Below the pieces are notes generated by a model that had not been told where the DNA came from, did no database searches, and worked only from the letters and a program-made list of their open reading frames with translations. From contig NZ_PTJD01000001.1 of assembly GCF_002934625.1 (NCBI RefSeq), positions 124,001 through 188,000 on the forward strand: 64,000 bases of DNA. Direction: 5' to 3'. The first letter of the stretch is position 1. The number at the start of each line of letters is the position of its first letter. Shown here piece by piece: positions 1-64,000 of the stretch. This DNA is from Kineococcus xinjiangensis (lineage in GTDB: Bacteria > Actinomycetota > Actinomycetes > Actinomycetales > Kineococcaceae). The position numbers and the translations under genes were made by a program.

Positions 1-1386
1 GTCGTCGGCGAGGTCCCCGAACAGCTCCCGGTCCTCCAGGAACGCCGTCGGATCGTGGTGCTGGCGCGCCGCAGCCGCGGTCAGCCTGCCCCGCTGGCGG
101 TCCACGACCTCGATCGGCTCGCCCTGCTCGTCCACCCCCTCGGCGTAGCGCGCCCACGACGCCAGCACCGCGGCCGAACGGCGCACCTCGCCGCCGTGGG
201 AGAGCTGGTGCCGGATGACGGGGAGGAGCCACTTGGGGATGCGGTCCGAGGTCTCCGCGCACAGCCGCGCCAGGGTGTCGCGGATCTGCGCGTTCCCGAA
301 CCGCTCCAGCAGCTGCCGCTGGTAAGCGGCGAGGTCGATGCCCGGCACCGGCGGCAGGCTGGGCTGCGCTTCGTCGCGCATGTAGCCGAGGACGAACTCC
401 GCCAGGAGCGGGTCCCGGGCGGCCTCGTGCACGAAGCGGTGGCCCACGAGCCGCCCGAAGTAGGCCAGCGCCTGGTGACCGGCGTTCAGCAGGCGCAGCT
501 TCATCAGCTCGTAGGGCTCGACCTCCCCGACCACCTGCACACCCACCTCCTCCCAGGCGGGGCGCCCGGCCGCGAAGGAGTCCTCCAGCACCCACTGGCT
601 GAAGGGCTCGCAGACCACGGGCCACTCGTCGCGCACCCCGAGGATGCCCGCGACCTCGTCCCGCTCCGCGTCCGTCGTCTGGGGGGTGATGCGGTCCACC
701 ATGGAGTTGGGGAAGCGGACGTTCTCCTCGATCCACGCGCCGAGGCCGGGGTCGCACGCGGACGCGAACGCGCAGAAGGCGTGCCGCGTCACCTCGCCGT
801 TGCCCTGGACGTTGTCGCACGACATGACCGTGAAGGGCCCGACCCCGCGCTCGCGGCGCCGGGCGAGGGCCGCCGTCACCAGGCCGAACGTCGTCCGCCA
901 GGCGGCGCCGGGCTGCAGGTCGTGGACGACGTCGGGGTGCTCGAGGTCGAACCGGCCCGTGACGGCGTGGATGTTGTACCCGCCCTCGGTCACCGTCAGC
1001 GACACGATGCGGACGGCGGGGTCGGCCATCCGCTCGACCACCGCCAGGGGGTTCGCGGGGGCCAGCGCGTACTCCACGAGGGATCCGACGACCCGGGCCT
1101 GCCGGTGCCCGTCGGGGTGCTTCTCCAGCACGGTGTAGAGGCAGTCCTGGGTGGCCATGACGTCCCGCATCCGCGCATCCGCGGAGAGGACGCCGACGCC
1201 GCAGATCCCCCAGTCGTGCGCCCCGCCCCGACGCAGCAGGTCGTCGACGTAGACGGCCTGGTGAGCGCGGTGGAAGCCGCCGACGCCGATGTGCACGATG
1301 CCGGGCCGCACGCGGGCCCTGTCGTAGTCCGGCACGGGCACCCGAGCACCGACGCCCGGCGACGTCCCGGAGCACAGGAGTTGCAT
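1..1386 (-). CDS. mtlK: Mannitol/polyol dehydrogenase, MDH family (C-terminus cut by window edge)
   Basis: NAD-dependent long-chain polyol dehydrogenase that would interconvert mannitol and fructose or a related polyol/ketose pair in the cytoplasm. The ATG at 1386-1384 is preceded on the minus strand by AGGGAGGA at good spacing. The first 462 codons are present. The N-terminal Rossmann signature IVHIGVGGFHRAHQ lies near residue 27, and the catalytic K-x5-N-x2-H motif (KLRLLNAGH) is encoded around 490-515. Family members are about 480-500 residues, so only the last 20-40 are missing. It is divergent from the glycerophosphotransferase-like gene at 1603, and a second paralogue follows at 2897. 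The exact polyol (mannitol, arabinitol, sorbitol) and a fructuronate reductase role cannot be separated from sequence alone. Confidence 0.85.
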   Translation of the reverse strand, partial: MQLLCSGTSPGVGARVPVPDYDRARVRPGIVHIGVGGFHRAHQAVYVDDLLRRGGAHDWGICGVGVLSADARMRDVMATQDCLYTVLEKHPDGHRQARVVGSLVEYALAPANPLAVVERMADPAVRIVSLTVTEGGYNIHAVTGRFDLEHPDVVHDLQPGAAWRTTFGLVTAALARRRERGVGPFTVMSCDNVQGNGEVTRHAFCAFASACDPGLGAWIEENVRFPNSMVDRITPQTTDAERDEVAGILGVRDEWPVVCEPFSQWVLEDSFAAGRPAWEEVGVQVVGEVEPYELMKLRLLNAGHQALAYFGRLVGHRFVHEAARDPLLAEFVLGYMRDEAQPSLPPVPGIDLAAYQRQLLERFGNAQIRDTLARLCAETSDRIPKWLLPVIRHQLSHGGEVRRSAAVLASWARYAEGVDEQGEPIEVVDRQRGRLTAAAARQHHDPTAFLEDRELFGDLADD

Positions 1387-1518
1387 GCAGTCCTCCCTGG
1401 TGGGTGCGTCCGTCCATCCTGCCCCATCGCGCAGGAAGCGGCCGGGAACGCCGCCGGGCGCCTCGACGGCACCACAGCCCGCTCCCCGGGGGAACCCTGA
1501 GTGGGCCGCAGTGCCGTT

Positions 1519-1542
1519 CACGGGCATCATGGGGAGCCCGTG
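1519..1542. promoter_or_regulatory. Inverted repeat in the divergent mtlK / glycerophosphotransferase promoter region
   Basis: CACGGGC at 1519-1525 pairs exactly with GCCCGTG at 1536-1542 across a 10-base spacer. It lies in the 216-base gap between two divergent genes, where a repressor operator would be expected. No regulator is encoded next to it, so its role is open. Confidence 0.3.
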
Positions 1543-1602
1543 CGCCGTTGATGGGGTTGGGCAGCAGCCCCGAGGAGCGCCCGCAGAGCACAGAGGTGTT
1601 GC

Positions 1603-2694
1603 GTGACCAAGAGGTCCAAGGTCGTCTACCACAGCTTCGAAGGCAGGTACACGGATTCCCCGCGTGCCGTCTACGAGTCGCTGCTGGCACGAGGCGACGA
1701 CCTCGAGCACGTGTGGCTGTCGGCGCCGGCCCACGCCCACGGGTTCCCGCCCGGCATCGTCACGGTCCCCTACGGCGGCGAGGAGTGCGTCGCGGCGCTG
1801 GAGTCCGCGGACGTCGTCGTCTCGAACACCCACATCGACCTGGACTGGCACAAGCCCGCCGGCTCGACGTACGTGCAGACCTGGCACGGCACCCCGCTGA
1901 AGACCATCCACTGGGACGTGCTCTTCGCTCCCGAGGGCCGGTTGGCGCGGCTGGACCAGGACATCGCCCGCTGGGACGCGCTGCTCTCGCCGAACACCGC
2001 CAGCACCGGCCCGCTCCGCGGCGCCTTCCGCTTCGCGGGACCCGTGCACGAGACGGGCTATCCCCGCAACGACGTGCTCAACGCGCCCGACCGGGAGGAA
2101 CGGCGAGCGAAGATCCGGGCGGCCCTGGGGATCGCGGAGGGAACCACCGCCGTCCTGTACACGCCCACGTGGCGCGACGACGACGTCTTCGGCGACGGCC
2201 CGGACTTCTCCCTGCACCTGGACCTGGAGGCGTTCGCCGAGCGCCTCGGGCAGGACCACGTCCTGCTGCTCCGCCTGCACTACATGGTCTCCGGGGCCCT
2301 GGGCACGGTCGACGTGCCCGGCGTCCTCGACGTGTCGTTCCACCCGGACATCGCCGACCTGTACCTCGCGGCCGACGCGATGGTGACGGACTACTCCTCC
2401 ACGATGTTCGACTTCGCGGTGACGGGCAGGCCGATCCTGTACTTCCCGTACGACCTGGAGCACTACCGCTCGAAGCTGCGCGGGTTCTACTTCGACTACG
2501 AGGCGATCGCCCCGGGCCCCGTCCTGCGCAGCAGCGAGGAGGTCGTCGACGCCGTCGCAGACCTCGACGCCGTCGCCGCCCGGCACCGGGACCGCTACGC
2601 GCGGTTCCGCGAGACGTTCTGCCACCTGGAGGACGGGCACGCGACCGAACGGGTCCTCGACCTGTTCTTCCCGCAAGCCGCAGCACGTGGCTGA
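1603..2694 (+). CDS. CDP-glycerol glycerophosphotransferase family protein (TagB/TagF-like)
   Basis: Predicted polymerase or primase of polyol-phosphate chains, moving a glycerol-phosphate type unit from a CDP-activated donor onto a cell-envelope glycan. The 363-residue protein has the family hallmarks: QTWHGTPLK near residue 91, the segment GYPRND near 148, and the donor-site region VTDYSSTMFDF near 259. It corresponds to the single catalytic domain of TagB-like enzymes (about 380 residues) and lacks the extra N-terminal region of TagF. It starts at GTG with GAGGTG four bases upstream. Its stop overlaps the longest open frame of the next gene. The pairing with polyol dehydrogenases hints at a polyol-containing wall polymer, but that is inference. 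No signal peptide is visible. Confidence 0.8.
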   Translation: MTKRSKVVYHSFEGRYTDSPRAVYESLLARGDDLEHVWLSAPAHAHGFPPGIVTVPYGGEECVAALESADVVVSNTHIDLDWHKPAGSTYVQTWHGTPLKTIHWDVLFAPEGRLARLDQDIARWDALLSPNTASTGPLRGAFRFAGPVHETGYPRNDVLNAPDREERRAKIRAALGIAEGTTAVLYTPTWRDDDVFGDGPDFSLHLDLEAFAERLGQDHVLLLRLHYMVSGALGTVDVPGVLDVSFHPDIADLYLAADAMVTDYSSTMFDFAVTGRPILYFPYDLEHYRSKLRGFYFDYEAIAPGPVLRSSEEVVDAVADLDAVAARHRDRYARFRETFCHLEDGHATERVLDLFFPQAAARG

Positions 2695-2835
2695 GGGCGT
2701 CGCACACCGGCGCGGCTCCGCACCGACCGTCCCCACCGGGGACCGGCCGAGGAGTTCCGGTGCGCTCGCGGCGCTGGAACCGTCCCGCGGGAACCACGCG
2801 CCCGGGACCGGTCCCGGGCCGTCGAACCCCGCAGC

Positions 2836-2905
2836 GGGAAACCTGGAGCCGGGAAACCTGGAGCCGGGAAACGTCGAGCCGGTGAACGTCGAGCCGGTGA
2901 ACGCC
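2836..2905 (+). repeat. 15-bp tandem repeat, about 4.7 copies
   Basis: Units GGGAAACCTGGAGCC (2836-2850 and 2851-2865), GGGAAACGTCGAGCC (2866-2880), GGTGAACGTCGAGCC (2881-2895) and a partial GGTGAACGCC (2896-2905) follow one another without gaps. If translated they read as repeated NLEPG / NVEPV. The repeat supplies the two in-frame GTG codons at 2882 and 2897 that are the likely starts of the downstream dehydrogenase. Confidence 0.85.
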
Positions 2906-4381
2906 GGGGCGGGAGGCGCCGGGCTGTCGAACTCCGCGCTGCACGGCCTCCCCGCCGCCGTCGCGGTTCCCCGTTACGACCGGGACGGACTCGTTCCCGC
3001 GATCGTGCACATCGGCGTGGGGGGCTTCCACCGAGCGCACCAGCAGGTGTACTTCGACGAACTCTGCCGCCGCACGGGAACGCCCGGATGGGGCGTGATC
3101 GGCGTGGGCCTGCACCGTCCCCTGATGGGCCAGGTCCTGCGGGCACAGGACGGCCTGTACACCGTGGTCGTGCGCTCCGCGGAGGGCGACGAGGTGCGCG
3201 TGGTGGGCTCCCTGGTGGACTACCTGTTCGCCCCCGACGACCCGGAGGCGGTGTTGGGCGTCCTGGCCGACGAGCGGACGCGGATCGTCACCCTGACGAT
3301 CACCGACACCGCCTACCCCGACGGGGAGGTGGACGTCGGCCTCGACGAGGTCCGCGCCGACGTGGAGCACCCCGAGGCGCCGGGAACCGCCTTCGGCTAC
3401 CTCGTGGAGGCGCTGGCACGGCGACGCGGGGCCGGCCTGCCGCCCCTGACCGTGCTGTCCTGCGACAACGTGCCCCACAACGGCGGCGCCACCCGCGCGG
3501 CCGTCGTGTCGACCGCCCGGCTGCGCGATCCGGAGCTCGCCGACTGGATCGACCAGCGGGTGTCCTTCCCCTCCTGCATGGTGGACCGGATCACCCCCGA
3601 GACCACCCCGGAGCTGCGGGAGGAGGTCGCTGCCCGCCTCGGCGTCCGAGATGCGTGGCCGGTGGTCACCGAGCCGTTCTCGCAGTGGATCATCGAGGAC
3701 GACTTCTGCAACGGCCGTCCGCCGCTGGAGCTGGCGGGAGCGCAGTTCGTCGAGGACGTCGCCCCCTACTCGCTGCTGAAGACGCGGCTGCTCAACGGCG
3801 TCCACAGTGCCCTGGGACACCTGGCGCGCCTGAGCGGTTTCGGGACCGCCCCCGAGGCGCTCGCCGATCCCGTGCTGCGCGACTACGCGGTGGGCTACCT
3901 GCACGAGGTCGCCGCCCTGCTGCAGGCGCCACCGGGCGTCGATCTCGCCGCCTACTGCGACGCCACGATCGAGCGGCTCTCCAACCACCGCCTCGCCGAC
4001 CGCATCCCCCGCCTCTGCCGGCGGGGGTCCACGAAGATCCCCGCCTACGTCCTCCCGTCGCTGCGCAGCGCCCTCCGGCGGGACGCCCCGCGGGCCCACC
4101 TCGTCCTCGCCACCGCGGCGTGGATGCGGGCCCTGCGGGGCACCGACCACCGCGGGCGGCCGTTCGAGCTCGACGACGCCGACGGCCTGCGGCTGCAGCC
4201 GGTGGCACGGGCGGCGGGCACGGACCCGCGCCCCCTCCTCGACCGGCGGGACGTCTTCGGCTCCCTCGGCGACGACCCGCGGGCGGTGCGCGAGCTGCGC
4301 GGCGCGCTCGAGGCGCTGGACCGCGACCCGCTGGCCGCGGCGGTGCTGGCGCGCAGCGGCGCCAGGGGGTGGGCCGCGTGA
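2897..4381 (+). CDS. Mannitol dehydrogenase family protein, second paralogue
   Basis: Second polyol/hexuronate dehydrogenase of the same family as the gene at 1386. The Rossmann motif IVHIGVGGFHRAHQ and the catalytic KTRLLNGVHS motif are both intact. The frame is open back to a GTG at 2687 that overlaps the previous stop, which would give 564 residues. However, family homology begins only at LSNSALHGLP, and the 70 codons before 2897 have unusually many A/T third positions. I therefore place the start at GTG 2897 (494 residues, normal family length), with GTG 2882 as an alternative. No convincing ribosome binding site precedes any candidate. The downstream HAD gene overlaps the stop by four bases (GTGA), so both are co-translated. 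Confidence 0.85.
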   Translation: MNAGAGGAGLSNSALHGLPAAVAVPRYDRDGLVPAIVHIGVGGFHRAHQQVYFDELCRRTGTPGWGVIGVGLHRPLMGQVLRAQDGLYTVVVRSAEGDEVRVVGSLVDYLFAPDDPEAVLGVLADERTRIVTLTITDTAYPDGEVDVGLDEVRADVEHPEAPGTAFGYLVEALARRRGAGLPPLTVLSCDNVPHNGGATRAAVVSTARLRDPELADWIDQRVSFPSCMVDRITPETTPELREEVAARLGVRDAWPVVTEPFSQWIIEDDFCNGRPPLELAGAQFVEDVAPYSLLKTRLLNGVHSALGHLARLSGFGTAPEALADPVLRDYAVGYLHEVAALLQAPPGVDLAAYCDATIERLSNHRLADRIPRLCRRGSTKIPAYVLPSLRSALRRDAPRAHLVLATAAWMRALRGTDHRGRPFELDDADGLRLQPVARAAGTDPRPLLDRRDVFGSLGDDPRAVRELRGALEALDRDPLAAAVLARSGARGWAA

Positions 4382-5196
4382 CCACGCAGACCCCGGTGCG
4401 GGCGCTCCTCCTCGACGCCGACGGCAACCTCTTCCCGTCCGAGGAGCCCGCGTTCGTCGCCTCGACGGCCGTCGTGAACCGCTTCCTCGCCGCGCACGGC
4501 GTGGATCACCGCTACGAACCGGAGCCGCTGCGACGCGCGGCCGCGGGCAGGAACTTCCGCGCCACCGCGCTCCTCCTCGCCGGACAGCACGGCATCCGGG
4601 TCGAACCGGGGCTCGACGCCGCGACGGCCGGGACGGACGCCGACGGGATCCCCGGTACGGCCCCCGTCCTGACCCGCGAGGCGCTGGAGCGGTGGGTCGA
4701 GGAGGAACGCAGCGCGGTCGTGGCGCACCTGCGCAGCGTGCTGCAGCCGGATGCCGCCGTGCTGGAGGCACTGAACACGCTCGTCGCCCGCTACGAGGTC
4801 GTGGTGGTGAGCAGTAGCGCCGACGCCCGCCTCGCAGCGTGCTTCGAGGCGACCGGCATGGCCGAGTTCTTCCCCGCCGAGCGGCGCTTCAGCGCGGAGG
4901 ACTCCCTGCCCCGTCCCGTCAGCAAGCCGGACCCTGCCGTCTACCTGCACGCGCTGGAGCGCCTGGGGCTGCAACCGCACGAGGCGGTCGCGGTCGAGGA
5001 CTCCGTGACCGGCACCCGCTCAGCGGTCGCCGCGGGCATCCGGACCATCGGCAACGTCCTCTTCGCGGCGCCGGGCGAACGCAGCGCGCACGAGGCGGAG
5101 CTGCGGGCCGTCGGGGCCGCGCCGGTCGTCGCCTCCTGGGCCGAGGTGGTGCAGCTGCTCCCCGGGCCGGCCCCGCGGGAGCCCGCGACGCACTGA
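4378..5196 (+). CDS. HAD-superfamily sugar-phosphatase-like hydrolase
   Basis: Predicted phosphatase acting on a small phosphorylated substrate, probably a sugar or polyol phosphate given its place behind two polyol dehydrogenases. The 272-residue protein has the four HAD motifs: DADGNL (nucleophile Asp near residue 13), the VSSSAD serine region, SKPDPAVY with the catalytic lysine, and VEDSVTG. A beta-phosphoglucomutase-like or CbbY-like role cannot be excluded. The GTG start overlaps the preceding stop by four bases. A hairpin follows the stop directly. Confidence 0.8.
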   Translation: MTTQTPVRALLLDADGNLFPSEEPAFVASTAVVNRFLAAHGVDHRYEPEPLRRAAAGRNFRATALLLAGQHGIRVEPGLDAATAGTDADGIPGTAPVLTREALERWVEEERSAVVAHLRSVLQPDAAVLEALNTLVARYEVVVVSSSADARLAACFEATGMAEFFPAERRFSAEDSLPRPVSKPDPAVYLHALERLGLQPHEAVAVEDSVTGTRSAVAAGIRTIGNVLFAAPGERSAHEAELRAVGAAPVVASWAEVVQLLPGPAPREPATH

Positions 5197-5227
5197 GGGG
5201 TTGCGCCACCTGCCGGGGCGCGACCCC
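5197..5227. terminator. Bidirectional terminator-like hairpin between convergent genes
   Basis: GGGGTTGCGCC at 5197-5207 pairs with GGCGCGACCCC at 5217-5227 (one G-T pair) around a nine-base loop. It begins at the base after the HAD stop and ends about 20 bases before the stop of the convergent dehydratase gene. No T-run follows, which is usual in actinobacteria. Confidence 0.6.
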
Positions 5228-5247
5228 GCCGCCGGGACGGCAGCGGC

Positions 5248-5577
5248 TCAGGGAACGGCGCCACCCACCGCAGCGCCGCCGGCCGCCGCGACCGCCAGTT
5301 CGCTGACCCGCGCCGCGAGCGCGGTGTCGCGAGCCGTGACGCGGCCGCCTGCGCAGTGCGTCGTGGTGCGCACGACGACGAGGCGGTAGCGCCAGTCGAC
5401 GTCCGGGTGGTGGTCGGCGTCCTCGGCGTCCGCGGCCACGGCGGTGAGGAAGCGCACGGCCGCCGCCGACGTGGCGAAAGAGAACTCCGCCCGCAGGGCG
5501 TCACCGTCGAGGCGCCAGTCCGGCAGGCCGGCGAAAGCGGTCTCGACGTCGGCGGCAGGCAGCGGGGTCAGGCCCAT
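5248..5577 (-). CDS. phhB: Pterin-4a-carbinolamine dehydratase family protein
   Basis: Small dehydratase (109 residues) that in characterised members dehydrates 4a-hydroxytetrahydropterin to recycle the pterin cofactor of aromatic amino-acid hydroxylases. The family signature is clear in the second half: DHHPDVDWRYRLV followed by TTTHCAGGRVTARD, which supplies the active-site histidines. No aromatic hydroxylase is encoded nearby. As in many bacteria the protein may act in molybdopterin metabolism or another pterin-dependent step. It lies 44 bases downstream of the ABC exporter on the same strand and may share its transcript. Confidence 0.85.
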   Translation of the reverse strand: MGLTPLPAADVETAFAGLPDWRLDGDALRAEFSFATSAAAVRFLTAVAADAEDADHHPDVDWRYRLVVVRTTTHCAGGRVTARDTALAARVSELAVAAAGGAAVGGAVP

Positions 5578-5621
5578 GCCGGCCGAGTCTGCCGCCCGGC
5601 GCACCGCACCACCAGCGGTCC

Positions 5622-8600
5622 TCAGCCGACGGGCGCGCCGCCCGCGGTGAACGCCGACCACAGCCGGGCGTACGGACCGCCCGCGGTGACCAGCTCGGCG
5701 TGCGGGCCCTGCTCCACCACCCGCCCCTCGTGCAGGACGACGACGCGGTCGGCGCGGGCGGCGGTGGTGAGCCGGTGCGCCACCACCAGGGTGGTGCGCC
5801 GGTGTGCCAGGGCGTCGCTCGCACGCGCCACCACGGCCTCGGTCGCCGGGTCCAGCGCCGCCGTGGCCTCGTCGAGCAGCAGCACGTCCGGGTCGACGAG
5901 GTGGGCGCGGGCCAGTGCCACGAGCTGGCGCTGGCCCGCGGAGAGGTTGCGACCCCGCTCGCCCACCTCGAAGCCGTAGCCGCCGGGCAGCGCGCGGATG
6001 ACGTCGTCGGCGCCCACGGCCCGGGCGGCGGCCACCACCTCGTCCTCCCGCGCCTCCGGCCGCGCGTAGGCGATGGCCTGCGCGACCGTCCCCTCGAACA
6101 GGTGTGCCTCCTGCGGCACCACCCCCAGCCGGTGCCGGTACCCGGCGAGGTCGAGGTCGCGCAGGTCGTGGCCGTCGGCGCACACCACCCCGGCGGTGGG
6201 GTCGTGGAAGCGGGCGACGAGCTTGACCACGGTCGACTTGCCCGCTCCCGTCTCCCCCACCAGGGCCACCGTCTCCCCCGCTCCCACGTGCAGGTCCACG
6301 TCGGTCAGGGCGGGCTGCCCCGTGCCGTAGGCGAACGACACCGACCGCAGCCGGATCTCGCCGCGCAGGCTCCGCACCGGCAGGGCGTCGGCCCGCACCG
6401 GGGTGCTGGTGGGGGTGCGCAGCAGGTCCCGCAGGCGGCGCAGGCCCACCGACGCCTGCTGGTAGCCGTCGAAGACCTGCGAGAGCTGCTGGATCGGGGC
6501 GAAGAACAGGTCGACGTAGAGCAGGAAGGCGACGAGGACGCCGATGCTGATGTCGCCGTCGCGGACCATCGCGGCGCCCGCCACCAGCACCAGCGCGGTG
6601 GTGGCCTCGTTGAGGAACTGCATGAACGGGAAGTACGTCGCGATCATGCGCTGGGCGCGCAGCCGGGAGTCGAGGTACGCCGCACCCGCGGCCCGGAACC
6701 CGTCGAGGGCGGCGTCGGTGCGCACGAACGCCTGGGTGAGGCGGACGCCGGCGACCCCCTCCTGGAAGCGGGTGTTCACGACGCTGACCCGCTCCCGGGA
6801 CTCCGTGTAGGCGGGTCCGGAGCGGCGGCGGAAGACGACCGTCGCCACCACCAGCACCGGCAGCACCGCGGCGGCCACGAGGGCGAGGTCGGCGTCCAGC
6901 AGCAACATGGCCCCGAGCACGCCCAGCACCGACAGCACGCTCACCATCGCCTGCGCCACGCCCGTCTGCAGGAACGTGGAGAGAGCGTCGATGTCCGTCG
7001 TCATCCGCGTCATGATCCGGCCGGCCTGCTCGCGCTCGTAGTAGTCCAGGCCGAGGCGCTGCAGGTGGGCGAACGTCTTGACGCGCAGCACGAGCAGCAG
7101 CCGCTCCCCCGTGCGCCCGGTCACGCGGGTCTGCACGACGACCACCGCCCACGCGGCGGCGACGACCAGCGCCGCGGCGCCCGAGGCGAGCAGCAGCGCG
7201 GAGAGGTCCCGGCCGAGGACGCCCGCGTCCACGCCGGAGCGGATCAGCAGGGGCAGGACGAGCTGCGCCGCGGCGTCGAGCGCCACCAGCAGCAGCCCCA
7301 CCGCCAGGGACCGGCGGAACGGGCGCAGCAGACGGGCGAGCGTGAACGCCGGATCCGCCTCCCGGGCGGCGGCGGGGTCGACGTCGGGCGCGTCCCGCGC
7401 CGGGGGCAGCGCCGCCAGCCGCGCCAGCAGCTGCGGGTCGGGCGGCATCGTCCCGGCGCCCGGGACACGCCCCGACCGGCGGCCCGAGCGCGGCGCCCTG
7501 ACGGCCTCGACGACGGGCTCGACGACGGGCTCGACGACGGGCTCGGCGGGGCCGCTGCGCCGCAGCTGCCGAGCCGCGTCCGAGGAGGCGGGGTCGAAGA
7601 GGCGGCGGTACAGCTCGCAGCGCGCGGACAGCTCCTCGTCGGTGCCGGAGTCCACCACCCGGCCGCCGTCGAGGACGACGATGCGCTGCGCCAGCCGCAG
7701 CGTCGAGCGCCGGTGCGCGACGAGGATCGTGGTGCGCCCGGCCAGCAGCGGGCGCAGGTTGGCGACGATGCGCTCCTCCACCCGCGCGTCGATCGCCGAG
7801 GTGGCGTCGTCGAGCAGCAGCAGGCGCCGGTCGGCGAGCAGGGCCCTGGCGAGGGCGAGGCGCTGGCGCTGACCGCCGGACAGGGTGAGGCCCCGCTCGC
7901 CGACGACGCTGTCCCACCCGCGCTCCAGCCGCTCCACGAAGCCCAGGGCGTCGGCGGCGACCAGGGCCGCGCGGACCTCCTCGTCGGTGGCGCCGGGGCG
8001 GCCGTAGGCGACGTTGTCACGCACGGAGGCGGAGAACAGGAAGCCGTCCTCGGGGACGAGACCGACGGCGCCGCGCAGCTCCGCCGACGACAGCTCCCGC
8101 ACGTCGACGCCCTCGACGAGGACGCACCCGCCGTCGGGGTCGTAGAAGCGCGGCAGCAGCTTCACGATGCTGGACTTGCCGGAGCCCGCCGTGCCCACGA
8201 GCGCGACCGTCTCCCCCGCCGCCACCCGCAGGCTCACCCCCTGCAGCACGGGGCGCTCGGGGTCGTAGCCGAAGACGACGTCGCGCAGCTCCACGCCGAG
8301 GGGGCCGGCGGGCAGCGGCCGCGGGACGGGTGGATCGGTGACCTCACCGGTGGCGTCCACGACCTGCAGGACGCGCTCCATCCCGGCACGGGCCAGCTGG
8401 CCCACCGTCAGCAGCGCGGCCACCTGGCGCACCGGCGAGACGAGCGCCGCCAGGTAGGTGGAGAACGCCAGGAACGTGCCGATGGTGATGTCGCCGCGCA
8501 GCGCCAGCCAGCCGCCGAGCGCCAGCACCCCCACCTGCCCCAGCGCCGGGACGGCCTGCAGCGCCGGGGCGTAGCGGCTGTTCAGCCGCACCACGCGCAT

Positions 8601-9323
8601 GCGCTCGGCGAACAGCTCGGTGACGGCGCCCTCCAGCCGGTGCAGCTCGGTGTCCTCCTGCCCGAACCCCTTCACCACCCGCACGCCCGTGACCGCCGCC
8701 TCCACCCGCGAGGCCACCGCCGCGGCCCTCGCCTGCGCGGAGTAGTTCGCCGGGAACAGGTCCCGGCGGCTGCGCACCGCGATCCAGGCCAGCGCCGGGC
8801 CCACGGCGAGTGCGACGAGGGTCAGCAGCGGTGAGAGGACCGCCATGACGACGAGGGAGGTGCAGAACAGCACGACGTTGCCGGCGAGGCGGGCGGCGAA
8901 CGCCAGCAGTCCCTGCACGAGCTGCACGTCGGTGATGGACCGGCTCACCACCTGCCCGGTCTGCAGGGCGTCGAGGCGGCGCCCGTCCATCCGCTGCACG
9001 GCGGCGAAGACGTCGTCGCGCAGGTCGAGCTGCACGCCGAGGGAGAGCCGGCCGGCGGCGTAGCGGCGGGCGAAGCCGAGCCCGAAGACCAGCACCCCGG
9101 CCGCGAGGAGGAGACCCGCCCACGGCAGCAGCGAGGCCCCCTCGTCGGGGAGGACGGAGTCGATGACGTGACGGACCACCAGGGGGACGAGCGCGGCGAC
9201 ACCCGAGCCGAGGACGGCGCAGCCGAAGGTGGTGACGACGTCACGGGGGTGGCGCCGGCAGTACCCCGCGAGGCGGCGCAGCCAGCCCCGCCCGGCGGTA
9301 CCGGCGCGGGGCTCGGCGGACAC
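5622..9323 (-). CDS. Single-chain ABC exporter with two TMD-NBD halves
   Basis: A fused version of the heterodimeric type IV ABC exporters (TM287/288-like), 1233 residues from GTG 9323. The order is TMD1, NBD1, a Pro/Val/Arg-rich linker, TMD2, NBD2. NBD1 has Walker [10 protein letters not shown] near residue 375, signature LSGGQ, and Walker [13 protein letters not shown] near 503, where the catalytic glutamate is aspartate. NBD2 has Walker [10 protein letters not shown] near 1023, a variant signature LSAGQ and a normal [11 protein letters not shown] near 1150. Both have the H-loop VAHR. This asymmetry gives one degenerate and one canonical ATP site. The linker encoded near 7505-7552 contains a 12-bp tandem repeat read as EPVV three times. 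The substrate is unknown; drugs, lipids or peptides are usual. Confidence 0.9.
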
Positions 9324-9423
9324 GAACGCCCATGCTAGGCAGCCCGGGACCCCGCGGCCCGCCGGGGAGCACGGCCCCGCGGGCCGCCGGAACAGCGGGC
9401 ACGCCGCCCGGGTTGCGGCAGCC

Positions 9424-10467
9424 GTGAGCACCGCCGAGCAGCCCTGGGCCCTGTCCGTCCTCGACCTGTCCCCGGTCCCGTCGGGGACGGCGCCGTCGCG
9501 GGCGCTGCACGAGACGGTGGAGCTGGCGCGGCACGCCGAGCGCCTGGGCTACCGCCGGTACTGGCTGGCCGAGCACCACAACATCCCCAGCGTCGCCAGC
9601 ACGAGCCCCGAGGTGATGATCGCCACGGTGGCGGCGGCGACCACCACGATCCGCGTGGGGTCCGGTGGCGTGATGCTGCCCAACCACTCCCCGCTGAAGG
9701 TGGCCGAGACGTTCCGGGTGCTGGAGGCGCTGCACCCGGGCCGCATCGACCTGGGGATCGGGCGCGCCCCCGGCACGGACCCGCGCACCGCGGTGGCGCT
9801 GCGGCGCTCGCGGGAGCTGCTCGGCGCGGACGACTTCCCCACCCAGTTCGCGGAGCTGCGCGGCTACGCCGACGGCTTCGACGGCCCGTCCCCGTTCTCC
9901 TCGGTCCGCGCGATGCCCGACGACGTGCCGCTGCCGCCGGTGTGGATCCTCGGGTCCAGCACGTACGGGGCGGAGGCGGCGGCCGACCTGGGCACCGGGT
10001 ACGCCTACGCGGGGCACTTCGGCTCCGTGGACCCCGCCGTGGCGCTGCGCACCTACCGCAGCGCCTTCCGGCCGTCGGTGCACTGGCCACGGCCGCACGC
10101 GATCCTCGCCGTGGCGGTGCTGTGCGCGGAGACGGAGCAGCGGGCCGAGGAGCTGGCGGTGGCCTCCGACCTGTCGTTCCTGCGGCTGCGCTCCGGGCGG
10201 CCCGCGCCGCTGCCCAGCCCGGAGGAGGCCGCGGCGCACCCGTGGACGGAGCTGGACCGGGCGCTGGCGGCGGAGCACCGCTCACACCTCGTCGCCGGCA
10301 CCCCGGAGCAGGTGCTGGCGCGGTTGCGGGCGCTGCAGGAGGCGACCCTCGCCGACGAGCTGATGGTGATGACGCACGTCCACGACCCCGCCGAGCGGCG
10401 CCGCTCCTACGAGCTGCTCGCCGAGGTCGCGGGGTTGCCGGCGGTGAGCGGGGTCGCGTTCGGCTGA
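9424..10467 (+). CDS. LLM-class flavin-dependent oxidoreductase (luciferase-like)
   Basis: Flavin (FMNH2 or F420)-dependent monooxygenase or reductase with the bacterial-luciferase TIM-barrel fold, 347 residues from GTG 9424. Recognisable segments are the N-terminal LSVLDLSP, the YWLAEHHN loop, GVMLPNHSPLKVAE, and GRIDLGIGRAPG, all typical of the MsnO8-like subgroup. It is divergent from the ABC exporter, with about 100 bases between the two starts. The substrate is not predictable. A hydrophobic-drug monooxygenase paired with the exporter is an attractive but unproven idea. Confidence 0.85.
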   Translation: MSTAEQPWALSVLDLSPVPSGTAPSRALHETVELARHAERLGYRRYWLAEHHNIPSVASTSPEVMIATVAAATTTIRVGSGGVMLPNHSPLKVAETFRVLEALHPGRIDLGIGRAPGTDPRTAVALRRSRELLGADDFPTQFAELRGYADGFDGPSPFSSVRAMPDDVPLPPVWILGSSTYGAEAAADLGTGYAYAGHFGSVDPAVALRTYRSAFRPSVHWPRPHAILAVAVLCAETEQRAEELAVASDLSFLRLRSGRPAPLPSPEEAAAHPWTELDRALAAEHRSHLVAGTPEQVLARLRALQEATLADELMVMTHVHDPAERRRSYELLAEVAGLPAVSGVAFG

Positions 10468-10488
10468 GCGCCGCGCGGGCGCCCCGCC

Positions 10489-10782
10489 TCAGCGCGTCTC
10501 GAGCAGCTGCTCCAGCCCGGGGGCCACCCGGGAGGGGACGAACTCCTCGACGGCGTACTCGGCCAGGCCGCGCATCCGGAACGGGTCCCCGGCCAGACGC
10601 CGCTCCAGCTCGTCGCGGGTCAGTCCGGCCGCGAGGATGACGCCCCCCACGCGCGGCACCCGCCGGCCGCTGGCCGCGAAGACCCCGTCGTCGTACTGCC
10701 GGCCGAGCCAGGCGACGTGCTCCGCGAGGGCGGCGTCGACCTCCGCCAGGTCCGCCGTGTACGTGAGCGTCACCAGGAACAT
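10489..10782 (-). CDS. YciI-family protein
   Basis: A 97-residue protein of the YciI/dimeric alpha-beta barrel family, starting at ATG 10782. The beginning MFLVTLTYTADLAEVDAAL and the following EHVAWLGRQYDDGVFAASG fit the YciI fold, in which a conserved His-Asp pair sits in a small cavity. Some members dehalogenate or act on muconolactone-like compounds, but most are uncharacterised, so no reaction is assigned. It is convergent with the LLM gene and divergent from the SDR gene. Confidence 0.75.
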   Translation of the reverse strand: MFLVTLTYTADLAEVDAALAEHVAWLGRQYDDGVFAASGRRVPRVGGVILAAGLTRDELERRLAGDPFRMRGLAEYAVEEFVPSRVAPGLEQLLETR

Positions 10783-10917
10783 CGCACCAGCGTAGTGATC
10801 GGCTGCCGACGTCCGGAGCCCGCCGGGGCGGTGGGACCGGGCTCGTGGCAGGGTCGGAGGTCGGGCGCGGTGCGGCTCGTGACCGGCCCTCGGGACGAGG
10901 CGTGGAAGGGGCGTGGC

Positions 10918-11724
10918 GTGGCGCCGTTCGCGGACTTCGAGGATCGGGTCGCGGTGCTGACCGGCGCCGCGTCGGGCATCGGGCGCGAGCTGCTGCTCGA
11001 CCTGGTGGGGCGCGGCACGCACGTCGCCGTCTGCGACGTGGACCGGCGGGGACTGGACGTGGCCGTCCGCCGCGCCCGCGCCGTCAACCCCGCGGTGCGG
11101 GTGAGCGCCCACGTGCTCGACGTCTCCGACGCGGACGCGGTCGCCCGGTTCCGGGACGAGGTGGCGCTGGCGCACGGCGGCGATGCGGTGCACCTGCTGT
11201 TCAACAACGCCGCCGTCGCGCACGGGGGTTCCTTCGTCACCGGCGGGCGTGAGGACTGGGAGCGGACGTTCGCGGTGTCGTGGTACGGCGTCTACCACTG
11301 CACCCGGGCGTTCCTGCCGATGCTGCTGGCCGCCGACCGGGGCGTCGTCGTCAACACGGCGTCGGTGAACGCGCTGTGGGCCAGCCTGGGGCCGGGGGCA
11401 CCGCACACCGCCTGCTCGTCGGCCAAGTTCGCCGTCCGGGGCTTCACGGAGTCGTTGCTGGTGGACTTCCGGGTGCACGCCCCGCACCTGTCGGCGGTGC
11501 TGGTCCTGCCCGGTCACGTCCGCACCGGGATGCCGTCGCCGCCCCGGACGTGGCGGCGTGCGCTGGGCTCGCTGTTCGCGGGCTACCAGCCCGTCTCCAG
11601 CGCCACCGCCGCGGCGCTGATCATCGACGCGGTGCGCAACGGCCGCTGGCGGGTCGTCATCGGCGACGACGCCGCGGCCGTGGACGAGCGCGTCCGGGCG
11701 GACCCGTGGACGGCCTACGACTGA
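10918..11724 (+). CDS. Short-chain dehydrogenase/reductase with Tyr to Cys change at the active site
   Basis: An SDR-fold protein of 268 residues. GTG 10918 is preceded by GGAAGGGG. The cofactor motif TGAASGIG (residues 15-22), the NNAA motif, and the catalytic serine in NTASVN (Ser149) are present. The position of the universal catalytic tyrosine of YxxxK is Cys166, with Lys170 intact; the codon at 11413-11415 is TGC, one base from TAC. The rest of the fold, including the C-terminal PGHVRTGM, is well preserved, so the protein is probably expressed and folded. It may be catalytically impaired, act as a binding protein, or the base may be a sequencing error. Confidence 0.85.
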   Translation: MAPFADFEDRVAVLTGAASGIGRELLLDLVGRGTHVAVCDVDRRGLDVAVRRARAVNPAVRVSAHVLDVSDADAVARFRDEVALAHGGDAVHLLFNNAAVAHGGSFVTGGREDWERTFAVSWYGVYHCTRAFLPMLLAADRGVVVNTASVNALWASLGPGAPHTACSSAKFAVRGFTESLLVDFRVHAPHLSAVLVLPGHVRTGMPSPPRTWRRALGSLFAGYQPVSSATAAALIIDAVRNGRWRVVIGDDAAAVDERVRADPWTAYD

Positions 11725-11734
11725 GGAACCTCGT

Positions 11735-11772
11735 GGCGGGAGCCGTCGGGGCTCGAGCCGCCCGTTCCCGCC
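11735..11772. terminator. Hairpin between convergent SDR and MarR genes
   Basis: GGCGGGA at 11735-11741 pairs with TCCCGCC at 11766-11772. The loop contains the self-complementary GCTCGAGC. It lies between two stop codons facing each other and probably ends both transcripts. Confidence 0.5.
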
Positions 11773-11779
11773 GCACCGC

Positions 11780-12313
11780 TCAGTCGTGCTCCGCGGCTTC
11801 CACCGACGCCACGAGCAGGCGCAGCGCCGCCACCACGGAGGCGCGCTGGTCCTCGTCGAGCCCTGCCAGCAGCCTGCCCTCCACGTCGAGGTGTGCGGGC
11901 AGGACGCGGTCGAGGACCTCGTGGCCGGCGGGGGTCAGCTCGACCTCCACGCCGCGGCGGTCGGTGGGGCTGGGCGTGCGCCGCACGAGGCCCTCGGACT
12001 CCAGCCGGTCCAGCCGCTGCGTGACGGCCCCGGAGGTGACCATGGTGCTGCGGCCGAGCTGACCGGGGGTGAGCCGGTAGGGGGCGCCGCTGCGGCGCAG
12101 GGTGGCGAGCACGTCGAAGGACGCGCGGTCGAGGCCGTGGGCGGCGAAGTTGCGGCGCAGCGCGACCTCCACCGCCCGGTGCGCCCGGGACAGCCGCCCG
12201 ATGACCGCCATCGGGGAGACGTCGAGGCCGGGGGCTTCGGCGCGCCACTGGGCGAGGACCTCGTCGACGTGGTCCGCGGGGTCCTGGTCACCGGCGGCGT
12301 CGGGAGCGGGCAC
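11780..12313 (-). CDS. MarR-family transcriptional regulator
   Basis: A 177-residue winged-helix repressor. The core RASFDVLATLRRSG, then the recognition helix region STMVTSGAVTQRLDRLESEGLVRR and the wing SPTDRRGVEVELT, match MarR proteins well. It is divergent from an EamA-type exporter, a classic arrangement in which the regulator represses itself and the transporter until a ligand releases it. Two matching palindromes in the shared promoter region are its likely operators. Confidence 0.9.
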   Translation of the reverse strand: MPAPDAAGDQDPADHVDEVLAQWRAEAPGLDVSPMAVIGRLSRAHRAVEVALRRNFAAHGLDRASFDVLATLRRSGAPYRLTPGQLGRSTMVTSGAVTQRLDRLESEGLVRRTPSPTDRRGVEVELTPAGHEVLDRVLPAHLDVEGRLLAGLDEDQRASVVAALRLLVASVEAAEHD

Positions 12314-12353
12314 GGGCCGACCCTAGCGGGACGCGCGCCGCCCTAGCAGGAAG

Positions 12354-12386
12354 CTCAGCACTGAGGTACTTTTGCTCAATGCTAAG
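12354..12386. promoter_or_regulatory. Double palindromic operator of the MarR/EamA divergon
   Basis: Site 1 is CTCAGCACTGAG at 12354-12365 and site 2 is CTCAATGCTAAG at 12375-12386. Read on the opposite strand, site 2 is CTTAGCATTGAG, which matches site 1 at 10 of 12 positions. Their centres are exactly 21 bp apart, two helical turns, so two dimers would bind the same face. Site 2 covers the first possible ATG of the transporter (12379), so binding would block its transcription start or early elongation. Confidence 0.65.
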
Positions 12387-13422
12387 AGTCTTACCGATGA
12401 GCAACCGTGCGCTGCTCATCGCCACCACCGCCGTCGCCCCGCTCGTGTGGGGCAGCACCTACCTCGCCACCACCGAGCTCCTGCCGCCCGGCAGGCCGCT
12501 GCTCGCCGCCCTGCTGCGCGCCCTCCCCGCCGGCCTGCTCCTCGTCCTCCTCGCCCGCAGGCTGCCCACCGGCTCGTGGTGGTGGCGCGCCGCCGTCCTC
12601 GGGGCCCTCAACATCGGCGTCTTCTTCGCGCTGCTCTTCGTCGCCGCCCACCGCCTGCCGGGCGGGGTCGCGGCCGTCCTCGGCGCCGTGCAACCGCTGC
12701 TCGTGGCCGCCCTCGCCCCCCGCCTGCTCGGAGAGCGCACCACCGCCCTCGCCGCCGCGGCCGCGGGCACCGGCTTCCTCGGCGTGGCGCTCCTCGTCCT
12801 GCGCGCCGACGCCCGCCTCGACGCCCTCGGCGCCACGGCCGCCCTCGCCGGGGCCGTCGCCATGGCGTTCGGCACGGTCCTCACCCGGCGCTGGGGGCAG
12901 CCGGCCCCGCTGCTCGCCACCACCGGCTGGCAGCTCGTCGCCGGCGGGCTGCTGCTCCTGCCGCTGACGCTCGCCGTCGAGGGGCTGCCGGCCACGCTGA
13001 ACGCCACCCACGCCGCGGGCTTCGCCTACCTGGGCCTGCTCGGCACCGCGCTCGCCTACGTCCTCTGGTTCCGCGGGGTCGCGGCCCTGCCCGCCACCGT
13101 CGTGGCCCCGCTGGGGCTGCTCAGCCCGCTCGTTGCGACGGTCCTGGGCTGGGCCGTGCTGGGTCAGTCGCTGACCGGTGGGCAGCTCCTCGGCGCCGGG
13201 CTGGTCCTGACCGCCCTCGCCGCCGCCCAGCTCGCCGGTGCCCGGCCCGCCGTCCGAGCCGCTCTCGAGTCCGACCCCCGGCCCGCTCCCCGGCCCGCTC
13301 TCCCGCCGGTCGCCGGGCGGGTCGCGCCGGCCGCGGCCCGGGTCAGCCGCGCGCGGGCGTGCGCGGCGGCAGCCGGTGCAGGACCACGTCCGCCAGCCGC
13401 CCCCCGTGCGCCCGTGCCGTGA
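12379..13422 (+). CDS. EamA/DMT-family transporter (RhaT/YdcZ-like exporter)
   Basis: Ten-helix drug/metabolite transporter with two EamA repeats, 347 residues if started at ATG 12379, or 341 from ATG 12397 (MSNRAL). The first helix has the typical AVAPLVWGSTYLATTELLPPG. Helix-rich segments continue to about residue 290. The last 60 residues are a Pro/Ala/Arg-rich cytoplasmic tail without family similarity. That tail is encoded partly over the 3' end of the convergent metallophosphoesterase gene (80-base overlap). The start is uncertain because the proposed operator covers 12379 and no strong ribosome site precedes either ATG. It is regulated by the divergent MarR protein. Confidence 0.85.
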   Translation: MLRVLPMSNRALLIATTAVAPLVWGSTYLATTELLPPGRPLLAALLRALPAGLLLVLLARRLPTGSWWWRAAVLGALNIGVFFALLFVAAHRLPGGVAAVLGAVQPLLVAALAPRLLGERTTALAAAAAGTGFLGVALLVLRADARLDALGATAALAGAVAMAFGTVLTRRWGQPAPLLATTGWQLVAGGLLLLPLTLAVEGLPATLNATHAAGFAYLGLLGTALAYVLWFRGVAALPATVVAPLGLLSPLVATVLGWAVLGQSLTGGQLLGAGLVLTALAAAQLAGARPAVRAALESDPRPAPRPALPPVAGRVAPAAARVSRARACAAAAGAGPRPPAAPRAPVP

Positions 13423-13909
13423 GGTAGGTGCAGTGCCGCTGCCGCCGGCGGTCCGTCGGCGAGCCCGGGTTGAGCAGCCGCAGCCCCGAGGGCGTCGTGG
13501 AGTCCCACGGGATGTGGGAGTGACCGAACACGAGGACGTCCACCGGCTGCGGCGAGCCCGGGCCGAACAGCTCGTCGCAACGCCGCTCCCGCCCGGCCGC
13601 CGAGCCGGTCTCGTGGACCACGGCCAGGCGGACGCCCCCGACCTCGGCCCGGGCGACCTCCGGCAGCCGCGCCCGCAGCCGGGGCCCGTCGTTGTTGCCG
13701 TGCACGCCGACCAGCCGCCGCGAGCGCGCCAGGAGGGCGTCGAGGGTCGCCTCGTCCACCCAGTCCCCGGCGTGCACCACCACGTCGGCGGCCTCCACCG
13801 CCGCCCAGACCTGCGCGGGCAGCTCCCGGGCCCGCTTCGGCAGGTGCGTGTCCGCCAGCAGCAGCAGGCGCACCCCCTCACCGGGCACGGGAGCCTCCCC
13901 CGTCGGCAC
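13343..13909 (-). CDS. YfcE-type metallophosphoesterase
   Basis: Calcineurin-like phosphodiesterase of 188 residues with all metal-binding blocks in order: LLLLADTHLPKRA, VVHAGDWVD, GVHGNNDG, VVHETG and VFGHSHIP. It is the compact YfcE/MJ0936 type that hydrolyses phosphodiesters with two metal ions. The start is GTG 13909, eleven bases after the serA stop; GTG 13873 (VRLLLLAD) is an alternative. It probably shares the serA transcript. Its last 80 bases overlap the tail of the convergent transporter gene. Confidence 0.85.
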   Translation of the reverse strand: MPTGEAPVPGEGVRLLLLADTHLPKRARELPAQVWAAVEAADVVVHAGDWVDEATLDALLARSRRLVGVHGNNDGPRLRARLPEVARAEVGGVRLAVVHETGSAAGRERRCDELFGPGSPQPVDVLVFGHSHIPWDSTTPSGLRLLNPGSPTDRRRQRHCTYLTARAHGGRLADVVLHRLPPRTPARG

Positions 13910-13920
13910 CGGGCGCCGCG

Positions 13921-15177
13921 TCAGGAGATCCGGCGCAGCCGCACGGTCTCCGGCAGCGCCCGCAACTGCTCCATGAGCTCGGCGTCGACGTACCCGGCGA
14001 TGTCCGTCACCACGTAGCCGAACTCCCCGCGGGTGGAGAGCTGCTGGCCCTCGATGTTGACGCGGGCGTCGGCGAGCACCTGGTTGATGCCGGCGAGCAC
14101 ACCGGGGACGTTGTGGTGCAGGTGCGCCAGCCGCACCGTGCCCACGCGGTCCTCCGCGGACAGCGCCGGCATGTTGACGCTCAGCGTCGTCGAGCCGTGC
14201 GCCGCGTAGTCACGCAGCTTCGCCGCCACGAACCGGCCGATGTCCTCCTGCGCCTCCTCCGTCGAGCCGCCCACGTGCGGGGTGAGGATGACGTTGGGCA
14301 GGCCCCGCAGCTCCGACTCGAACGCGTCGCCGCGGCCCTTCGGTTCCTTCGGGAAGACGTCGACGGCCGCGCCCGCGAGGTGCCCGGACACGATGTGCTT
14401 GCGCAGGGCGTCGTGGTCCACGACGAAGCCGCGCGAGAGGTTGAGGAAGATGGCGCCGGGCCGCATCCGGGAGAACTCCGCCTCGCCGAAGAGGCCCGAG
14501 TTCCCCGCCCGCCCGTCCACGTGCAGGGTCACCACGTCGGCCACGTCGAGGACCTCGCCGAGGCTGCCGCAGCGGCGCGCGTTGCCCATCGCCAGCTTGT
14601 CGGCGGTGTCGTAGAAGAAGACGTGCATGCCCAGCGCCTCGGCCACTACCGACAGCTGCGAGCCGATGTTGCCGTAGCCGATGATCCCGAGCCGGCGGCC
14701 GCGCACCTCGTGGGCGCCCACGGCCGACTTGTCCCAGACGCCGTCGTGCATCAGGCGGTCCTTGACCGTCAGCCGCCGCGTGAGGGCGATGATCTCCGCG
14801 AGCGCGAGCTCCACGACGCTGCGGGTGTTGCTGTAGGGCGCGTTGAACACGGCGACCCCCCGGGCGGCGGCGGCGAACAGGTCGATCTGGTTCGTGCCGA
14901 TGCAGAAGGCGCCGATGGCCTCCAGGTCCGGGGCGGCGTCGAGCACCTTCTCGGTGACCTGGGTCGTGGAGCGGATGCCCAGCAGGGAGACCCCCGCCAG
15001 CCGCTCGACGAGTTCCACCTCGTCCAGGGCGCCGGCCACCGTCTCCACGTCCCACCCGGCCTCGGCCAGCAGGACACGCGCGTCAGCGTGGATGCTCTCC
15101 AGCAGCAGGGCGCGACGGCGGCGGGCGGGGTCCGCGCCGGTCGGCGCGGCGTTCTCGACGGGGGCGTGCACGGGCAC
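13921..15177 (-). CDS. serA: D-3-phosphoglycerate dehydrogenase (first step of serine synthesis)
   Basis: Oxidises 3-phosphoglycerate to phosphohydroxypyruvate with NAD. The order is substrate domain, Rossmann domain (GRRLGIIGYGNIGSQL), and a C-terminal ACT domain (VPGVLAGINQVLADARVNIEGQQL). The catalytic Arg is in NLSRGFVVD and the His in TPHVGGSTEEAQ. At about 418 residues it is the short E. coli-like form with one ACT domain, which is usually serine-inhibited, not the long mycobacterial type. I chose GTG 15177 because an exceptional GGAGGAGGA run lies 4-7 bases upstream; ATG 15207 and GTG 15171 are alternatives. Confidence 0.92.
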   Translation of the reverse strand: MPVHAPVENAAPTGADPARRRRALLLESIHADARVLLAEAGWDVETVAGALDEVELVERLAGVSLLGIRSTTQVTEKVLDAAPDLEAIGAFCIGTNQIDLFAAAARGVAVFNAPYSNTRSVVELALAEIIALTRRLTVKDRLMHDGVWDKSAVGAHEVRGRRLGIIGYGNIGSQLSVVAEALGMHVFFYDTADKLAMGNARRCGSLGEVLDVADVVTLHVDGRAGNSGLFGEAEFSRMRPGAIFLNLSRGFVVDHDALRKHIVSGHLAGAAVDVFPKEPKGRGDAFESELRGLPNVILTPHVGGSTEEAQEDIGRFVAAKLRDYAAHGSTTLSVNMPALSAEDRVGTVRLAHLHHNVPGVLAGINQVLADARVNIEGQQLSTRGEFGYVVTDIAGYVDAELMEQLRALPETVRLRRIS

Positions 15178-15276
15178 GGGTCCTCCTCCTCGACGGCGGA
15201 AGGCCATTGTCCTGCACGCGGGGCGGTGCCCGTGACGACCTCGACCGCGCGCGGACGAATCCGCCGCGGGCCGAGC

Positions 15277-15297
15277 GGGGACCCGGGTGCGGGCCCC
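15277..15297. terminator. Hairpin downstream of the DksA/TraR-like gene
   Basis: GGGG-A-CCCG (15277-15285) pairs with CGGGCCCC (15290-15297) around GGTG, eight pairs with one bulged A. On the minus strand it follows the TraR-like stop and precedes serA, so it probably separates the two transcripts. Confidence 0.5.
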
Positions 15298-15329
15298 TGC
15301 GACGCCGGCGCCCGCCCCCGCCGCCGGGG

Positions 15330-15719
15330 TCAGTCCGTCCCGCGGACGTCGCCGGCACCCACCCGGGTGCCCTGGAGGTAGGCGTCCTCCTCGTCGGCCT
15401 TGTAGAGGGCGTCCGGCCGCACCTCGAGGCGCTCCTCGGGGATCGGCTCGCCGGAGACGACGGAGATGCCGTAGGTGCCCTCCTCGACGCGGCGCAGGGC
15501 CTCGTCCACGTCCTCCATCCGCCGGCGGGCGGCCTGCACGAGGGCGGCCGTCTCCTCGGCGATCTGCTCGTGCGCCGCCGCGTCACCGCGGTCGCCGCCC
15601 CCCTCGGGACCGTCGTCGGCGCTCACGCCGCCCTCCCGGGCGGACTCGATGCCCGCGATGTCCTCCTCCAGCTGGGCGCGCAGCGACAGCAGCCGCTCGC
15701 GGGCGGTGTCGGCGTCCAT
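15330..15719 (-). CDS. DksA/TraR-family protein lacking zinc-finger cysteines
   Basis: A 129-residue acidic coiled-coil protein of the DksA/TraR superfamily. Residues 1-75 form the helical hairpin. They are followed by RVEEGTYGISVVSGEPIPEERLEVRP, which is exactly the zinc-finger segment of the family except that both cysteines of the first CxxC are serines (ISVVS); the second pair is also absent. It ends with an acidic tail. It starts at ATG 15719 behind GAGGAGGA. DksA proteins act in the RNA polymerase secondary channel; an RNA-polymerase role here is inference. The protein may fold without metal. Confidence 0.75.
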   Translation of the reverse strand: MDADTARERLLSLRAQLEEDIAGIESAREGGVSADDGPEGGGDRGDAAAHEQIAEETAALVQAARRRMEDVDEALRRVEEGTYGISVVSGEPIPEERLEVRPDALYKADEEDAYLQGTRVGAGDVRGTD

Positions 15720-15910
15720 GGATCCTCCTCGTCGCTCCCTCCGTCGCCGGTCGCCTCGGGCGCGGCCATGGCGGCCCGCGGCGCGGGCCGGCCCCCATAC
15801 CTACCGCGCTCAGGAGGACGGGGCACGGCGGGACAGCTCCCCCGCGCTCCCGGCGCGGCGCGGCGCAGTGCCGCGCCCGCGTGGGCGTGCACCCGCGCGG
15901 GCGTCGGCGC

Positions 15911-16390
15911 ATGCTGGTGAGCATGATCTCCGTCGAGCTGGCGCTGGAGCTGCGCGCCGCCGGCCTGCGCTGGCGCCCCGCCGCAGGCGACCGCTTCGTC
16001 ATCCCCGGCCGCGGGATGGACGAGGACGTCTTCACCCTGGCCGAGATGACGGTGGAGGTGCAGGACCACCCCACGGGGCGCGTCATCGGCTTCAACGGCA
16101 CCACGGAGTGGGCCCTCGACAGCGTCGACGAGCCGGACGCGGTCTGGATGCCCGCCGAGCACCAGCTGCGGGACCTGCTCGGGGAGCGCTTCTCGCGCCT
16201 GGAGCGGCGTGACGTGGGCGCCGGCGACACGGCGGGCGAGGTCTACCGCGTCGTCGTCCTCGACGAGCACGGCGGTCAGGTCTTCGAGGACGACGACCCC
16301 GCCCGCGCCTACGCCCGCGCGGTGCTGGACCGGCTGCGCCGCACCGGCACGGGCACCGGGCCCGCCCGGGAGCGCTCCACCGCCGGCTGA
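15911..16390 (+). CDS. Conserved hypothetical actinobacterial protein
   Basis: A 159-residue soluble alpha/beta protein (ATG 15911; ATG 15923 also possible) without recognisable catalytic motifs. It contains RWRPAAGDRFVIPGRGMDEDVF, ATTEW-type aromatic segments and a C-terminal helix rich in Arg/Ala. Similar actinobacterial proteins are sometimes labelled pilus assembly CpaE, but I see no P-loop, so that label is not supported. A strong hairpin begins at its stop codon. Confidence 0.65.
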   Translation: MLVSMISVELALELRAAGLRWRPAAGDRFVIPGRGMDEDVFTLAEMTVEVQDHPTGRVIGFNGTTEWALDSVDEPDAVWMPAEHQLRDLLGERFSRLERRDVGAGDTAGEVYRVVVLDEHGGQVFEDDDPARAYARAVLDRLRRTGTGTGPARERSTAG

Positions 16391-16420
16391 TCCCCGGACG
16401 CCGGAACGCCCCGGGGATCA
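16388..16420. terminator. Bidirectional terminator with 10-bp perfect stem
   Basis: TGATCCCCGG (16388-16397) is perfectly complementary to CCGGGGATCA (16411-16420) across a 13-base loop. The left arm starts at the stop codon of the plus-strand gene and the right arm ends ten bases before the stop of the convergent PAC2 gene. Confidence 0.7.
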
Positions 16421-16430
16421 GCCGCTCGGC

Positions 16431-17369
16431 TCACGTGCCCCCCTGGCCCCCGTCGTCCTTCGGGTCGTCCACGGCGTCGGCGAGGAACCTCTCGAACTCC
16501 GCGCCGAGCTCGTCCGCGGTCGGGATGGGCTGCCCCTCCGCCACGAGCCCGCCGGCCAGGTCGGCGGCCTGCGCGTCGTAGTCCTGCTCCAGCGCCCGCA
16601 CCACCGCACCCACCTCGGCGGACGCCTCGACCTGCGCGTCCACCTCGACCCGCGTCGCCGCCGCCGCGCTGAGCAGCTCGTCCACGGGCAGGTCGAGGCC
16701 GGCCCGGCCGCCGAGGCTCGTCAGCAGCGCCGCCGCCGCGTCGGGGTACTCGCCCGCGGCGAGGTAGTGAGGCACGTGCGCGACCAGCGACAGCACGTCG
16801 CGGCCCCCCTCCGCGCCGCGGAACTGCAGCAGCCCCGTGGCGTGCCCCGGCACCTGCGCCTCCACCGCCCACGTGCGCACCCCCTCGAGCAGCTCGGGGC
16901 GGCTCGCGCTGCCGGTGACGCCCGTGGGGCGGGTGTGCGGCACGGACGTCGGAGCGGCGGTGAGGACCACCACGAGCGCCGCGCCGACCTGGTCCGCGAG
17001 CTGCCAGAACGCCGCGTTGAAGCGCTCCCACTGCACGTCCGGCTCGGGACCGGAGAGCAGCAGGAACGAGCCGCCCGACGCGTCGTGCAGCCGCCGCAGC
17101 GCCAGCTCAGGCGCGTCGTAGGCGCTCCAGTGGTCGGTCGCGAACGTCATCGTCGGCCGGCGGGCGCGGTAGTCGTGCAGCTGGTCGACGTCGAAGCGGG
17201 CGAGCACCTCGTGCGGGAAGTGCTGCAGCAGGTGGTCGACGGCCAGGCGCACCCCCGAGCCCGCGTCGACGAACCCCGACAGGGCCACCACGAGCGGTGG
17301 CTCGACCATCACCGGGGACGCCCCGTCGTCCGGGGACTCGAAGCGGTAGAGCTCGGCGGGATCCAGCAT
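16431..17369 (-). CDS. PAC2-family protein (proteasome assembly chaperone-like)
   Basis: A 312-residue homologue of the mycobacterial PAC2 protein (Rv2714 type), which belongs to the same conserved neighbourhood as nrdR and lexA. The fold is marked by LVVALSGFVDAGSGVRLAVDHLL near the N-terminus, TFATDHWSAY, and VVLTAAPTSVPHTRP. The C-terminus is acidic. ATG 17369 is chosen over an upstream GTG because homology starts at MLDPAELYRFE. Function in actinobacteria is unknown; a chaperone or ATP-dependent adaptor role is inferred from the fold only. Confidence 0.85.
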   Translation of the reverse strand: MLDPAELYRFESPDDGASPVMVEPPLVVALSGFVDAGSGVRLAVDHLLQHFPHEVLARFDVDQLHDYRARRPTMTFATDHWSAYDAPELALRRLHDASGGSFLLLSGPEPDVQWERFNAAFWQLADQVGAALVVVLTAAPTSVPHTRPTGVTGSASRPELLEGVRTWAVEAQVPGHATGLLQFRGAEGGRDVLSLVAHVPHYLAAGEYPDAAAALLTSLGGRAGLDLPVDELLSAAAATRVEVDAQVEASAEVGAVVRALEQDYDAQAADLAGGLVAEGQPIPTADELGAEFERFLADAVDDPKDDGGQGGT

Positions 17370-17593
17370 GCGCCCATTGTCGCCCCGGCGGCAGCCGCCC
17401 CCCGTTCCGGCCACCCGCCCGGCGGCCGGTCACCGGTGCCGGTGTTTCCCCCCGGCTGATCGGGGTAGATCACTGGGCATGCGGCGCGACCGAGGGCCCG
17501 GACGCGACCGCCGCCGCGTCCACCCGGCGCCGGCGCACCGCGCCGAACCGGCGCTGCGGGCGCCGACGGGCCCGCGGAGGAGGGACTGCACCG

Positions 17594-18640
17594 GTGAGTG
17601 ACGAGACGGTCGGGAACGAGAGCGGGAACGGAACCGAGGACGCCGCGGCCAGGACGGGCGGGCGGAGCGCGACCCCTCGGAAGGCGTCCCCCGCGCGACG
17701 GGCCACCACGGCGACCGGTGCGGGCGAGGCGAGCACCCCGGACACGCCGCTCGCGGCCGGCGCAGTCACCGAGGCGGCGGGAACGACGGAGGGCGCCGCG
17801 GGAACGCCTCGACGGGCCCCCGCCCGTCGGGCCACCGCGCGGCCGCCGGCGGCAGCCTCGTCACCGGAGGGAGTCGAGACGGTCGCGCAGACCCCCGCGG
17901 CGGCGAAGCGCTCCGGTCGCCGTGCCACGGCCCCCGAGGCCACCGCCGCGGAGGCCGCGCCCGTCGCGGCCCCGGACGCCGGCGCCGAACCTCCGGCGCA
18001 GAAGGCTCCGCCGGCTCCCCGCGCCCGGGGTCGCGGCCGCCGCGCCCTGCCGCCCCCCGAGGAGACCGCGGCCGACGCTGCCGTCACCGACGCTGCCGTC
18101 ACCGACGCTGCCACCCCCGACGCCGCCATCGCGGACACCGCCCTCCCCGAGGCTGCCGTCCCGGACACCCCCGTCCTCGGGACTGCGACCGCTCCCCCGA
18201 ACCCGGCGCCGGCCGCGCCCCCTCCGCCCGTGAGCGCCCCGACGGCGACGGAAGCCGCCGGGGACCCGGGAGTCGCTCCTGCCGCCGCGGCCGAGACCCC
18301 GCCCTCCACCCCCGCGCCGGACGCCACCGACGAGCGGGACGTGCTGGTCGCCGAGATCGAGGCGACCCGCGAGCACCTGGCCGCCACCGTCGACGAGCTC
18401 GTCGCGAAGGCCGACGTCACGGCGCAGGCCAGCCGCGCCCTGCACTCCGCCCAGGACCGGGTGACCACCTCGGTGACGGAACGGGCCGGAGCGGCGACGA
18501 CGCAGGCGCAAGCCGCAGTGGCCCGTGTGCAGGAGCGCGCCCCCGGAACGCCCCGGCAGCAGTGGATCCTGAGCGGGGTCGTCGCGGTGCTGGCGGTCGT
18601 CACGTGGCGGGTCACCAAGAGGCGCCGGTCCAGGTCGTGA
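17594..18640 (+). CDS. Low-complexity protein with C-terminal DUF3618 and membrane anchor
   Basis: A 348-residue protein from GTG 17594 (AGGAGGG upstream). Residues 1-250 are a disordered Ala/Pro/Thr/Arg-rich segment with short repeats. Residues from about 255 match DUF3618: VLVAEIEATREHLAATVDELVAKADV followed by an amphipathic region. A single membrane helix (ILSGVVAVLAVVTW) with an Arg-rich end closes the chain. DUF3618 proteins are actinobacterial, membrane-attached and of unknown function. The long disordered N-terminus is much larger than in the usual 100-200 residue members. Confidence 0.75.
   Translation: MSDETVGNESGNGTEDAAARTGGRSATPRKASPARRATTATGAGEASTPDTPLAAGAVTEAAGTTEGAAGTPRRAPARRATARPPAAASSPEGVETVAQTPAAAKRSGRRATAPEATAAEAAPVAAPDAGAEPPAQKAPPAPRARGRGRRALPPPEETAADAAVTDAAVTDAATPDAAIADTALPEAAVPDTPVLGTATAPPNPAPAAPPPPVSAPTATEAAGDPGVAPAAAAETPPSTPAPDATDERDVLVAEIEATREHLAATVDELVAKADVTAQASRALHSAQDRVTTSVTERAGAATTQAQAAVARVQERAPGTPRQQWILSGVVAVLAVVTWRVTKRRRSRS
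18074..18118 (+). repeat. 15-bp tandem repeat inside the DUF3618 gene
   Basis: GACGCTGCCGTCACC repeats at 18074-18088 and 18089-18103 and then degenerates. It is translated as DAAVT units, continuing as DAATP and DAAIA, so the disordered region appears to have grown by slippage. Confidence 0.7.
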
Positions 18641-18757
18641 CGGTCCCCTCGGTCCGCTGACCCGGAGCAACCGGCCCCGGGGGGGGCGACGGGCTGCCGG
18701 GCGTCGGTCGGGCGCACGCCCCGAGCGGAGGACGGCCCCGGAGCGGGACGTTCCCGA

Positions 18758-19258
18758 CTAGCCGGCCTGCGCGCCCGCAGCGGGCGACGGCGCGCCGGCC
18801 ACTTCGGCGGTCCCGCGCTCGCGGCGCAACTGCCCGATCGCCCGCTCGAAGTCGGCCAGGGAGTCGAACGCCTGGTAGACGGAGGCGAAGCGGAGGTAGG
18901 CCACCTCGTCGAGTTCCCGGAGGAAGGGGAGGATGGCCAGTCCCACCTGGTGGGCGTCGACCTCGGCGGCCCCCTGCGCGCGGACGACCTCCTCGACCCG
19001 CTGAGCCAGCAGCGCGAGGTCGTCCTCGCTCACCGGCCGCCCCTGGCAGGCCTTCCGGACCCCTGTGACGATCTTCTGGCGGCTGAAGGGCTCCGCAGCA
19101 CCGGAGCGCTTGACCACCGTCAGGCTCGCGGTCTCGGCGGTGCTGAACCGACGGTTGCACTCCGGGCACTGACGGCGGCGGCGGATCGTGCTGCCGTCGT
19201 CCGTGACGCGGGAGTCCACCACCCGCGAGTCGCGGTGGCGGCAGAACGGGCAGTGCAT
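18758..19258 (-). CDS. nrdR: Transcriptional repressor NrdR
   Basis: Represses ribonucleotide reductase genes when dATP/ATP load is high. The 166-residue protein has the N-terminal zinc ribbon (Cys3, Cys6, Cys31, Cys34 in [10 protein letters not shown] and QCPECNRRF) followed by the ATP-cone ([15 protein letters not shown] to [10 protein letters not shown]). The C-terminal 15 residues are an Ala/Gly extension. ATG 19258 fits the invariant MHCPFC start. It sits downstream of the LysM gene in the same order as mycobacteria. A possible NrdR box lies about 150 bases upstream. Confidence 0.95.
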
Positions 19259-19404
19259 GCCGGACCCTTCCGGGTCGCCGCAGGACCCACGACCGGCCTC
19301 TGCTGTTCGCGGCCCGTCGCGACGGTCGCACCCCGGTGTCCTTGACGCCCCCGGGGTCACGGGAACCGCAGCGCCCGGCATCCCGGGCGCTCGATCAGCG
19401 GCGA

Positions 19405-19420
19405 CCACTACATCTCGGGT
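19405..19420. promoter_or_regulatory. Candidate NrdR box upstream of nrdR
   Basis: CCACTACATCTCGGGT matches the known NrdR box pattern acaCwAtATaTwGtgt at 11 of 16 positions, including the conserved C4, A6, A8, T9, T11 and G13. NrdR boxes usually come in pairs about 31 bp apart; I do not see a second good copy, so the assignment is tentative. Two short inverted repeats (GCAC-N5-GTGC at 19422-19434 and GCACG-N5-CGTGC at 19437-19451) lie next to it. Confidence 0.35.
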
Positions 19421-19482
19421 CGCACGCTAGGTGCAGGCACGACACCCGTGCAAGGAGCGCCTCCCCCACCGACCCGACCGGC

Positions 19483-20025
19483 TCAGTCGGCCTCGGGCAG
19501 CACGAGGCGCTGCCCGGCCGACAACTGGGAGCTGCCCAGCCGGTTCGTCCGGCGGATCTCGGCGGCGACGTCGCGCCAGTCCTCCCCCGGCCGCCACTGG
19601 GAGGCGATCGCGGAGAGGGTGTCCCCCGGCATCACGGTCACGACCGTGGCCGGGCGCGCGGCCGGGCTGGCCGAGGCCGGGGACGTCACGAGCAGGGCGG
19701 TGCCGGCGGCCACGGAAGCCAGGAGCGCGGCGGCCCCGCAGGTCAGGACGAGCCGGCCCCGGCGCGTGATGCGCAGCGGCGCGGCGGCCGCGCGGGTGAC
19801 CCGCTGGTCGAGAGGGCGGACCGCCTGGGCAGCCGCGGGGCGGGCCCGCCGCGGGATGGTGCGGGCCGCCCCGCGAGCCTGGGGGACGCGGTGACCGGTG
19901 ACGTCCGTGCTGCGCGCGACGACCGGCCGCTCGGTCCGGACACCCGCCGGGCGGGGGCGCGGCTGCGGCAGGGAGATCGGGAGGGAGAGGGCGACCCCGG
20001 GCCGGGGCAGGGCGATGGCGCTCAC
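19483..20025 (-). CDS. LysM-domain protein, ChiZ/DivS-like SOS cell-division suppressor
   Basis: A 180-residue membrane-anchored protein. It has a basic Pro/Arg-rich cytoplasmic region, one membrane helix (LVLTCGAAALLASVAAGTAL near residue 95), then an extracellular LysM repeat (VVTVMPGDTLSAIASQW to QRLVLPEAD). Position and design equal M. tuberculosis ChiZ (Rv2719c), a LysM protein divergent from lexA that is induced by DNA damage and delays division. GTG 20025 has GGAGG seven bases upstream. Two LexA boxes lie 31-70 bases upstream, one overlapping the possible -10 (TAGAAC). The division role is inferred from synteny. Confidence 0.8.
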   Translation of the reverse strand: MSAIALPRPGVALSLPISLPQPRPRPAGVRTERPVVARSTDVTGHRVPQARGAARTIPRRARPAAAQAVRPLDQRVTRAAAAPLRITRRGRLVLTCGAAALLASVAAGTALLVTSPASASPAARPATVVTVMPGDTLSAIASQWRPGEDWRDVAAEIRRTNRLGSSQLSAGQRLVLPEAD

Positions 20026-20055
20026 GAGCAGGACCTCCAGGGCGGCCGGCACGCG

Positions 20056-20073
20056 TTCGAACGGATGTTCGAA
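20056..20073. promoter_or_regulatory. LexA (SOS) box 1
   Basis: TTCGAACGGATGTTCGAA is a perfect palindrome of the actinobacterial SOS box (CGAAC-N4-GTTCG), 31 bases upstream of the LysM start. Confidence 0.9.
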
Positions 20074-20076
20074 CTC

Positions 20077-20093
20077 TTCGAACACGAGTTCTA
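20077..20093. promoter_or_regulatory. LexA (SOS) box 2
   Basis: TTCGAACACGAGTTCTA keeps CGAAC-N4-GTTC with one outer mismatch. It overlaps the probable -10 element TAGAAC (minus strand) of the LysM gene. Confidence 0.8.
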
Positions 20094-20122
20094 CCAGCCC
20101 GGTCCGACACGAGCCAGATCCG

Positions 20123-20139
20123 TTCGAACATGTGTTTGA
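20123..20139. promoter_or_regulatory. LexA (SOS) box 3, autoregulatory site of lexA
   Basis: TTCGAACATGTGTTTGA keeps CGAAC-N4-GTTTG. It overlaps the -35 element of the proposed lexA promoter. Confidence 0.85.
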
Positions 20140-20164
20140 TCCGGGCCGCGGCGGGCACTAGGTT
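20136..20164 (+). promoter_or_regulatory. Probable lexA promoter
   Basis: A -35 TTGATC at 20136-20141 and a -10 TAGGTT at 20159-20164 are 17 bp apart. This predicts a start near 20171 and a 69-base leader before the GTG of lexA. LexA box 3 covers the -35. Confidence 0.55.
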
Positions 20165-20239
20165 GATCTCGGGGCCGGCGGACTCCGGCCGCACCAGCGC
20201 GAGGGCGGGCCGCCCCGCACGTCGGACGAGGAGCGGATC

Positions 20240-20974
20240 GTGGCGGGACGCAAGGGGTCGGTGCACCAGCTGCCCGACGGCCCCCAGGACGGGACCGGAC
20301 TCACTCCGCGGCAGCGCCTCGTGCTGCAGACGATCACCGAGGCCGTCGAACGCCGCGGCTATCCGCCCAGCATGCGCGAGATCGGCCAGGCGGTCGGGCT
20401 GACCAGTCCCAGCAGCGTCGCCCACCAGCTCTCCACCCTCCAGCGCCTCGGCTTCCTGCGGCGCGACCCCAACCGCCCACGCGCCATCGAGGTGGTCCTG
20501 CCCGCCGGCACCGACGCCCCCGCGGCGGCCGCACCGGTGGACGACCTCGCGGCGGACGTGGCGGGCGAGGGTGCGGAGGCACCCGGCGACCTGCGTCCCG
20601 CTGCCGCCTACGTCCCCCTCGTGGGCCGCATCGCCGCCGGTGGCCCGATCCTCGCCGAGCAGGTCGTCGAGGACGTCTTCCCCCTCCCCCGCCAGATCGT
20701 CGGCGAGGGCTCCCTCTTCCTGCTGGAGGTCTCCGGCGACTCGATGGTGGGAGCCGCCATCTGCAACGGGGACTGGGTCGTCGTGCGCCAGCAGCCGACG
20801 GCCGACAACGGCGACATCGTGGCGGCCATGATCGACGGCGAGGCCACCGTCAAGACCTTCCGCCGCCGCGACGGGCACGTGTGGCTGCTGCCGCACAACG
20901 ACCTGTACGAGCCCATCAACGGCGACGAGGCGACCATCCTCGGCCGGGTGACCGCGGTGCTGCGCCGCGTCTGA
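20240..20974 (+). CDS. lexA: LexA repressor of the SOS response
   Basis: Represses DNA-damage genes and self-cleaves when RecA filaments form. The 244-residue protein has an N-terminal winged helix ([25 protein letters not shown] as the recognition region), a linker rich in Ala/Asp, and the S24 peptidase domain. The cleavage bond is Ala133-Gly134 (RIAAGGPI), the nucleophile Ser168 (SGDSMVG) and the general base Lys205 (EATVKTF). The linker of about 25 residues is longer than in E. coli, as common in actinobacteria. It starts at GTG. It is divergent from the LysM gene with three SOS boxes between. Confidence 0.97.
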
Positions 20975-21026
20975 CGGACCGGCACGGCCACCCCGAGCCC
21001 GGCCCGTCCCCGGCGGGCACCGCGGG

Positions 21027-23063
21027 TCAGGAGGCGGCCGACGCCTCCGCGGCGTCGCTGTCCAGCCGGCGCAGTGCGCTGCGGACCACGTCGCCGGACG
21101 TCGTCGACCAGAAGTCCGGCAGGCTGCGCCGGAGGAACTCCCCGTACCGCGCCGTGGCGAGCCGCGCGTCCAGCACCGCCACCACCCCGCGGTCGGCGCT
21201 GCTGCGCACCAGCCGGCCGGCCCCCTGCGCCAGCCGCACCCCCGCGTGCGCCGCCGAGACGGACATGAAGCCGTTGCCGCCGGCCGCCGTGACGGCCTCC
21301 GCGCGCGCCGACATGAGCGGGTCGTCGGGCCGGGGGAACGGGATGCGGTCGATGACGACCAGCTGGCACGACGGGCCCGGCACATCGACGCCCTGCCACA
21401 GGGACATGGTCCCGAACAGCGACACCGCGGGATCGGCGCTGAACTGCCGCACCAGCCGCGGCAGGCGGTCCTCGCCCTGGCACAGCACCGTCAGACCGGT
21501 GCGGCGGCGGACCTCCGAGGCGGCGAGCTCGGCGGCACGGCGGGAGGAGAACAGCCCCAGGGTGCGGCCCCCCGCGGCGGCCACCAGCTCGCTCAGCTCG
21601 GCCATCGTCGACTCCCCGGCGCCGTCGCGTCCCGGCGGCGGCAGGTGGCGGGCGACGTAGAGGATCCCCTGCCGGGGGTAGTCGAAGGGGCTGCCGACGT
21701 CGAGGCCCGTCCAGGACACCGAACTCTTCCCGTCCGAGGCGCGCCGCAGCCCGAACTGCCCCGCGACCGGGTCGAAGGAGCCGCCGACGGCCAGGGTCGC
21801 GGACGTGCAGACGACGGTGCGCTCGGCGAAGACCCGCTCGCGCAGGAGACCGGCCACCGACAGCGGGGCGATGTGCAGGGCCGCCCCGCGCACCTCCGAG
21901 GAGGAGACCCAGGCGACGTCGTGCTCGGCGTGCTCGGCGAGGCGCTCCGCGACGGAGAAGACGTCCGACACCGCGGCACGGGCCAGGTGCCGTCCACCGC
22001 GGGCCTCGGCGCCCTCCTCGGCCCCGGCGGCGTCGGCCTGCTCCTTCAGCTCGCTGAGGAGGCCGCGGGCCGCGTCGCGCACCGCCGCGACGGCCGCCGT
22101 CAGCGCCTGCGGCCACTCGGTCAGCCGCCCTGCGGGGACGCCCTCGAGCACCCCGGCCAGGTCGTCGGCGGCCTCCTCCAGCGGCGCCGGCGCGTGCCCG
22201 GCGCCGCGGCGGACCCGCCGGGTGGCCGCGTGCACCGACGCGCCGGAGAGCTCCTTCGAGCCGACCGCCGTGACCCGGTCGGCGAGCTCGTGGGCCTCGT
22301 CGACGACGAGGAGGTCGTGCTCCGGGAGGGTGGCGCGGCCCTCGACGGCGTCGATCGCGGTGAGGGCGTGGTTGGTGATGACCACGTCGACCTCGCGGGC
22401 GCGGGCGCGCGTCCGCTCGCTGAAGCACTCCGCGGCGGCGGGGCAGCGCTGGGCGCCGAGACACTCCCTCGCGCTCACCGACACCTGCCGCCAGGCGCGC
22501 TCGCTGACGCCCGGCTCGAGGTCGTCGCGGTCGCCGGTAGCGGTGGTGCCCGCCCACTCCCGCAGCCGGAGGACCTCCCGGCCCAGCCGGCCCGTGGCGT
22601 CCGCGCCCTCGGCCCCGGCGGCCTCCGGGGGGTCGAAGAGGGTGGCGTCGTCGCCGAACCCGCCGTCCAGCTTGTTGCGGCAGAGGTAGTTGGCCCGGCC
22701 CTTGAGGAGCTGCCAGGTGGGCTCGCGGTGCAGCACGGGAGCCAGCGCCGCGGCCACGCGCGGCATGTCCCGGGTGGCGATCTGCGCCTGCAGGGCGAGG
22801 GTGGCGGTGCTGACCACCACTGCCCGTCCCTCCTGCACCGCGTGGGCCACGGCGGGCACGAGGTAGGCGAGGGACTTGCCGGTGCCGGTGCCGGCCTGCA
22901 CGAGCAGGTGGCGGGAGGTGCGCAACGCGTCGGTGACCGCGCACGCCATCTGCTGCTGGCCCTCGCGGGCGGTGCCCCCGACGGCGCGGACGGCCAGGTC
23001 CAGCAGTTCGGTGGTGCGCCGGTCGGTGCCCGGCTCGCGGACGGGGGCGGGACGTTCGGGCAC
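21027..23063 (-). CDS. dinG: DinG/XPD-type ATP-dependent DNA helicase
   Basis: A 5'-3' superfamily 2 iron-sulphur helicase of 678 residues. Walker A is AGTGTGKS (57-64), the DEAH box is at 255-258, and four cysteines suited to a 4Fe-4S cluster are at 128, 201, 207 and 213. The C-terminal helicase motifs include SLWQGVDVPG and QGAGRLVRS. In other bacteria DinG resolves R-loops and replication obstacles. No LexA box is visible upstream, so it does not look SOS-regulated here. It starts at GTG 23063, downstream of hflX and separated from it by a strong hairpin. Confidence 0.92.
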   Translation of the reverse strand: MPERPAPVREPGTDRRTTELLDLAVRAVGGTAREGQQQMACAVTDALRTSRHLLVQAGTGTGKSLAYLVPAVAHAVQEGRAVVVSTATLALQAQIATRDMPRVAAALAPVLHREPTWQLLKGRANYLCRNKLDGGFGDDATLFDPPEAAGAEGADATGRLGREVLRLREWAGTTATGDRDDLEPGVSERAWRQVSVSARECLGAQRCPAAAECFSERTRARAREVDVVITNHALTAIDAVEGRATLPEHDLLVVDEAHELADRVTAVGSKELSGASVHAATRRVRRGAGHAPAPLEEAADDLAGVLEGVPAGRLTEWPQALTAAVAAVRDAARGLLSELKEQADAAGAEEGAEARGGRHLARAAVSDVFSVAERLAEHAEHDVAWVSSSEVRGAALHIAPLSVAGLLRERVFAERTVVCTSATLAVGGSFDPVAGQFGLRRASDGKSSVSWTGLDVGSPFDYPRQGILYVARHLPPPGRDGAGESTMAELSELVAAAGGRTLGLFSSRRAAELAASEVRRRTGLTVLCQGEDRLPRLVRQFSADPAVSLFGTMSLWQGVDVPGPSCQLVVIDRIPFPRPDDPLMSARAEAVTAAGGNGFMSVSAAHAGVRLAQGAGRLVRSSADRGVVAVLDARLATARYGEFLRRSLPDFWSTTSGDVVRSALRRLDSDAAEASAAS

Positions 23064-23165
23064 CGCAGGAGTCTGCCCTACGGAGGTGACATCCCCCGAC
23101 GACGTGCCCGCTGTCGTGCCCCGCGGCGCCCGCCGGGCCGGGTCGTGACCCGCGCGCCCGCACGC

Positions 23166-23202
23166 GCGAGCACCCCGCGGCCCAGGGCCACGGGGTGCTC
23201 GC
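23166..23202. terminator. Strong hairpin between hflX and dinG
   Basis: GCGAGCACCCCG (23166-23177) is perfectly complementary to CGGGGTGCTCGC (23191-23202). Inside the loop GGCCC-A-GGGCC pairs again. It starts 14 bases past the hflX stop on the minus strand and probably terminates hflX transcription. Confidence 0.75.
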
Positions 23203-23216
23203 CGGTCGGTGCGGCG

Positions 23217-24806
23217 TCAGGACGCGCGGTACTCCGACAGGTCACCGGCCAGCCCGGCGGGCACGCGCGCCTCCAGGCGGGTGCCCTCGGCGGTGTGCTC
23301 GGCGCGCACCACCTCGCCGTACTGGTGCACCCGGTTGACCAGGTCGCCCCGGTCGTAGGGCAGCACCACGTCCACGGCCACGTCGGGGTGCGGCAGCTCC
23401 TCGGCGATGATCCGCCGCAGCTCCTCCATCCCCTCGCCGGTGCGGGCGGAGACCGCCACGGCGAGCCGCTCGCGACGCAGGAGGCGCCGGACGACCTCGG
23501 GGTCCGCAGCGTCGATCTTGTTGATCGCCACGACCTCCTTCACGGAGCCGGCACCCACCTCGCCCAGCACCTCGCGCACGGCCGCGAGCTGCCCCTCGGG
23601 GTCGGGGTGGGAGCCGTCGACCACGTGGACGACGAGGTCGGCCCCGGAGACCTCCTCCAGCGTCGAGCGGAACGCCTCGACGAGCTGGTGGGGCAGCTGC
23701 CGGACGAAGCCGACGGTGTCCGCGAGGACGATCGGGCGGCCCTCGGGCGTCTCCGCCCTGCGCACCGTCGGGTCCAGGGTGGCGAACAGCGCGTTCTCCA
23801 CCAGCACCCCCGCCCCGGTGAGGCGGTTGAGGAGGGAGGACTTGCCGGCGTTGGTGTAGCCGGCGATGGCGACCGTGGGCACTCCGCTGCGGTCGCGGGA
23901 CCCGCGCTTGGTGTCGCGGGCGGTCTTCATGTGCTTCAGGTCGCGGCGCAGCTTCGCCATCCGGGTGCGGATGCGGCGCCGGTCCAGCTCGATCTTCGTC
24001 TCACCGGGGCCGCGCGAGCCGATCCCCGCACCGCCGGCGACACGTCCACCGGCCTGCCGGGACATGGACTCACCCCAGCCGCGCAGGCGCGGGAGCAGGT
24101 ACTCCATCTGCGCCAGCTCGACCTGCGCCTTGCCCTCCCGGGACTTGGCGTGCTGGGCGAAGATGTCGAGGATCAACGCGGTGCGGTCGACGACCTTGAC
24201 CTTGACGATGTCCTCCAGGCCGCGTCGCTGCGAGGGGCTGAGCTCCCCGTCGCAGATGACGGTGTCGGCGCCGGTGGCCGCGACGACGTCGGCGAGCTCG
24301 GCGGCCTTGCCGGACCCCAGGAAGGTCGCCGGGTCGGGGTTGCCGCGACGCTGGATCATGCCGTCGACGACCTCGGAGCCGGCCGTGGCGGCCAGCGCGG
24401 CGAGTTCCTGCAGGGACACCTCGGCCTCCGCCGAGCTGCCCTCGGTCTGGAGGCCGACGAGCACGACCTTCTCCAGGCGCAGCTGCCGGTACTCGACCTC
24501 GGTGACGTCGGTGAGCTCGGTGGACAGGCCGGCGACGCGGCGCATCGCGCGGCGGTCGGCGAGGTCGAGCTGGTCGCCGTCGTAGTCGACGTCGTCCGCT
24601 ACGTCCTCGAGGCGCTCGCCCTCGCTGCCGTCGGTCCCGGTGCCCTCGTTCCCGGTGCCGGCCGCCCCGTCCTCGGTGCCGTCGGCTCCCGCCCCTGCCG
24701 AACCGTGCCCCGCCAGGATGCGAGCCAGGGCGCGATCGACCTCCGCCTCCTGGTTCCCCGCGCGATCGTGCTGCACGGCCACGGTGGGCTGGGTGTTGTC
24801 GTTCAT
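23217..24806 (-). CDS. hflX: Ribosome-associated GTPase HflX
   Basis: GTPase that splits or rescues stalled 70S ribosomes. The 529-residue protein has an N-terminal HflX domain (FLGSGKAAELADVV near 162, RGPGETKIE at 265-273) and a G domain with G1 GYTNAGKS (316-323), G3 DTVGFV and G4 NKID. Residues 36-64 are a Gly/Thr/Asp/Glu low-complexity insertion. ATG 24806 has GGAGG four bases upstream. The gene is part of the miaA-dapF-hflX-lexA order seen in mycobacteria, although here a methyltransferase and the LysR/aminotransferase pair are inserted before dapF. Confidence 0.95.
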   Translation of the reverse strand: MNDNTQPTVAVQHDRAGNQEAEVDRALARILAGHGSAGAGADGTEDGAAGTGNEGTGTDGSEGERLEDVADDVDYDGDQLDLADRRAMRRVAGLSTELTDVTEVEYRQLRLEKVVLVGLQTEGSSAEAEVSLQELAALAATAGSEVVDGMIQRRGNPDPATFLGSGKAAELADVVAATGADTVICDGELSPSQRRGLEDIVKVKVVDRTALILDIFAQHAKSREGKAQVELAQMEYLLPRLRGWGESMSRQAGGRVAGGAGIGSRGPGETKIELDRRRIRTRMAKLRRDLKHMKTARDTKRGSRDRSGVPTVAIAGYTNAGKSSLLNRLTGAGVLVENALFATLDPTVRRAETPEGRPIVLADTVGFVRQLPHQLVEAFRSTLEEVSGADLVVHVVDGSHPDPEGQLAAVREVLGEVGAGSVKEVVAINKIDAADPEVVRRLLRRERLAVAVSARTGEGMEELRRIIAEELPHPDVAVDVVLPYDRGDLVNRVHQYGEVVRAEHTAEGTRLEARVPAGLAGDLSEYRAS

Positions 24807-24992
24807 GGACCTCCTCGGTCTCACCTGCCGGCTCCGCTGCCGATCAGCGGTGGCGCGACGTCGCGCCCGGCACCCGCAGGCTCTCAGTGCAACGGGCGCG
24901 GGCACGAGTCAATTCCACCGCACGGCTCTCTCCTAGGCTGCGGGGCACCGCCGGGACACGCCCGCGGGCAGGGGTCGGAGGGCTTGCGGGAC

Positions 24993-25688
24993 ATGGCGGA
25001 GGACAGCACCGGGGACGTCGCGGGGGACGCGGCGGCGGGCGCAGGGCAGCACTACTTCACCGCGCAGCCGGCCGCCCCGGACGAGCGGCGGCGCCTGCGC
25101 GTCCACCTGGCGGGGCGGTCGGTGGAGGTGGAGACGGCACGCGGCGTCTTCAGCGCCGAGCGCCTGGACCCGGGCACGGCCGTGCTCCTGCCCCACCTCG
25201 ACGCCGCGCACGAGGAGGACGCCCCCGACGAGGCGCAGGGGGACGCCCCGGTGCTGGACCTGGGGTGCGGCTGGGGGCCGGTGGCGCTGAGCCTGGCGCT
25301 GCACCGGCCGCAGCGACCGGTGTGGGCCGTCGACGTCAACGAGCGGGCCCTGGACCTGCTGCGCTCCACCGCCGCGCGCCTGGGCCTGGACGCCGTGCAC
25401 TGCGCGCTGCCCGACGACGTGCCGGCCGAGGTGCGGTTCGCGTCGATCTGGTCCAACCCGCCGATCCGCATCGGCAAGGCCGAGCTGCACGCCCTGCTGC
25501 AGCGGTGGCTGCCGCGGCTGCGCCCGGGCGGGGCGGCCCACCTGGTCGTGCAGCGCAACCTCGGCGCGGACTCCCTGCACCGGTGGCTGGCCGAGGGCGG
25601 GGTGCCGGGGACGGTGGTGGAGCGGGAGGGCAGCTCCAAGGGCTTCCGGGTGCTGCGGGTCACCGCGTCGGGGACGGCGCCGGGCTGA
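24993..25688 (+). CDS. Class I SAM-dependent methyltransferase (RsmC/MTS-like)
   Basis: A 231-residue methyltransferase with the small-domain MTS fold. The SAM-binding motif I is VLDLGCGWGPVAL and the catalytic motif IV is SNPPIRIGK, the NPP-type motif of N-methyltransferases that act on guanine in rRNA (RsmC, RlmG family). The N-terminal part HYFTAQPAAPDERRR and RVFSAERLDPG-like segment also match the RsmC C-terminal half. It starts at ATG 24993 with GGAG upstream. A 16S rRNA guanine-N2 target is likely but not proved. Its end overlaps the convergent LysR gene by 29 bases. Confidence 0.85.
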   Translation: MAEDSTGDVAGDAAAGAGQHYFTAQPAAPDERRRLRVHLAGRSVEVETARGVFSAERLDPGTAVLLPHLDAAHEEDAPDEAQGDAPVLDLGCGWGPVALSLALHRPQRPVWAVDVNERALDLLRSTAARLGLDAVHCALPDDVPAEVRFASIWSNPPIRIGKAELHALLQRWLPRLRPGGAAHLVVQRNLGADSLHRWLAEGGVPGTVVEREGSSKGFRVLRVTASGTAPG

Positions 25689-26589
25689 CGCCGGCCGCTC
25701 GCCGCAGGGCGGTCGCGACGGCCGCGGAGGACCCGGCCGGGCCCGGGAGCAGGTGCACGCTCCGGCGGGGCGCCGCCCGCAGCCCGACGACCGCCACCCC
25801 GGGGTCGCGCACGGCGCACAGCGCGAGGCCCGGAAGGAGGGCCACCCCGACACCGGCGGCGACGAGCTTCTGGGTGACGACGTAGTCGTCGGTGCTGTGG
25901 TGCACGTCGGGCTCGAAGCCGGCCTGGGCGGCGGTGCGCAGCAGGTGGGCGCGGCACCCGGGGCAGCCGGCGATCCAGCGCTCGCCGGCGAGGTCGGCCA
26001 GGTGCACGGGCGTCCCGGGCGCACCGGCGCGCGGTGCGAGGGCGTGGCCGCGGGGCAGGACGAGGTGCAGCGGGTCCTGCAGCAGGAGCTCGCCGCCGGG
26101 CGGGGCTTCGCCCCCGTGCTGGAAGACCACGGCGACGTCGACGTCGCCCGCGTCCAGGAGCTGCCGGGCCTCCTCGGGTGCGGCCTCGGTGAGGCGCACG
26201 TCGGGTGGGTCGCCGCGTCGCCGCAGGTCGGCGAGGGCCGCCGGCACGAGGGTGGCGCAGGCGGAGGGGAAGGCGGCCAGGCGGACGCGGCGAGCCTGCG
26301 CGGCGCCGAGGGTCGCCAGGTCGTCGGCGGCGAGGCGCAGCCGGTCGGCGATCACCTCGGCGTGGGCGGCGAGGGCGCGTCCGGCGGGGGTGAGGCTGAC
26401 GCCGCGGGGCGTGCGCAGGACGAGGGCGCAACCGGTGGCCCGCTCCAGGTGGCGGACGTGCTGGGCGACCGCCGGCTGGGTCCACCCGAGGGCCTGGGCC
26501 GCGCGGGTGAGCGACCCGCGGCGGGCGACCTCGGCGAGGACGAGCAGCCGGCGGGGGTCCAGGTCCCGGGTGCCGCCGCCGAGCGTCAT
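25660..26589 (-). CDS. LysR-family transcriptional regulator
   Basis: A 309-residue LysR regulator with the winged HTH at residues 12-70 (LLVLAEVARRGSLTRAAQALGWTQPAVAQHV) and a substrate-binding domain ending in a Pro/Ala tail. It is divergent from a PLP aminotransferase gene, and a perfect palindrome lies between the two starts. LysR proteins typically activate the divergent gene when a metabolite binds. The effector is unknown, probably the aminotransferase substrate. Confidence 0.9.
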   Translation of the reverse strand: MTLGGGTRDLDPRRLLVLAEVARRGSLTRAAQALGWTQPAVAQHVRHLERATGCALVLRTPRGVSLTPAGRALAAHAEVIADRLRLAADDLATLGAAQARRVRLAAFPSACATLVPAALADLRRRGDPPDVRLTEAAPEEARQLLDAGDVDVAVVFQHGGEAPPGGELLLQDPLHLVLPRGHALAPRAGAPGTPVHLADLAGERWIAGCPGCRAHLLRTAAQAGFEPDVHHSTDDYVVTQKLVAAGVGVALLPGLALCAVRDPGVAVVGLRAAPRRSVHLLPGPAGSSAAVATALRRAAGVSPAPSPTR

Positions 26590-26599
26590 GGTCGGCGAT

Positions 26600-26614
26600 C
26601 CAAGCAACGCTTGG
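26600..26614. promoter_or_regulatory. Probable LysR operator
   Basis: CCAAGC-AAC-GCTTGG is a perfect 6-3-6 palindrome placed 11 bases upstream of the LysR start and 60 bases upstream of the aminotransferase start. This is the usual place for an autoregulatory and activating LysR site. Confidence 0.65.
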
Positions 26615-26673
26615 GTCCGCCGTCGAGGAGGACGCCCTTCCGCCGCGCCCGGGCGGTGGCACAGGGTGGCGGC

Positions 26674-27828
26674 ATGGGCGACGACGGCACGCAGAGCAGG
26701 GGTCCGGTCGGGAACGGAGGCGCGGACGGAGCCGGGGGCGCGGACCGGCTGGCGGCGGCGCAGGCCGAGTTCCGCCCGGAGACGACGTACCTGGACAGCG
26801 CCACGGCGGGCCTCCCCCCGGCGCGTGCCCTGCGCGCCCTGGCGCAGGCGCAGGAGCGGTGGGCCGCCGGGCGGGTGGACGCCCGCGGCTACGACGTGCC
26901 GGTGGAGGCGGCGCGCGCCGGCTACGCGGGGCTGGTCGGGGTGCGTCCGGCGGACGTGGCCGTGGGCAGCCAGGTCAGCGCCTTCGTGGGGGTCGTGGCC
27001 GCGTCGCTGCCCGACGGCTGCGAGGTGGTCGTGGCCGAGGGGGACTTCACCAGCGTCCTCTTCCCCTTCCACGCCCAGGCGGGGCGCGGGGTGCGGGTGC
27101 GGGAGGTGCCCCTGGAGGAGCTGCCGCAGGCCGCCGCGGACGGCGCCGAGCTGGTGGCCTGCTCGGCCGTGCAGTCCGCGGACGGGCGCGTGGCGGACCT
27201 GGACGCCCTGGCCGCCGGGGCGGACGCCAGCGGGTGCCGGGTGCTGCTGGACACGACGCAGGCCACGGGCTGGCTGCCCGTGGAGGCCGCGCGCTTCGCC
27301 TACACGGTCGGCGGGGGCTACAAGTGGCTGCTCGCGCCGCGCGGGACGTGCTTCGCGACGGTGCACCCGGACGAGGTCGAGCGCCTCGTTCCGCAGGCGG
27401 CGGGCTGGTACGCGGGCGCGGACCGCTGGAGCAGCATCTACGGCGGGCCGCTGCGGCTGGCGGAGTCGGCGCGCCGCTTCGACGTCTCCCCCGCGTGGCA
27501 CTCGTGGGTGGGGCAGGCGGCGTCCCTGGAGCTGCTGACGGAGGTCGGGACGGCGACGCTGCACGCCCACGCACTGGGGCTGGCGGACCGGGCGAGGGCG
27601 GGGCTGGGGCTGCCGCCGGGGAACTCGGCGATCCTCAGCCTGGACGTGCCGCCGGAGGCGCTGGAGGAGCTGGCCGGGGCGGGTGTCGTCGGCAGCGTGC
27701 GCGCCGGACGGCTGCGGGTGTCCTTCCACGTGCACAACACCGCCGCCGACGTGGACCGGCTCCTGGGGTGCCTGGAGCCGCACGCGCGGGCGGGGCGGGT
27801 GTCGACCCGGAAGCTCAGCCCGCGCTGA
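26674..27828 (+). CDS. Class V PLP-dependent aminotransferase-fold enzyme
   Basis: Fold-type I PLP enzyme of 384 residues in the cysteine desulfurase/kynureninase group. The beginning TTYLDSATAGLPPARALRAL, the cofactor-binding Asp193 (LLDTTQATGW) and the Schiff-base Lys217 (TVGGGYKWLLAPRG) are intact. The chain ends in a small domain with RVSFHVHNT. The desulfurase Cys loop is not evident, so a lyase or aminotransferase activity is more likely than sulphur transfer. It is paired with the divergent LysR gene, and its last 14 bases overlap convergent dapF. Confidence 0.85.
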   Translation: MGDDGTQSRGPVGNGGADGAGGADRLAAAQAEFRPETTYLDSATAGLPPARALRALAQAQERWAAGRVDARGYDVPVEAARAGYAGLVGVRPADVAVGSQVSAFVGVVAASLPDGCEVVVAEGDFTSVLFPFHAQAGRGVRVREVPLEELPQAAADGAELVACSAVQSADGRVADLDALAAGADASGCRVLLDTTQATGWLPVEAARFAYTVGGGYKWLLAPRGTCFATVHPDEVERLVPQAAGWYAGADRWSSIYGGPLRLAESARRFDVSPAWHSWVGQAASLELLTEVGTATLHAHALGLADRARAGLGLPPGNSAILSLDVPPEALEELAGAGVVGSVRAGRLRVSFHVHNTAADVDRLLGCLEPHARAGRVSTRKLSPR

Positions 27829-28789
27829 GCACGCCCGCCTCCAGGACGCCGGCGGCGAGCACGCCGTCGGCCACGATCACGGCCGGGCCGGTGAGCAGGC
27901 ACGTCCCCGCCTCGACGCTGCCCCCCGGCTCCACCGTCACGGTGAGCTGGCCGCCGGGGACGTCCACCCGCCACACGTCGGGGGCGCCGGCACCGGCCCA
28001 GAGGCGGGTGGCGAGCGCGGCGGCGCAGGCGCCCGTGCCGCAGGAGCGGGTCTCCCCCACGCCCCGCTCGTGGACGCGCATGACGACCTCGCCGATGTCC
28101 GGGCGGGAGTCGCCGGTGACGTCGACGGAGTGCAGGGGCACGACGAGCTCGACGTTGGTGCCGTAGGGGGGCACCGGCTCCACGACGGGGGCCCGGGTGA
28201 GGTCGGCCGCCGCCAGCTCGTCGGTGCCGGCCAGGGCGACGACGGTGTGGGGGTTGCCGAGGTCGAGGCTGAGGGCCGGCCGCGGCACGCCGTCGAGGCC
28301 GGGCACGCCGACGAGGGCGTCGCTGGCCGTGCGGGCGGCCTCGGCGCCGCCGCTGAGGCGCCAGGGGCCCATGTGCACGGTCCACTGCCCGTCGGCCTCG
28401 CGCCGCACCCGCTTGATCCCGCCGCGGGTGGCCACGGACCACCAGCGGCCGTCCCCGGCCTCGGCGGGCACGAAGCCCTCGCGCAGGAGGTACTCGGCGT
28501 AGACGCGCACGCCGTTGCCGCACATCTCCGACAGCGATCCGTCGGCGTTGCGGTAGTCCATGAACCACTCGGCCTCGGCGGCGAGGGGGACGCCCGCGCC
28601 GAGGGAGGCGCTGCGCACGGCGCGGATGAGCCCGTCGGCGCCGATGCCGGTGCGGCGGTCGCAGATCACCGCGACCTCCTCGGGCGAGGGGTCCCACTGC
28701 CCCGCGGGGTCGGGGACGAGCACGAAGTCGTTGGCGGTGCCGTGGCCCTTCGCGAAGGTCCTGCCGGTGGGGGCCGTGGGGGCGGTCAC
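27815..28789 (-). CDS. dapF: Diaminopimelate epimerase
   Basis: Converts LL- to meso-diaminopimelate for peptidoglycan and lysine. The 324-residue enzyme has both catalytic cysteines: Cys90 in [10 protein letters not shown] and Cys250 in [11 protein letters not shown]. The N-terminal [11 protein letters not shown] and the GNPHTVV block are also typical. GTG 28789 overlaps the miaA stop by four bases, so the two genes are translationally coupled, as in mycobacteria. dapA of the same pathway is at the far end of the window. Confidence 0.96.
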
Positions 28790-29814
28790 CCCGAGAGCGT
28801 ACGGCCGCCGGCCGGGGTGGCGGCGAGGACCTGCCAGGCGTCGTCGGCGAGGTCCTGCGCGCCGCGCCCGTCGGGAGCCGCGATCCAGTGCACCCGCGGG
28901 TCGCGGCGGAACCACGACTCCTGCCGTCGGGCGAACTTCCGCGTCGCCCGCGCCGTCTCGGCGGCCGCCTCCTCCAGCGTGCAGCGGCCGTCGAGGGCGT
29001 CGAGCACCTGCGCGTAGCCGAGCGCGCGGGAGGCGGTGAGGCCGTCGCGCAGCCCCCGCGCGGCCAGGGCCTCCACCTCCGCCACGAGCCCGGCGTCCAG
29101 CATGCGCCGCACCCGGGCGTCGATGCGGGCGTCGAGCTGCTCGCGCGGCACCGCGAGGCCGATCTGCACCGCGGGGACGGCGTACTCGTGCTGCGGCATC
29201 GACGCCGAGAAGGGCCGCCCGGTCAGCTCGACGACCTCCAGCGCCCGCACGACGCGGCGGCCGTTGGAGGCCAGGATGCGCTCGGCCGCGACGGGGTCCA
29301 GCTCCGCCAGGTGCGCGTGCAGGGCGGGGGCGCCGACCTCCGCGAGGCGCTGCTCCCAGCGCCTGCGCACGGCGGGGTCGGTGCCGGGGAACTCCAGCCG
29401 GTCCAGGGCGGCGCGCACGTAGAGGCCGGAGCCGCCGACGAGCAGCGGCACCGCCCCGCGCGCCGCGATCTGCGCGAGGGCGGCACGGGCCTGTTCCTGG
29501 TAGGTGGCGACGTCGGCGGTCTCGGTGACGTCGAGGCGGTCGAGGAGGTGGTGCACGACGCCGCCGCGCTCGGTCTCGGACAGCTTGGCGGTGCCGACGT
29601 CCATGCCCCGGTAGAGCTGCATGGCGTCGGCGTTGACGACCTCGGCGTCGCGGCCGGCGGCGCGCAGGCGCAGGGCGAGGGCGACGGCCACGTCGGACTT
29701 GCCCGCCGCGGTGGGGCCGACGACGGCGACCACCCGGTCGACGCCCGCGGCGACGTCGGCGTCGGGGAGCGGGGTCGCGGCGGGAGCGGACGGCGGTGCT
29801 GCGGAGTGGCCCAC
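28786..29814 (-). CDS. miaA: tRNA dimethylallyltransferase
   Basis: Transfers a dimethylallyl group to N6 of A37 in tRNAs that read codons starting with U. The 342-residue protein has the P-loop GPTAAGKS (33-40), the [17 protein letters not shown] segment, the GGSGLYVRA motif and [10 protein letters not shown]. The product i6A37 is the substrate of MiaB, encoded next but one on the same strand. The start at ATG 29814 is followed by a short Ala/Pro-rich leader. Confidence 0.95.
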
Positions 29815-29873
29815 GGGCGCATCGTGGCAGAGGATGGTTGACCGACCGGACGCCGAGAGACCGGGAGGTCACC

Positions 29874-30098
29874 GTGCAGCTGGACTCGATCCCCACCCCG
29901 GGGACGCCCGACTACCCCACGCCGCCGTCGCCGACGCCCCACCCTGGGCAGCCGGGGGAACCCCTGCCCGAGCCCGGCCCCCCGCCGCTGCCGGAGCCCG
30001 GCCCCGCGACGGTCCCCGATCCCAGTCCGCTCTCCGACCCGCACCCGGGCGGCGACCCCAAGCCGGGTCCGGCCGGGCCGCGGTCCGACCCCGCCTGA
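29874..30098 (+). CDS. Small proline-rich hypothetical protein
   Basis: A 74-residue frame whose GTG start at 29874 has GGGAGGT five bases upstream, better than most genes here. One third of the residues are proline (PTPPSPTPHPG, PLPEPGPPPLPEPG). No signal peptide or membrane helix is visible, so it would be a disordered soluble peptide. It sits opposite in strand between miaA and miaB, and its stop is inside a hairpin shared with miaB. I do not recognise it; it could be a coding accident of a GC-rich spacer, but the ribosome site and matching terminator argue for a gene. Confidence 0.5.
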   Translation: MQLDSIPTPGTPDYPTPPSPTPHPGQPGEPLPEPGPPPLPEPGPATVPDPSPLSDPHPGGDPKPGPAGPRSDPA

Positions 30099-30113
30099 GG
30101 CGGGTGCGCCTCA
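30090..30113. terminator. Symmetric hairpin that includes both facing stop codons
   Basis: TGAGGCG (30096-30102) pairs with CGCCTCA (30107-30113) around GGTG. The TGA of the left arm is the stop of the plus-strand gene and the TCA of the right arm is the miaB stop read in reverse. An alternative stem CCCGCC-TGA-GGCGGG (30090-30104) competes with it. Confidence 0.6.
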
Positions 30114-31682
30114 GCGGCGCAGGGACGGCAGCCCGAGGGACACCGGGCGCGGCCCAGCGCCGGGAGGCGCACCGCAGCCGCCGCCCGCGGGCTCCTCCGC
30201 GGCCGGGCGCTGCTGCCGGGCCTGCCACGCGTCCCCGGCGCGGGTGCTGCGCACGGCCCACGCAGCGTGCACGTCCGCCTCGAGGTGGTGCGGCGCGCCG
30301 CGGGTGATCGTGACGGTGGCCATGTCACCGGGGCGCGGGACCTCGGAGCCCTCCGGCACGGAGAAGTGGACGAGGCGGTTGTCCGGGGCGCGCCCGGAGA
30401 GCCGGCGGGTCGCGGTGTCCTTGCGGCCCTCCCCCTCGGCCACCAGCACGTCGAGGGTGCGGCCCACCTGGGCGCGGTTCTCCGCCCAGGAGATCTCGTC
30501 CTGCAGCGCGACGAGGCGCTCGTAGCGCTCCTGCACGACGGCCTTGGGCACCTGGTCGGGCATCGTCGCGGCCGGGGTGCCGGGCCGCGGGGAGTACTGG
30601 AACGTGAACGCGCTGGAGAAGCGGGAGGCGGCCACGACGTCCAGGGTCGCCTGGAAGTCCTCCTCGGTCTCACCGGGGAAGCCGACGATGATGTCCGTGG
30701 TGATCGCCGCGTCCGGGATGGACGCGCGGACCCGGTCGATGATGGAGAGGAACCGGGCGCTGCGGTAGGAGCGGCGCATGGCGCGCAGGACGCGGTCGGA
30801 ACCGGACTGCAGCGGCATGTGCAGGCTCGGCATCACGTTGGGGGTCTCGGCCATCGCGTCGACGACGTCGTCGGTGAAGGAGGAGGGGTGCGGGCTGGTG
30901 AAGCGCACCCGCTCCAGGCCCTCGATGCCCCCGCACGCGCGCAGCAGCTTGCCGAAGGCGAGGCGGTCGCCGAACTCCACGCCGTAGGTGTTGACGTTCT
31001 GCCCGAGCAGGGTGACCTCGAGGACGCCCTCGCCGACGAGCGCCTCGACCTCGGCGAGGATGTCACCGGGACGGCGGTCCTTCTCGGTGCCGCGCAGGCT
31101 GGGCACGATGCAGAACGTGCAGGTGTTGTTGCAGCCGACGCTGACGCTGACCCAGGCGGCGTAGGCGGAGTCGCGGCGGGTGGGCAGCGTGGAGGGGAAG
31201 ACCTCCAGCGACTCCAGGATCTCCACCTGCGCCTCGGCGTTGTGCCGGGCGCGCTCCAGCAACGCGGGCAGCGACCCCACGTTGTGGGTGCCGAAGACGA
31301 CGTCGACCCAGGGCGCGCGGCGGACGATCTCGCCGCGGTCCTTCTGCGCCAGGCAGCCGCCGACGGCGATCTGCATGCCGGGGCGGCGGGCCTTGACGGG
31401 GGCGAGGTGGCCGAGGTTGCCGTAGAGCTTGTTGTCGGCGTTCTCCCGGACCGCGCAGGTGTTGAAGACGACGACGTCGGCGTCCGTCCCGGCGGCGGTC
31501 CCCCGCTCGTCGAGGCGCACGTAGCCGGCGGCCTCGAGCAGGCCGGAGAGGCGCTCGGAGTCGTGGACGTTCATCTGGCAGCCGAAGGTGCGCACCTCGT
31601 AGGTGCGCGCGGGGGCCGTCGACTCGTCCGGGCGGGGCTCGGAGGGGCCGGGCGCGGGCTGCGGGAGGGTGCTCGTGCTCAT
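30111..31682 (-). CDS. miaB: tRNA-2-methylthio-N6-dimethylallyladenosine synthase
   Basis: Radical-SAM methylthiotransferase that converts i6A37 to ms2i6A37 in tRNA. The 523-residue protein has auxiliary-cluster cysteines 35, 76 and 110 and radical-SAM cysteines 184, 188 and 191 (CNNTCTFC), followed by the TRAM domain ([13 protein letters not shown]). The last 50 residues are a Pro/Gly/Arg-rich tail beyond the usual end. ATG 31682 gives the expected N-terminus with a short Pro-rich leader. It is divergent from gluA. Confidence 0.96.
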
Positions 31683-31777
31683 GAGGCTTCCAGGGTAGGT
31701 CACCACCCCCGCTCCGGGTGCTGGCGCGGCCCACGTCACGCGTGGGTCACGATCTGCGCAGTCCCGCTCGCGCCTAC

Positions 31778-31806
31778 TGATCAATTCGCGCGCCGAGGGG
31801 TACGGT
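31778..31806 (+). promoter_or_regulatory. Possible gluA promoter, near-leaderless
   Basis: A -10 like TACGGT at 31801-31806 and a weak -35 TGATCA at 31778-31783 are 17 bp apart. Transcription would start near 31813, at or just before the ATG of gluA at 31815. No ribosome binding site is seen before gluA, which agrees with a leaderless message. Confidence 0.4.
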
Positions 31807-31814
31807 CAGGCCGC

Positions 31815-32588
31815 ATGACGGGCAGTGAGAGCAACGTGGCTTCCACCGGTCGGCGGCCGCTCGTGGAGTTGCGGGACGTCGACAAGCACTTCGGGGCCCT
31901 GCACGTCCTGCGCTCGGTCGACCTGACCGTCGGCGAGGGCGAGGTCGTCGTCGTCATCGGTCCCTCGGGGTCGGGCAAGTCGACGCTGTGCCGGACCATC
32001 AACCGCCTCGAGACCATCGACTCCGGCCGCATCACTCTCGACGGCAGGGAGCTGCCCGCCGAGGGCAAGGAGCTCGCGAAGCTGCGCGCCGACGTCGGCA
32101 TGGTCTTCCAGTCGTTCAACCTCTTCGCCCACAAGACGGTGCGCGACAACGTCACCCTCGGACCGGTCAAGGCGCGGGGCAAGAGCGCCGCGGAGGCGAG
32201 GAAGAAGGCGGACGAACTGCTGGAGCGGGTCGGGGTCGCCAACCAGGCCGACAAGTACCCCGCCCAGCTCTCGGGCGGGCAGCAGCAGCGCGTCGCGATC
32301 GCACGGGCCCTGGCGATGGAGCCGAAGGTCATGCTGTTCGACGAGCCCACCTCCGCCCTCGACCCCGAGATGATCAACGAGGTCCTGGACGTGATGATCT
32401 CGCTGGCGAAGTCGGGCATGACGATGATCGTGGTCACGCACGAGATGGGCTTCGCCCGCCGCGCCGCCGACCGGGTCGTCTTCATGGCCGACGGGCAGAT
32501 CCTCGAGGACGCCGAGCCCGAGCAGTTCTTCACCGCGCCCCGTCACGAGCGGTCGAAGGACTTCCTGTCCAAGATCCTCACCCACTGA
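31815..32588 (+). CDS. gluA: Glutamate/polar amino-acid ABC transporter ATPase
   Basis: Energises uptake of glutamate or a related polar amino acid. The 257-residue ATPase has Walker A GPSGSGKS (49-56), a Q-loop in MVFQSFNLF, signature LSGGQ (152-156), Walker [13 protein letters not shown] and H-loop VTHEMGF, all typical of the GlnQ/GluA group. It is first in gluABCD, which lies between miaB and recX exactly as in Corynebacterium glutamicum. The specificity for glutamate is inferred from that synteny. Confidence 0.93.
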
Positions 32589-32628
32589 CCTGTCCCGGAC
32601 GTCCCCACCCACAGCGCGGGGCCGAGCC

Positions 32629-32647
32629 GCCGTCCCACGAGGACGGC
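32629..32647 (+). promoter_or_regulatory. Hairpin between gluA and gluB
   Basis: GCCGTCC (32629-32635) pairs with GGACGGC (32641-32647) around CACGA, 27 bases before the gluB start. It may protect the gluB message or attenuate read-through. Confidence 0.45.
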
Positions 32648-32674
32648 CGAACCACCACCACAGGAGGAACTCCC

Positions 32675-33568
32675 ATGAGACTCATCCGCAGCGCAGCTCT
32701 CGCCGGCGCGGTCGCCCTCGCCCTCTCCGCATGCGGTGGCGGTGAGGACATCGAGGCGGAGGCTCCCGAGCCCGTCGCCGCCGAGGAGGCGGAGTTCGAG
32801 GCCGGCAGCACGATGGCCGAGCTCAGCGAGGCCGGCGAGATGACGATCGGCACGAAGTTCGACCAGCCCGGCTTCGGGCTGCGGGGTCTCGACGAGACCC
32901 CCGACGGGTTCGACGTGCGGATCGCCCAGTACATCGCCGCGCAGCTCGGGATCGAGGCCGACAAGATCAAGTGGGTCGAGTCGCCCAGCTCCCAGCGCGA
33001 GGACCTCATCGTCAACGGCGACGTCGACATGGTGGTCGCGACGTACACCATCAACGACAAGCGCAAGGAGCGCATCACCTTCGCCGGCCCCTACTACGTG
33101 GCGGGCCAGCAGATCATGGTGAAGAAGGACGACTCGACGATCTCCGGGCCGGAGGACCTCAAGGCCAACCCGGACGTCAAGATCTGCTCCGTCACCGGCT
33201 CCACCCCGGCGGAGAACATCCGCGAGTACCTCGCGAGCCCCGACCAGCTCGTGACCTTCGAGGTCTACGACGACTGCGTCACCCAGCTGGAGAACGGCCA
33301 GGTCCAGGCGGTGACCACCGACAACGTCATCCTCGTCGGCTACGTCGCGGAGAACGAGGGCAAGTTCAAGCTCGTCGGCGAGCAGTTCACCGAGGAGCCC
33401 TACGGCATCGGGATCGAGAAGGGCGACACCGCCTTCTGCGAGTTCATCAACGAGTCGCTGGAGAAGGCCGCCGAGGAGGGCTACTACGAGGAGGCCTGGA
33501 AGGAGACCGCCGGCGCCTACGAGGGCACCGAGGTCCCCGAGCTCCCCGAGCTCGAGCCCTGCGCCTGA
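32675..33568 (+). CDS. gluB: Glutamate-binding lipoprotein of the ABC importer
   Basis: Extracytoplasmic substrate-binding protein of 297 residues. The signal peptide MRLIRSAALAGAVALALSAC ends in a lipobox with Cys20 as lipidation site, followed by an acidic linker. The SBP family 3 fold shows in MTIGTKFDQPGFG, FDVRIAQYIAAQLGI, and GDVDMVVATYTINDKRKERITFAGPYY. ATG 32675 has AGGAGGA at ideal spacing. A long inverted repeat follows the stop, so this subunit can be made in excess over the permeases. Confidence 0.94.
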   Translation: MRLIRSAALAGAVALALSACGGGEDIEAEAPEPVAAEEAEFEAGSTMAELSEAGEMTIGTKFDQPGFGLRGLDETPDGFDVRIAQYIAAQLGIEADKIKWVESPSSQREDLIVNGDVDMVVATYTINDKRKERITFAGPYYVAGQQIMVKKDDSTISGPEDLKANPDVKICSVTGSTPAENIREYLASPDQLVTFEVYDDCVTQLENGQVQAVTTDNVILVGYVAENEGKFKLVGEQFTEEPYGIGIEKGDTAFCEFINESLEKAAEEGYYEEAWKETAGAYEGTEVPELPELEPCA

Positions 33569-33601
33569 CAGTTCCGCAGGGGTCGGTCCCTGCACCACCT
33601 C

Positions 33602-33641
33602 CGGCCGGGGAGGGTGACGACGTCGTCGCCCTCCCCGGCCG
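33602..33641 (+). promoter_or_regulatory. 20-bp inverted repeat without loop between gluB and gluC
   Basis: Bases 33602-33621 are complementary to 33622-33641 over all 20 positions, with a single G-T pair at 33615. The transcript would fold into a very stable hairpin (practical loop about four bases) 34 bases after the gluB stop and 24 bases before gluC. The place fits a processing or partial-termination signal that raises binding-protein over permease expression. Confidence 0.75.
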
Positions 33642-33665
33642 CACGGACCGCGCGGAGGCGGCGAC

Positions 33666-34316
33666 GTGGAGTTCCTGACCGAGCACTTCGACGACTTCGT
33701 CAACGGCTTCTTCCGCTCGTTGAGCATCGCCCTGTGGGGGGCCGTGGGCAGCCTGCTGCTCGGCACGCTGCTGGCGGTGTTCCGGGTGTCTCCCATCCCG
33801 GTGCTGCAGGGCTTCGGGGCGGCCTACGTGACCCTGGTGCGCAACACGCCGCTGACGGTGCTGCTGTTCGGGATGGCCTTCGGCGTCCCCGGCCTGGGCA
33901 TCAACGCCTCGTTCTACCTGTTCGGCGTCGTCACGCTCATCCTCTACACGGCCGCCTTCGTGTGCGAGGCGATCCGCAGCGGCATCGCGACGGTGCCGAT
34001 CGGGCAGGCGGAGGCGGCGCGCGCGATCGGCCTGACCTTCGGCCAGTCGCTGGGGCTGGTGATCCTGCCGCAGGCGATGCGGTCCGTGGTCCCGCCGGTG
34101 GGCAGCGTCATCATCGCGATGATCAAGAACTCGGCGGTCGTCGGTGCGGCGGGGGTCGGCAGCGACCTGTTCAGCGTCTACAAGCGGATGACGAGCGCCC
34201 TCGGCTACGCGCCGCTGCCGGTCCTGACCGCCGTGGCCGTCGCCTTCCTGATCATGACCTTGTCCACGGGGGCCCTGCTGGCCCTCGCCGAGCGACGGAT
34301 GGCGGTGGCCCGGTGA
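33666..34316 (+). CDS. gluC: Glutamate ABC transporter permease 1
   Basis: A 216-residue inner-membrane permease of the HisM/GluC family with about five helices. The cytoplasmic EAA loop is EAARAIGLTFGQSLGLVILPQAMR, which contacts the ATPase. It starts at GTG 33666 behind GGAGG and overlaps gluD by four bases. Confidence 0.92.
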   Translation: MEFLTEHFDDFVNGFFRSLSIALWGAVGSLLLGTLLAVFRVSPIPVLQGFGAAYVTLVRNTPLTVLLFGMAFGVPGLGINASFYLFGVVTLILYTAAFVCEAIRSGIATVPIGQAEAARAIGLTFGQSLGLVILPQAMRSVVPPVGSVIIAMIKNSAVVGAAGVGSDLFSVYKRMTSALGYAPLPVLTAVAVAFLIMTLSTGALLALAERRMAVAR

Positions 34317-35209
34317 GCGCTCCCCAGGCGGTTCTCTTCGACGCGCCGGGGCCGCGGGCCCGCCGGCGCATCCTCATCGCCAGCGTGGTCGCCGGCCTGG
34401 CGGTCCTCGCGCTGCTGGTCGTCGCAGTGCTGCGCCTGGTGGAGCGCGGGCAGTTCGACGCGGAGAAGTGGGCTCCCCTCGTCGACCCCAGCACGAAGGA
34501 GTTCCCGCAGGTGTGGGGGCTGCTGCTCGACGGCCTGCTGGTGACGCTGCAGGCCGCGGCGCTGGCGGTCGTGGCGTCGCTGCTCATCGGGGTGACCCTG
34601 GCCGCGGTCCGCCTCAGCCTGGGGCGCGCCGGCCGGATGCCGCTGGTGGCGCTCATGGAGCTGCTGCGTGGCCTGCCCGTCGTGGTGACGATCCTCTACG
34701 TGTACGTGGTGTTCCTGGCCACGGGGCTGGACGTGGAGCAGTTCTGGGCGCTCGTCGTCGGGCTCACCCTCTACAACTGCGTCATCATCGCGGAGATCAC
34801 CCGGGCCGGTGTCCAGTCGCTGCCCAAGGGGCAGGTCGAGGCCGGACTCGCGGTCGGGCTGACCAAGTCCCAGGTGATGCGGCTCATCCAGCTGCCGCAG
34901 GCGCTGCGGGCGATGCTGCCGGCGATCATCAGCCAGCTCGTCGTCATCCTCAAGGACACCGCGCTGGCGATCGTGGTGCTCAACAGCGTGCACGACCTCA
35001 TGTGGCACGCCAACAAGATCCGCATCTTCCTGGACAACCCGCTGCAGACCTACTTCGTGGTCGCGGTCATCTACATCCTGCTGAACCTGGTCCTTGACCG
35101 CCTGGCGCACTGGACGCAGCGGCGGCTCAGCCGGGCGGGCACGGAGAAGGTGGTCGACGAGGCCAATGCGCCCGTGGAGGGCGAGCCGCGCCGCTCGACG
35201 ACCGCCTGA
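34313..35209 (+). CDS. gluD: Glutamate ABC transporter permease 2
   Basis: A 298-residue permease with an N-terminal extension and extra first helix (residues 18-42) before the usual five-helix core. The EAA loop is VEAGLAVGLTKSQVMRLIQLPQALR. It heterodimerises with GluC. The start GTG 34313 overlaps the gluC stop (GTGA). The tail of about 30 residues is hydrophilic. The operon ends at a perfect hairpin. Confidence 0.92.
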   Translation: MSAPQAVLFDAPGPRARRRILIASVVAGLAVLALLVVAVLRLVERGQFDAEKWAPLVDPSTKEFPQVWGLLLDGLLVTLQAAALAVVASLLIGVTLAAVRLSLGRAGRMPLVALMELLRGLPVVVTILYVYVVFLATGLDVEQFWALVVGLTLYNCVIIAEITRAGVQSLPKGQVEAGLAVGLTKSQVMRLIQLPQALRAMLPAIISQLVVILKDTALAIVVLNSVHDLMWHANKIRIFLDNPLQTYFVVAVIYILLNLVLDRLAHWTQRRLSRAGTEKVVDEANAPVEGEPRRSTTA

Positions 35210-35224
35210 GGGCTGATCTGACAC

Positions 35225-35256
35225 CGAGGGCGCCGGGGATCACCTCGGCGCCCTCG
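35225..35256. terminator. Terminator of the gluABCD operon
   Basis: CGAGGGCGCC (35225-35234) is perfectly complementary to GGCGCCCTCG (35247-35256) with a 12-base loop, 15 bases after the gluD stop and 55 bases before the recX stop. It can serve both convergent units. Confidence 0.8.
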
Positions 35257-35310
35257 TCCACGTCCGAGGAGCCGCAGGTCGAGCGCTGCTGCGCGCGGCG
35301 CCGTGCCGGG

Positions 35311-35910
35311 TCAGAACTCCGGCACGGCGTCGTCGCCGCCCCCGGCGCCGCCGACGTCTCCCTCTTCCGCCAGGGTTTCGCGGACGACCCGGTAGGCCAG
35401 CCCGGCCCCGTAGCCCTTGCGCGCCAGCATGGCTGCGAGGCGCTGTGCGCGCTTGGCGGGTTCCACGCCCCTGGTCGAGCGCAGCTTCCGCCGGACCAGC
35501 GCGCGGGCCGCGGCCTCTTCGTCCTCACCGGTGACGGTCTCCAGGGCGGCGCGTGCGGTCTCGTCGTCGACGCCCTTGCGGCGCAGGTCCTGGGCGAGGG
35601 CTCGCCGGGCCAGTCCCTTCGTCTGCTGCCGGGAACGCACGAGCATGTCGGCGAAGGCGGCGTCGTCGATCAGGCCGACGTCGGTGAAGCGGTCGAGCAC
35701 GGCCTCGGCGACATCGGCCGGGACGTTCTTCGTCGCCAGCTTCTCGGCGAGTTGCGCACGGCTGCGGGGAGCCATCGTGAGCTGGCGCAGCACGACAGCG
35801 CGCGCCACCGCGACGGGATCCGCGTCGGCGTCCTGCGGCTCGTCGGGGGGCGCGTCGCCCCGCCGGCGCCGAGACCCCCGCTGGGGAGTCTCGGCGCCGG
35901 GGTTGCTCAG
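35311..35910 (-). CDS. recX: RecA regulator RecX, probable CTG start overlapping recA
   Basis: Modulates RecA filaments. The three-repeat RecX fold is clear from [19 protein letters not shown] to [12 protein letters not shown]. The only in-frame ATG/GTG/TTG is GTG 35808, which has no ribosome site and cuts off the conserved DADPVA before VARAVVL. The frame is open upstream to a CTG at 35910 that overlaps the recA stop (CTGA) and follows GGAGGT by six bases. Starting there gives 199 residues, a normal actinobacterial length. I therefore prefer CTG 35910. A 15-bp hairpin lies within codons 5-16 of this extended frame. The extension is basic and disordered (RGSRRRRGD). Confidence 0.8.
35865..35898 (-). 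promoter_or_regulatory. 15-bp hairpin at the recA-recX junction
   Basis: GGCGCCGAGAC plus CCCC (35865-35879) pairs with GGGG plus GTCTCGGCGCC (35883-35898), with one bulged A at 35887 and loop GCT. On the recA transcript it begins nine bases past the recA stop. It resembles the recA-recX terminator known in E. coli and would limit recX to a small fraction of recA expression, but here it lies inside the extended recX frame. Confidence 0.8.
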
Positions 35911-36941
35911 AAGTCGACCTCCGCCTCAGCGGGGGCGTCGACGCGCGGGCCCACGCCGAGCTTCTCCTTGATGCGCTTCTCGATCTCGTCGGCGAGGTCG
36001 GGGTTGTCGCGCAGGAAGGCCCGGGCGTTCTCCTTGCCCTGGCCGAGCTGGTCGCCCTCGTACGTGTACCAGGCGCCGGCCTTGCGGACGAAGCCCTGCT
36101 CCACGCCCATGTCGATGAGGCCACCCTCACGGGAGATCCCCTGGCCGTAGATGATGTCGAACTCGGCCTGCTTGAACGGCGGGCTGACCTTGTTCTTGAC
36201 CACCTTGACGCGGGTGCGGTTGCCGACGGGGACGGTGCCGTCCTTCAGCGTCTCGATGCGCCGGACGTCCAAGCGGACGGAGGCGTAGAACTTCAGCGCC
36301 TTTCCACCCGTCGTCGTCTCGGGCGAACCGAACATGACGCCGATCTTCTCGCGCAGCTGGTTGATGAAGATCGCCGTCGTCTTCGAGTTGCTCAGGGCGC
36401 CCGTGATCTTCCGGAGCGCCTGCGACATCAGGCGGGCCTGGAGGCCGACGTGACTGTCGCCCATCTCGCCCTCGATCTCGGCGCGCGGCACGAGGGCCGC
36501 CACCGAGTCGATGACGATGATGTCGAGCGCGCCGGAGCGGATCAGCATGTCCGCGATCTCCAGCGCCTGCTCACCGGTGTCGGGCTGGGACACCAGCAGG
36601 GCGTCGGTGTCCACGCCCAGCTTCGCGGCGTAGTCGGGGTCGAGCGCGTGCTCGGCGTCGATGAAGGCGGCGATGCCGCCCGCCCGCTGGGCGTTGGCCA
36701 CGGCGTGCAGGGCCACGGTCGTCTTACCGGACGACTCGGGGCCGTACACCTCGATGACCCGGCCGCGCGGGAGCCCGCCGATGCCGAGGGCGACGTCGAG
36801 GGCGATGGCGCCGGTGGGGATGACCTCCATCGGCGCGCGCACTTCGTCGCCCAGCCGCATGACGGAGCCCTTGCCGAACTGACGGTCGATGCTGGCGAGT
36901 GCGGCGTCGAGGGCCTTCTCGCGGTCTGCAGGAGCGGGCAT
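35907..36941 (-). CDS. recA: Recombinase RecA
   Basis: Strand-exchange protein and SOS co-protease. The 344-residue protein is complete, with Walker A GPESSGKT (67-74), the L1 region [22 protein letters not shown], the [21 protein letters not shown]2 region and an acidic end AEAEVDF. There is no intein, unlike M. tuberculosis. ATG 36941 follows AGGTGAGGAC. A perfect LexA box lies 167 bases upstream. It is co-transcribed with recX. Confidence 0.98.
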
Positions 36942-37107
36942 GTCCTCACCTCGGGTTGAGCGGCCGACTCCTCGGCCTGCGTCTCGTTCGTCGGTTCCTC
37001 TCCGACACCCCCAGACGCTAGACGGCACCTCCGACACGACCCCCGGACGCCGGGAGGCTGTGCACGGAGCGCTGCCGCTGGGCCCCTGTGGAGTGGTCGA
37101 GCGTATC

Positions 37108-37121
37108 CGAACACGTGTTCG
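37108..37121. promoter_or_regulatory. LexA box of recA
   Basis: CGAACACGTGTTCG is a perfect palindrome of the actinobacterial SOS consensus. On the minus strand it is followed directly by GGATACGCT, a plausible extended -10 (TACGCT, 37105-37100) for recA. Confidence 0.9.
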
Positions 37122-37231
37122 AGGGCGAGTGGCCGCGCCCGGCGCGTCGCCGGGCGCCGGGGCTCGCGCGGCCACCCGCCCCACGGGCGCGCACCCGCCG
37201 CCCGTCGGCGTCGGGGTGGCGGGGCGCCGCG

Positions 37232-37711
37232 TCAGGCGGGGACGCCCTCCACCGCGCGGCGCAGCTCGGCGATGTCGATCCTGCGCATCCCGAAGAGCGC
37301 CTGGACGAGCCGCTGCCCGGCCTCCCCCCGCGCCGAGGCCAGCAGGTCGGGCAGCTCCGTCGGCACCACCTGCCAGGAGACGCCGAACCGGTCCTTGAGC
37401 CAGCCGCACTGCGCCTCCTCACCGCCGTCGGTGAGCGCGTCCCAGTAGTGGTCGACCTCGGCCTGGTCCGCGCACATGATCTGGAAGGAGACGGCCTCGG
37501 AGAAGGTGAACTGCGGGCCGCCGTTGAGGGCGACGTAGCGCTGCCCGTCGAGGCTGACGTCGACGGTCATGACGCTGTCCTCCCGGCCGGGCATCCCCGG
37601 GCCGTAGCGGGTCACGCCGAGGACCTCCGAGTTCGGGAAGATCGACGTGTAGTGCTCGGCTGCCTGCTCGGCCTGGTCGTCGAACCACAGGCACGGGATC
37701 GTGGTGGGCAT
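37232..37711 (-). CDS. VOC-superfamily protein (PhnB/3-demethylubiquinone methyltransferase-like)
   Basis: A 159-residue glyoxalase-fold protein of the PF06983 group: [24 protein letters not shown] at the start, [26 protein letters not shown] in the middle, [20 protein letters not shown] towards the end. Despite the database name these proteins are not methyltransferases; their reaction is generally unknown. It starts at ATG 37711 and is divergent from a methyltransferase. The gap to recA downstream holds the recA SOS box. Confidence 0.87.
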
Positions 37712-37818
37712 CGCTGCGTCCTCTCTCTCCTGGGATGCGGGCCCGGTGCGGGTCCGCTCACCGGTGCAGACCGCGGGCGCGGCGGGAACTCATCGCCCGC
37801 GCGAGGTGGAGGTCCGGA

Positions 37819-38349
37819 ATGACGGGCAGCGGAAGGGCACCGGCGCGCCTGGTCTGGGCGGTCGACCTGCTGGGAGTCCGGCCGGACGACGAGGTCCTGG
37901 AGGTCGGCTGCGGACGCGGCGTGGCGGCGGAGCTCGTCTGCCAGCGGCTGGGCTCGGGGCGCCTGACGGGCCTGGACCGCTCCGCGACGGCGGTGGCCGC
38001 GGCCGAGGCGCGCAACGCCCCGCACGTCGCCGCCGGACGGGCGCGCTTCGTCAGGGCCGCACTGGGCTCGGCGGATCCGGCCTCGCTCGGGACGTTCAAC
38101 GCGGTCCTCGCCGTGAACGTGAACCTGTTCTGGACGGACCCCGCCGCGACGGAGCTGGACCTGCTCAGGCGGCTGCTCGTCCCCGGAGGGCGGCTCCTGC
38201 TCGTCTACGAACCGCCGTCGCGGGACCTCCTGGAACGGCTCGACACCACGGTGACCGGAAACCTGCGCACCGCAGGGTGGTCCTGCCGGTCCCGGCGGGG
38301 TGGGGGCGAGGCGCCCCTGCTCGGCGTCCTCGCCACCCCTGCGGGCTGA
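37819..38349 (+). CDS. Class I SAM-dependent methyltransferase, small
   Basis: A 176-residue methyltransferase with motif I VLEVGCGRGVAAE and the following LDRSATAVAAAEARN acidic loop. Motif IV (FNAVLAVNVNLFW) and a C-terminal VPGGRLLLVYEPP complete the fold. ATG 37819 has GGAGG seven bases upstream. The substrate is unknown; similar proteins act on small molecules. An upstream ATG at 37735 is open but lies in the divergent promoter region. Confidence 0.8.
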   Translation: MTGSGRAPARLVWAVDLLGVRPDDEVLEVGCGRGVAAELVCQRLGSGRLTGLDRSATAVAAAEARNAPHVAAGRARFVRAALGSADPASLGTFNAVLAVNVNLFWTDPAATELDLLRRLLVPGGRLLLVYEPPSRDLLERLDTTVTGNLRTAGWSCRSRRGGGEAPLLGVLATPAG

Positions 38350-38414
38350 CGCGGCCCGGAAGTGTGACGGCGCGGACGGGGCTTCTCAGGCGGGGCGGGC
38401 CAGATGGGGCGCCC

Positions 38415-38591
38415 TCAGTCCATGCCGCCGATCATCGCGGCCAGCAGGGCTGCCAGCGCGCCCGTGCCGGCGACGAGGACCCCGAGGCCCGCCAGGGCGG
38501 CACGCGCCACCCCGAGGCGGGGCCGCAGCAGGACGGCGGCCGCTCCGGAGGCGACGAGGACGAGGATCATCGCGGTAAAGGTGAACGGCAC
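38415..38591 (-). CDS. Small two-helix membrane protein
   Basis: A 58-residue hydrophobic protein. GTG 38591 is preceded by GGGGAGG six bases upstream, the strongest ribosome site in the neighbourhood. Two membrane helices (FTAMILVLVASGAAAVLL and ALAGLGVLVAGTGALAALLAAMI) are joined by a basic loop RPRLGVARA. The reading frame extends upstream without homology. I do not recognise a family. It is convergent with the methyltransferase. Confidence 0.6.
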   Translation of the reverse strand: MPFTFTAMILVLVASGAAAVLLRPRLGVARAALAGLGVLVAGTGALAALLAAMIGGMD

Positions 38592-38751
38592 GGCAGACCT
38601 CCCCGCCCCGCGGCCGGGTGCCACCGGGGCCGGGCCCGATGCTGGCAGCTCCGCAGTGCGGGGCGGGGGTGCGGTCGCAGGATCCCCACCAACCCGCCCC
38701 CTCCGGACCACCCCACCGGAGGACGGAGCGTCCCCACGGACGTCCGACCAC

Positions 38752-38773
38752 GTCGTCAAGAATGGTTGACGAC
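38752..38773. promoter_or_regulatory. Operator 1 of the HTH/Clp_N operon
   Basis: GTCGTCAA-N6-TTGACGAC is a perfect inverted repeat. Its right arm contains the -35 element TTGACG (38766-38771). Confidence 0.8.
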
Positions 38774-38795
38774 AGCATGGTCGTCAACTTACATT
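38766..38795 (+). promoter_or_regulatory. Leaderless promoter of the HTH/Clp_N operon
   Basis: A near-consensus -35 TTGACG (38766-38771) and -10 TACATT (38790-38795) are 18 bp apart. The start would be at 38802-38803, which is the ATG itself, so the message is predicted to be leaderless. Confidence 0.75.
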
Positions 38796-38801
38796 GACGA
38801 C
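38780..38801. promoter_or_regulatory. Operator 2 of the HTH/Clp_N operon
   Basis: Identical arms GTCGTCAA-N6-TTGACGAC, centred 28 bp from operator 1. The -10 lies in its spacer and right arm, and it ends one base before the ATG. Confidence 0.8.
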
Positions 38802-38802
38802 C

Positions 38803-39039
38803 ATGCCGGAGCACGAGCAGGTGCTGGAGGACAGCACCGCCCCCGACCCCGCGATCGGACTGCGGGGCGTCGCCGCACTGCGGCGCCTCGCCGAGCGCCT
38901 CGAGGACCTCCAGGTCGACAGCGCCCGACGGCAGGGGTGGTCGTGGTCGGAGATCGCCGCGGCACTCGGGGTGTCCAAGCAGGCGGTCCACAAGAAGCAC
39001 GCGGCGCGCCTGACGGCCGCCGGGGACAGGAGGACGTGA
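38803..39039 (+). CDS. Small helix-turn-helix regulator
   Basis: A 78-residue DNA-binding protein with an N-terminal helical segment (LRGVAALRRLAERLEDLQVDSAR) and an HTH near residues 45-66 (SWSEIAAALGVSKQAVHKKH). ATG 38803 directly follows operator 2; no ribosome site is present, in line with a leaderless message. Its stop overlaps the next ATG (TGATG). The twin operators on its own promoter suggest autoregulation. Comparable HTH plus Clp N-domain pairs occur in many actinobacteria, without an established function. Confidence 0.85.
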   Translation: MPEHEQVLEDSTAPDPAIGLRGVAALRRLAERLEDLQVDSARRQGWSWSEIAAALGVSKQAVHKKHAARLTAAGDRRT

Positions 39040-39608
39040 TGTTCGAACGGTTCAGCAGCGCGGCGCGCCGGGCCGTCGTCGAGGCCCAGGAGCACGCCCG
39101 CGCACTGCACGCCCCCGAGGTCGGTGCGGAGCACCTGCTCCTCGCCGTCGCCTCGCTCGGCGACCCGGTCGCAGCCGCCGCCCTCGCGGACCTGGGCCTG
39201 GACGGCGCCACCCTGCGGGAGGAGGTGCAGGCGCTCTCGCGACCCGACGCCGCGGCACTGCGCACGCTCGGGATCGACCCGGACGACGTCCGGCGTCGCG
39301 CCGAGGAGGCCTTCGGCGCGGGAGCGCTGGACTCCCCCGCACCCACCCCCGCCCGGCGCGGCCCGCTCCAGCGCCTGTTCGGCCGCGACGGCGGCCACAT
39401 CCGGTTCAGCGGCGCCGCGAAGGAGGCGCTGGAGAACTCGCTGCGCGAGTGCCTCGCCCTGCACCACGACGCGATCCGCCCCGAGCACCTCCTGCTGGGA
39501 CTGCTCAGCAGCGGGCGCACGCCGGTCGCCCACCTCGTGCGGCAGGCGGGCGTCGACCCCGCCGCGATCAGGTCCGCCGTTCTCGACCGCCTCCGCGGCG
39601 CCGCCTGA
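39039..39608 (+). CDS. Stand-alone double Clp N-domain protein
   Basis: A 189-residue protein formed of two Clp_N repeats. Repeat 1 is MFERFSSAARRAVVEAQEHARALHAPEVGAEHLLLA and repeat 2 is HIRFSGAAKEALENSLRECLALHHDAIRPEHLLLGLL, joined by a Pro-rich linker. There is no Walker motif or M-domain, so it is not a ClpC ATPase. It may act as an adaptor or decoy that binds degradation tags or competes for ClpC partners. It overlaps the HTH gene by one base and has GGAGG within the HTH end. Confidence 0.85.
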   Translation: MFERFSSAARRAVVEAQEHARALHAPEVGAEHLLLAVASLGDPVAAAALADLGLDGATLREEVQALSRPDAAALRTLGIDPDDVRRRAEEAFGAGALDSPAPTPARRGPLQRLFGRDGGHIRFSGAAKEALENSLRECLALHHDAIRPEHLLLGLLSSGRTPVAHLVRQAGVDPAAIRSAVLDRLRGAA

Positions 39609-39726
39609 CGCCGCCTGCGCCACCGGCCCACCCGGCACCACCCGCCACGTCGCCGCGCCTTCCGCTGCGCCCCGGCCTTCGGCCGCCCTTGACGGCCCGC
39701 CTCGGCGACACACACCAGCGGGAAGG

Positions 39727-40197
39727 TCAGGCCGTCCCCCGGTCCGCACGGGCCGCCGCGCGGCAGTCGTCCAGCCGCTGCGCCACGAGCAGCACCCCGC
39801 GCAGCGCGCCGTGGGAGGACAGGGCTCGCAGGGCGAAGCGGGAGCAGCTCGGGGACAGCCGGCACACCGGGCGCGCCCTGCGGACCGAGACCTCCAGCTG
39901 GTAGGTGCGCACCGCACGCCAGAGGAACCGCGCCGCGACCGTGGCCGGGGCCGCCGTGTGCGGATCGGCGCCACGGGCCGTCAGGGTCAGCAGGCAGACC
40001 CGCGCCAGGCATAGCGGGGAGAGGAGCAGCAGCAGGCAGTCACCAGCGCCGGTGCAGCCCTCGCACCCGCAGTCGCCGCAGCCGTCCTTGACGTCGCGCT
40101 TGAACCGCCTCCAGCGGCCGCCCGGTCGGCGGTGGCGGTGGCGGTGGCGGTGGCGGTGGTCCACGGGCTCTCCGGTCTGCGGAACGGGAACCTGCAT
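39727..40197 (-). CDS. YidD-like membrane insertion factor with N-terminal Cys cluster
   Basis: The core at residues 92-147 (LWRAVRTYQLEVS, CRLSPSCSRFALRALSSHGALRG, RLDDCR) matches YidD, a small membrane-associated factor that assists YidC insertion. The 156-residue chain has an extra N-terminus: an HRHRHRHRHR stretch (residues 14-23) and Cys40, 43, 45 and 48 in CGDCGCEGC, with further Cys at 54, 63 and 68. Classical YidD is about 80-100 residues and sits beside rnpA and yidC, not here. This may be a paralogue with a metal-binding extension. Confidence 0.7.
   Translation of the reverse strand: MQVPVPQTGEPVDHRHRHRHRHRRPGGRWRRFKRDVKDGCGDCGCEGCTGAGDCLLLLLSPLCLARVCLLTLTARGADPHTAAPATVAARFLWRAVRTYQLEVSVRRARPVCRLSPSCSRFALRALSSHGALRGVLLVAQRLDDCRAAARADRGTA
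40127..40160. repeat. GGCGGT hexanucleotide repeat
   Basis: About five to six copies of GGCGGT within the start of the YidD-like gene, encoding the His-Arg run on the minus strand. It is prone to slippage and could form G-rich structure on the plus strand. Confidence 0.75.
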
Positions 40198-40256
40198 CCT
40201 GGCGCACCGCCGGCCGGGCGGGAGCAGCGGCGGGTGGCCCCTGCGACCATGGCCGG

Positions 40257-40790
40257 ATGGCGCAGCTGCGCACCCTGCACACCAGTGACCTCGACACCGG
40301 CCTGCGCCGGGGCGTGCGCGCCCTGCTCGACGCCGCCTTCGGGGGGGACTTCGGCGACGCCGACTGGGACCACACCCTCGGCGGGATGCACGCACTCGTG
40401 CTGGCGGACGGGGAGCTCCTCGCGCACGGTTGCGTGGTCCAGCGGCGGTTGCTGCACTCCGGGCGGGCGCTGCGCACCGGCTACGTCGAGGGCGTCGCGG
40501 TGTGCGCCGACCGGCGCGGGCGCGGGCACGGGGCCGCTGTGATGGCGGAGCTGGAGCGCATCGTGCGCGCCGGCTACGACGTCGGCGCGCTCAGCGCCGC
40601 CGACGGCGTGGGCGGTTTCTACGTGCGGCGCGGCTGGCGGCCGTGGCGAGGACCCACGTCCGTTCTGGCGCCCGCGGGGATCACGCCCACCCCCGACGAC
40701 GACGGAGGCGTGCACGTGCTGCCCGTCTCGGGCGACCTCGACGTCGGCGGCGCTCTCGTGTGCGACTGGCGGGAGGGGGACGTCTGGTGA
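40257..40790 (+). CDS. aac(2')-I: Aminoglycoside 2'-N-acetyltransferase, AAC(2')-I family
   Basis: GNAT enzyme of 177 residues that closely follows mycobacterial AAC(2')-Ic in blocks: FGGDFGDADWDHTLGGMHAL, VQRRLLHSGRALRTGYVEGV, RRGWRPWRGPTSVLAP, TPDDDGGVHVLPV, and the end CDWREGDVW. Such enzymes acetylate the 2'-amino group of gentamicin, tobramycin and kanamycin B with acetyl-CoA. In mycobacteria they are intrinsic chromosomal genes with possible wall-related roles. No transposon borders it, so this one also looks intrinsic. ATG 40257 is chosen by homology. Confidence 0.9.
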   Translation: MAQLRTLHTSDLDTGLRRGVRALLDAAFGGDFGDADWDHTLGGMHALVLADGELLAHGCVVQRRLLHSGRALRTGYVEGVAVCADRRGRGHGAAVMAELERIVRAGYDVGALSAADGVGGFYVRRGWRPWRGPTSVLAPAGITPTPDDDGGVHVLPVSGDLDVGGALVCDWREGDVW

Positions 40791-40818
40791 GGTCGGCGCC
40801 CGCGCGTCGGCGGCGCGC

Positions 40819-41649
40819 TCAGGACAGCAGGAGCCGATCCAGGCGCCGGGCGGCCACCACCAGGCCGGCGGCCGCCATGACGGCGAAGACCGCGGCGTGG
40901 CCGAGCAGGCCCCAGCCCACGTCGCCCAGCAGCAGGGAGCGCTCCAGCTGCACGGCGTGGAACAGCGGGGTGGCCTGCACCAGCCACTGCACGGCCGGCG
41001 GGTAGGTGCTCAGCGGGTAGAACGTCGCGGAGAACAGGAACATCGGCAGCACCGCGAGCTGCACGAACTCGAAGTCCGTCCACGTCCGCATGTACGTCGA
41101 GGCCGCCATGCCCACGGCCGCGAAGCCGAAGCCGATGAGGACCGCCGCGGGCAGTGCCAGCAGCGCCCACCAGGACGCGACGAACCCGGCGGCGACCAGC
41201 ACCAGCAGGAACGCCCCCGCGTAGACGGCCCCCCGCAGCAGGGCCCAGCCGATCTCCGCCACGGCGACGTCCCACGGCCGCAGCGGCGTGGAGAGCACCG
41301 ACTCGTACAGCCGGGTGTACTTCAGCTTGAAGAACACCGAGATGGTGGAGTCGAACACCGCCCCGTTCATGGCGCTCGCGGCCAGCAGCGCCGGGGCCAC
41401 GAACATCGCGTAGGGCACGCTGCGCCCGGGTTCCACCTCGATCGGGCCGACGAGCGCCCCGAGGCCCACGCCGAGGGACAGCAGGTAGAACACCGGCTCG
41501 AAGAACCCGCTGGCGATGACGATCCAGTACCGGCGGGCGGAGCGGGCGTTGCGCTCCAGCAGCCGCCACGCCAGGCCCGCGCCCAGCGGGAAGGGGACGG
41601 AGCGCGCCACGGCGCGCAGCGCACCGCCCGGGGGTGCCTGGACGCTCAC
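40819..41649 (-). CDS. ABC-2 type transporter permease, second
   Basis: A 276-residue six-helix permease of the ABC2_membrane family (NodJ/DrrB-like), with SGFFEPVFYLLSLGVGLG, FFKLKYTRLYESVLSTPLRPWDVAVAEIGWA and FLFSATFYPLSTYPPAVQWL. GTG 41649 overlaps the upstream permease stop by four bases. It forms a three-gene exporter with the next two entries. The substrate is unknown; polysaccharide, lipid or drug are usual. Confidence 0.9.
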   Translation of the reverse strand: MSVQAPPGGALRAVARSVPFPLGAGLAWRLLERNARSARRYWIVIASGFFEPVFYLLSLGVGLGALVGPIEVEPGRSVPYAMFVAPALLAASAMNGAVFDSTISVFFKLKYTRLYESVLSTPLRPWDVAVAEIGWALLRGAVYAGAFLLVLVAAGFVASWWALLALPAAVLIGFGFAAVGMAASTYMRTWTDFEFVQLAVLPMFLFSATFYPLSTYPPAVQWLVQATPLFHAVQLERSLLLGDVGWGLLGHAAVFAVMAAAGLVVAARRLDRLLLS

Positions 41650-42485
41650 CGCTGCAACCTCCTCGTCAGGGTCCGGCGCGCCACGAGCAGCCCGCCGAGG
41701 AACCACAGGAGCAGGTACGCCACGTGCAGCGCCGCCGGGCCCGCCTCGGGGGTGCCGAGGCTGAGCTGCCGGCACAGGTCCACCCCGTGCCACAGCGGTG
41801 TCGCGTAGGCGAGCTGCTCCAGGACCGGCGGCAGGTCCCGCGCCGGGAAGAACGTGCCGGAGAACAGGAACAGCGGGGTGACGACGAGCCGGAACAGCAG
41901 CATGAAGCCGGTGTCGCGCTCCTGCGTCGCCGAGAACGCGAACACCGGCGCGGCGTGCGCGAGCCCGCACAGCAGTGCCGCCGGCAACGCGAGCAGCGCC
42001 CACGGCGAGAGGACCGCGCCCAGCAGGGTCGCGACCGCGAGGAACACCGCGGCCGTGGCGAGGATGCGCACCGCGATGAACGCCATGTGCCCCAGCAGCA
42101 CATCGACGACGGTGAGCGGGGTGGCCAGCATCGCGTGGTACTGCCGCTGCCACTTCACCGCGGCCATGACGGGGAAGGTGGACTCCCCCACGCCCGTCTG
42201 CATCGCCGTGGCGGCCAGCACCCCGGGGGCGACGAAGGCGACGTAGGCGACGCCCATCGCCGGTCCCCCCGGCCCCGCGTCGACCAGCGCCCCGAGGCCG
42301 AAGCCCATCGAGGCGAGGAAGAGCACGGGAGCCAGGAAGGAGCTGATGGCCGAGCCGAACCAGTTGCGGCGGTAGTTCACCAGCCAGAAGGAGAACGCCC
42401 GTCCCGCCATGAGACCGGGCCGCGGTGGGCGCGCGGGCGCCGCGGATCCGCGCTGGGAGGCCGTGCCGGCCGTGGCGCCGCCCAT
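41646..42485 (-). CDS. ABC-2 type transporter permease, first
   Basis: A 279-residue permease homologous to the neighbouring one: FLAPVLFLASMGFGLGALVD, MAAVKWQRQYHAMLATPLTVVDVLLGHM, LFLFSGTFFPARDLPPVLEQL. ATG 42485 overlaps the ATPase stop by one base (TGATG). The two permeases probably form a heterodimer. Confidence 0.9.
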   Translation of the reverse strand: MGGATAGTASQRGSAAPARPPRPGLMAGRAFSFWLVNYRRNWFGSAISSFLAPVLFLASMGFGLGALVDAGPGGPAMGVAYVAFVAPGVLAATAMQTGVGESTFPVMAAVKWQRQYHAMLATPLTVVDVLLGHMAFIAVRILATAAVFLAVATLLGAVLSPWALLALPAALLCGLAHAAPVFAFSATQERDTGFMLLFRLVVTPLFLFSGTFFPARDLPPVLEQLAYATPLWHGVDLCRQLSLGTPEAGPAALHVAYLLLWFLGGLLVARRTLTRRLQR

Positions 42486-43465
42486 CAGTCCACCAGCGTC
42501 CGGCCGGTGAGGTGGAGGAAGACGTCCTCCAGCGTGGAGCGGCGGGTGAGGGCGGAGACGACCGCGAACCCGCGCTGCTCCGCCTCGGCCGCCGCGGCGT
42601 CGGCGTCGTCGGTGTAGACGAGCACCCGGTCGGGCAGCACCTCGGTGCGCCGGGCGTCGCGGGCGAGCAGCTCCGCGACCCGGGCGGGCTCGGACCCCGC
42701 CACCCCGTCCGCCAGGCGCAGCTCCAGCACCTCCCGGGTGGAGTACTGCCGGATCAGCTCCCGCGGGGAGCCCTCCGCGGCGATGCGTCCGCCGTCCATC
42801 ACGACGAGCCGGTCGCACAGCTGCTCGGCCTCGTCCATGTAGTGCGTGGTGAGGACGAGGGTGACGCCCTGGCGCTTGAGGCGGAACAGCCGGTCCCACA
42901 GCACGTGGCGGGCCTGCGGGTCGAGGCCGGTGGTGGGCTCGTCGAGCAGGAGGATGTCGGGGTCGTTGACGAGGGCGCGCGCGATGGTGAGGCGGCGCTT
43001 CATGCCTCCCGAGAGCGGCTCGACGCGGTCGTCGGCGCGCTCGGTGAGCTGGGCGAACTCCAGCAGCTCGTCGGCCTTGGCCCTGGACTGCGCGCGGGAG
43101 AGGCCGAAGTAGCGGGCGTAGACGACGACGTTCTCCCGGACGGTGAGCTCCTCGTCGAGGGTGTCGCGCTGGGGGACGACGCCGAGGCGGGCGCGGATCG
43201 CGGAGCCGTCGTGGACGGGGTCCAGGCCGAGGATGCGCAGCGTGCCCGCGCTGGGCGGGGACACGCAGCCGACCATCCGCATGGTGGAGGACTTGCCGGC
43301 GCCGTTGGGGCCGAGGAAGCCGAAGGCCTCTCCCGCGGCCACGGAGACGTCGATGCCGTCGACGGCGGTGAACCCCCCGAAGCGCTTGACGAGGCCGCGG
43401 GCCTCGATGAGGGGGCCGGCCGGAACCTGCCCGGCGAGGGTGCCGGCGGGGGCGGGGCTGGTCAC
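42485..43465 (-). CDS. ABC-2 exporter ATPase (NodI/DrrA-like)
   Basis: A 326-residue ATPase with Walker A GPNGAGKS, signature LSGGMKRR, Walker B ILLLDEPTTGLD and H-loop TTHYMDEAEQL. The Gly-Met variant of the signature is typical of the DrrA/NodI group. The C-terminal domain (LELRLADG to RSTLEDVFLHLTGR) is also typical. It is the first gene of the exporter operon and starts at GTG 43465, divergent from the amylase gene. Confidence 0.92.
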   Translation of the reverse strand: MTSPAPAGTLAGQVPAGPLIEARGLVKRFGGFTAVDGIDVSVAAGEAFGFLGPNGAGKSSTMRMVGCVSPPSAGTLRILGLDPVHDGSAIRARLGVVPQRDTLDEELTVRENVVVYARYFGLSRAQSRAKADELLEFAQLTERADDRVEPLSGGMKRRLTIARALVNDPDILLLDEPTTGLDPQARHVLWDRLFRLKRQGVTLVLTTHYMDEAEQLCDRLVVMDGGRIAAEGSPRELIRQYSTREVLELRLADGVAGSEPARVAELLARDARRTEVLPDRVLVYTDDADAAAAEAEQRGFAVVSALTRRSTLEDVFLHLTGRTLVD

Positions 43466-43549
43466 GTCGGACGACCCTAGCGGGCGGCCCCGGCGCGGTG
43501 AATCGGTTTAGAGGCGCCCGGGACCGCGTCGCGGGGCGCCGCCGCAACG

Positions 43550-43580
43550 TTTGCAAGAAGCGTTGCAGAGCTGCAAGAAG
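43550..43580. promoter_or_regulatory. Candidate carbohydrate-repressor operator upstream of the amylase
   Basis: TGCAAGAAG occurs twice (43552-43560 and 43572-43580) with a 20-bp period, and TTGCAG lies between them. TTGCA(A/G) repeats resemble the sites of the LacI-type MalR repressor in Streptomyces amylase and maltose promoters. The gap before the amylase is 272 bases and holds no gene. Confidence 0.5.
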
Positions 43581-43737
43581 TTCCATAACCTGCCGCTGCA
43601 CGGTTCCTCCCGCCCGACCGTCGCGCCGCCGGTGCAGCGCACCCGCGGCCTCGATGACGAGGCAACGCGGCTCGGAGGGGACGGCTCGCCCCGCCGGCTC
43701 CGCCGCCGGGGTCCACCGCGTCGCACGAGAGGCACCT

Positions 43738-45561
43738 GTGAAGATCTCGCTCACCCCCCACCACGACGGCTCGCCCCGCTACGTCCCCCGCCTGCCGAGC
43801 GCACTCGGCGAGACGGTGCGGCTGCGGGTCCGGGTGCCGCGCTCGAGCCCCTACGCCGGCGTCGCGCTGCGGTGGGTCACCGACGGCGAGGCGGCCGCCG
43901 AGACGGCCACCGTCGTCGCCGAGGACGAGAGCGACACCTGGTACGAGGCGCAGCTCCCCTTCGAGAACCCCGTCACCCGCTACCGGTTCGTCCTGCTGCG
44001 CGCCGACGGCGGCTTCGACTGGCTCAACGGCAGCGGCGTGCACTCCTACGACCCGCCGGACACCTTCGACTTCGCCCTCACCCGCTTCGGCACGCCCCCG
44101 CAGTGGGCCCGCGCGGGCGTCGTGTACCAGATCTTCCCCGACCGCTTCGCCCGCTCCGCCGACGCGGACGCCCGCCCCGTGCCCGCGTGGGCGCAGCCCC
44201 AGCCCTGGGACGCGGAGCCGGCCGCGCGCGGGCACCTGACCTCGCGGCAGTTCTACGGCGGCGACCTCAGGGGCATCGAGGAGCACCTCGACCACCTCGC
44301 CGAGCTCGGCGTCGGCACCGTCTACCTCACCCCCGTCTTCCCCGCCCGCTCCTGCCACCGCTACGACGCCGCGAGCTTCGACGAGGTCGACCCCCTCCTC
44401 GGCGGCGACGAGGCGCTGGCCTCGCTCAGCGCCGCCCTGCACGAGCGCGGCATGCGGCTCGTCGGGGACCTCACCACCAACCACACCGGCGACGCCCACG
44501 AGTGGTTCACCGCCGCACGGGCCGACGCACGCTCCGTCGAGGCGGGCTACTACCTGTGGCGCTCGCACCCCGACGACTACGTCTCCTGGCTCGGCGTGCC
44601 CTCGCTGCCGAAGCTGGACTGGTCCTCCCCCGAGCTGCGCAAGCGGTTCGCCGACGGCGCGGACTCCGTGGTCGCCCGCTGGCTGCAACCGCCCGTCTCC
44701 CTCGACGGCTGGCGCATCGACGTCGCCAACATGACCGGCCGCCACCGCGACACCGACCTCGCCCACGACGTGGCCCGCACCGTGCGCGGCACCATGGAGG
44801 CGGTGCGCCCCGACGGCCTGGTCGTCGGGGAGCTCATGCACGACGGCACCGCCGACCTCACCGGAGACGGCTGGCACGCCGGCATGAACTACGCCGGCTT
44901 CACCCGCCCCGTCTGGACCTGGCTGGCCGCGCCCGACAACGGCGTGGGCTACCTCGGCATGCCGGTGACCATCCCCCGCCGATCCGGCGAGGACTCCGCC
45001 CGCGCGATGCGGGAGTTCTCCGCGATGGTCCCCTGGCAGGTCGCCACCTCCCAGTGGAACAGCCTCGACTCCCACGACACCCCGCGGCTGCTCACGCTCC
45101 TGCGCGACGAGGCCCTCGTGGAGGTCGCCGTCGGCCTGCAGATGACCTACCCCGGCACCCCCGTCGTCTACGCGGGCGACGAGTGGGGCCTGCAGGGCGA
45201 GACCGGCGAGCACGGCCGGGTGCCCATGCCCTGGGACGACCCCGCGCGGCGCGACCCGCGCCTGCACGAGCTCTACCGGGAGCTCATCGCCCTGCGCAAC
45301 GACCACCCCGCGCTCCAGGAGGGCGGGATGCGCTGGCTGCTCGTGAGCCAGGACGCCCTCGCCTACCTGCGCGAGGACGAGAGCGAGTCGCTGCTGGTGC
45401 TCGCCGCGCGCGCGGAGTGGGAGGGCGCAGAGCTGCCCGCGGACCTGCCCGGCCTCGACTCCGCCGTCCTGCTGCGGGGCGGGCCCGACCTGCAGCGCGA
45501 CGGGACGGCGGTGCGGCTGCCCGGGACGGGCCCGGCGCTGTCGGTGTGGCGGCTGCGGTGA
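43738..45561 (+). CDS. GH13 alpha-glucan hydrolase (neopullulanase/maltogenic amylase-like)
   Basis: A 607-residue cytoplasmic glycosidase with no signal peptide. An N-terminal carbohydrate/Ig-like domain (1-120) precedes the TIM barrel, and a beta domain ends the chain. The conserved regions are DLTTNHT (244-250), GWRIDVAN with nucleophile Asp328, VGELMHDG with acid/base Glu365, and SHDTPR with Asp447. The N-domain and motifs fit the GH13_20 cyclomaltodextrinase/neopullulanase group. GTG 43738 follows GAGAGG. It is translationally coupled to the AAC(3) gene (GTGA overlap), which is an odd partner. Confidence 0.9.
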   Translation: MKISLTPHHDGSPRYVPRLPSALGETVRLRVRVPRSSPYAGVALRWVTDGEAAAETATVVAEDESDTWYEAQLPFENPVTRYRFVLLRADGGFDWLNGSGVHSYDPPDTFDFALTRFGTPPQWARAGVVYQIFPDRFARSADADARPVPAWAQPQPWDAEPAARGHLTSRQFYGGDLRGIEEHLDHLAELGVGTVYLTPVFPARSCHRYDAASFDEVDPLLGGDEALASLSAALHERGMRLVGDLTTNHTGDAHEWFTAARADARSVEAGYYLWRSHPDDYVSWLGVPSLPKLDWSSPELRKRFADGADSVVARWLQPPVSLDGWRIDVANMTGRHRDTDLAHDVARTVRGTMEAVRPDGLVVGELMHDGTADLTGDGWHAGMNYAGFTRPVWTWLAAPDNGVGYLGMPVTIPRRSGEDSARAMREFSAMVPWQVATSQWNSLDSHDTPRLLTLLRDEALVEVAVGLQMTYPGTPVVYAGDEWGLQGETGEHGRVPMPWDDPARRDPRLHELYRELIALRNDHPALQEGGMRWLLVSQDALAYLREDESESLLVLAARAEWEGAELPADLPGLDSAVLLRGGPDLQRDGTAVRLPGTGPALSVWRLR

Positions 45562-46391
45562 ACGTCACCCCGAACCAGGTCGTCACGGCGACGTCGCTGA
45601 CGGAGGACCTGCGCCGCCTCGGCGTGCAGCCCGGCTCCGTCCTCCTCGTGCACGCCTCCCTGTCCGCGCTCGGCTGGGTCGCCGGCGGCGAGCAGGCCGT
45701 GCTGGAGGCCCTGCGCACCGCCGTCGGCCCCGAGGGCACCCTCGTGATGCCGGCGCAGTCCTGGCAGCTGTGCGACCCCGCCTACCTCAACGACCCGCAG
45801 GTCCCCGAGCGGTGGTGGCCCGCCGTGCGCAACAACCTGCCCGTCTTCGACCGCCACCGGACGCCGACGCGCACGATGGGCGCGGTGGCCGAGCTCTTCC
45901 GCAGCCAGCCGGAGAGCCTGCGCAGCGACCACCCGCACCGCTCCTTCGCGGCCGCCGGTCCGCACGCGGAGACCGTGGTGGCCCGGCACGAGCTGGCCGA
46001 GCCCGTCGGCGAGGGGTCCCCGCTGAAGCCCCTGTACGACCTCGGCGCGCAGGTGCTGCTGCTGGGCGTCGGCTACGGCAAGTGCACCGCGCTGCACCTG
46101 GCCGAGGAGCGCTGCGACTACCCGGGCAAGCACCGGGTCCGCAACGGCGCCGCCCTGAAGCGCGAGGGCCGGCGGGTGTGGGTGAGCTGGGAGGAGCTCT
46201 GGGTCGCCGACGACGACTTCACCGAGGTCGGCAGGGCGTTCGCGGAGGCGACCGGCCTGGAGCGCCGCGGGGCGGCGGGGCGGGCGGAGGCGGTGCTGGT
46301 GCCGATGCGCGACCTCGTCGACTTCGCCGCCTCGTGGTTCCCCGCCACCCGCTCCGCGGAGGTCTTCGGCACCGACCCCACGGCGAGCTGA
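45558..46391 (+). CDS. AAC(3)-family N-acetyltransferase
   Basis: A 277-residue protein of the Antibiotic_NAT family: SVLLVHASLSALGWVAGGEQAVLEAL, GTLVMPAQSW, RTPTRTMGAVAELFRS, SDHPHRSFAAAGPHA and VLLLGVGYGKCTALHLAEE. Characterised members acetylate the 3-amino group of aminoglycosides; many chromosomal homologues (YokD, FrbF type) have other acceptors. The His in HRSFAAAG is the usual catalytic one. GTG 45558 overlaps the amylase stop. It lies about 5 kb from the AAC(2') gene. Confidence 0.85.
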   Translation: MNVTPNQVVTATSLTEDLRRLGVQPGSVLLVHASLSALGWVAGGEQAVLEALRTAVGPEGTLVMPAQSWQLCDPAYLNDPQVPERWWPAVRNNLPVFDRHRTPTRTMGAVAELFRSQPESLRSDHPHRSFAAAGPHAETVVARHELAEPVGEGSPLKPLYDLGAQVLLLGVGYGKCTALHLAEERCDYPGKHRVRNGAALKREGRRVWVSWEELWVADDDFTEVGRAFAEATGLERRGAAGRAEAVLVPMRDLVDFAASWFPATRSAEVFGTDPTAS

Positions 46392-46421
46392 GCCCGGCGG
46401 CGAGCTGCGGCGCAGTGCCGG

Positions 46422-46643
46422 TCAGCGGCGCTTCGGCCGCTCCCGGCCCCACCGCCGCTCCGCCGGCACGTCCATGGCCTCGCAGAGGGCGAACCACACG
46501 TCCCGGGGCTCCAGGCCGTCGGAGAGGGCCTGCGCGGGGGTGCGGTCCCCCAGGGCGAACAGCACCTGGTCGACGGTCAGCGAGCGCCCGTAGGCGGGCC
46601 CGAACTCCTCGTCCACCAGCCGCCAGAAGTCGCTGAGCCGCAT
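46422..46643 (-). CDS. DUF3046 protein
   Basis: A 73-residue protein that matches DUF3046: MRLSDFWRLVDEEFGPAYGRSL, VLFALGDRTPAQALSDGLEPRDVWFALCEAMDVP. It occurs in most actinobacteria, often near recA (Rv2738c in M. tuberculosis); here it is about 9.5 kb away. Function unknown. It is divergent from lhr, with 71 bases between starts. Confidence 0.9.
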   Translation of the reverse strand: MRLSDFWRLVDEEFGPAYGRSLTVDQVLFALGDRTPAQALSDGLEPRDVWFALCEAMDVPAERRWGRERPKRR

Positions 46644-46714
46644 GGGAGGAGCCTCGCACGCCGCGGCGCGGGCGGCGGCGGGCGGGTGTCGGGGGCGCGT
46701 GCTTCCATGCAGGA

Positions 46715-49700
46715 GTGCCAGCCCGCCCCCGCCGCGAGGAGCCGCCCCGACCGGCCGGCCCCGACCCCGAGGCCGTCCTCGCGCGGTTCTCCCCCGCCAC
46801 CCGCGCCTGGTTCACCGGCGCCTTCGCCGCCCCCACCGCCGCCCAGCTGGGGGCCTGGGACGCCGTCAGCCGCGGCGAGCACGCCCTCGTCGTGGCCCCG
46901 ACCGGCTCCGGCAAGACGCTCTCGGCGTTCCTGTGGGCGCTGGACCGCATCGCCAGCGAGCCGGTGCCGGAGGAGCGCGCCCACCGCTGCCGCGTCCTCT
47001 ACGTCTCGCCGCTGAAGGCGCTGGCCGTCGACGTGGAGCGCAACCTGCGCAGCCCGCTGATCGGCATCCGGCAGGCCGCGCACCGCCTCGGCGAGCCGCA
47101 GCCGGACGTGCGCGTCGGGGTCCGCTCCGGCGACACCCCCGCCGACGAGCGCCGCGCCTTCGCCAAGACGCCGCCCGACGTGCTCATCACCACGCCCGAG
47201 TCGCTGTTCCTGCTGCTGACGTCGAAGGCCCGCGAGCAGCTCGCCGGGGTGCGCACGGTCGTGCTCGACGAGGTGCACGCCATGGCCGGGTCCAAGCGCG
47301 GCGCCCACCTGGCGCTGTCGCTGGAGCGCCTCGACGCCCTGGTGGCCGCCGCCGGGGGCGCCCCGACCCAGCGGGTGGGCCTGTCCGCGACGGTGCGGCC
47401 GGTGGAGGCGGTGGCGTCCTGGGTCAGCGGCGGGCGGCCCGTGACGATCGTGCAGCCGCCGTCGACGAAGGAGTTCGACCTGCGGGTCGTCGTGCCCGTG
47501 CCCGACATGAGCGACATCGACGCCGGGACGACCGACCCCGCGGTGGACGACCTCACGGGCCTCGCGGCGGGAGAGCCGCGCCGCGCGAGCATCTGGCCGC
47601 ACGTGGAGGAGCAGGTCGTCGACCTGGTCGCGCAGCACCGCTCCACCATCGTCTTCGCCAACTCCCGGCGGCTGTCGGAGCGGCTGACCGCCCGCCTCAA
47701 CGAGGTGTGGGACCAGCGGCTGAACCCGCCGGAGGACGCGGCGGCGCCGCCCGACCCCGGCTCCGTCCAGCCGGCGCAGGTGATGGCCTCGGGCGCGGCC
47801 ACCGGCGCGGCCCCCGTGCTGGCCCGCGCCCACCACGGCTCGGTGAGCAAGGAGCAGCGCGCCCTCATCGAGGAAGACCTCAAGGCCGGGCGCCTGCCCG
47901 CCGTGGTCGCCACGTCGAGCCTGGAGCTCGGCATCGACATGGGCGCCGTCGACCTCGTGGTGCAGGTGGAGTCCCCGCCCAGCGTCGCCAGCGGCCTGCA
48001 GCGCGTCGGCCGCGCCGGCCACCAGGTGGGCGCCGTCTCCCGCGGGGTGCTGTTCCCCAAGTACCGCTCCGACCTCGTGCAGACGGCGGTCGTCGTGGAG
48101 CGCATGCGCGACGGGCGGATCGAGTCGCTGCGGGTGCCCACCAACCCCCTCGACGTCCTCGCCCAGCAGATCGTCGCCATGGTCGCCATGGACGAGTGGA
48201 CCGTCGACGACCTGCACGAGACGGTCCGGCGGGCCGCGCCCTTCGCACAGGTCAGCCGCGCGGTCCTGGAGGCCGTGCTCGACATGCTCTCCGGCCGCTA
48301 CCCCAGCGACGAGTTCGCGGAGCTGCGGCCGAGGCTGGTCTGGGACCGCGTCACCGGCACGCTCACCGGCCGCCCCGGCGCCCAGCGCCTCGCCGTCACC
48401 AGCGGCGGCACCATCCCCGACCGCGGCCTGTTCGGGGTGTTCCTCGCCGGCGGCGAGGGGCCCGGCCGCCGCGTCGGCGAGCTCGACGAGGAGATGGTCT
48501 ACGAGTCCCGGGTGGGCGACGTCATCACCCTCGGCTCCACGTCGTGGCGCATCGAGGACATCACCCACGACCGGGTGCTCGTCACCCCCGCGCCGGGCCT
48601 GCCCGGGCGGCTGCCGTTCTGGCACGGCGACGCCCTCGGCCGCCCCGCCGAGCTCGGCCGCGCGCTCGGCGCCTTCGTCCGGGAGCTGGGCACCCTGGAC
48701 GGCGGCTTCGGCGGCGAGGCGGCCCGCGAGCGTGCCCGGACGGCGGGGCTGGACGAGTGGGCCACCGACAACCTCCTCGCCTACCTCGGCGAGCAGCAGG
48801 AGGCCACCCGCCACGTGCCGGACGACCGCACGATCGTCGTGGAGCGCTTCCGCGACGAGCTGGGCGACTGGCGGGTGTGCATCCACTCGCCCTTCGGCGG
48901 GCAGGTGCACTCCCCGTGGGCGCTGGCCGTCGCCGTGCGGATGCGGGAGCGCTACGGCGTCGACGTGCAGGTGATGCCCGGCGACGACGGCATCGTGCTG
49001 CGCCTGCCCGACGTGGAGCTGCCCGAGGGGCAGGCCCCGGACGTCTCCGACCTGGTGCTGCTGGAGCCGGACGAGGTCGAGGAGCTGGTGACCGCCGAGA
49101 TCGGCGGCTCCGCCCTGTTCGCCTCCCGCTTCCGCGAGTGCGCCGCCCGCGCGCTGCTGCTGCCGCGGCGCACCCCCGGCAGGCGCCAGCCCCTGTGGCA
49201 GCAGCGGCAGCGCTCCGCCCAGCTGCTGGAGGTCGCCAGCCGCTACGCCAGCTTCCCGATCGTGCTGGAGACCGTGCGGGAGTGCCTGCAGGACGTCTTC
49301 GACGTGCCGGGGCTCGTGCAGCTCATGCGCGACCTCGCCGGCCGCAGCGTGCGGGTCGTCGAGGTGGAGTCGCAGCAGCCCTCCCCCTTCGCCCGGTCGC
49401 TGCTCTTCGGCTACGTGGCGCAGTTCCTCTACGAGGGCGACTCCCCCCTCGCCGAGCGCCGCGCCGCCGCGCTGGCACTCGACCCGAGCCTGCTCTCGGA
49501 GCTGCTGGGCCGCGGTGAGGGGGCCGCGCTGCGCGACCTCCTCGACCCCGACGCGGTGCAGCGCACGGAGGACGAGCTGCAGCGGCTGGCCCCCTCCCGC
49601 CGCTGCCGCGACGGCGAGGACGTCGCCGACCTCCTGCGCGTCCTCGGGCCGCTGAGCACGGCGGAGGTCCACGCCCGCAGCGGCCCGGACCCCGAGCAGC

Positions 49701-51601
49701 CGGTCGCCGAGGGGGAGGTGGCGCGCTGGCTGGTGGCGCTGGAGGACGCCCGCCGCGCCATCCGGGTGCGCATCGCCGGGGAGGAGCGCTGGGCGGCGAT
49801 CGAGGACGCCGGGCGGCTGCGCGACGGCCTCGGCACCCCCCTTCCCGTGGGCGTGCCGGAGGCCTTCACCGAGCCCGTTCCCGACCCGCTCGGGGAGCTG
49901 CTCGGCCGCTACGCGCGCACCCGCGGGCCGTTCGGCGCCGACGACGCCGCGCGCCGCTTCGGCCTCGGCCGGGCCGTGGTGACCGACGCGCTGGCACGGC
50001 TGGTGCGCTCCGGCCGCCTCGTCGAGGGGGAGCTGCGCCCCGGCGGAGCCGGCACCGACTTCTGCGACGCCGACGTCCTGCGGATCCTGCGTCGCCGCTC
50101 CCTGGCCGCGCTGCGCGCCGACGTCGAGCCGGTGCCGCCGCGCGACCTCGCCCGCTTCCTGCCCGCCTGGCAGGGCGTGGGCACGGGACTGCGCTCGCGC
50201 TGGCGCGGCACCGACGGGGTGCTGCGGGCCGTGGAGCAGCTCGCCGGTGCGGTGCTGCCCGCGAGCGCGCTGGAGACGCTCGTCCTGCCCGCCCGGGTGG
50301 ACGGCTACTCCCCCGCGATGCTCGACGAGCTGACCGCCGCCGGCGAGGTCCTCTGGGCCGGGCACGGCAGCCTCCCCGGCGACGACGGCTGGGTCTCGCT
50401 GCACCCCGCGGACGTCGCCCCGCTCACCCTGCCGCTGCCGGGCGAGGCCGCCCCCGGAACCGATGGCCCGGACGGCGAGGGCGAGGCCGGCGGCGGGCAC
50501 CGCGACGTGCACCGGGCGGTGCTGGACGCCCTCGGCGGCGGCGGGGCGTACTTCTTCCGCGCGCTGGCCGACGGGGTCGGCAGCACGGACGACGCGGAGC
50601 TCACCGCCGCGCTGTGGGACCTGCTGTGGGAGGGGCGCGTCACCAACGACACCCTCGCGCCGCTGCGGGCGCGCCTGGCCGGCGGGAAGGGCGCCCACAA
50701 GGCCCGGGCGAGCGCGCCCCGGGCGCGCTACGCCCGCTACGGCGCCCGACCGGGGCGCGGCGGGATGCGGGCGGCACGCCTGGAGCTGCCCAGCCGCAGC
50801 GGCCCCCCCACCGCCGCGGGGCGCTGGTCGCTGCTGCCCCAGCCGGAGGAGGACGCGACGCTGCGCGCCCACGCCGGCGCGGAGATCCTGCTGGACCGGC
50901 ACGGCGTCGTCACCCGCGGGGCGGTGGGCGCCGAACGCGTCCCCGGCGGGTTCGCCGGCGTCTACCGGGTGCTGGCCGCGTTCGAGGACGCAGGCCGGGC
51001 CCGGCGCGGCTACTTCGTCGAGGGCCTCGGCGCCTCCCAGTTCGCCACGACCGGCGCCGTGGACCGGCTGCGGGAGGCCGCGCGCCCGGTCGGCGGCGGC
51101 AGGGCGCGCGACGCGGCCGGTCCGGGGGCCGTGGTGCTCGCCGCGACCGACCCGGCCAACCCCTACGGCGCGGCCCTGCCGTGGCCGGAGCGACAGGTGG
51201 CCGGACAGGACGGTCCGGCGGTCCCGGCGGCTGCGGACGGCCCCGGCACGAAGCCGGCGCGCGCCGCAGCGTCCGGGCACAAGCCGGGGCGCAAGGCCGG
51301 CGCGCTCGTGGTGCTGGTGGACGGCGAGCTGCTGCTCTACGTCGAGCGCGGCGGGCGGACCCTGCTGTCCTGGCCGCCGCAGCCGGAGGAGGCCGAGGAG
51401 GCGGGCACCGGCGGAGCCCCGGCGGCGCTGCAGGCGGCCGCGGACGCCCTGGCCCTCGCGGTGCGCGACGGGGCGCTGGGGCGGCTCACCGTGGAGAAGG
51501 CCGACGGGGAGCAGGTGCTCGGCTCCGACTCGGCGCTCGGGCGGGCCCTCGCCGCGGCGGGCTTCCACGCCACCCCCCGCGGGCTGCGCATCCGCGCGTG
51601 A
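46715..51601 (+). CDS. lhr: ATP-dependent helicase Lhr
   Basis: Superfamily 2 helicase (1628 residues) that moves 3'-5' on single-stranded DNA and unwinds RNA:DNA hybrids in mycobacterial homologues. Walker A is APTGSGKT (61-68) and the DEVH box 185-188. Motif VI is in QRVGRAGHQ near 430. A Lhr-core winged-helix module follows, then the long Lhr C-terminal domain. The family is usually about 1500 residues; the extra length lies in Ala/Gly/Pro-rich linkers near 1260 and 1500. GTG 46715 has CAGGA upstream. It is followed by a Nei glycosylase as in M. tuberculosis (Rv3296-Rv3297). Confidence 0.96.
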   Translation: MPARPRREEPPRPAGPDPEAVLARFSPATRAWFTGAFAAPTAAQLGAWDAVSRGEHALVVAPTGSGKTLSAFLWALDRIASEPVPEERAHRCRVLYVSPLKALAVDVERNLRSPLIGIRQAAHRLGEPQPDVRVGVRSGDTPADERRAFAKTPPDVLITTPESLFLLLTSKAREQLAGVRTVVLDEVHAMAGSKRGAHLALSLERLDALVAAAGGAPTQRVGLSATVRPVEAVASWVSGGRPVTIVQPPSTKEFDLRVVVPVPDMSDIDAGTTDPAVDDLTGLAAGEPRRASIWPHVEEQVVDLVAQHRSTIVFANSRRLSERLTARLNEVWDQRLNPPEDAAAPPDPGSVQPAQVMASGAATGAAPVLARAHHGSVSKEQRALIEEDLKAGRLPAVVATSSLELGIDMGAVDLVVQVESPPSVASGLQRVGRAGHQVGAVSRGVLFPKYRSDLVQTAVVVERMRDGRIESLRVPTNPLDVLAQQIVAMVAMDEWTVDDLHETVRRAAPFAQVSRAVLEAVLDMLSGRYPSDEFAELRPRLVWDRVTGTLTGRPGAQRLAVTSGGTIPDRGLFGVFLAGGEGPGRRVGELDEEMVYESRVGDVITLGSTSWRIEDITHDRVLVTPAPGLPGRLPFWHGDALGRPAELGRALGAFVRELGTLDGGFGGEAARERARTAGLDEWATDNLLAYLGEQQEATRHVPDDRTIVVERFRDELGDWRVCIHSPFGGQVHSPWALAVAVRMRERYGVDVQVMPGDDGIVLRLPDVELPEGQAPDVSDLVLLEPDEVEELVTAEIGGSALFASRFRECAARALLLPRRTPGRRQPLWQQRQRSAQLLEVASRYASFPIVLETVRECLQDVFDVPGLVQLMRDLAGRSVRVVEVESQQPSPFARSLLFGYVAQFLYEGDSPLAERRAAALALDPSLLSELLGRGEGAALRDLLDPDAVQRTEDELQRLAPSRRCRDGEDVADLLRVLGPLSTAEVHARSGPDPEQPVAEGEVARWLVALEDARRAIRVRIAGEERWAAIEDAGRLRDGLGTPLPVGVPEAFTEPVPDPLGELLGRYARTRGPFGADDAARRFGLGRAVVTDALARLVRSGRLVEGELRPGGAGTDFCDADVLRILRRRSLAALRADVEPVPPRDLARFLPAWQGVGTGLRSRWRGTDGVLRAVEQLAGAVLPASALETLVLPARVDGYSPAMLDELTAAGEVLWAGHGSLPGDDGWVSLHPADVAPLTLPLPGEAAPGTDGPDGEGEAGGGHRDVHRAVLDALGGGGAYFFRALADGVGSTDDAELTAALWDLLWEGRVTNDTLAPLRARLAGGKGAHKARASAPRARYARYGARPGRGGMRAARLELPSRSGPPTAAGRWSLLPQPEEDATLRAHAGAEILLDRHGVVTRGAVGAERVPGGFAGVYRVLAAFEDAGRARRGYFVEGLGASQFATTGAVDRLREAARPVGGGRARDAAGPGAVVLAATDPANPYGAALPWPERQVAGQDGPAVPAAADGPGTKPARAAASGHKPGRKAGALVVLVDGELLLYVERGGRTLLSWPPQPEEAEEAGTGGAPAALQAAADALALAVRDGALGRLTVEKADGEQVLGSDSALGRALAAAGFHATPRGLRIRA

Positions 51602-51676
51602 GGCGCGGATCCGGCGGGCGGGGGATGCTGCCACCGGCACGACGCCGGCAGGACCCACGACGAAGGAGGGCAGTCG

Positions 51677-52564
51677 GTGCCCGAGGGTGACACCGTCTGG
51701 CGCACCGCCCGCCGCCTGCACCAAGCGCTCGCGGGGCGGGAGCTGACGGGCTGCGACCTGCGCTGGCCGTCGCTGGCCGCCTCCGACCTGACCGGCTGGC
51801 ACGTCGGGGAGGTGGTCAGCGCGGGCAAGCACCTCCTGATGCGGGCCTCGCCCCCCGCCGGTTCCCCCGAGCCGCCGCTGACCCTGCACAGCCACCTGCG
51901 CATGGAGGGGTCGTGGCACGTGCACCGCACCGGCCAGCCGTGGGCCACGCGCCGCGCCGAGCACGGCGTGCGGGCGGTCCTCACCACGGCGGAGTGGACG
52001 GCCGTCGGGCACCTGCTGGGGATGCTGGACCTCGTGCCCTCGGCGGAGGAGGACCGCCTCGTCGGGCACCTCGGCCCGGATCTGCTCGGCCCCGGCTGGG
52101 ACGCCGAGGAGGCGCTGCGCAGGCTGCTGGCGGAGCCGGACCGCGAGGTCGGCCAGGCGCTGCTCGACCAGCGGGTCCTCGCCGGTGTCGGCACGCTCTA
52201 CATGGCCGAGGCGCTGTTCCTCGCCAAGACCACGCCGTGGACGCTCGTGCGGGACCTGACCGACCCGGCCGCGCTCATCGCCCTGCTGCACCGCCTGCTC
52301 GACGTCAACAAGGACCGGGCCGCGCAGGTCACCACCGGGGACCTGCGCCCCGGGCGCCAGCACTGGGTGCACCCGCGCTCGGGCAAGCCGTGCCTGCGCT
52401 GCCGCGGCACCATCCGGGTCGCGCGGCTCGGGGAGCCGCCGCAGGACCGGGTGGCCTTCTACTGCCCCGGCTGCCAGCGCGGACCCGCCCCCACCGACGA
52501 CGGGCGACGCCAGACGCCGCTGGGGCACGCGCGGCCGCGGGCGTCCGGGCCGCGCTACCGCTGA
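51677..52564 (+). CDS. nei2: Fpg/Nei-family DNA glycosylase (Nei2)
   Basis: Base-excision repair glycosylase/AP lyase removing oxidised pyrimidines. The N-terminal proline nucleophile and glutamate are in MPEGDTVWRTARRL. The helix-two-turn-helix region (LLDQRVLAGVGTLYMAEALF) precedes a four-Cys zinc finger (CLRCRGTIRV and FYCPGCQ, near residues 235-265). The 295-residue size is normal, with a hydrophilic C-terminal tail. It is 75 bases downstream of lhr and starts at GTG. A repeat-rich spacer follows. Confidence 0.93.
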   Translation: MPEGDTVWRTARRLHQALAGRELTGCDLRWPSLAASDLTGWHVGEVVSAGKHLLMRASPPAGSPEPPLTLHSHLRMEGSWHVHRTGQPWATRRAEHGVRAVLTTAEWTAVGHLLGMLDLVPSAEEDRLVGHLGPDLLGPGWDAEEALRRLLAEPDREVGQALLDQRVLAGVGTLYMAEALFLAKTTPWTLVRDLTDPAALIALLHRLLDVNKDRAAQVTTGDLRPGRQHWVHPRSGKPCLRCRGTIRVARLGEPPQDRVAFYCPGCQRGPAPTDDGRRQTPLGHARPRASGPRYR

Positions 52565-52567
52565 GCG

Positions 52568-52584
52568 GATCGGCAGCGCCGATC
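52568..52584 (+). terminator. Hairpin just after nei2
   Basis: GATCGGC-AGC-GCCGATC is a perfect 7-bp stem with a three-base loop, starting four bases after the nei2 stop. It overlaps the first unit of the tandem repeat. Confidence 0.6.
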
Positions 52585-52655
52585 AGGCAGCGCCGCTGAG
52601 GCAGCGCCGGTCAGGAAGCACCGCTGAGGCAGCGCCGGTCAAACAGCCCCGGTCA
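52572..52655. repeat. Six-copy 14-bp tandem repeat between nei2 and clgR
   Basis: Units begin at 52572, 52586, 52600, 52614, 52628 and 52642, with consensus GGCAGCGCCGGTCA. The last three bases alternate TCA and TGA in the first five units. The final unit runs into the clgR stop codon (TCA at 52653-52655 on the plus strand). It fills nearly the whole gap of these convergent genes. Confidence 0.9.
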
Positions 52656-53171
52656 GGCGACGGAGACCAGGCGACGACGGCGGCGGCACTCCAGGGCCCG
52701 GCTGAGCTCGTGGGGGTCCAGCTCGGGCAGGACCTCCACGAGGGCGTCCAGCACGTCCGCAGGCAGCCCCGCGGGCATCAGCTCCGCGACCAGCTCGTCC
52801 GGCAGCACGTCCGGCACCACGCCGGAGACGTCGTCCGACGCCCCGCCGGACGCCACGACCGCGGGGTCGGCGACCGCCGCAGCGGCCTCGGACGTCACCG
52901 GCACCACGCCCTCGGCCGCGTAGGGAGCGCGGGCGCTCTCCGCGTCGGCGACGCGCTGGGTGACCTCGTGCAGCACCAGCGAGAGCGGCAGGTCCAGGGC
53001 GGAGCAGATCGACGCCAGCAGCTCGCTGGAGGCTTCCTTCTGGCCGCGCTCGACCTCGCTCAGGTAGCCCAGGGACACCCGCGCGGTGGACGAGACCTCG
53101 CGCAGGGTGCGGCCCTGACGCCGGCGCTGGTCGCGCAGCACGTCACCGATCTCGCGTCGCAGGACGACCAT
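52653..53171 (-). CDS. clgR: ClgR-like XRE-family regulator of Clp proteases
   Basis: In mycobacteria, corynebacteria and streptomycetes ClgR activates clpP/clpC and other proteostasis genes. The 172-residue protein has the HTH at residues 5-75 ([39 protein letters not shown]), which is the ClgR signature. It is followed by a long Ala/Val/Asp-rich linker and a C-terminal acidic helix region ending [13 protein letters not shown] 53171 is supported by homology; GGGGGG lies upstream. It is the last gene of the ftsK-rimO-pgsA-cinA series, as in M. tuberculosis. Confidence 0.9.
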
Positions 53172-53328
53172 CCGGTGCCCCCCTTCCCCTGCCCGCGCCG
53201 GCGGCCGCTGCACGGCCGCTGTTGAGCGCTCCCCCACTGCCGCTCGGTGGCTGCTTGTGACGGGGTGACTACCGTACATCGAGGAGAGCGTGAGGGTCGG
53301 GGTGGAACGAGGGCTGAGCACAACTGGC

Positions 53329-53853
53329 TCAACTCCCCGGGGCGGGCGCCTGTTCCGCCGGGGCCCGCTCCACGGCCACCGCCAGCAGCGCCAGCGCCGC
53401 CGCAACGGCCCCCGAACGCACGGCCGCCCGGTCCCCCGCGAGGTCGCAGTGGCGCACCAGCCCGGCGGGGCCGAGCCAGTCCGCCGCCACCGCCACGAAC
53501 ACCGTCCCCGGCGCCTGCCCGTCCTGCGGGTCGGGGCCCGCCACGCCCGTGGTCGAGACGCCGACGGCCGCGCCGAGCAGCGTCCGCACCCCGGCGCACA
53601 TGCCCGCCGCGACGTCCGCGTCCACCGCGCCGCGCTCCGCCAGCAGGTCCTCCCGAACCCCGAGCACCTGCGCCTTCAGGTCCGTCGCGTAGGCCACGAC
53701 GGCGCCGCGCAGGACCCGCGAGGCGCCGGGGACGTCCACGAGCGCCGAGGACAGGGCACCCCCGGTCAGGGACTCCGCCACGGCGACGGTCAGCCCACGG
53801 CGCGCGCAGGCCTCCACCACGGCTGCCGCCGCCGGGGCCCCCGTCCCGCTCAC
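53329..53853 (-). CDS. cinA: CinA C-terminal domain protein (NMN amidohydrolase-like)
   Basis: A 174-residue protein consisting only of the CinA/PncC domain, which hydrolyses nicotinamide mononucleotide to nicotinate mononucleotide in characterised members. The catalytic region [17 protein letters not shown] and the segment [25 protein letters not shown] are conserved. It begins four bases after the pgsA stop, so co-expression is likely. The N-terminal molybdopterin-binding domain of full CinA is absent, as is usual in this gene context. Confidence 0.92.
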
Positions 53854-53857
53854 GGGG

Positions 53858-54460
53858 TCAGCGCGCCGTCGTGCCCGGACGCCACAGGCGGTAGGCGGCG
53901 ACGAAGTACTCCCACGCCGTCACCAGGGTCAGGACCACCGCCGCCAGCATGATCGCCGTCGCGACCGGCTCCAGCACCTGCGGCAGCGGCAGGACGTAGG
54001 CGCCCAGCGCCACCGACTGCACGACCGTCTTGATCTTGCCGCCCTTGCCGGCCGGGATGACGCCGCGCCGGATCACGAGGAAGCGCACGAGCGTCACCAG
54101 GCCCTCGCGGGCCAGGATCAGCCCGGTCGCCCACCAGCTCAGCTCCCCCAGCCAGGACAGCACCACCAGGCCGCCGCCGATGAGCGCCTTGTCGGCGATC
54201 GGGTCGGCCATCTTCCCGAAGTCGGTGACCCGGTTCCACCGCCGCGCCAGGTAGCCGTCGTAGCGGTCCGTGATGATCGCCGCGAGGAAGACCGCGAACG
54301 CCCCCAGGCGCCAGCGGACGTCGTCGCCGCCGTCGTGGGCGAGCAGCCACACGAAGAGCGGCACCGCCACGATCCGCAGCACCGTCAGGGCGTTGGGCAG
54401 GTGGTACCAGTGGGCCGTGCGCCAGTCCCGGGACTGCCGGCGCGCCGCACCGGCGGTCAC
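53858..54460 (-). CDS. pgsA: CDP-diacylglycerol-glycerol-3-phosphate 3-phosphatidyltransferase
   Basis: Membrane enzyme of 200 residues that makes phosphatidylglycerophosphate. The CDP-alcohol phosphatidyltransferase motif D-x2-DG-x2-AR-x8-G-x3-D-x3-D is complete in [12 protein letters not shown] and [11 protein letters not shown]. Five to six helices are predicted. GTG 54460 overlaps the rimO stop by four bases. Confidence 0.95.
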
Positions 54461-55938
54461 GCGCCACCCCCCGCCACGGACGCGGCGCCGGCGGGGAGCA
54501 GGTCCGCCACCAGGTCCACGCCCTCGGACCCGACGACCTCCGCCGCCAGCAGGTCCCCCACGGCTGCCCGGGCACCGGCGGGCAGCCGCACGCGCGTGGT
54601 GCCGTCGACCTCCGGGCCCTGGTGGTCCGCGCGCCCGAGCGCCGAGCCGTCCTCCTCCAGCGACTCCACGAGCACCTGCAGCCGCTCCCCGAGGCGCTCC
54701 TCCGCCCGCTGGGCGACGAGTTCCTCCACGAGGCGGCCGACGTGCTGGACGCGGGCGGCGACCTCGTGCTCCGGCAGGTGCCCGTCGAGGTGCTCGGCCT
54801 CGGTGCCGTCCTCGTCGGAGTAGCCGAAGACGCCCACCACGTCCAGGCGGGCCTGCTCCAGGAAGGAGCACAGCTCCGCCACGTCGTCCTCCGTCTCCCC
54901 GGGGAAGCCCACGATGACGTTGGAGCGGACCCCCGCCAGCGGAGCGCGGGCGCGGACCTGCTCCAGCAGTCCCAGGAAGGGCTCCGTGCCCCCGAAGCGC
55001 CGCATCCGGCGCAGCACCTGCGGGGCCGAGTGCTGGAACGACAGGTCGAAGTAGGGCACCACGCCGGGGGTGGAGGTGAGGGCCTCCAGCAGCCCGGGAC
55101 GGACCTCCGCCGGCTGCAGGTACGAGACCCGCACCCGCTCGACGCCCGGCGCCGCGGCGACCTGCGGCAGCAGCGCCTCCAGCGCCCGCACGTTGCCGAG
55201 GTCCTTGCCGTAGGAGGTGGTGTTCTCGCTGACCAGGAAGAGCTCCTTCACGCCCTGCTCGCCCAGCCAGTGCGCCTCGGCGAGCACCTCCTCCGCGGGG
55301 CGGGAGAGGAAGGAGCCGCGGAAGGCGGGGATGGCGCAGAACGTGCAGCGCCGGTCGCAGCCGGAGGCGATCTTCAGCGGCGCCCAGGGGCGGCCGTCGA
55401 GGCGACGGCGCACCACGCGCGGCCCGGAGGCCGGGGCGATCCCCTCGGGCAGGTCCGCCACCGCCTCGGCGGGCGGCTGCGCGGCGGGTCGGGTCGAGCG
55501 GCCGCGCTGGCGCTCGGCCGGGGCCAGCGGCAGCAGGGAGCGGCGGTCGCGCGGGACGTGGGAGGCGGGCCGCTCCCCGCGCAGGATCCCGTCGAGGTGG
55601 CCCGCGAGGTCGGAGTAGGAGTCGAACCCGAGCACCGCGTCGGCCTCGGGCAGCTCCTCCGCGAGCTGCGTGCCGTAGCGCTCGGCGAGGCAGCCGACGG
55701 CCACGACCGCCTGGGTGCGGCCGGTCTCCTTGAGGTCAGCGGCCTGCAGGACCGTGTCGATGCTGTCCTTCTTGGCCTGCTCGATGAAGCCGCAGGTGTT
55801 GACGACGGCGACGTCGGCCTCCCCCGCGTCGTCGACGAGGGTCCAGCCGGCGTCGGACAGCCGCCCGGCCAGCTCCTCGGAGTCGACGTCGTTGCGGGCA
55901 CAGCCCAGGGTGATCAGCGCGACGGAGCGGGGAGGCAC
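54457..55938 (-). CDS. rimO: Ribosomal protein S12 methylthiotransferase
   Basis: Radical-SAM enzyme adding a methylthio group to a conserved Asp of S12. With start GTG 55938 the chain is 493 residues. Auxiliary cysteines are 13, 49 and 83 and radical-SAM cysteines 194, 198 and 201 (CDRRCTFC). A TRAM domain ends the protein. A Pro/Arg-rich insertion of about 50 residues (123-175) separates the two halves, longer than in E. coli. The frame is open to a GTG at 56019 just behind the NYN gene, but homology begins at [13 protein letters not shown] 15-bp inverted repeat lies directly upstream of the chosen start. Confidence 0.92.
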
Positions 55939-55945
55939 CTGGTAA

Positions 55946-55986
55946 GGGTACGCATCGCGCGAGCCACCCGTGCGCGATGCGTACCC
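55946..55986 (-). promoter_or_regulatory. 15-bp perfect inverted repeat upstream of rimO
   Basis: GGGTACGCATCGCGC (55946-55960) is exactly complementary to GCGCGATGCGTACCC (55972-55986) around an 11-base loop. It lies 8 bases from the rimO start and 37 bases past the NYN stop. It may be a terminator for the NYN gene, an mRNA processing site, or an operator. Confidence 0.75.
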
Positions 55987-56022
55987 GCGCCTCTCGCGCG
56001 GCGGGACGGCGGCGCCCACGGG

Positions 56023-56847
56023 TCAGGGTTCGGCGCGCGCCGGGAGCGGCCGGGGGGCGGCCGGGCGGCCGTTGAGCCCCGGCTGCGGAACGGCCGCGAC
56101 CGGGGTGACCGGGGTGACCGAGGTGGCCGGGGTGACCGTCACGCCCACCTCGGTCCCGGCCTCGCTGAGGTCGACGTGCGCGGTGACGCTCGCGTGGGTG
56201 GTGATCCCCGTGGGGGCGACCGGCGCCTCCTCCAGCAGCGCGCGCATCGGCCGGGTGGGCCGGAACCAGCCGCCACCGGGCGGCAGCGACGTCAGGCGGG
56301 TGCGGCCCAGCGGCATCTGGAAGGCGCCGGGGACGTCCTCGAGGTCCACGAACTCGATGAGCTCGGACTCCTGGGCGTAGCCGGCCACCTCGGAGAACGA
56401 CAGGACGGTGCAGTGCACGCCGGCGCGGGCCAGGGCCTCGAGCGGCTGGTGGAAGTTGCGCCCGTCACCGCTGGCCACGACGAGGCGGCGCAGCCGGTGC
56501 GTCTCCTGGCGGGTGGCGATGTGCTGGAGCATGTCGGCGTCGACGTCGTCGTCGGCCTGCAGCTTGGGCCGGGCGAAGACCGCGTAGCCGAAGTTGCGCA
56601 GGGCCTCGATCCAGCCGCGCATGGTGACGGCGGAGCTGGGCTGGACGTTGGTGAAGACGCACCCCTCCACCTCGCGATCCCCGGCGCCGGAGAGGAACCA
56701 GCGGGCGATCGCGTCGAAGCGGGGCCGGGAGGCGGGCGAGGGTCGGCTCCCGAGGATGGTGGAGAGGGTCATGTCGATGTTGGGCGCATCCCAGACGAGC
56801 AGGTCGAGCTCAGCTCCGCTGCCGTCCGTGCCCTGCTGCTCCGCCAT
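56023..56847 (-). CDS. NYN-domain (PIN-like) predicted RNase
   Basis: A 274-residue protein with the NYN fold, a metal-dependent nuclease type. The acidic residues are in LLVWDAPNIDMTL, DDDVDADMLQHI, and VVASGDGRNFHQPL. The N-terminal 170 residues form the domain; the rest is a Val/Thr/Pro-rich tail with TPATSVTPVTPVAAV repeats. ATG 56847 is chosen (GTG 56853 is possible). Its place between ftsK and rimO next to rnj suggests an RNA-related role, but the substrate is unknown. Confidence 0.85.
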   Translation of the reverse strand: MAEQQGTDGSGAELDLLVWDAPNIDMTLSTILGSRPSPASRPRFDAIARWFLSGAGDREVEGCVFTNVQPSSAVTMRGWIEALRNFGYAVFARPKLQADDDVDADMLQHIATRQETHRLRRLVVASGDGRNFHQPLEALARAGVHCTVLSFSEVAGYAQESELIEFVDLEDVPGAFQMPLGRTRLTSLPPGGGWFRPTRPMRALLEEAPVAPTGITTHASVTAHVDLSEAGTEVGVTVTPATSVTPVTPVAAVPQPGLNGRPAAPRPLPARAEP

Positions 56848-56994
56848 GCGCACATAGTTGCACCCAGAGTCACCAATTGCGACGCAACGCTCGCACTGTG
56901 TGACACCTCGCGTGTCGCGGAGACACCCTCGCCGCAGTGTTCCCGCTGGTCACAGGCGTGCGAGGGTGGCCGCCACCGCTGCGACGGGTCCGGA

Positions 56995-59667
56995 TCAGGC
57001 GCGGTCGGTCAGGTCCCAGGCGTCCTCGGAGCCCTCGTCGTCCTCGACGACCTCGTCGGCGCGGGAGACGTCCAGCTGCGCCGTCGGCGGGTCCTCGCCG
57101 CGGATCTGCGCCAGGGTGGCCGCCAGGTCCTCCGGCTTCACCAGCACGTCACGCGCCTTGGAGCCCTCGCTGGGGCCGACCACCCCGCGCGACTCCAGCA
57201 GGTCCATCAGCCGGCCGGCCTTCGCGAAGCCGACCCGCAGCTTCCGCTGGAGCATCGACGTGGATCCGAACTGCGTGTTCACGACCAGCTCGGCCGCGGC
57301 CAGCAGCACCTCCAGGTCGTCGCCGATCTCCTCGTCGACCTGCTTCTTCTCCGCCGGCGCGATGACGTCGAGGCGGTACGACGGCTTGAGCTGCTCCTTG
57401 ACGTGGGAGACGACCGCCTCGACCTCCGACTCCGAGACCCAGGCCCCCTGCACGCGCATCGGCTTGCTGGAGCCCATCGGCAGGAAGAGCGCGTCGCCCT
57501 GCCCGATGAGCTTCTCCGCGCCCGGCTGGTCCAGCACGACGCGGGAGTCGGCCAGCGAGGAGGTCGCGAAGGCCAGGCGGCTGGGCACGTTGGCCTTGAT
57601 GAGGCCGGTGACGACGTCCACGCTCGGGCGCTGGGTGGCCAGCACCAGGTGGATGCCGGCGGCGCGGGCCAGCTGCGTGATGCGCTGGATCGAGGCCTCC
57701 ACGTCGCGGGGGGCGACCATCATCAGGTCGGCGAGCTCGTCGACGATCACGAGCAGGTACGGGTACGGCTGCAGCACCCGCTGGCTGCCCGGCGGGACGC
57801 TCACGTTGCCGGCGCGCACCTCGCGGTTGAAGTCGTCGATGTGCTTGAACCCGAACGCGGCGAGGTCGTTGTAACGGGTGTCCATCTCCTTCACCACCCA
57901 CTCCAGGGCCTCCGCGGCCTTCTTGGGGCTGGTGATGATGGGCGTGATCAGGTGCGGGATGCCCTCGTAGATCGTCAGCTCGACCCGCTTGGGGTCCACC
58001 AGCACCATCCGCACCTCCTCGGGCGTGGCCCGCATCAGGATGGAGGTGATCATGGAGTTGATGAAGCTCGACTTGCCCGCGCCGGTGGCCCCCGCCACGA
58101 GCAGGTGGGGCATCTTCGCCAGGTTCGCGACGACGAAGCCGCCCTCGACGTCCTTGCCGACACCCATGACCATCGGGTGCTCGTTCTTGCGCGCCACGCC
58201 GCTGCGCAGCACGTCGCCCAGGGAGACGGTCTCCCGGTCGGTGTTCGGGATCTCGATGCCGATCGCGGACTTGCCGGGGATCGGGGACAGGATCCGGACG
58301 TCGGCGCTGGCCACGGCGTAGGCGATGTTCTTCGACAGCGCCGTGACCCGCTCGACCTTGATGCCGGGACCCAGCTCCACCTCGTAGCGCGTCACCGTCG
58401 GCCCGCGCATGAAGCCGGTGACCTTCGCGTCGATCTCGAACTGGGTCAGCACCGTCGTCAGGGCCTCCACGACCCGGTCGTTGGCGGCGCTGCGGGTCTT
58501 GTGCGGCGTGCCCGGCGTGAGCACCTCGTCGGAGGGCAGCGTGTAGGGCACGTCCCCGGCCAGGGCGAGCTGCTCGACGCGGATGGGCAGCGGCTCGGAC
58601 GGAGGGTCGGGGTCCTTGGGGGCGGCCGCGGGCACCCGGGCGGCGGGCACGGGCGCCGCAGCGGCCCCCGCGACCTCCGCCTCGTCGGCGGGCGCCTCGT
58701 CCGCGGCCTGGGCCTTCGGGCGCGGCCGGCCCCGCTCCCGCCCCGTCGCCACGGCCTGCTCGAACGCCTCGTCGCCGGGGCGAGCCTCGTCCGCCTCGGC
58801 CTCCGGTGCCCGCCGGCGCTTGCGGGCCCGGGCGAGCGCGGCCGCAGCGGCGTCCCTGGCGCCGCCGTCCGCCTCGTCCTCGCCGCTGTGCCCCGAGTGG
58901 TGCGTCAGCCACTCGTAGAGCTCCCGCAGGCGGCGGGGGATCGCGTGGACGGGGGTCGCGGTGAGCACGAGGACGCCGAAGAAGGCGAGCAGCGACAGCA
59001 GCGGCACCGTCACCCAGGCGGTGAGGGCGCTGGTCAGCGGCGTCGCGGCGAGGAAGCCGAGCATGCCGCCCGCCCCGCCCACCCACGGGTCGTCGGGCTC
59101 GGTCGGGCTCGGCGACCCCGAGCCCAGGTGCACCAGGCCGCACGCCGCCAGCACGAGGGCGCCGCTGCCGATGACGGCGCGGGCGGTCGTGCGGGTGCGG
59201 TCGGGGTGGCGCAGCAGGTGCACCGCCAGCCCGAGCAGGACCAGGGGCAGCGCGAGGGCCACCTTGCCGAACGTGCCGGCGGCGACGACGTGGATGACCT
59301 GGCCGGCCGCGCCGCGCAGCCCCCACCACTCCCGCGCGGCCACCACGAGGGCCAGGGCGAGCAGCAGCAGCCCCACCCCGTCGCGGCGGTGCGCGGGGTC
59401 GAGCTCGCGGGCACCGTCCCCGATCCGGCGCGCGGCCCCGCCGACCAGGTGGGCCACGCCCATGTAGCAGGAGGTGACGGCCCGCACGGGCCAGGAGGGG
59501 CCGCTGGGCCGGGCGGCGCGCACGGGTCCCCGGGTCGGGGCCGGCCCGCGGGCCGGGGTGCGCGCGGCCGGGCGACCGCCCTTGCCTGCTCCCGCCCGGC
59601 TCCCGCCCCCCTTCGCGGGGGTCCTGCCCCGCTCGGACGTGGTGCGGGAGCTCGTCCGAGTGGCCAT
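56995..59667 (-). CDS. ftsK: DNA translocase FtsK
   Basis: Chromosome segregation and division translocase of 890 residues. Residues 1-60 are a basic disordered leader and 95-240 hold about four membrane helices. An acidic/Ala linker runs to 360, then the alpha-beta motor with Walker A GATGAGKSS (526-534), DELADLMM as Walker B region and a C-terminal gamma winged helix (GSTSMLQRKLRVGFAKAGRLMDLLE), which reads the KOPS polarity sites. ATG 59667 is chosen because the Ser/Arg-rich MATRTSS start is typical. The linker is short, as in other actinobacteria. Confidence 0.96.
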   Translation of the reverse strand: MATRTSSRTTSERGRTPAKGGGSRAGAGKGGRPAARTPARGPAPTRGPVRAARPSGPSWPVRAVTSCYMGVAHLVGGAARRIGDGARELDPAHRRDGVGLLLLALALVVAAREWWGLRGAAGQVIHVVAAGTFGKVALALPLVLLGLAVHLLRHPDRTRTTARAVIGSGALVLAACGLVHLGSGSPSPTEPDDPWVGGAGGMLGFLAATPLTSALTAWVTVPLLSLLAFFGVLVLTATPVHAIPRRLRELYEWLTHHSGHSGEDEADGGARDAAAAALARARKRRRAPEAEADEARPGDEAFEQAVATGRERGRPRPKAQAADEAPADEAEVAGAAAAPVPAARVPAAAPKDPDPPSEPLPIRVEQLALAGDVPYTLPSDEVLTPGTPHKTRSAANDRVVEALTTVLTQFEIDAKVTGFMRGPTVTRYEVELGPGIKVERVTALSKNIAYAVASADVRILSPIPGKSAIGIEIPNTDRETVSLGDVLRSGVARKNEHPMVMGVGKDVEGGFVVANLAKMPHLLVAGATGAGKSSFINSMITSILMRATPEEVRMVLVDPKRVELTIYEGIPHLITPIITSPKKAAEALEWVVKEMDTRYNDLAAFGFKHIDDFNREVRAGNVSVPPGSQRVLQPYPYLLVIVDELADLMMVAPRDVEASIQRITQLARAAGIHLVLATQRPSVDVVTGLIKANVPSRLAFATSSLADSRVVLDQPGAEKLIGQGDALFLPMGSSKPMRVQGAWVSESEVEAVVSHVKEQLKPSYRLDVIAPAEKKQVDEEIGDDLEVLLAAAELVVNTQFGSTSMLQRKLRVGFAKAGRLMDLLESRGVVGPSEGSKARDVLVKPEDLAATLAQIRGEDPPTAQLDVSRADEVVEDDEGSEDAWDLTDRA

Positions 59668-59840
59668 GGGCACACCGTACCCGGGCGCACCCCGCCCGCC
59701 CGGCTGCTGCGCCCGCGGCGCGTCCCGCCCCACCCGCCCCGCCGGCCCCGCCGGCCCCGGCGCTCCCACCACCGCCGGCGTCCCGCGCCACCCGGGGGCC
59801 CGTGGCGCCCGGCGCGCGGCCGGGGCAGCAGACTGCGGGC

Positions 59841-61043
59841 ATGACGGCGAACGCTGCGGCGGCCGGGCGGCTCGCCGGTGTGGACCTGGCGAGGGCGCTG
59901 GCGATCGTGGGCATGATGACCGCGCACATCGTGACCGCCTCGACGCCCGGCCTGCCCGGCCTGGCCTACGAGCTCTCCTCCGGCCGCGCCTCCGCGCTCT
60001 TCGGGGTGCTCGCCGGGGTCTCGCTGGGGCTGCTGACGCGGCGGGAGCTGCGGCTGCCCCCGGGGCCCGCCGCCCGCAGGGAGCGCGCCGCCGCGGCACT
60101 CGGGGTGCTGGTGCGCGCGCTGCTCATCACCCTGCTGGGGCTGTGGCTCGTGGGCCGGCAGTCGGTGGTCGCTGTGATCCTGCCCTACTACGGCCTCGCG
60201 TTCCTGCTGCTGCTGCCGGTGCTGTGGTGGCCGCTGCGCCGCCTCGCGGTGCTGGCCGGGGCGTGGCTGCTGCTGGCCCCCGTCGCCGGTCACGCCCTGC
60301 GACGGGACCTGCCCATGGGGCCGGGGCCCCAGCCCGGGCTGGCGGCGCTGGCGGAGCCGGTGGACCTGCTGACCACACTGCTCCTCACCGGGTACTACCC
60401 GGTGATCGTGTGGGCGGGCTACCTGCTGCTCGGCCTGGCCGTCTCCCGCCTCGACCTGCGCTCCGGGCGGATCGCGCTCGGCATGGCCGGGGCGGGTGCG
60501 GTCCTGGCGGCGGGCGCCGACCTCGCCGGCCGCCTGCTGCTCGGCCCCGCGGGCGGGGCCGCCGAACTGGTCGCCGCGGACAGCCGGGCCGCGGCGCTGC
60601 TCGCCCAGCCGCACGGCTTCTACGGCACCACGCCGGCCACCTCGTGGTGGTGGCTGGCCGTGGGCGCCCCCCACTCGGGCACCCCGGTGGACGCGGTCGG
60701 CACCGCGGGCGCGGCGCTGCTGCTGCTGGCGGCCGCCCTCGCGCTGCCGGCGGCGGTGACGCGGTGGCTGGTGCCCCTGACGGCGGTGGGCAGCATGCCG
60801 CTGACCGTCTACACGGCCCACGTCCTGGCCATCGGCCTGCTGTACGTGCAGGCGGCCTGGCTGCTGGGGCTGCACCTGCTGGTGGCGCTCCTGCTGGCCA
60901 CCGCCTGGCGGATGGCTCTGGGGCGCGGGCCGCTGGAGGAGGTCGTGGGCGCTGCCGCCCGGGGTGCGGGCGCCCTGCTGCGGCGGGGGTGGGCCGGACC
61001 CGGACAGCCCGGCCCTCCCCCGCACGCTCCGCTCAGGCGGTGA
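59841..61043 (+). CDS. DUF418/HGSNAT-like multi-helix membrane protein
   Basis: A 400-residue membrane protein with about ten helices, of the heparan-alpha-glucosaminide acetyltransferase-like (DUF1624/DUF418) group. It has LAGVDLARALAIVGMMTAHIVT near the start, with the membrane His of the family, and VGSMPLTVYTAHVL near the end. The group is thought to acylate cell-surface glycans, but no member in this subfamily is characterised. It is divergent from ftsK and its end overlaps convergent rnj by 11 bases. Confidence 0.8.
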   Translation: MTANAAAAGRLAGVDLARALAIVGMMTAHIVTASTPGLPGLAYELSSGRASALFGVLAGVSLGLLTRRELRLPPGPAARRERAAAALGVLVRALLITLLGLWLVGRQSVVAVILPYYGLAFLLLLPVLWWPLRRLAVLAGAWLLLAPVAGHALRRDLPMGPGPQPGLAALAEPVDLLTTLLLTGYYPVIVWAGYLLLGLAVSRLDLRSGRIALGMAGAGAVLAAGADLAGRLLLGPAGGAAELVAADSRAAALLAQPHGFYGTTPATSWWWLAVGAPHSGTPVDAVGTAGAALLLLAAALALPAAVTRWLVPLTAVGSMPLTVYTAHVLAIGLLYVQAAWLLGLHLLVALLLATAWRMALGRGPLEEVVGAAARGAGALLRRGWAGPGQPGPPPHAPLRR

Positions 61044-62721
61044 CGACCACCGGGATGATCATCGGGCGGCGGCGGTGGACCTGGGCGACCCAGGTGCCCA
61101 CCGTGCGGCGCAGCACCTGCTGCAGCCGGTAGGCGTCCACGTTGCCGTCGGAGGTGGCCTCCGTCAGGGCGTTGACGATGCGGGTGCGCACCTGCGCGAA
61201 GCGCTCCTCGCCCTCGCCCGGGAAGCCGCGCGTGTTGAACTCCGGACCGGCCACGACCTTGCCGGTGGCGGCGTCGACGACGACGAAGACGGAGATGAAC
61301 CCCTCCTCGCCGAGGATGCGCCGGTCCTTCAGGTCCGCGTCGGTGATCTCCCCGACGGTGGAGCCGTCGACGTAGACGTAGCCGCAGGGGACGTTGCCCG
61401 CGATGCGCGCGACGCCGTCGACGAGGTCCACGACCACGCCGTCCTCCACGATCACGACGCGCTCGCGCGGGACGCCGGTCTGCACCGCCAGCTCGGCGTT
61501 GGCGACCAGGTGGCGGTACTCCCCGTGCACCGGCATCACGTTGCGCGGGCGGATGATGTTGTAGCAGTACAGGAGCTCCCCGGCGCTGGCGTGGCCGGAG
61601 ACGTGCACCTTGGCGTTGCCCGAGTGCACGACCTTGGCGCCGAGGCGGATGAGGCCGTTGATGACGCGGAAGACGGCGTTCTCGTTGCCCGGGATGAGCG
61701 AGGAAGCCAGCACGACCGTGTCACCCTCACCGACGACGATGCGGTGGTCCCGGTTCGCCATCCGCGACAGCGCCGCCATCGGCTCACCCTGCGAGCCGGT
61801 GCACATGAGCACGACCTGGTCCTCGGGCAGCTCGTCGACGCGCTTGACGTCCACCAGCACCCCCGGCGGCACGTTGAGGTAGCCCAGCTCCGCGGCCACG
61901 CCCATGTTGCGCACCATCGAGCGGCCCACCAGCGCCACCTTGCGGCCGTGGCGGTCGGCGGCGTCGAGGACCTGCTGCACCCGGTGCACGTGGCTGGCGA
62001 AGGACGCGACGATGACGCGCCGCTCCGCGCGGCCGAACACCTGGTCCAGCACCGGGCCGATGCCCCGCTCCGGGGCGGTGAACCCCGGGACCTCCGCGTT
62101 GGTGGAGTCGACCATGAACAGGTCCACGCCCTCCTCGCCGAGGCGGGCGAAGGCGCGCAGGTCCGTGATGCGCCCGTCCAGCGGGAGCTGGTCCATCTTG
62201 AAGTCGCCGGTGTGCAGCACCAGGCCGGCGCTCGTGCGCACCGCCACGGCGAGGGCGTCGGGGATCGAGTGGTTGACCGCGATGAACTCGCAGCCGAAGG
62301 GCCCGATCTGCTCCACCTGCCCCTCGCGCACGGGGAGCGTGTAAGGCGTGATGCGGTGCTCCTTCAGCTTCGCCTCGATGAGCGCGAGGGTCAGCTGGGA
62401 GCCCACCAGCGGGATGTCCGGCTTCAGGCGCAACAGGTAGGGCACGGCGCCGATGTGGTCCTCGTGGCCGTGCGTGAGCACGATGGCGACGACGTCGTGG
62501 AGGCGGTCCGCGATCGGCGAGAAGTCGGGCAGGATCAGGTCGACGCCCGGCTGGTTCTCCTCCGGGAAGAGGACCCCGCAGTCGATGACGAGCAGCTTGC
62601 CGCGGTGCTCCAGGACGGCCATGTTGCGGCCGACCTCGCCCAGGCCGCCGAGCGGCAGCACGCGCAGCGCACCGTCCGCGAGCGGGGGCGGCGGTGCGAG
62701 CTCCGGGTGGGGATGACTCAT
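61033..62721 (-). CDS. rnj: Ribonuclease J
   Basis: 5'-3' exo- and endoribonuclease for mRNA decay and rRNA maturation. The 562-residue protein has the metallo-beta-lactamase metal motif HGHEDH (84-89), HTGDFKMD, the beta-CASP domain and the C-terminal domain ending IIPVVVTA. ATG 62721 overlaps the dapA stop by four bases, the conserved dapA-rnj coupling of actinobacteria. Confidence 0.97.
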   Translation of the reverse strand: MSHPHPELAPPPPLADGALRVLPLGGLGEVGRNMAVLEHRGKLLVIDCGVLFPEENQPGVDLILPDFSPIADRLHDVVAIVLTHGHEDHIGAVPYLLRLKPDIPLVGSQLTLALIEAKLKEHRITPYTLPVREGQVEQIGPFGCEFIAVNHSIPDALAVAVRTSAGLVLHTGDFKMDQLPLDGRITDLRAFARLGEEGVDLFMVDSTNAEVPGFTAPERGIGPVLDQVFGRAERRVIVASFASHVHRVQQVLDAADRHGRKVALVGRSMVRNMGVAAELGYLNVPPGVLVDVKRVDELPEDQVVLMCTGSQGEPMAALSRMANRDHRIVVGEGDTVVLASSLIPGNENAVFRVINGLIRLGAKVVHSGNAKVHVSGHASAGELLYCYNIIRPRNVMPVHGEYRHLVANAELAVQTGVPRERVVIVEDGVVVDLVDGVARIAGNVPCGYVYVDGSTVGEITDADLKDRRILGEEGFISVFVVVDAATGKVVAGPEFNTRGFPGEGEERFAQVRTRIVNALTEATSDGNVDAYRLQQVLRRTVGTWVAQVHRRRPMIIPVVVTA

Positions 62722-63680
62722 GCAGTTCCTCCTGGCGCGGCGCTCGCCGCGCGGGTCCGGGCCTCGAGCAGACCGGCGGAGTCGAGGTCGGCGCGAAGGG
62801 CGGCGACCTCCTCCTCCGTGGCGTCGATGAGCGGCGGTCGGGTGGTGCGGGTGCTGAGGGCCCCGGTCAGCTCCAGGGCGGCCTTGACGGCGATGACCCC
62901 CTGCGTGCGGGTCATCACGGCGCGCACCGCCAGCAGGAGCCGGCGGTGCAGTGCGACGGCGGTGGCGAGGTCGCCCGAGTCCACGGCGCGCACCATGGCG
63001 GCGTACTCGGGACCGGCGACGTGGCTGACGACGCTGACGAGCCCCGCAGCGCCGGAGGTCAGGAACGCGAGGTTGAGGGCGTCCTCACCGCAGTAGTAGG
63101 CCAGGTCGGTGCGGGCCTGCACCCAGGACGTGGCGTACAGGTCGCCCTTGGCGTCCTTCACCGCCACGATCCGCGGGTGCTCGGCGAGGCGCACGAGCGT
63201 CTCGGTCTCGATCGGCACGCCGGAGCGGCCGGGGATGTCGTAGAGCATCACGGGCAGGCCCGTGGCGTCCGCCGCCGCGACGAAGTGCCGGCGCAGCGCC
63301 TCCTGCGGCGGCTTGGAGTAGTACGGGGTGACGACCAGCAGGCCGTGGGCGCCGACGCGCTCGGCGGCCCGGGCCAGCTCCACGGTGTGCTCGGTGTCGT
63401 TGGTGCCGACCCCGGCGAGCACGCGCGCCCGGTCGCCGACGGCCTCCAGCACCGCGGCCAGCAGCCGCTCCTTCTCCGTGTCGGAGGTGGTCGGCGACTC
63501 CCCCGTCGTCCCGCTGACGAGGATGCCGTCGTGGCCCTCGGACACCAGCCGCTGCGCCAGCGACTGCGCCGCGTCGACGTCCAGCTTCCCGTCCACCGAG
63601 AAGGGGGTGACCATGGCGGAGCAGACCGCGCCGAAGGGGCGCGCGGGAGGCAGGGCGGGCGCGACGGGCATGGGGGTCAC
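62718..63680 (-). CDS. dapA: 4-hydroxy-tetrahydrodipicolinate synthase
   Basis: Condenses pyruvate and aspartate semialdehyde, the first committed step to diaminopimelate and lysine. The TIM-barrel enzyme (320 residues) has the GTTGES motif (58-62), Tyr147 in YDIPGRSG and Schiff-base Lys175 in VAVKDAKGD. GTG 63680 has AGGGG at suitable spacing; ATG 63671 is an alternative. In mycobacteria thyX lies just upstream; here a HAD gene takes that place. Confidence 0.96.
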   Translation of the reverse strand: MTPMPVAPALPPARPFGAVCSAMVTPFSVDGKLDVDAAQSLAQRLVSEGHDGILVSGTTGESPTTSDTEKERLLAAVLEAVGDRARVLAGVGTNDTEHTVELARAAERVGAHGLLVVTPYYSKPPQEALRRHFVAAADATGLPVMLYDIPGRSGVPIETETLVRLAEHPRIVAVKDAKGDLYATSWVQARTDLAYYCGEDALNLAFLTSGAAGLVSVVSHVAGPEYAAMVRAVDSGDLATAVALHRRLLLAVRAVMTRTQGVIAVKAALELTGALSTRTTRPPLIDATEEEVAALRADLDSAGLLEARTRAASAAPGGTA

Positions 63681-63764
63681 GCTACCCCTGTGGAGCCCAC
63701 CACCCCGTCAGGAGGCGCGGCGGCGGCACCGCGGGTGCCGACCCGCCCGCATCCGGACGTGGAT

Positions 63765-63809
63765 GGACCCGGTGCCCGCCCGCTCGGGGTTCGGGCCGGC
63801 ACCGGGTCC
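63765..63809. terminator. Long hairpin between the HAD gene and dapA
   Basis: GGACCCGGTGCC (63765-63776) is exactly complementary to GGCACCGGGTCC (63798-63809), with an inner GCCCG/CGGGC pair. It lies 32 bases past the stop of the minus-strand HAD gene and 85 bases before dapA, so it likely ends the first transcript. Confidence 0.65.
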
Positions 63810-63840
63810 GCCTGCTCCATCGCCGCGTCCGGCGGGGGCG

Positions 63841-64000
63841 TTACACCGCTGCAGACGGCCGCCCTGCCCCCGTCGGCGGGACGAGGCGCACGCCCGCCCG
63901 CGCGACCTCCACGGCGACGTCGGCGAGGGACGCCACGATCGCGTCGGCGACCAGCTCGCCCGGCGCGTGCGTGGTGGTCACGGCCAGCGTCGCGCAGCCG
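63841..64000 (-). CDS. HAD-superfamily hydrolase, C-terminal fragment at window edge
   Basis: The last 52 residues of a protein that continues beyond the window, ending at TAA 63841-63843. The segment GCATLAVTTTHAPGELVADAIVASLADV matches the end of subfamily IA HAD phosphatases, where a glycine-rich turn, a TTTH-like stretch and the DVVV/SLADL ending are typical. With so little sequence, another HAD branch is possible. Confidence 0.55.
   Translation of the reverse strand, partial: GCATLAVTTTHAPGELVADAIVASLADVAVEVARAGVRLVPPTGAGRPSAAV

Follow-up and report, generated by a model that had tools for sequence, protein, structure and literature searches.

A putative two-gene relative of the mycobacterial ClpC2 switch in Kineococcus xinjiangensis, with a free Clp_N protein under tandem operators

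The window analysed here, a 64,000-nucleotide stretch of the Kineococcus xinjiangensis genome, carries at positions 38752-39608 a small locus that we read, with a probability of about 0.6, as a two-gene relative of ClpC2: an autorepressed Clp_N decoy switch that would sense a Clp-directed compound, rather than ClpC2 itself. The basis of this reading, namely the operators, the promoter, the gene order, the conservation and the pocket residues, is present in the sequence. Repression, drug-induced release and the sponge effect were demonstrated by others for the fused relative only and are carried over to this locus by analogy; reading of the window sites by the HTH protein, contact between the two proteins and the kind of compound that acts as the inducer are our inference.

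Mycobacterial ClpC2 is a one-piece protein with an HTH and a Clp_N part, which autorepresses via tandem CGTCAAC-n5-GTTGACG sites (Taylor 2023, PMC10030653), which overlap both promoter elements, -35 and -10, in front of a gene presumed to be leaderless (PMC10030653). The released or excess protein sequesters cyclomarin, takes the ligand from ClpC1 and protects the cell, thereby blunting the compound (PMC10030653). The earlier note had called the inducing signal of the window locus unknown, which is too strong given that clpC2 is derepressed by cyclomarin, with 263-fold mRNA, and by heat about twofold (PMC10030653). Pocket occupancy alone is no guarantee of induction: in a 2026 study (PMC12913811), M. 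tuberculosis ClpC2 bound ecumicin and ilamycin yet was induced by neither.

On this model, dimers of the 78-residue HTH protein would occupy both operators, one at the -35 and the other from the -10 to the ATG, and keep both genes off. The Clp_N protein would amount to the ClpC recognition domain in free form, and filling of its pocket by a Clp-directed compound of the cyclomarin type, or perhaps by unfolded protein, would lift the repression, most likely since Clp_N would stop helping the HTH protein to stay on DNA. Clp_N in excess would then soak up the compound, and ClpC would be spared. Given that HTH and Clp_N are fused in ClpC2, the separate proteins of the window are suggested to work together.

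The operator arms are identical and exact at both sites, GTCGTCAA-GAATGG-TTGACGAC at 38752-38773 (operator 1, no strand assigned) and GTCGTCAA-CTTACA-TTGACGAC at 38780-38801 (operator 2, no strand assigned), which confirms the two perfect-arm N6 repeats reported earlier; the 6-base spacers are unlike, and the operators lie 28 bp apart, tandem spacing in relatives being 27-29 bp. A promoter scan of the region gave a single sigma-70-like match on the + strand, TTGACG-18 bp-TACATT (9/12 matches, 0.0 expected), with the predicted -35 at 38766-38771 inside the right arm of operator 1 and the predicted -10 at 38790-38795 inside operator 2, in agreement with the promoter drawn in the earlier note. 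Operator 2 ends 1 base before the ATG at 38803, and since only eight bases lead from the last base of the -10 (38795) to this ATG, a leaderless transcript starting at about 38803 is predicted. No further operator match with up to 3 mismatches appeared in the 64-kb window, shuffled windows gave a mean of 0.12 matches, and 0/100 shuffles gave two. The genome-wide search that had been proposed as a check found no operators but these two in the 4.6 Mb genome when up to 2 mismatches were allowed, and the bare 10-base core GTCAA-N6-TTGAC is likewise confined to these two sites. On the genome-wide and shuffled counts, chance repeats are rejected.

The first gene, at 38803-39039 on the + strand, encodes a putative HTH autorepressor of 78 aa (P0001), assigned from its ORF, Pfam, profile comparison and an AlphaFold2 model. 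Pfam placed HTH_23 above the cut-off, and the model (mean pLDDT 86.8) has a long helix followed by the HTH, the core of which spans residues 48-65 (WSEIAAALGVSKQAVHKK; 38944-38997, + strand) with the recognition helix SKQAVHKK and model helices 48-55 and 59-76. Residues G45, W48, L55, V57 and Q60 are invariant in 28 P0001 relatives. When a profile of P0001 relatives was compared with solved structures, the antitoxin RelI (3.2e-9) and the ClpC2 N-domain 8ADA (3.1e-4) stood above the rest, and fused genes carry the HTH sequence SWTxIGxSMGVTKQAAQKRF; homology between the P0001 HTH and the ClpC2 N-domain is supported by this profile match together with the fused-gene sequence. Searches with the P0001 model itself returned nothing significant in Foldseek (best E 0.88) and generic HTH folds only in VIA-align (Z up to 5.6), neither 8ADA nor 9SDC being among the matches listed by either. 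RelI (Rv2664; PDB 9SDC) and its DUF2812/DUF3887 fusions fall by this profile into the same HTH family as P0001, and the kinship of RelI with the ClpC2 HTH has been noted previously (PMC13284704). However, the partner of RelI is the toxin RelS, whereas the window HTH gene overlaps a Clp_N gene, and for RelSI the authors saw neither inverted repeats nor any sign of DNA binding (PMC13284704).

The second ORF overlaps the first by one base (TGATG) and encodes, at 39039-39608 on the + strand, a Clp_N protein of 189 aa (P0002; model mean pLDDT 88.5), in which Pfam found Clp_N in two stretches (7.7e-24) and no ATPase module, as the earlier note had described. By sequence its nearest neighbours are ClpC1 N-domains, and the model has the ClpC1 N-domain fold, its best structural matches including complexes of ClpC1 with cyclomarin, rufomycin, lassomycin and ecumicin. 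Clp_N repeat 1 (residues 1-66; 39039-39236), an insert (residues 67-117; 39237-39389) and Clp_N repeat 2 (residues 118-187; 39390-39599) follow one another on the + strand. Sequence comparison showed that all three cyclomarin-contact residues of ClpC1 have retained equivalents, F2 in repeat 1 and F123 (F80) and E132 (E89) in repeat 2. Among 132 split Clp_N proteins, F2 is present in 127, the F80 equivalent in 122 and the E89 equivalent in just 91, and the pocket may therefore serve other ligands. The insert has the motif ALxxLGIDxDxVRRRxExxFGxGALD, the GID part of which is specific to the split proteins (120/132 split, 0/27 fused, 0/24 ClpC); the model shows additional helices there (69-76 and 81-92), and this segment may be a contact or docking surface. 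Compared with the N-terminal domain of ClpC or ClpC1, P0002 thus shares the fold and the ligand pocket but differs in lacking the ATPase modules of those proteins and in having the additional insert. To our knowledge, ClpC has no HTH partner.

Compared directly with ClpC2 (Rv2667; PDB 8ADA, 8AD9), the window shares an HTH part and a Clp_N part, the TTGACG half-site, tandem operators that cover the -35 and -10 at a spacing of 27-29 bp, a predicted leaderless transcript (the window start site being a prediction) and the three cyclomarin-contact residues. The differences are these: ClpC2 is a single polypeptide and its operator is CGTCAA-N7-TTGACG, whereas the window has two ORFs and the same half-sites around N6; the insert is absent from ClpC2; and its R189, a suggested DNA contact, corresponds to Ala140 of the window protein, while its R185 is matched by R136. 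What is known is therefore the switch design, and what differs here is the two-gene split with a six-base spacer. The earlier note missed that the arrangement is published for ClpC2, that the pair is common in Actinomycetes and that the same genome holds a second pair.

The HTH was found in 86/149 genomes of the order and 263/395 of the class, with Streptomyces, Kitasatospora, Actinomadura, Jiangella and Virgisporangium among the named holders of close relatives. Operators were counted at loci picked by the HTH alone, those picked by the operator itself (L041-L070) being excluded from counts and totals. With counts that stand for related sequences, many of them from Streptomyces, and not for independent events, a perfect GTCAA-N6-TTGAC precedes 123 of the 132 canonical split pairs, all of which are two separate ORFs like the window pair, and N7 precedes none (0/132); this is the outcome for the comparison of orthologous pairs already envisaged in the earlier note. 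Fused HTH-Clp_N genes have N7 in 27/27 cases and N6 in 0/27, and an N6 operator also precedes 32/42 HTH genes without Clp_N. Tandem spacing is mostly 27-29 bp in every class, and shuffled upstream regions gave essentially zero operators. In the split loci with a tandem pair (n=121), TAnnnT lies 17-18 bp from the site-1 TTGAC in 111, an in-frame start codon follows site 2 by 2-4 bases in every one (121/121), and the spacer of site 2, unlike that of site 1, keeps TA at positions 3-4 (110 and 116 of 121). This conserved promoter and start geometry supports promoter-occluding repression and predicted leaderless transcripts across the split family, and it supports the earlier proposal of a self-controlled switch in which the HTH protein probably acts as the repressor. 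As a separate observation, one locus (L223) has three consecutive N6 sites upstream of its HTH gene and no evident same-strand gene downstream.

Taylor et al. assigned the DNA binding of ClpC2 to the Clp_N domain (R185, R189) and regarded the N-domain as a dimeriser (PMC10030653). Our comparison suggests instead that the HTH, not Clp_N, reads the operator, because the same operator precedes HTH genes that adjoin exporters, hydrolases, a sirtuin, DUF3024 or PNPOx-like genes without any Clp_N. Fused ClpC2 likewise carries the HTH, including TKQAAQKRF, which is missing from crystal 8ADA; owing to proteolysis the crystallised chain stops at V72, just short of the recognition helix, and a DNA-binding role of the HTH may have gone unseen for that reason. 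The two arginines point in the same direction, since ClpC too has R185 without exception (24/24), and R189, Ala in the window protein, is Arg in 22/132 split proteins. Moreover, tests with the isolated ClpC2 CTD and a dimer mutant pointed, by the authors' account, to the need for a dimer (PMC10030653), and it is the N-domain that forms the dimer. On the other side, all fused proteins (27/27) have Arg at R189, so that Clp_N may add a DNA contact in ClpC2, and the double mutant bound DNA less well (PMC10030653).

The spacer length tracks the gene architecture, and the operators track the HTH rather than Clp_N, since N6 sites also precede HTH genes without Clp_N; in this way the comparison directly probes DNA recognition by ClpC2. 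With slightly better than even odds, we propose a general actinobacterial switch cassette, in which a single small HTH repressor, acting on a leaderless promoter through GTCAA-N6-TTGAC sites in tandem, would serve exchangeable cargo (Clp_N, exporters, hydrolases, sirtuin), the HTH and not Clp_N would read the DNA, the published Clp_N site of ClpC2 would be wrong or incomplete, and split Clp_N would be a second antibiotic-sensing sponge coexisting with ClpC2.

The same cargo genes weigh against the decoy switch, given that an HTH beside exporters or enzymes without Clp_N need not rely on Clp_N for sensing; the insert peculiar to split Clp_N and the E89 equivalent, kept in 91/132, weigh against it too. 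The HTH could sense a signal by itself, through a ligand, a modification or its own degradation, Clp_N being one of several possible cargo genes, and its occurrence with the same operators before ABC exporters, beta-lactamase-like hydrolases, sirtuin, DUF3024 and PNPOx-like genes would fit this. We nevertheless hold it to be unlikely, as the HTH protein of about 78 aa has no evident ligand domain in its AlphaFold2 model, and in ClpC2 it is Clp_N that bears the ligand site and CymA that weakens DNA binding (PMC10030653).

A somewhat less probable view is that Clp_N, switched on by unfolded proteins, serves chiefly as a holdase or substrate decoy and sequesters antibiotics only incidentally. The approximately twofold rise of clpC2 on heat, the holdase role suggested for ClpC2 (PMC10030653) and the variable E89 equivalent of the split proteins agree with it, but the heat response is tiny against 263-fold by cyclomarin, and F2 and the F80 equivalent are kept in 127/132 and 122/132 split proteins. 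We doubt more strongly that free Clp_N acts as an adaptor or inhibitor of ClpCP, altering substrate choice through binding to ClpC, ClpP or Clp adaptors. Adaptors do dock on the Clp_N fold of ClpC, the MecA complexes 2y1r and 3pxi being among the structural matches of the P0002 model, and the conserved insert could serve as a docking surface; however, P0002 has no ATPase module, and ClpC2 works by removing the ligand from ClpC1 (PMC10030653). Among the roles raised in the earlier note, decoy or stress sensor fits ClpC2 (PMC10030653), and nothing was found that supports an adaptor role. That the operators are a chance or general actinobacterial element has a negligible probability, as the genome has just the two copies at this locus, shuffles give close to none, and the positions are conserved across 132 split loci.

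Several antitubercular natural products target ClpC. If the decoy switch is real, it would be a second, distinct and widespread system built the same way, present also in Streptomyces and further antibiotic-rich genera, and sensing and soaking up of Clp-directed compounds would be common in Actinomycetes. We found no experiment on any split pair in the literature, no published Clp_N and HTH pair in Streptomyces in the open-licence literature, a weak negative, and no report of clpC2 as a self-resistance gene in cyclomarin or rufomycin clusters, one such cluster being reported with a ClpX-like gene (PMC8068612).

In a Clp_N tree, a branch set each of the split, fused and ClpC groups apart from the other two (support 90, 99 and 97), in a quick tree whose deep order is unsure. 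Split and fused forms also occur together in single genomes (G064, G079, G177, G238, G395, G438 and G511), for example L013 with L277 in G064 and L134 with L240 in G395. With separate tree groups and coexistence in genomes, the split form looks more like a paralogous line than a broken ClpC2, and a recent gene split of ClpC2 is unsupported.

The K. xinjiangensis genome holds a second HTH gene, followed by a degenerate Clp_N gene, on contig C7 (G000:C7, about 156.3-157.3 kb; L007:1151-2061). Its promoter has an asymmetric GCAAC-N4-GTTGAC twice, 28 bp apart, the sole two copies in the genome. Each pair thus has an operator type of its own, which may insulate one switch from the other. A further HTH protein of this genome, with a different C-terminal domain, has no such operator (L276:1149-2132, G000:C13).

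Half-size ABC exporters lie directly behind the same HTH and N6 tandem operators, in the place of Clp_N, at L084 and L104, both of the same order, and at L109, L079, L102 and others. The HTH upstream of them is apparently an undescribed exporter regulator, a non-exhaustive literature search having found no published description. Downstream of the HTH there are also beta-lactamase-like hydrolases (L088, L093, L095), a sirtuin (L237), an Abi_2 protein (L239), DUF3024 (L110), a PNPOx-like protein (L103) and a GrpB protein (L077), and a perfect operator is absent from L077 and L239. Relatives of the L007 type carry an SRPBCC (polyketide-cyclase-like) domain behind Clp_N, and at L028, L029 and their relatives the HTH adjoins such a Clp_N-SRPBCC fusion, which is possibly a small-molecule sensor.
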